From the NCBI GenBank assembly GCA_002388905.1, contig DGNJ01000042.1, positions 2,431 through 16,957 on the forward strand: a stretch of DNA of 14,527 nucleotides, written 5' to 3'. Positions 1-14,527 of this stretch are shown piece after piece. The position numbers and the translations under genes are program-made. Below the pieces are notes generated by a model that saw only the letters and a list, made by a program, of their open reading frames with translations, had not been told where the DNA came from and ran no database searches. Numbering within the stretch: position 1 is the first letter of the stretch; each line of letters starts with the position of its first letter. Source of the stretch: Cellvibrionales bacterium UBA4495. Its GTDB lineage: Bacteria > Pseudomonadota > Gammaproteobacteria > Pseudomonadales > Porticoccaceae.

Positions 1-270
1 CACCGAGCCCACCGCATAGACGTCGGGCAGCGGGGTCTCGAACAGTTCGTCGGCCACGGCTCGCAGGAAGCGGTCCGGTTTCTGGATCAGGAGGCCGCAA
101 CCGTCCCCTGTTTTGCCATCGGCGGCGATACCGCCGCGGTGGGTCATGCAGGTCAAGGCTTCGATACCCGTAAGCAGCAACTCGTGGCTGCTCTCGCCGC
201 GTATATGGGCGATCAGGCCAAAACCACAGTTGTCCTTGAACTCATCCAGCCGATACAAGCCTTTCGACAT
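1..270 (-). CDS. gltB: Glutamate synthase (NADPH) large subunit, N-terminal part (partial)
   Basis: Only the first 90 codons are present; the gene runs off the left edge of the window. The large subunit of glutamate synthase removes the amide nitrogen of glutamine and passes it to 2-oxoglutarate, giving glutamate in the GS-GOGAT pathway of ammonia assimilation. The N-terminus has the class II glutamine amidotransferase signature: [10 protein letters not shown] places the likely catalytic Cys at residue 15, after a short propeptide that is normally removed. It is followed by [20 protein letters not shown] (residues 57-76, close to GltB of pseudomonads). The ATG at 268-270 agrees with that family start, though no strong Shine-Dalgarno precedes it. 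The gene lies downstream of aroB on the same strand but has its own likely promoter in the 189-nt spacer. The usual neighbour damX is absent here. Confidence 0.93.
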
Positions 271-350
271 AAAACAATTCCAGCCAAAACAGGAGGTTAC
301 AACAAAAAAGCGCCGACGGCACCGAAATACCGGACACAAAAAGGACAGGC

Positions 351-379
351 ATTTTACACGCCGGCAAGGCAGCGGACAA
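351..379 (-). promoter_or_regulatory. Probable sigma70 promoter of gltB
   Basis: Read on the minus strand, a -35 box TTGTCC (374-379) is separated by exactly 17 nt from a -10 box TAAAAT (351-356). The start of transcription would be near 344, leaving a leader of about 70 nt before the gltB ATG. Each box matches the consensus at four or five of six positions. The -35 box lies in the loop of the inverted repeat at 360-397. This is a prediction from sequence only. Confidence 0.45.
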
Positions 380-397
380 ATACTGCCTTGCGCCGGC
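360..397. repeat. Imperfect inverted repeat between aroB and gltB
   Basis: The left arm is GCCGGCAAGGCAG (360-372) and the right arm CTGCCTTGCGCCGGC (383-397). Thirteen base pairs can form, with a two-base bulge (390-391) and a 10-nt loop. It stands about 60 nt after the aroB stop. No run of T follows directly on either strand, so it is a poor match to a Rho-independent terminator. It could be an operator at the gltB promoter, a weak terminator or mRNA 3'-end stabiliser for the pil-aro operon, or a REP-like element. Confidence 0.5.
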
Positions 398-459
398 TCA
401 ATGCACTCGGTGATCGGATACTTGTCGACACCCTAGTGGATAAGGGGATCGATGACCAG

Positions 460-1539
460 TCATCGCTGACAGAATGCCGCCAAAGTGGCCGCCAGGGCAT
501 CGCGACTGTAATCCGCCGACACCCGGGCCGCGCCGATGGCATCCAGGAGCACAAGCCTGATTTCGCCGCCCACCGCCTTTTTGTCCACAGCCATAAGCGC
601 CATGAAATCACCCGGCGTCATTTCCCGTGGCACCGTCACTGGCAGGCCGGCCGCCCTGAGCAGGTCGAACGCCGAGTCGGCCTCAGTTTCCGACAGCCAA
701 CCCAGGCGCCGGGAAAGATCAGCCGCCATGGCCATTCCCACGGCCACGGCTTCGCCATGCAACAGCCCCTGGTAGTGCTGGGCGGTTTCTATGGCATGAC
801 CGAAAGTATGGCCCAGGTTAAGGATAGCCCGAATGCCCGCCTCCCGCTCATCCTCGGCCACCACCCGGGCTTTGCAGCGACAGGAGCGCTCAACAGCCGT
901 GGCGAGGACCTTGGCATCCCGGGCCAGGAGCGGACCCAGGTTGGTCTCCAGCCAGCGGAAAAAATCCTCATCGACAATAAGGCCATATTTTATGACTTCG
1001 GCCAGGCCGGCACGGTACTCCCTATCGGGCAGCGTGGCGAGGGTCGCCACGTCCGCCACCACCGCCACCGGCTGATGGAAGGCACCGATCATGTTTTTAC
1101 CCAGGGGGTGATTGACCCCGGTCTTGCCGCCCACCGACGAATCCACCTGGGCGAGGAGGGTTGTCGGGATCTGGATAAAATTCACGCCGCGCTGATAAGT
1201 AGCCGCGGCGAAACCGGTCATGTCCCCCACCACGCCGCCACCCAGGGCAATCAGGGTGGTCTGGCGACTGTGTCGGTTTTCCAGGAGTGTCTGGTAGATG
1301 CGCTGGACGGTCTCGACACTCTTGTAGCGCTCGCCGTCGGGGAGCACAAGCGTATCCAGGCGCACATCCGAGGCCGCCCGGACCCGGTCCAGATACAAAG
1401 GCGCCACGGTCTCGTTGGTAACCACCAAAGCCTCGCCGCCCCTGATGAAGTCCGCCACCAGGGAAGGGTTATCGAGCAGTTTTTCACCGATAAAAATGGG
1501 GTAGCTGCGTTCGCCGAGGTCGACGTTCAGGGTTTTCAA
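460..1539 (-). CDS. aroB: 3-dehydroquinate synthase
   Basis: AroB converts DAHP to 3-dehydroquinate, the second step of the shikimate pathway, in the cytoplasm using NAD+ and a divalent metal. The 359-residue product has the normal length. It shows the NAD-binding ALGGGVVGD (98-106), the substrate-binding segment [17 protein letters not shown] (125-141), and the expected metal ligands Glu181 (in AEVIKYG), His244 (in NLGHTFGH) and His261 (in LHGEAVAVG). There is no in-frame ATG near the start. I chose TTG at 1539 because the next residues, [14 protein letters not shown], match where the family begins. GTG at 1548 is an alternative, and frame upstream of it reads unlike a protein. The gene follows aroK by 44 nt as the last gene of the pil-aro operon. 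Identity is certain; the exact start is not. Confidence 0.95.
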
Positions 1540-1583
1540 TGCCGGCACCGGACATGTTTCAACAGGGTGCCAACAATACCATA

Positions 1584-2108
1584 TCAAAAACCGGTATCGG
1601 ACAGTTTTTCCAGCAATTCCGCAGTGGCGCGCTGGGAGTTCTGCCCCCCCACCTCCAGGACAAGATCGGCAACCTCGCGGAAGAGAGGCTCGCGCTCCCG
1701 GCGCAGGCGGTCGATAACGGCGCGTCGATCTTCCACCTGCAACAGGGGTCGTCGCTTGTCCCGGCGGGTGCGGCGATAAAGCTGTTCGGTGGAAGCATTG
1801 AGAAAAACCACGAACCCCCGCTCCCGCAGAACATGGCGATTTTCGTCGCGTAGTACGACACCACCTCCGGTGGAGAGCACCAAATCGCCGTCGGCGGCCA
1901 GTTCCGCGAGCAGGTCCGACTCACGCCTGCGGAAGCCCTTTTCCCCTTCCACGTCGAAAATCCAGGGAATATCCGCACCGCAGCGACGTTCGATCTCCTC
2001 GTCCAGATCGACAAACCGCTTATGCAATTTGGCCGCCAGAAGGCGGCCAATGGTGGTTTTGCCGACCCCCATGGGACCGACAAGGAATATGTTGCGGCCG
2101 GGCGTCAT
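1584..2108 (-). CDS. aroK: Shikimate kinase
   Basis: This cytoplasmic enzyme phosphorylates shikimate to shikimate 3-phosphate with ATP. The 174-residue product is close to the E. coli AroK length. It carries the Walker A loop GPMGVGKTT (11-19), the DLDEEIE segment (34-40) with the conserved shikimate/Mg Asp residues, a basic patch FRRRES (59-64), the glycine-rich STGGGVVLR (79-87), and lid arginines in RDKRRPLL (116-123). Its ATG overlaps the pilQ stop as ATGA, so its translation is probably coupled to the secretin gene. This pilQ-aroK-aroB order is common in gammaproteobacteria. A run of seven C on the plus strand (1644-1650) lies in frame near the C-terminus. Confidence 0.97.
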
Positions 2109-4294
2109 CTATCCAGGAGCCGGTCTTCGATAATCCTCGGGGTTACAAAGATAAGGATTTCCCGCTTCTGGTTGGCCCGGGCCTTACGCTTGAAGAGCCT
2201 GCCCACATAGGGAATGTCCCCGAGCACCGGCACCTTGTCGACGGAGTCGTTATCCTCCATCTGGAAGATGCCCCCGAGCACCAGGGTCTGGCCGTCGCCC
2301 ACCAGCGCCTGGGTCTGGATCTCGGTAACATCGATGCTGGGTTCGCCGCCAATGATGCGCTGGCCAACTGAATCCTGGTTGATGATCAGGTCGAGGATAA
2401 CGCGGTTATCGGGAGTGATCTGCGGCGTCACCTCGAGACTCAGCACCGCCTCCTTGAACTCCACGTTGGTGGCGCCGCTGGACGTGGCCTCCTGATAGGC
2501 GATCTCTTCCCCGGACTTGATTACGGCGGTCTGTTTGTCGCCGGTCATCACCTTGGGCTGGGAAACCACTTCACCGTACCCGGTATTTTCCAGCGCGCTC
2601 AACTCCAGATCCAGGAAGGCATTGTCCGTCAACAATTCGACGGCGAAGCTGCCGAAGGGGTTGGCCACACCCAGGTCCACGGCAAGTGTCTCCTCGTTGA
2701 CGGTGACCTGTCCGGCGGGGGATGCCGGGTTGTAATTGGTGATGGTCGGGAAGCTGGTCAGCGGGTTGCCCACGTCATCGCCAAAGTTCTCAAGGCTGCC
2801 ACCGACACCGACGCCGGCATCCCCGATCTGTCCTGCGCCCTGTACACCCCAGCGCACACCCAGTTCACGGCGGAAATCGGTATTGGCGATCACGATCCGG
2901 GCCTCGATTTCCACCTGGCGGACGGGGATATCGATCTCCTTGACCAGACGCTTGAATTCCTCGATCTTGTCCTCGGTATCAGTGATGATGATGGTGTTGG
3001 TGCGCTCGTCGACAATCGCCGAACCGCGATTGGAGAGCACCGAACCCGTGGCCAGGCTTTCGTCGCCCCGGCCTGCCCGGCCGCCACCGCCACCACCGCC
3101 GCCGCGGAAGAGCTCAAACAGTTCGCCCGCGTCGGCGTAACGGACACGGATAAATTCGGTGACCAGTGGCGCCAGTTCCTGGAGCTGCTTGTTGGCTTCC
3201 ACCTTGAGGCGCTCCTGTTCGGCAATTTCCGCCGCCGGCGCCACCATCAGGACATTGCCCTCGACACGCTTGTCCAGGCCCTTGGCCTTGAGCACGATGT
3301 CCAGCGCCTGGTCCCAGGGAACATTCTGCAGGCGCAGCGTGATGTTACCGGTGACCGTGTCGCTGGCCACCAGGTTGAGATCGGTAAAGTCGGCGATCAA
3401 CTGCAGCACGGACCGGACCGGGATGTCCTGAAAGTTTAAAGACAATTTTTCGCCGGTATAGTCGAACTTGGCTTTCTGCTCCTCGAGCTCCGCCGGCGTC
3501 AGGGGCTTGACGCTGATCACGTAGCGATCATCCGCCTGATAAGCGAGATAATCGTAATCACCCGTGGCCTCGACACTCACCTTGGTGGTGGTTCCCTCCG
3601 TGGTGGTGTCGATGGCCTTCACCGGGGTGGCAAAATCCACCACGTCGAGACGACGATCGAGCCCTGCAGGGAGTGAAGTCCGGTAAAAACTGGCAGTGAT
3701 GGTATTGCCCACCTTGGTGACATCGACGCTGACATTGTCGGTCGACAGGTCGAGCACGATATTGCCGGCCCCATCGGCGGTCCGCGAAAAATCCACATCC
3801 TGAATGGAACGACCCTCGGTCGCCGGCCGGCCGGCTGGCGCGGCCGGGGTGGACGAGGCCACCACGGCACTCTCGGTGCCACCCACGCGGACAGTGGCGA
3901 CGTTACCCTGGATATCCGTGCTGAAGGGTGCCGCCTCGCTGAGATTTAGGATCACCCGGGTCCGGTTGCCGGCGGTAAGGACCACCGCACTTTTGGCATT
4001 CTCGAAGGACAGGGCGTGCTTTTTCTTTTCCAGTACACTTTTCACATCCTCGAAGTCGAGGACAATGCGCGCCGGCCTTTCGATGGTGTAACTCTGGGGT
4101 TGCGCGGGTGGCTCGGAGAACATCAATCGCATCTCGAACTCGTTGCCGGGCAACGCCACGAAATCGATATCGTCCAGCGTCGCACTCTGTGCCAGCCCGT
4201 GGTGGAGCAGGCCGAGACCGACAACCAGTATGCCTGCGAATCGCTGAATCAGTTGTCTGAAGCCTTTCATGCCTATTTCCCCAGCGTCATTCAT
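2105..4294 (-). CDS. pilQ: Type IV pilus secretin PilQ
   Basis: PilQ forms the outer-membrane ring through which the type IV pilus leaves the cell. The 729-residue protein starts with an export signal (hydrophobic core about residues 19-30, cleavage near Ala35-Gln36). Two AMIN-type peptidoglycan-binding domains follow (about 42-137 and 165-263), then an STN/N0 domain (about 283-352), an N1 domain (about 376-456) interrupted by eight glycines (398-405), and the secretin channel domain (about 460-725) with the signature VPVLGDIPYVGRLF (688-701). The start at 4294 overlaps the pilP stop as ATGA and has AAGGA nine bases upstream. An internal ATG at 4270 (residue 9) follows GGGGA and would remove two acidic residues from the signal peptide, so it may be the true start. 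Last pil gene of the operon. Confidence 0.97.
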   Translation of the reverse strand: MNDAGEIGMKGFRQLIQRFAGILVVGLGLLHHGLAQSATLDDIDFVALPGNEFEMRLMFSEPPAQPQSYTIERPARIVLDFEDVKSVLEKKKHALSFENAKSAVVLTAGNRTRVILNLSEAAPFSTDIQGNVATVRVGGTESAVVASSTPAAPAGRPATEGRSIQDVDFSRTADGAGNIVLDLSTDNVSVDVTKVGNTITASFYRTSLPAGLDRRLDVVDFATPVKAIDTTTEGTTTKVSVEATGDYDYLAYQADDRYVISVKPLTPAELEEQKAKFDYTGEKLSLNFQDIPVRSVLQLIADFTDLNLVASDTVTGNITLRLQNVPWDQALDIVLKAKGLDKRVEGNVLMVAPAAEIAEQERLKVEANKQLQELAPLVTEFIRVRYADAGELFELFRGGGGGGGGRAGRGDESLATGSVLSNRGSAIVDERTNTIIITDTEDKIEEFKRLVKEIDIPVRQVEIEARIVIANTDFRRELGVRWGVQGAGQIGDAGVGVGGSLENFGDDVGNPLTSFPTITNYNPASPAGQVTVNEETLAVDLGVANPFGSFAVELLTDNAFLDLELSALENTGYGEVVSQPKVMTGDKQTAVIKSGEEIAYQEATSSGATNVEFKEAVLSLEVTPQITPDNRVILDLIINQDSVGQRIIGGEPSIDVTEIQTQALVGDGQTLVLGGIFQMEDNDSVDKVPVLGDIPYVGRLFKRKARANQKREILIFVTPRIIEDRLLDR

Positions 4295-4824
4295 GTTGAT
4301 TTTTCCTTAAGGGCCAGTGTCCGTGGCCGTTCGACCCAGCCCCCCTTGCCGTCCGGTACGATTTCTATGACATCCACCTGCAACGGGGTTATGGAAACGA
4401 TCCTGCCGTAGTTCCTGCCCAGGTAATCGCCCACCGTGACCCGGTGAATCCCGCCGCTACCGTCGTTGATCAGGGCCCAGATCGTGCCGTCCCGGCTCAA
4501 TGTGCCGACCATGGAAAGCGAGGCGATGCTGAAGCTCTCCAGGTATTGCTTGCGACGACTTTCATCCGGTTTAACCGCAGCCTTGCCGGACAGCCCCTCC
4601 TGCGACAACACTTGCTGCGGCGGGTCGAAGGGACTGCGCATGGCAACATTGGAATACTTGTAGGCCTGGTAGGGAGGGAAAGTGGGAATGGGCTCGATTT
4701 CCCCCGCCGGGCGCGCCTTCACGTCCGACATGAACTTCCTCAGGTCGCCATGCTGTTCGCCGGAGCAGGCGGCGAGCAGGAGGGCGGCGAAGGCCGCCAA
4801 ACCGATCCGGTGCCAGGCAATCAT
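4291..4824 (-). CDS. pilP: Type IV pilus assembly lipoprotein PilP
   Basis: PilP is a lipoprotein anchored in the inner membrane. It joins the PilN-PilO dimer to the periplasmic domains of PilQ. The 177-residue product has a lipoprotein signal with lipobox Leu17-Ala-Ala-Cys20. A proline-rich unstructured stretch follows (about 40-75, with RSPFDPP at 63-69, typical of the family). The folded C-terminal beta domain (about 97-172) includes LSMVGTLSRDG and WALINDGSGGIHRVTVGDYL. The start lies 3 nt after the restored pilO stop (4828-4830), and 7 nt after the stop used in the sequenced pilO frame (4832-4834). Coupling to pilO translation may therefore survive the frameshift. The pilQ start overlaps its stop. 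Confidence 0.96.
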   Translation of the reverse strand: MIAWHRIGLAAFAALLLAACSGEQHGDLRKFMSDVKARPAGEIEPIPTFPPYQAYKYSNVAMRSPFDPPQQVLSQEGLSGKAAVKPDESRRKQYLESFSIASLSMVGTLSRDGTIWALINDGSGGIHRVTVGDYLGRNYGRIVSITPLQVDVIEIVPDGKGGWVERPRTLALKEKST

Positions 4825-4827
4825 CTG

Positions 4828-5440
4828 CTATTCATCCTGTAGCTTGTAACGGTAGGTTTTCGCCAGCACTTCGAACTGGAGGATATTGCTGTCCCTGGAC
4901 TCGCTGATGGAGTAATCGTGCAGGGTCACGATTCTCGGCAACGCGGCCACCCCGCTGACAAAGGACCCGAAGTCGTGGTACCCCCCCCCTGGCGACTATA
5001 CGGATGGGCAATTCCACGTAGAACTCGGCCGCCCGTTCCGGTTGCAGCGTGATACTCTGGATTTCCAGGCTGCTGCCGTACCCGATCTCGGTAATGTCCT
5101 CGAGCAAGCCGGGGACCTCGGTATCGCTGGGCAGCTGAGCCAGCAGGGCCCCGAAGGATTCCTCCACCTCGGCCATCTGGGCCCGGTACGCCTCAAGATT
5201 GGCGGCCTCGAAGGCGCGATCCTTGAAGGTCTGCTTGAGCCGGGCCTCTTCCTGTTCGAGTTTTTCCAGACGCAGGTTTTGATCCTTGATATGGAAAAAG
5301 TACCCCCCGACGAGAACCACCACGAAAATGCCGATCAGCAGCAGGATCTTCACCGGCAGCGGCCAGACACCGATAGTGTTGAACTCGAGTTCGGCGAAAT
5401 CGATATCCCGGAGCTGTTTGAGCGTATCACTGATCGCCAT
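4828..5440 (-). CDS. pilO: Type IV pilus inner-membrane protein PilO, frameshifted at a G9 run
   Basis: PilO pairs with PilN in the inner membrane and transmits between PilM and PilP/PilQ. The N-terminal part is normal: a short cytoplasmic segment, one membrane helix (about 29-50), a coiled coil (about 52-95), and a periplasmic domain with YVELPIRIVARGG (141-153). There the gene meets nine G (plus-strand C 4981-4989) and goes out of frame. The sequenced frame continues as an Arg/Gln/Pro-rich tail to a TGA at 4832, 202 residues in all. Removing one G gives YHDFGSFVSG, then LPRIVTLHD and FEVLAKTYRYKLQDE, the expected PilO C-terminus, ending at TAG 4828 with 203 residues. The span given covers both frames. 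The cause may be slipped-strand phase variation, a real mutation, or a homopolymer error. Confidence 0.9.
4981..4989. repeat. Homopolymer run C9 (G9 in pilO)
   Basis: Nine consecutive C on the plus strand are read as nine G within pilO, codons 151-154. With eight G the reading frame joins the conserved PilO C-terminus. With nine it enters an alternative frame open to 4832. With seven or ten it meets a TGA at 4926-4928. This is the longest single-base run I found in the window and the only one where I found a broken frame. Confidence 0.85.
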
Positions 5441-5442
5441 GC

Positions 5443-6030
5443 CTATGCCCCCGCCTCATCTGCCTGGTCCGCATCCGCCTGGGCCGCTCTCGGCTGGGTA
5501 AGCTTGACCCGCATCTCGAATTTGTTGCCCTGCTCCCCAAGGGTCTCGTTGGCCTCCACCTTGGTCAGGTTCGGATCCGTGAACTTGTAGGATTCATCCA
5601 GGTTGCGCATGAATGCCGAAACCCGGTTGTTGGATTCGGCGTAGCCCACCAGCGCCAGGTTGTCGCCGTTGCGCCTGAGGCTCGACAGGAACACGCCCTC
5701 GGGCATTGCCGCCACCATCTCGTCGAAAATCCTGACGATATCCGGGCGATTGGCCTGCAGCGACTGGATAACCTCCATGCGATCGAGAAGCTGCTGCTTG
5801 CGCCGCTTAAGCTCCGCAATCTCCTTGACTTGTCTGTCGAGAACCGCGATTTCCTGTTTCAGGAGGTTGTTGCGACTGGCCTGGTTGTCGATACTGGCGG
5901 CCACCAGGCGATCCCAGGCAAAAAGCGCCACCAGGGCCAGCACCAGCACCAGCGCCATGACCCCCAGGAATTCCTTCTTCTTCTCCTGGCGGTATTCTTC
6001 CCGCCAGGGCAGTAGGTTGATGGTCGCCAT
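5443..6030 (-). CDS. pilN: Type IV pilus assembly protein PilN
   Basis: PilN is a bitopic inner-membrane protein whose cytoplasmic tail docks onto PilM and whose periplasmic part dimerises with PilO. The 195-residue product begins ATINLLPWREE (2-12), the family's PilM-binding motif. It continues with a charged segment, one membrane helix (about 22-45), a coiled coil rich in Lys/Gln/Leu (about 50-90), and a ferredoxin-like periplasmic domain (about 95-180, including MPEGVFLSSLRRNGDNLALVG). The acidic Ala/Asp-rich tail (about 181-195) looks disordered. The ATG is 2 nt after the pilM stop and pilO starts 2 nt after its own stop, so the three genes are surely co-translated. Confidence 0.97.
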   Translation of the reverse strand: MATINLLPWREEYRQEKKKEFLGVMALVLVLALVALFAWDRLVAASIDNQASRNNLLKQEIAVLDRQVKEIAELKRRKQQLLDRMEVIQSLQANRPDIVRIFDEMVAAMPEGVFLSSLRRNGDNLALVGYAESNNRVSAFMRNLDESYKFTDPNLTKVEANETLGEQGNKFEMRVKLTQPRAAQADADQADEAGA

Positions 6031-6032
6031 AG

Positions 6033-7173
<1,141 letters not shown>

Positions 7174-7177
7174 GTGA

Positions 7178-7206
7178 TGCAATGCGCATTTCGATGATCT
7201 TATAAT
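7178..7206 (+). promoter_or_regulatory. Probable promoter of ponA
   Basis: A perfect -10 box TATAAT lies at 7201-7206, 27 nt before the ponA ATG. The hexamer 17 nt upstream, TGCAAT (7178-7183), is a poor -35 box. A 10-bp perfect palindrome AATGCGCATT (7181-7190) occupies the spacer, and TTGCA-5nt-TGCAA (7168-7182) forms an inverted repeat overlapping the -35 region. These may be binding sites for a regulator serving both divergent genes. Confidence 0.5.
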
Positions 7207-7233
7207 ACGCGTCCATGGCGCAGCAACGACGTA

Positions 7234-9741
7234 ATGAAATCATATTTGCTCAAATTTGGTAAGCTTTTCCTGCTTCCGGCCGTTGCCGCGGCGGGTACCG
7301 CGCTGGTCCTGACTGCCGGGTTCTACCTCTATCTGAGCCCCAAGCTACCCTCTCCGGAGACGCTGCGCGAGGTCAAATTGCAGACGCCTCTGAGAATCTA
7401 TTCACAAGATTTGCAATTAATTGCCGAATTCGGCGAGCAACGTCGATCGCCGGTGACCTTCGAGGAAATTCCCCCCGCCTTTATCCAGGCTCTCCTTGCC
7501 GCCGAGGACGATAACTTCTACAACCACCGGGGTGTCGACATAACCGGATTGTTACGCGCTGCCGTGGAGCTGGTCCTCACCGGCGAGATCCAGTCCGGGG
7601 GCAGCACCATCACCATGCAACTGGCCAGGAACTTCTTCCTGTCCACCGAGCAGTCCTTTATCCGCAAGTTCAACGAGATCCTCCTGGCCCTGCGCATTGA
7701 GGACAAGTTCGATAAGCAGGAGATATTGACCCTTTACGCCAATAAAATCTTCCTGGGCAACCGGGCCTACGGCGTCGAGGCGGCGGCCCAGGTCTATTAC
7801 GGCACCCATATCAGCCGGCTCAACCTGCCCCAGCTGGCCATGATCGCCGGACTGCCCAAGGCACCCTCAGCCTATAACCCCCTGGCCAATCCGGGCCGGG
7901 CCCTGGCCCGGCGCAACTGGATTCTTTCGCGCATGCTCAAGCTCGGCCATATCGACAGGGAACAGTTTCGGGTGGCAGAGCAGGCGCCGGTTACCGCCAG
8001 CTACCATGGCCCCACCAATGAACTCGACGCCCCCTATGTTGCCGAGATGGCGCGCCGGGAAGCGATCGATCGCTTCGGCCCCGGCGCCTATACCGATGGT
8101 TACTCGGTCATTACGACCATCGATAGCGACTATCAGCAGGCCGCGGTCCGGGCCCTGCGCTCGGGCCTCCACGCCTATGACTGGCGTCACGGCTATCGGG
8201 GACCGGAGTCCCACATCGACGATCCCGAACAATGGGTCCAGGCCCTGGCCGACACGCCTGTCTATGGCGGTATGGTGCCTGCCCTTGTCACCGCCGTCGG
8301 CGAGGAGTCTGTCGACGTCCTTGTCAAGGGTGGCGAAGCGGTTAACCTGACTAAAGAAAACGGCATCACCGTGCGCCGATACCTGTCGGAGAACCGGCGC
8401 ACCGCTCCCGTGGAGGATCCCCGGGAGCTGTTATCTCCGGGCGACATCATCCGCCTCCAGCGCAGGGACGACACCTGGACACTGACCCAGGTGCCGGCCG
8501 CTCAGGCGGCACTGGTATCCCTGGACCCCGATACGGGGGCCATCCGCGCCCTGGTGGGTGGTTTCGACTTCGACCTGAGCCACTTCAACCGGATCACCCA
8601 GGCCGAGCGGCAGCCGGGCTCGAACTTCAAGCCCTTCATCTACACCCGGGCGCTGGAAAGCGGCATGACGCCCGCAACCATCGTCAACGACGCCCCCGTG
8701 GTCTTCAACGATTCCTACCTGGAAAAAGCCTGGCGACCGGAGAACGACAGCGGCAAGTTCTACGGCCCCACGCGTTTGCGCAAGGCCCTGTACCTGTCCC
8801 GAAACCTGGTCTCAATCCGCATCCTCAGGGATATGGGCGTGGACCGGGCCATCCGGGGCATGGGTCGCTTCGGTTTCGACGAGGGCAATCTGCCCCGGAA
8901 CCTGTCACTGGCCCTGGGCACCCATGCCACCACGCCACTGAGTATCGCCACCGGCTACGCAACCTTCGCCAATGGCGGCTACAAGGTGGACAGTTATCTG
9001 GTAGCCGGTATTAACGACAGCGATCACGCCGCCGTTTATCGGGCCAATCCCACTATCGTCTGCCGTGACTGCGACCTGGACCTGGGCCGGGGGGGAAAAG
9101 ACCCGCTGCTGGTGGAGCCCGACAGCCGGCGGAGCGAAGCAGCCAATATCGGCGAACTCTTTGCCCGGGCCGAGGCGGCCCAGACCGGTACTGAGAACGG
9201 GACAGGAAACGGCGCCGGTGCGCCCGCAAACCAGGGTCCTCCCCTGCCGGAACTGGCCGAACAGGTACTGGACCCGCGTATCGCCTACATCATGGATTCG
9301 ATGCTGAAAGACGTGATCAAGAAAGGCACCGGCCGCAAGGCCAGGGCCCTGGAAAGGAACGATATCGGTGGCAAGACCGGAACCACCAACGGTCCGCGGG
9401 ACGCCTGGTTCTCGGGCTACAGTCCTCACCTGACTACCACGGTCTGGGTGGGCTTCGACGACAACAGCCCCCTGGGCCGGGGAGAATACGGCGGGTCGGC
9501 GGCCCTGCCCATCTGGATCGATTTCATGGCGGCGGCCCTGGCCGGAAAGCCTGAAGTCATCAGGCCGCAGCCCTCGGGAATCACCACAGCGCGCATCGAC
9601 CCGGAAACCGGCAGCCGCGTTGGCCCGGGCAATCCATCGGGCATCTTCGAGCTATTCCTCAAGGAAAACGTGCCACCGCCGGCAACCGGCAGTGACGGCA
9701 ACGGCGAATCGTCGCCATCCCTGCCCGAGGAGCTGTTTTAG
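7234..9741 (+). CDS. mrcA: Penicillin-binding protein 1A (bifunctional transglycosylase/transpeptidase)
   Basis: PBP1A polymerises glycan strands and cross-links their peptides on the outer face of the inner membrane; in pseudomonads the gene is called ponA. The 835-residue product has an N-terminal membrane helix (about 13-35). The GT51 transglycosylase domain (about 55-235) has catalytic Glu91 in EDDNFYNHRG and the conserved GGSTITMQLARN (122-133). An OB-like insert follows (about 320-425). The transpeptidase domain has Ser463-Asn-Phe-Lys466, Ser522-Arg-Asn524 and Lys714-Thr-Gly716. A low-complexity Gly/Thr/Asn/Ala segment (about 650-668) sits before the last third of the transpeptidase. 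A CxxC pair is found at Cys610/Cys613. The C-terminal tail is Pro/Gly/Ser-rich. The gene is divergent from pilM, the standard gammaproteobacterial arrangement, and ends 17 nt from convergent cysQ without a clear terminator. Confidence 0.97.
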   Translation: MKSYLLKFGKLFLLPAVAAAGTALVLTAGFYLYLSPKLPSPETLREVKLQTPLRIYSQDLQLIAEFGEQRRSPVTFEEIPPAFIQALLAAEDDNFYNHRGVDITGLLRAAVELVLTGEIQSGGSTITMQLARNFFLSTEQSFIRKFNEILLALRIEDKFDKQEILTLYANKIFLGNRAYGVEAAAQVYYGTHISRLNLPQLAMIAGLPKAPSAYNPLANPGRALARRNWILSRMLKLGHIDREQFRVAEQAPVTASYHGPTNELDAPYVAEMARREAIDRFGPGAYTDGYSVITTIDSDYQQAAVRALRSGLHAYDWRHGYRGPESHIDDPEQWVQALADTPVYGGMVPALVTAVGEESVDVLVKGGEAVNLTKENGITVRRYLSENRRTAPVEDPRELLSPGDIIRLQRRDDTWTLTQVPAAQAALVSLDPDTGAIRALVGGFDFDLSHFNRITQAERQPGSNFKPFIYTRALESGMTPATIVNDAPVVFNDSYLEKAWRPENDSGKFYGPTRLRKALYLSRNLVSIRILRDMGVDRAIRGMGRFGFDEGNLPRNLSLALGTHATTPLSIATGYATFANGGYKVDSYLVAGINDSDHAAVYRANPTIVCRDCDLDLGRGGKDPLLVEPDSRRSEAANIGELFARAEAAQTGTENGTGNGAGAPANQGPPLPELAEQVLDPRIAYIMDSMLKDVIKKGTGRKARALERNDIGGKTGTTNGPRDAWFSGYSPHLTTTVWVGFDDNSPLGRGEYGGSAALPIWIDFMAAALAGKPEVIRPQPSGITTARIDPETGSRVGPGNPSGIFELFLKENVPPPATGSDGNGESSPSLPEELF

Positions 9742-9758
9742 GGCTGTCACTGGCTTGC

Positions 9759-10589
9759 CTATGATGCATCCAGGGCGCCGATATACCTGGCCCAGTCGAA
9801 AGCCGGGTCGCCCAGGACAAAAAACGAGGGATTGATCAGGCTTTCGCGTCTGTTGTAGCGCAAAGGCCGCATCTGGCTGTCGACAACCACCCCCCCCGCG
9901 GCTTCGACCACGGCCTGGGCCGCGGCGGTATCCCACTCCGAAGTGGGACCGTAGCGGGGGTAGATATCCCCCTTGCCCTCCGCCACCCGGCAGGACTTCA
10001 GCGAGCTGCCCAGGCGCACCGTATCCACGGCGCCCAGTTCCGCTTTCATAAGCTTGACCAGGTCCGCCGCCCGGCCGGTGCCGTGGCGGCTGCTGACCAT
10101 TACCGATACCGGCGTCTCGCTGCCGCCGCGGTCCGTCATGGCCCGGGTGGAAATGGGCTGCCTGCCGGAATCGCCATCCAGTCGAAAAGCTCCCCAGCCC
10201 TGCACCCCCAGGTAAGTGATGTCGCCCACGGGAAGGTGGACCACTCCCAGCACCGGCCGGCCGTCGTCCACCAGGGCGATGTTGACCGTAAACTGGTCGT
10301 TGCGGCGAATAAATTCCCGGGTCCCGTCCAGGGGATCCACCAGCCAGTAGCGCCGCCAACGGCGGCGCTCCTCGTATCCCGGTATATGGCCTTCCTCCGA
10401 CAACACGGGCACATCGGGCAAAAGCCGGTGCAACGCGGGCAAAATAATGTCGTGGGCGGCATGGTCGGCCCGGGTCACCGGGGACTGGTCGCGCTTGGTC
10501 ACCACGCCCAGATCGGTTCGCCGATAGACGGCGAGGATGGCATCTCCGGCGCGCCGGCACAGGCCGATGATTTCGTCCGAAAGCGCCAT
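9759..10589 (-). CDS. cysQ: 3'(2'),5'-bisphosphate nucleotidase CysQ
   Basis: CysQ removes the 3'-phosphate from PAP, a by-product of sulfate assimilation, giving AMP and phosphate. The 276-residue product belongs to the inositol monophosphatase fold. Its Mg-binding residues are Glu65-Glu66 in LSEEGH, Asp85 and Asp88 in the signature WLVDPLDGTREF (82-93), and Asp220 in SEWDTAAAQAV (217-227). A Lys/Arg-rich substrate loop is also seen. The ATG at 10587-10589 follows GGTGAAC closely and lies 8 nt after the nudE stop, so the two are co-transcribed. The frame stays open upstream, but that stretch is the shadow of nudE. It contains an in-frame run of eight G (plus-strand C 9890-9897) at about codons 232-234. 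Confidence 0.95.
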   Translation of the reverse strand: MALSDEIIGLCRRAGDAILAVYRRTDLGVVTKRDQSPVTRADHAAHDIILPALHRLLPDVPVLSEEGHIPGYEERRRWRRYWLVDPLDGTREFIRRNDQFTVNIALVDDGRPVLGVVHLPVGDITYLGVQGWGAFRLDGDSGRQPISTRAMTDRGGSETPVSVMVSSRHGTGRAADLVKLMKAELGAVDTVRLGSSLKSCRVAEGKGDIYPRYGPTSEWDTAAAQAVVEAAGGVVVDSQMRPLRYNRRESLINPSFFVLGDPAFDWARYIGALDAS

Positions 10590-10597
10590 GTTCACCG

Positions 10598-11170
10598 TCA
10601 ATCCCCGCCGCCCGGCTCCGTCCGACGCTCTCGCGCAAGCAGGTCCCTGACCATGTAAAGGGCGGCGATGGAGCGGCCCTCGGTAAAGTCGTCCCGGGCG
10701 ACAAGCGTGTCGATATCCGCCAGGGACCAGGGCACCACCTCGATGATTTCCGGCTCGTCGCCGGGCAACCGCCGCTCGTAGAGATCCCGCGCCAGCACCA
10801 CGTCGATGGCATGTTCCATATAGGCCGGGGAGAGCGTCACGGACTTGACGAACTCGAGCCGGTGGGCCCCATAGCCCACCTCTTCCATCAATTCGCGGTT
10901 GGCGGCATCCAGGTGGCGCTCGCCGGCGTGGGCCGCCCCCTTGGGCAGCCCCAGCTGGTAACTCTCGGTGCCGGCGCCATACTCGCGAACCAGCAAAACG
11001 GTGTCGTCGTCGAGCATGGGCACGATAAGAACGGCGCCGTGGGAGGGTCGGCACAGGCGTTCGTAGATACGCTCGACGCCGTTGCTAAAGCGCAGCAACA
11101 ATTCCTCAACCTTGAACAGTCGGGTCCGGGCGGTTTCGTGACGCTTCAATATTTCAGGCAGTGAAGGCAT
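10598..11170 (-). CDS. nudE: ADP compounds hydrolase NudE (Nudix family)
   Basis: NudE hydrolyses ADP-ribose, diadenosine polyphosphates and NADH-type dinucleotides and is placed next to ponA/mrcA or cysQ in many gammaproteobacteria. The 190-residue product has a complete Nudix box from Gly78 to Tyr100: G-x5-E84, then R92-E93-L-M-E95-E96-V-G98. The catalytic REx2EE glutamates are all present. The N-terminus (RHETARTRLFKVEELLLRFSNG, residues 10-31, split here by the usual beta strand) resembles NudE. The ATG lies at 11168-11170, and only 41 nt separate it from the divergent yrfG start. A GATAAT hexamer on this strand (11202-11207) may be its -10 box, without a good -35. Confidence 0.93.
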   Translation of the reverse strand: MPSLPEILKRHETARTRLFKVEELLLRFSNGVERIYERLCRPSHGAVLIVPMLDDDTVLLVREYGAGTESYQLGLPKGAAHAGERHLDAANRELMEEVGYGAHRLEFVKSVTLSPAYMEHAIDVVLARDLYERRLPGDEPEIIEVVPWSLADIDTLVARDDFTEGRSIAALYMVRDLLARERRTEPGGGD

Positions 11171-11173
11171 ACT
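11145..11173 (+). promoter_or_regulatory. Possible promoter of the yrfG-hslR operon
   Basis: TTCAAT (11145-11150) and CATACT (11168-11173) are separated by 17 nt on the plus strand. They match the sigma70 consensus at three and four of six positions. The element lies across the first codons of divergent nudE, because the intergenic gap is only 41 nt. Weak prediction. Confidence 0.22.
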
Positions 11174-11211
11174 GGTCCGATGTCGCTATTCATGAACCCC
11201 CATTATCCGCA

Positions 11212-11910
11212 ATGATCGACTGGAGTGCCATTGACACGGTCCTGCTGGACATGGACGGCACCCTGCTGGACCTGCATTTCGACAATTTTTTCTGGGTCAC
11301 CTACCTGCCCCGGCGCTACGCGGAGCAACACGGTCTGTGTCCGGAAGAGTCGACGCGGCACCTGCACCGGCGCATGGGGGAATTGCGCGGCACCCTGGAC
11401 TGGTATTGCCTGGATTTCTGGTCGCGGGAGCTTTCGGTGGACATCCGCGCCCTCAAGAGGGAAGTCGAGCACCTGATCGCCGAGCGGCCCCATGCCATTC
11501 ATTTTCTCCGCAAACTGGGCGAAGCCGGCAAGCCGCGAGTGCTGATCACCAACGCCCATCCGGGCGCCCTGGACCTGAAACTGTCCCTGACCGGTATCGG
11601 CGACCACCTGGATACGATCATTTCCTCTCACCAGTTCAACGCCCCCAAGGAGTCCCCGGCCTTCTGGCGGCAATTGCACGAACGCACCGGCTTCGATCCC
11701 CACCGGACCCTTTTCATCGACGACTCCGAAGCCATCCTGGCGGCGGCCGAATCCTTCGGGATCCGTTATCTGTTCTGCATCCGCCAGCCGGACAGCAAAC
11801 AGCCCCCCCGGCCAACCTCGCATTACCCGGCCATCCATCATTTCGACGAAATCTTCCCCGGCGACACCCCCGGGCCGGGTTCCGGCGGCGAGGTAACGAA
11901 CGATGGATAA
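11212..11910 (+). CDS. yrfG: GMP/IMP nucleotidase YrfG (HAD family)
   Basis: This is a cytoplasmic HAD-superfamily phosphatase; the E. coli homologue YrfG dephosphorylates purine monophosphates such as GMP and IMP. The 232-residue product has HAD motif I DMDGT (Asp13, Asp15), motif II LITNAH (111-116), the motif III Lys in PKES (Lys146), and motif IV FIDDSEAIL (168-176). The segment GTLLDLHFDNFFW and the WYCLDFWS stretch (64-71) closely resemble E. coli YrfG. I chose ATG 11212; an in-frame GTG at 11161 would overlap nudE and adds residues foreign to the family. The last 8 nt overlap hslR. The Gly/Pro-rich C-terminal tail after residue 216 is unlike E. coli. A C7 run (11803-11809) lies in frame. 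Confidence 0.93.
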   Translation: MIDWSAIDTVLLDMDGTLLDLHFDNFFWVTYLPRRYAEQHGLCPEESTRHLHRRMGELRGTLDWYCLDFWSRELSVDIRALKREVEHLIAERPHAIHFLRKLGEAGKPRVLITNAHPGALDLKLSLTGIGDHLDTIISSHQFNAPKESPAFWRQLHERTGFDPHRTLFIDDSEAILAAAESFGIRYLFCIRQPDSKQPPRPTSHYPAIHHFDEIFPGDTPGPGSGGEVTNDG

Positions 11911-12286
11911 AGTACGCCTGGATAAATGGCTGTGGGCGGCCCGTTTCTTCAAGACCCGTTCACTGGCCAAAACCGCCATCGAGGGCGGCAAGGTCAAGGT
12001 GGAGGGTGAACGAGCCAAGCCGAGCCGTGAGATCGTCCCGGGTGCCACCCTGGATATCCGCCAGGGCTGGGCCGAAAAAAGAGTGATCGTCGAGGCGCTT
12101 TGCGACCAGCGCCGCGGGGCGCCGGAAGCCGCCACACTCTACCGGGAAACGCCGGAAAGCCTCGCACGCCGGGAAGCCGAAGCGGATCGGCGCCGCATCC
12201 TTCGCCAGAGCCAGCCCCACCCCGGCGGTCGCCCCACCAAGAAGCAGCGCCGGCAGATTCACCGCTTCAAGGAGCCGGACCAGTGA
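11903..12286 (+). CDS. hslR: Heat-shock protein 15, ribosome-associated (S4 domain)
   Basis: Hsp15 binds free 50S subunits that still carry a nascent chain with tRNA and helps recycle them after heat stress. The 127-residue product begins with an S4 RNA-binding domain (about 4-65): VRLDKWLWAARFFKTRSLA and AIEGGKVKVEGERAKPSRE. A charged C-terminal extension rich in Arg, Glu and Gln follows (about 85-127, with PGGRPTKKQRRQIHRF). This matches the length and layout of E. coli HslR. The ATG overlaps the end of yrfG by 8 nt with GAGGT nine bases upstream, and its stop overlaps the GTG start of the next gene, so the three are translationally linked. Confidence 0.96.
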   Translation: MDKVRLDKWLWAARFFKTRSLAKTAIEGGKVKVEGERAKPSREIVPGATLDIRQGWAEKRVIVEALCDQRRGAPEAATLYRETPESLARREAEADRRRILRQSQPHPGGRPTKKQRRQIHRFKEPDQ

Positions 12287-12744
12287 ATCCCGCCTGTATG
12301 CTGGCATTGCTCGCCGGCCTGTCCTCGTTACCGGTGGCGGCGGCACCGGTGTACAAATGGCAGGACGAGGCCGGTCGCTGGCATTTTTCCGACCGCCGAC
12401 CACCGGATGATGAAACACCCGTCACCCGGGCGGAACCCGGGCCTGCCAATATCGAGGCGAGCGGCGCTGCCAGGGAAGGTCTCAATACGGTATTCCCGGC
12501 CGAAACCGAGGCCGAGAAAGCCCTTCGCCGCCAACAGCAGGAGCGGCAACGTCAAGAGGACCAACAGCGGCGAGCGGCCTGCGACCGGGCCAGGACTGCC
12601 CTGAAAACCCTTGAAGGACCCGTGGTCTTTTCTCAGCCGGACGGCGGCTATGCGGCCGTCTCCGAGGACGAGCGCGCCCGCCGGGCCAGCCAGCTGGCCG
12701 CCCGCATCCGCGAGCACTGTCCCCGCAACAATCGTCGCCAGTGA
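12283..12744 (+). CDS. Small exported DUF4124-domain protein
   Basis: This is a 153-residue protein of unknown function. An N-terminal hydrophobic segment (about 6-21) ending in VAAA looks like a signal peptide, although it lacks the usual positive charge. Directly after it, VYKWQDEAGRWHFSDRRP (23-40) is the short beta motif typical of DUF4124. A Glu/Gln/Arg-rich helix, probably a coiled coil, covers about 73-105. Two late cysteines (100 and 146) could form a disulfide in the periplasm. I chose GTG 12283 because AGGAG stands 8 nt upstream and it overlaps the hslR stop as GTGA; ATG at 12298 would shorten the signal. Its place between hslR and hslO hints at a stress-related envelope role, but no function can be assigned. 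Confidence 0.82.
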   Translation: MNPACMLALLAGLSSLPVAAAPVYKWQDEAGRWHFSDRRPPDDETPVTRAEPGPANIEASGAAREGLNTVFPAETEAEKALRRQQQERQRQEDQQRRAACDRARTALKTLEGPVVFSQPDGGYAAVSEDERARRASQLAARIREHCPRNNRRQ

Positions 12745-12786
12745 CGGCGTCGCCGGTGGCCGGTCACAGGACGGCGGACCCGGAAC

Positions 12787-12815
12787 TGGACAAATCGGGC
12801 CGGCTCTCTTACATT
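12787..12815 (+). promoter_or_regulatory. Probable promoter of hslO
   Basis: TGGACA (12787-12792) and TACATT (12810-12815) are separated by 17 nt and match the sigma70 consensus at five and four of six positions. Transcription would start near 12822, about 22 nt before the hslO ATG. It lies in the 99-nt gap after the DUF4124 gene, so hslO can be expressed apart from yrfG-hslR. No sigma32-type (CTTGAA / CCCCAT) heat-shock boxes were seen. Confidence 0.4.
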
Positions 12816-12843
12816 GCCGCCCCCCAATCTCCGTGCCATTGCC

Positions 12844-13716
12844 ATGCCCCGGACAGACCAGCTTCACCGCTTTGTATTCGACAACAGTGACGTGCGTGGC
12901 GAGATAATCTCCCTCTCGGAAAGCTATCTCGCCGTCCTGGAAAACGGCCGGTATCCCGCTCCCGTCGCCCTCCTGCTCGGCGAGATGCTGGCTGCCGTGG
13001 GCCTGTTGAGCGCAACCCTGAAATTCGACGGCACCATCAGTCTCCAGGCCCGCGGCGAGGGCGACCTTTCCCTGGCCATGGCGGACTGCACCCGCCATCG
13101 CCTGTTACGGGGTATCGCCCGGTTGAAGGATGACGCCAACCCGGAAACAGGCAATATTCTCGAACTGCTGGGCAAGGGTCACCTTGCCATTACCATCGAC
13201 CCGGCCCGCGGGGAGCGCTACCAGGGCATCGTCCCCCTGGAAGACAGCAGTCTGTCTGCTTGCCTGGAAAGCTATTTCCGGCTCTCCGAACAGATTCCCA
13301 CCCGCCTGTGGCTGCACGCCGACGGCGAGAGAGCTGCCGGGCTGCTGCTCCAGGCCCTGCCCGCCAGGCACCAGACACCGGAGGAAAGGGACGATTACTG
13401 GCAGCATCTCGCCACCCTTGCCGACACCCTGGGCGGCGAGGAGTTGCTGGCGGAAGACAACGAAACACTGCTGCGCAGACTGTTCCATGGCGAACGTACC
13501 CGTGTTTTCGAGCCCGAGACACCGCAGTTCGCCTGCAGCTGCTCCCGGGAACGCACCGCGCAAATGTTGCGCTCTCTGGGGGAGCGGGAGGTACGCTCCA
13601 TTATTGAGGAGCGGGGGCTGGTGGAGGTTGACTGCCAATTCTGCCACCAGCAATACCGCTTTGACCGAACCGAGGTGGACAGGCTTTTCTCCCCATCGGG
13701 AAGCACCCTGCATTGA
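12844..13716 (+). CDS. hslO: Redox-regulated chaperone Hsp33
   Basis: Hsp33 is a cytoplasmic holdase that is switched on when oxidants, usually with heat, release zinc from four cysteines. The 290-residue product has the N-terminal substrate-binding domain (about 5-175, with RGEIISL, LLGEMLAA and the LSLAMADC segment) and a C-terminal zinc domain. The ligands are Cys231-x-Cys233 (FACSCSRER) and Cys264-x2-Cys267 (VDCQFCHQQYRFD), so the redox switch is intact. ATG 12844 fits the family start (MPRTDQLHRFVFDN); the frame is open to a TTG at 12814. The ribosome-binding site is weak. A short hairpin (stem GAGGC/GCCTC, 13715-13730) overlaps the stop but has no T-run. The hslR-hslO-pckA order is conserved in enterics and relatives. 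Confidence 0.97.
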   Translation: MPRTDQLHRFVFDNSDVRGEIISLSESYLAVLENGRYPAPVALLLGEMLAAVGLLSATLKFDGTISLQARGEGDLSLAMADCTRHRLLRGIARLKDDANPETGNILELLGKGHLAITIDPARGERYQGIVPLEDSSLSACLESYFRLSEQIPTRLWLHADGERAAGLLLQALPARHQTPEERDDYWQHLATLADTLGGEELLAEDNETLLRRLFHGERTRVFEPETPQFACSCSRERTAQMLRSLGEREVRSIIEERGLVEVDCQFCHQQYRFDRTEVDRLFSPSGSTLH

Positions 13717-13754
13717 GGCCCCGACGCCTCCCTGCGGCCCCCGGTCGCCGCGGG

Positions 13755-13783
13755 TTCGCCAAGCGGGTATTTTCTGGCATAAT
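13755..13783 (+). promoter_or_regulatory. Probable promoter of pckA
   Basis: A -10 box CATAAT (13778-13783) with an extended TGG directly before it lies 17 nt after a weak -35 box TTCGCC (13755-13760). The start of transcription would be near 13790, leaving a leader of about 56 nt. The 129-nt hslO-pckA gap contains no other clear signal. Confidence 0.45.
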
Positions 13784-13845
13784 TGCGACCCTTTTTCCAT
13801 ACGCACGACCGCCTTTTATTTTGATGACGCACAGGACCTAAACCG

Positions 13846-14527
13846 ATGACGCAAATCGACGATTCTGCGGTGAACGTTTTCACCGATCTGGGTGCCGCCG
13901 AGCTGATTGAGCACGCACTCATTCGCGGAGAAGGCAAACTGACAGACACCGGTGCCTTGCTGGCTACCACGGGCCATCGGACGGGCCGCTCACCCGCCGA
14001 CCGGTTTATCGTCGATGAACCCAGCACCACCGATGCCATCGACTGGGGTCCGGTCAACCGCCCTTTCCCGCAGGACAAGTTCGACGCGCTCTGGGATCGG
14101 GTTCACGAGTACCTGGGCGGCCGCGATCGCTTTGTCTCGCATCTGCACGTGGGCCAGGACCCAGAGCACTATATTCCGGTCAAGGTCACCTCCGAGACCG
14201 CCTGGCACAATCTCTTCGGCCGCAACATGTTCATCCGGCCGGCCAAGTACAACGCCTCGGGCAAGGAACAGTGGAAGATCCTTCACGCCGCTGAGTTCAC
14301 CTGCGACCCGGAGCGGGACGGTACCAACAGCGACGGTGCGGTGATCATCAACTTTGCCCAGCGCAAGGTCCTGCTCGCCGGTATGCGCTACGCCGGCGAA
14401 ATGAAGAAGGCCATGTTCTCGGTACAGAATTTCCTGCTCCCGGAAAAAGATGTCATGTCCATGCATTGCGCCGCCAATGTCGGCGAGGATGGCGATGTGG
14501 CACTGTTCTTCGGCCTCTCGGGCACCG
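13846..14527 (+). CDS. pckA: Phosphoenolpyruvate carboxykinase (ATP), N-terminal part (partial)
   Basis: PckA converts oxaloacetate and ATP to PEP, ADP and CO2, the first committed step of gluconeogenesis, in the cytoplasm. The first 227 residues are present. [15 protein letters not shown] (42-56) carries the substrate-binding Arg48. [20 protein letters not shown] (177-196) carries Tyr182 and the Lys187/Lys188 pair, and [17 protein letters not shown] (206-222) carries metal-binding His207. The window ends inside the kinase-1a P-loop, at GLSGT. The ATG at 13846 is preceded by AGGA nine bases upstream, and its own promoter is likely. Typical ATP-type enzymes have about 510-540 residues, so more than half lies outside the window. 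Confidence 0.97.

Follow-up and report, generated by a model that had tools for sequence, protein, structure and literature searches.

The pilO gene of the uncultured, marine-type Cellvibrionales bacterium UBA4495 contains a run of nine G behind which the reading frame leaves the conserved protein, and the locus raises the question of whether this run is a phase-variable switch for type IV pili, as the original prediction had proposed, a miscounted homopolymer in the assembly, or a recent change of length in a run that arose by chance. The window analysed here, a stretch of 14,527 nt, sits on contig C10 (31,877 bases) of a draft genome of 3.38 Mb in 132 contigs that is 92.8% complete. In a comparison of PilM, the nearest named records were Porticoccaceae/Cellvibrionales metagenome-assembled genomes with 78-79% identity (L033-L037), with records very near the window possibly being omitted. 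The operon runs in the order pilM-N-O-P-Q on the minus strand, with pilO flanked by pilM, pilN, pilP and pilQ in order. Each of these four gave a single-frame family match in Pfam, which bears out the claim that the neighbouring genes are intact; pilO was the sole exception in the operon. The features of the locus are as follows:

2105..4294, minus strand: pilQ secretin, intact (Pfam Secretin, Secretin_N, STN, AMIN)
4291..4824, minus strand: pilP, intact (Pfam PF04351, positions 1-146 of 146)
4828..4980, minus strand: conserved C-terminal part of PilO, 50 residues plus stop, in the neighbouring register (Pfam PF04350 positions 95-144; identical to the end of protein P0002, see below)
4832..4980, minus strand: unrelated 49-residue tail encoded by the window's open register and ending with the stop at 4832-4834 (pLDDT below 50 for residues 153-202 of the predicted model)
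4981..4989, minus strand: G9 tract in pilO (C9 on the plus strand), site of the frame change (coding-signal switch at 4978)
4990..5440, minus strand: upstream part of pilO in the frame of the start codon, conserved (Pfam PF04350 positions 1-95; tblastn identity of 40-69% with relatives' loci)
5443..6030, minus strand: pilN, intact (Pfam PF05137, positions 1-78 of 78)
6033..7142, minus strand: pilM, intact; the true start may be further in (Pfam PF11104, positions 1-340 of 340)

The predicted nine-G run was confirmed directly: the plus strand carries nine C at 4981-4989, corresponding to nine G on the coding strand, between A at 4980 and T at 4990. It had also been claimed that pilO is normal up to residue 153 and then loses the PilO C-terminus, and this proved correct. 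The frame from the pilO start at 5440 matched PF04350 positions 1-95 (residues 58-152) and then lost the domain, of which positions 95-144 were matched in the neighbouring register, so that the full domain was never found in one frame in the window. Up to residue 153, PilO also matched its relatives in sequence comparison, and a coding-signal model placed the frame change at 4978, which is 11 nt past the tract start and 2 nt past the tract end. The predicted restored ending was recovered with correct frame arithmetic, as the neighbouring register yields 50 conserved residues up to a stop codon at 4828-4830, which leaves 3 nt to the pilP ATG (4822-4824). The frame that is open in the window encodes a 202-aa product, the last 49 residues of which are unrelated, with a stop 7 nt before pilP, and the third register meets a stop at 4926-4928 after the tract. 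A second PilO gene was not found in the approximately 93% complete genome.

When 5.8 billion predicted proteins were searched with PilO as query, 7,488 matches were obtained, the best 120 of which were used. The exact frameshifted 202-aa PilO of the window (P0001) was present on three public contigs, the longest having 178,278 bases. Another protein, P0002, encoded on one 1,196-base contig, is a full-length PilO of 203 aa that covers positions 1-144 of the 145 of PF04350. Within the first 153 residues, its sole difference from the window's PilO is at residue 4, and its final 50 residues are identical throughout to those translated from the window's neighbouring register; the matches after P0002 fall to about 73% identity among the best 120 of the 7,488. 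Because P0001 is out of frame on three contigs and the near-identical P0002 is in frame on one, it looks, from these sequences, as if two pilO frame states are on record in apparently one species. Of the proposed on and off states of pilO, two frame states within an apparent single species are supported, and switching in a population would be a further supposition. P0002, which is known as a protein only, could owe its in-frame state to different codons and not to a different run length.

The window's PilP was also found on three contigs, the longest of 178,278 bases; among the matches listed, the relative that follows has 68% identity. Since the window's own contig (31,877 bases) is shorter than 178,278 bases, at least one other assembly seems to carry the same frame break. 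This bears on the competing explanation that real cells have an intact pilO and that the bases of the run were miscounted. Runs such as G9 are well known for indel errors, and the tract is known here from an assembled consensus; the intact rest of the pil operon and the in-frame protein P0002 on record would both fit such an error. Against it stands the occurrence of the same frameshifted protein on a different, longer contig, although a common set of raw data may underlie the three P0001 contigs. The full-length 835-aa PBP1A of the window was absent among the best 120 of at least 7,999 candidates, where a 489-aa piece was present at 100% identity. Its gene lies at 7234-9741 in the window, 2 kb from pilO, and the full-length protein was absent among the matches listed, unlike pilO and pilP of the same strain. 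Because full-length PBP1A is not among the proteins listed, the other assemblies may stop short or be damaged close to pilO.

Further frame breaks were sought with a coding-signal scan in 311,558 bases, comprising the window and 297,031 further bases in 19 stretches. The sample was non-random: it took in the opening bases of contigs C1-C9 and C11-C18 and the remainder of C10, together with C22, a contig picked for its long run. A first run called zero switches, pilO included, because the switch penalty exceeded the cost of a path through the non-coding state, and the penalty was then lowered. The final scan treated both strands in one model; its only positive was pilO, and breaks bridged by the non-coding state would be missed. 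It called 86 same-strand frame changes, of which 70 were ordinary gene junctions. Ten of the 16 others lay within 80 nt of an N run, and the six that did not were pilO and five more. Three of these five were ordinary junctions by eye (L140:16260, L142:4031, L145:12026), and the other two (L136, L143), in which the switch coincides with a stop and a start follows after 46-55 nt, were ordinary-looking as judged from the table. Assembly gaps aside, the scan thus found a single frame break in the 311,558 bases, that in pilO. In these bases, none of the other called frame changes was within 40 nt of a homopolymer of at least 7, although G/C runs number 12 at length 7, 3 at length 8 and 2 at length 9, and A/T runs of 7-8 number 26, whether genic or not.

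Frame breaks in two T2SSE-family ATPase genes (contigs C119 and C41), which from the look of their sequences we take to be pilB-like and pilT-like, were considered as evidence of pilus loss and rejected, as they coincide with N runs and were read as assembly gaps. The N runs that interrupt these genes (L153 1501-1502; L156 2199-2217 and 2353-2371) mimic frame breaks in a family search.

Throughout the genome, 136 G/C tracts of at least 7, 15 of at least 8 and 3 of at least 9 (lengths 9, 9 and 10) were counted. A run of nine is therefore rare, and the counts fall off smoothly with run length, without an excess of long runs. Among the 15 runs of at least 8, 11 are intragenic; ten of these, all of length 8, keep the frame, and pilO alone breaks its gene. 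Six of the 8-runs are spanned by a Pfam domain (L117, L119, L124, L125, L129, L131), and four lie in an open frame flanked by a domain on at least one side (L113, L114, L122, L123). The remaining four of the 15 are intergenic, at a gene junction or unassigned (L118, L120, L126, L130) and include the other 9-run and the 10-run. These two, at C22:8649-8657 and C81:10396-10405, lie just beyond a gene for an Fe-alcohol dehydrogenase and one for a STAS-domain protein.

The scan and the intact intragenic 8-runs imply that the assembly is not riddled with homopolymer errors. As the other 9- and 10-runs are outside genes, there is no second intragenic nine-run as a control, and this lack of a control at length 9 or more speaks for the error explanation. 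It had been named as the main competitor in the original prediction; with the same product on a second, longer contig and no other homopolymer-linked break among the scanned bases, a sequencing or assembly error is less likely than feared, and we regard it as doubtful while still taking it seriously.

To place the tract among related genes, pilO was compared at 109 other loci, 30 from relatives' genomes and 79 of 80 from named records. The former derive from 57 relatives, none of the window's genus, of which 49 matched in a search for the PilO family and 30 with loci entered the comparison. Left out were L044, without the second half of pilO, and L002, L115 and L116, which repeat the window's own locus. 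The same contig was met twice in at least three pairs (L011/L067, L027/L083, L028/L036), so that the genomes behind the 109 loci number fewer than 109. All 109 loci were in frame at the tract site. Within the 36 nt surrounding it, the longest run of G was 2-5 in 108 of them and 7 in the remaining locus, L025, which comes from a genome of the window's family. The tract is thus not kept in related genomes (109 loci, with none of the 57 relatives' genomes from the window's genus), and, going by these sequences, it is private to the window's genome within the sample of 109. As to how relatives bear on the proposal of slipped-strand switching, the absence of a long G run from 109/109 loci speaks against it, and the near-identical in-frame allele P0002 fits it.

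Codon usage in 164 long ORFs revealed GGG to make up 17.6% of Gly codons, and AGG and CGG 9.2% and 33.1% (together 42.3%) of Arg codons. Given these shares, a G run at the conserved Arg-Gly-Gly needs no special cause. All-G Arg-Gly-Gly sites were found at 0 of 42 positions in the sampled ORFs versus about 0.5 expected from the codon shares, which is a weak test. Overlapping nine-G matches numbered 4 in this genome versus a median of 5 in the 57 relatives, 31 of which have more. Open frames of 880 and 633 residues carry a mutS and a mutL domain, respectively.

These results weigh on the proposal that the run is an evolved phase-variable switch, by which selection would keep the G run and part of the population would always be pilus-less. 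Several points are in keeping with it. The run is intragenic and reaches the usual G/C contingency cut-off, which is 9 or more in the excerpted text of a Neisseria phasome survey (PMC5953494), and both frame states exist (P0001, P0002). Neisseria pilC is switched by G/C runs according to the same excerpt (PMC5953494), and an excerpt of a review holds that type IV pilus expression can be phase variable, lowering phage infection (PMC12826054). Moreover, since the out-of-frame product still stops 7 nt before pilP, translation on the pilP side would probably be little disturbed; slippage in the run might toggle the whole pilus without affecting the expression of pilP and pilQ, and might serve as bet-hedging against phages that bind pili. 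On the other side, the long tract is absent from the 109 other loci, the 3.38-Mb genome holds 3 tracts of at least 9 with a smooth decay of run lengths, its nine-G matches do not exceed the relatives' median, and mutS and mutL domains occur in open frames. The excerpted survey gives mean numbers of poly-G tracts per genome of 15.4 for the meningococcus, 18.2 for the gonococcus and 19.4 for N. lactamica, with 1-7 for other commensals (PMC5953494), and the window's genome with 3 tracts is at the low end of these numbers. The designation as a classic contingency locus is consequently not upheld, and we consider an evolved switch, including the toggling of the whole pilus, improbable.

For P0002, structure prediction yielded a C-terminal fold at residues 109-198 in the order helix-strand-strand-helix-strand-strand (mean pLDDT 79, pTM 0.44, 26 sequences), in which the tract position falls at the end of the second strand. 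The P0001 model is without the last helix and the last two strands; its residues 153-202 have a pLDDT below 50, and the adjoining part of the fold also drops in confidence (mean pLDDT 66). The frameshifted tail is thus predicted to be disordered. According to sequence alignment, the lost part of PilO is covered by the solved PilO structures 2rjz, 5uvr and 3jc8. In excerpts of the respective papers, a Pseudomonas aeruginosa pilO stop mutant is among phage-resistant mutants, none of which twitched (PMC13170266), and PilO is counted among the proteins essential for pilus biogenesis in a Neisseria review (PMC3960869). From the lost C-terminal fold, the pilO stop mutant and this essentiality, we infer that the window's strain has likely lost its type IV pili.

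With the tract, its frames, the conserved ending and the in-frame allele in a near-identical strain directly observed, the explanation we favour, at about even confidence, is a real and recent slippage length change at a chance G run in pilO. It is favoured because of the same product on three contigs, P0002, the 109/109 loci in frame, the scan, the intact 8-runs and the codon usage. Codon usage would have happened to create the G run, and polymerase slippage would recently have changed its length. With the last quarter of pilO out of frame, the protein would retain a normal membrane anchor and long helix and lack the C-terminal fold, and type IV pili would fail to assemble. With the run long enough for renewed slippage and the downstream sequence undecayed, the change could in principle be reversed, in a run not built as a switch. 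The allele may have risen through selection by pilus-binding phages or a lifestyle in which pili are a burden.

The undecayed PilO ending would also suit a recovery of the frame during expression, by slippage of RNA polymerase or the ribosome, with some full-length PilO being made. Long G runs can slip, but no such site occurs in the 109 other loci, and we consider this recovery very improbable.

Slippage in pilO, as favoured here, can be set beside known systems. Josenhans reportedly described in 2000 that a short homopolymer in Helicobacter pylori fliP switches flagellar motility reversibly. The likeness is that of a short homopolymer in a gene for the basal part of a surface machine, where a length change is said to switch the machine; in H. 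pylori reversibility is reportedly stated, whereas for pilO it is our inference, and machine and lineage differ. As in Neisseria pilC1/pilC2, a G/C run lies inside a type IV pilus gene and its length alters the frame (PMC5953494). According to the excerpt of that survey, pilC runs span 9-20, pilC was phase-variable in 145 of 205 sequences, the genomes are rich in poly-G tracts, and the pilC protein, unlike PilO, controls pilus retraction and is outside the PilMNOP alignment complex (PMC5953494). Pil mutants of P. aeruginosa selected with phage PO4 are similar in carrying frameshifts or stops in alignment-complex genes, one stop being in pilO, and for pilD the excerpted paper describes a run of five C altered by one base (PMC13170266). 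Unlike the window, that case is a laboratory selection in another species, and in a test of reversion described there only a duplication mutant readily regained twitching (PMC13170266). A homopolymer switch in pilO was not found described in the literature, as judged from titles and abstract openings among the open-access papers listed.

Should the allele be real, forms with and without pili segregate in an uncultured environmental species through a change in one short run, the length states of which could be counted in existing metagenome reads. If switching were true, homopolymer control of pili, best known from host-bound pathogens, would reach the PilMNOP complex and a lineage beyond those pathogens, the bacterium having no known host. 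If the run length is an error, the locus cautions against pseudogene calls from single assemblies.

Two of the in-frame 8-runs are of separate note. One is a G/C run in a type IV pilin-like gene (L124 1501-1508, corresponding to C78:10780-10787; Pfam Tt1218-like and N_methyl), which is presumably pilV-like. The other is a C8 run within the window, at 9890-9897, in an inositol-monophosphatase-family gene which we take to be cysQ-like and the frame of which is intact.
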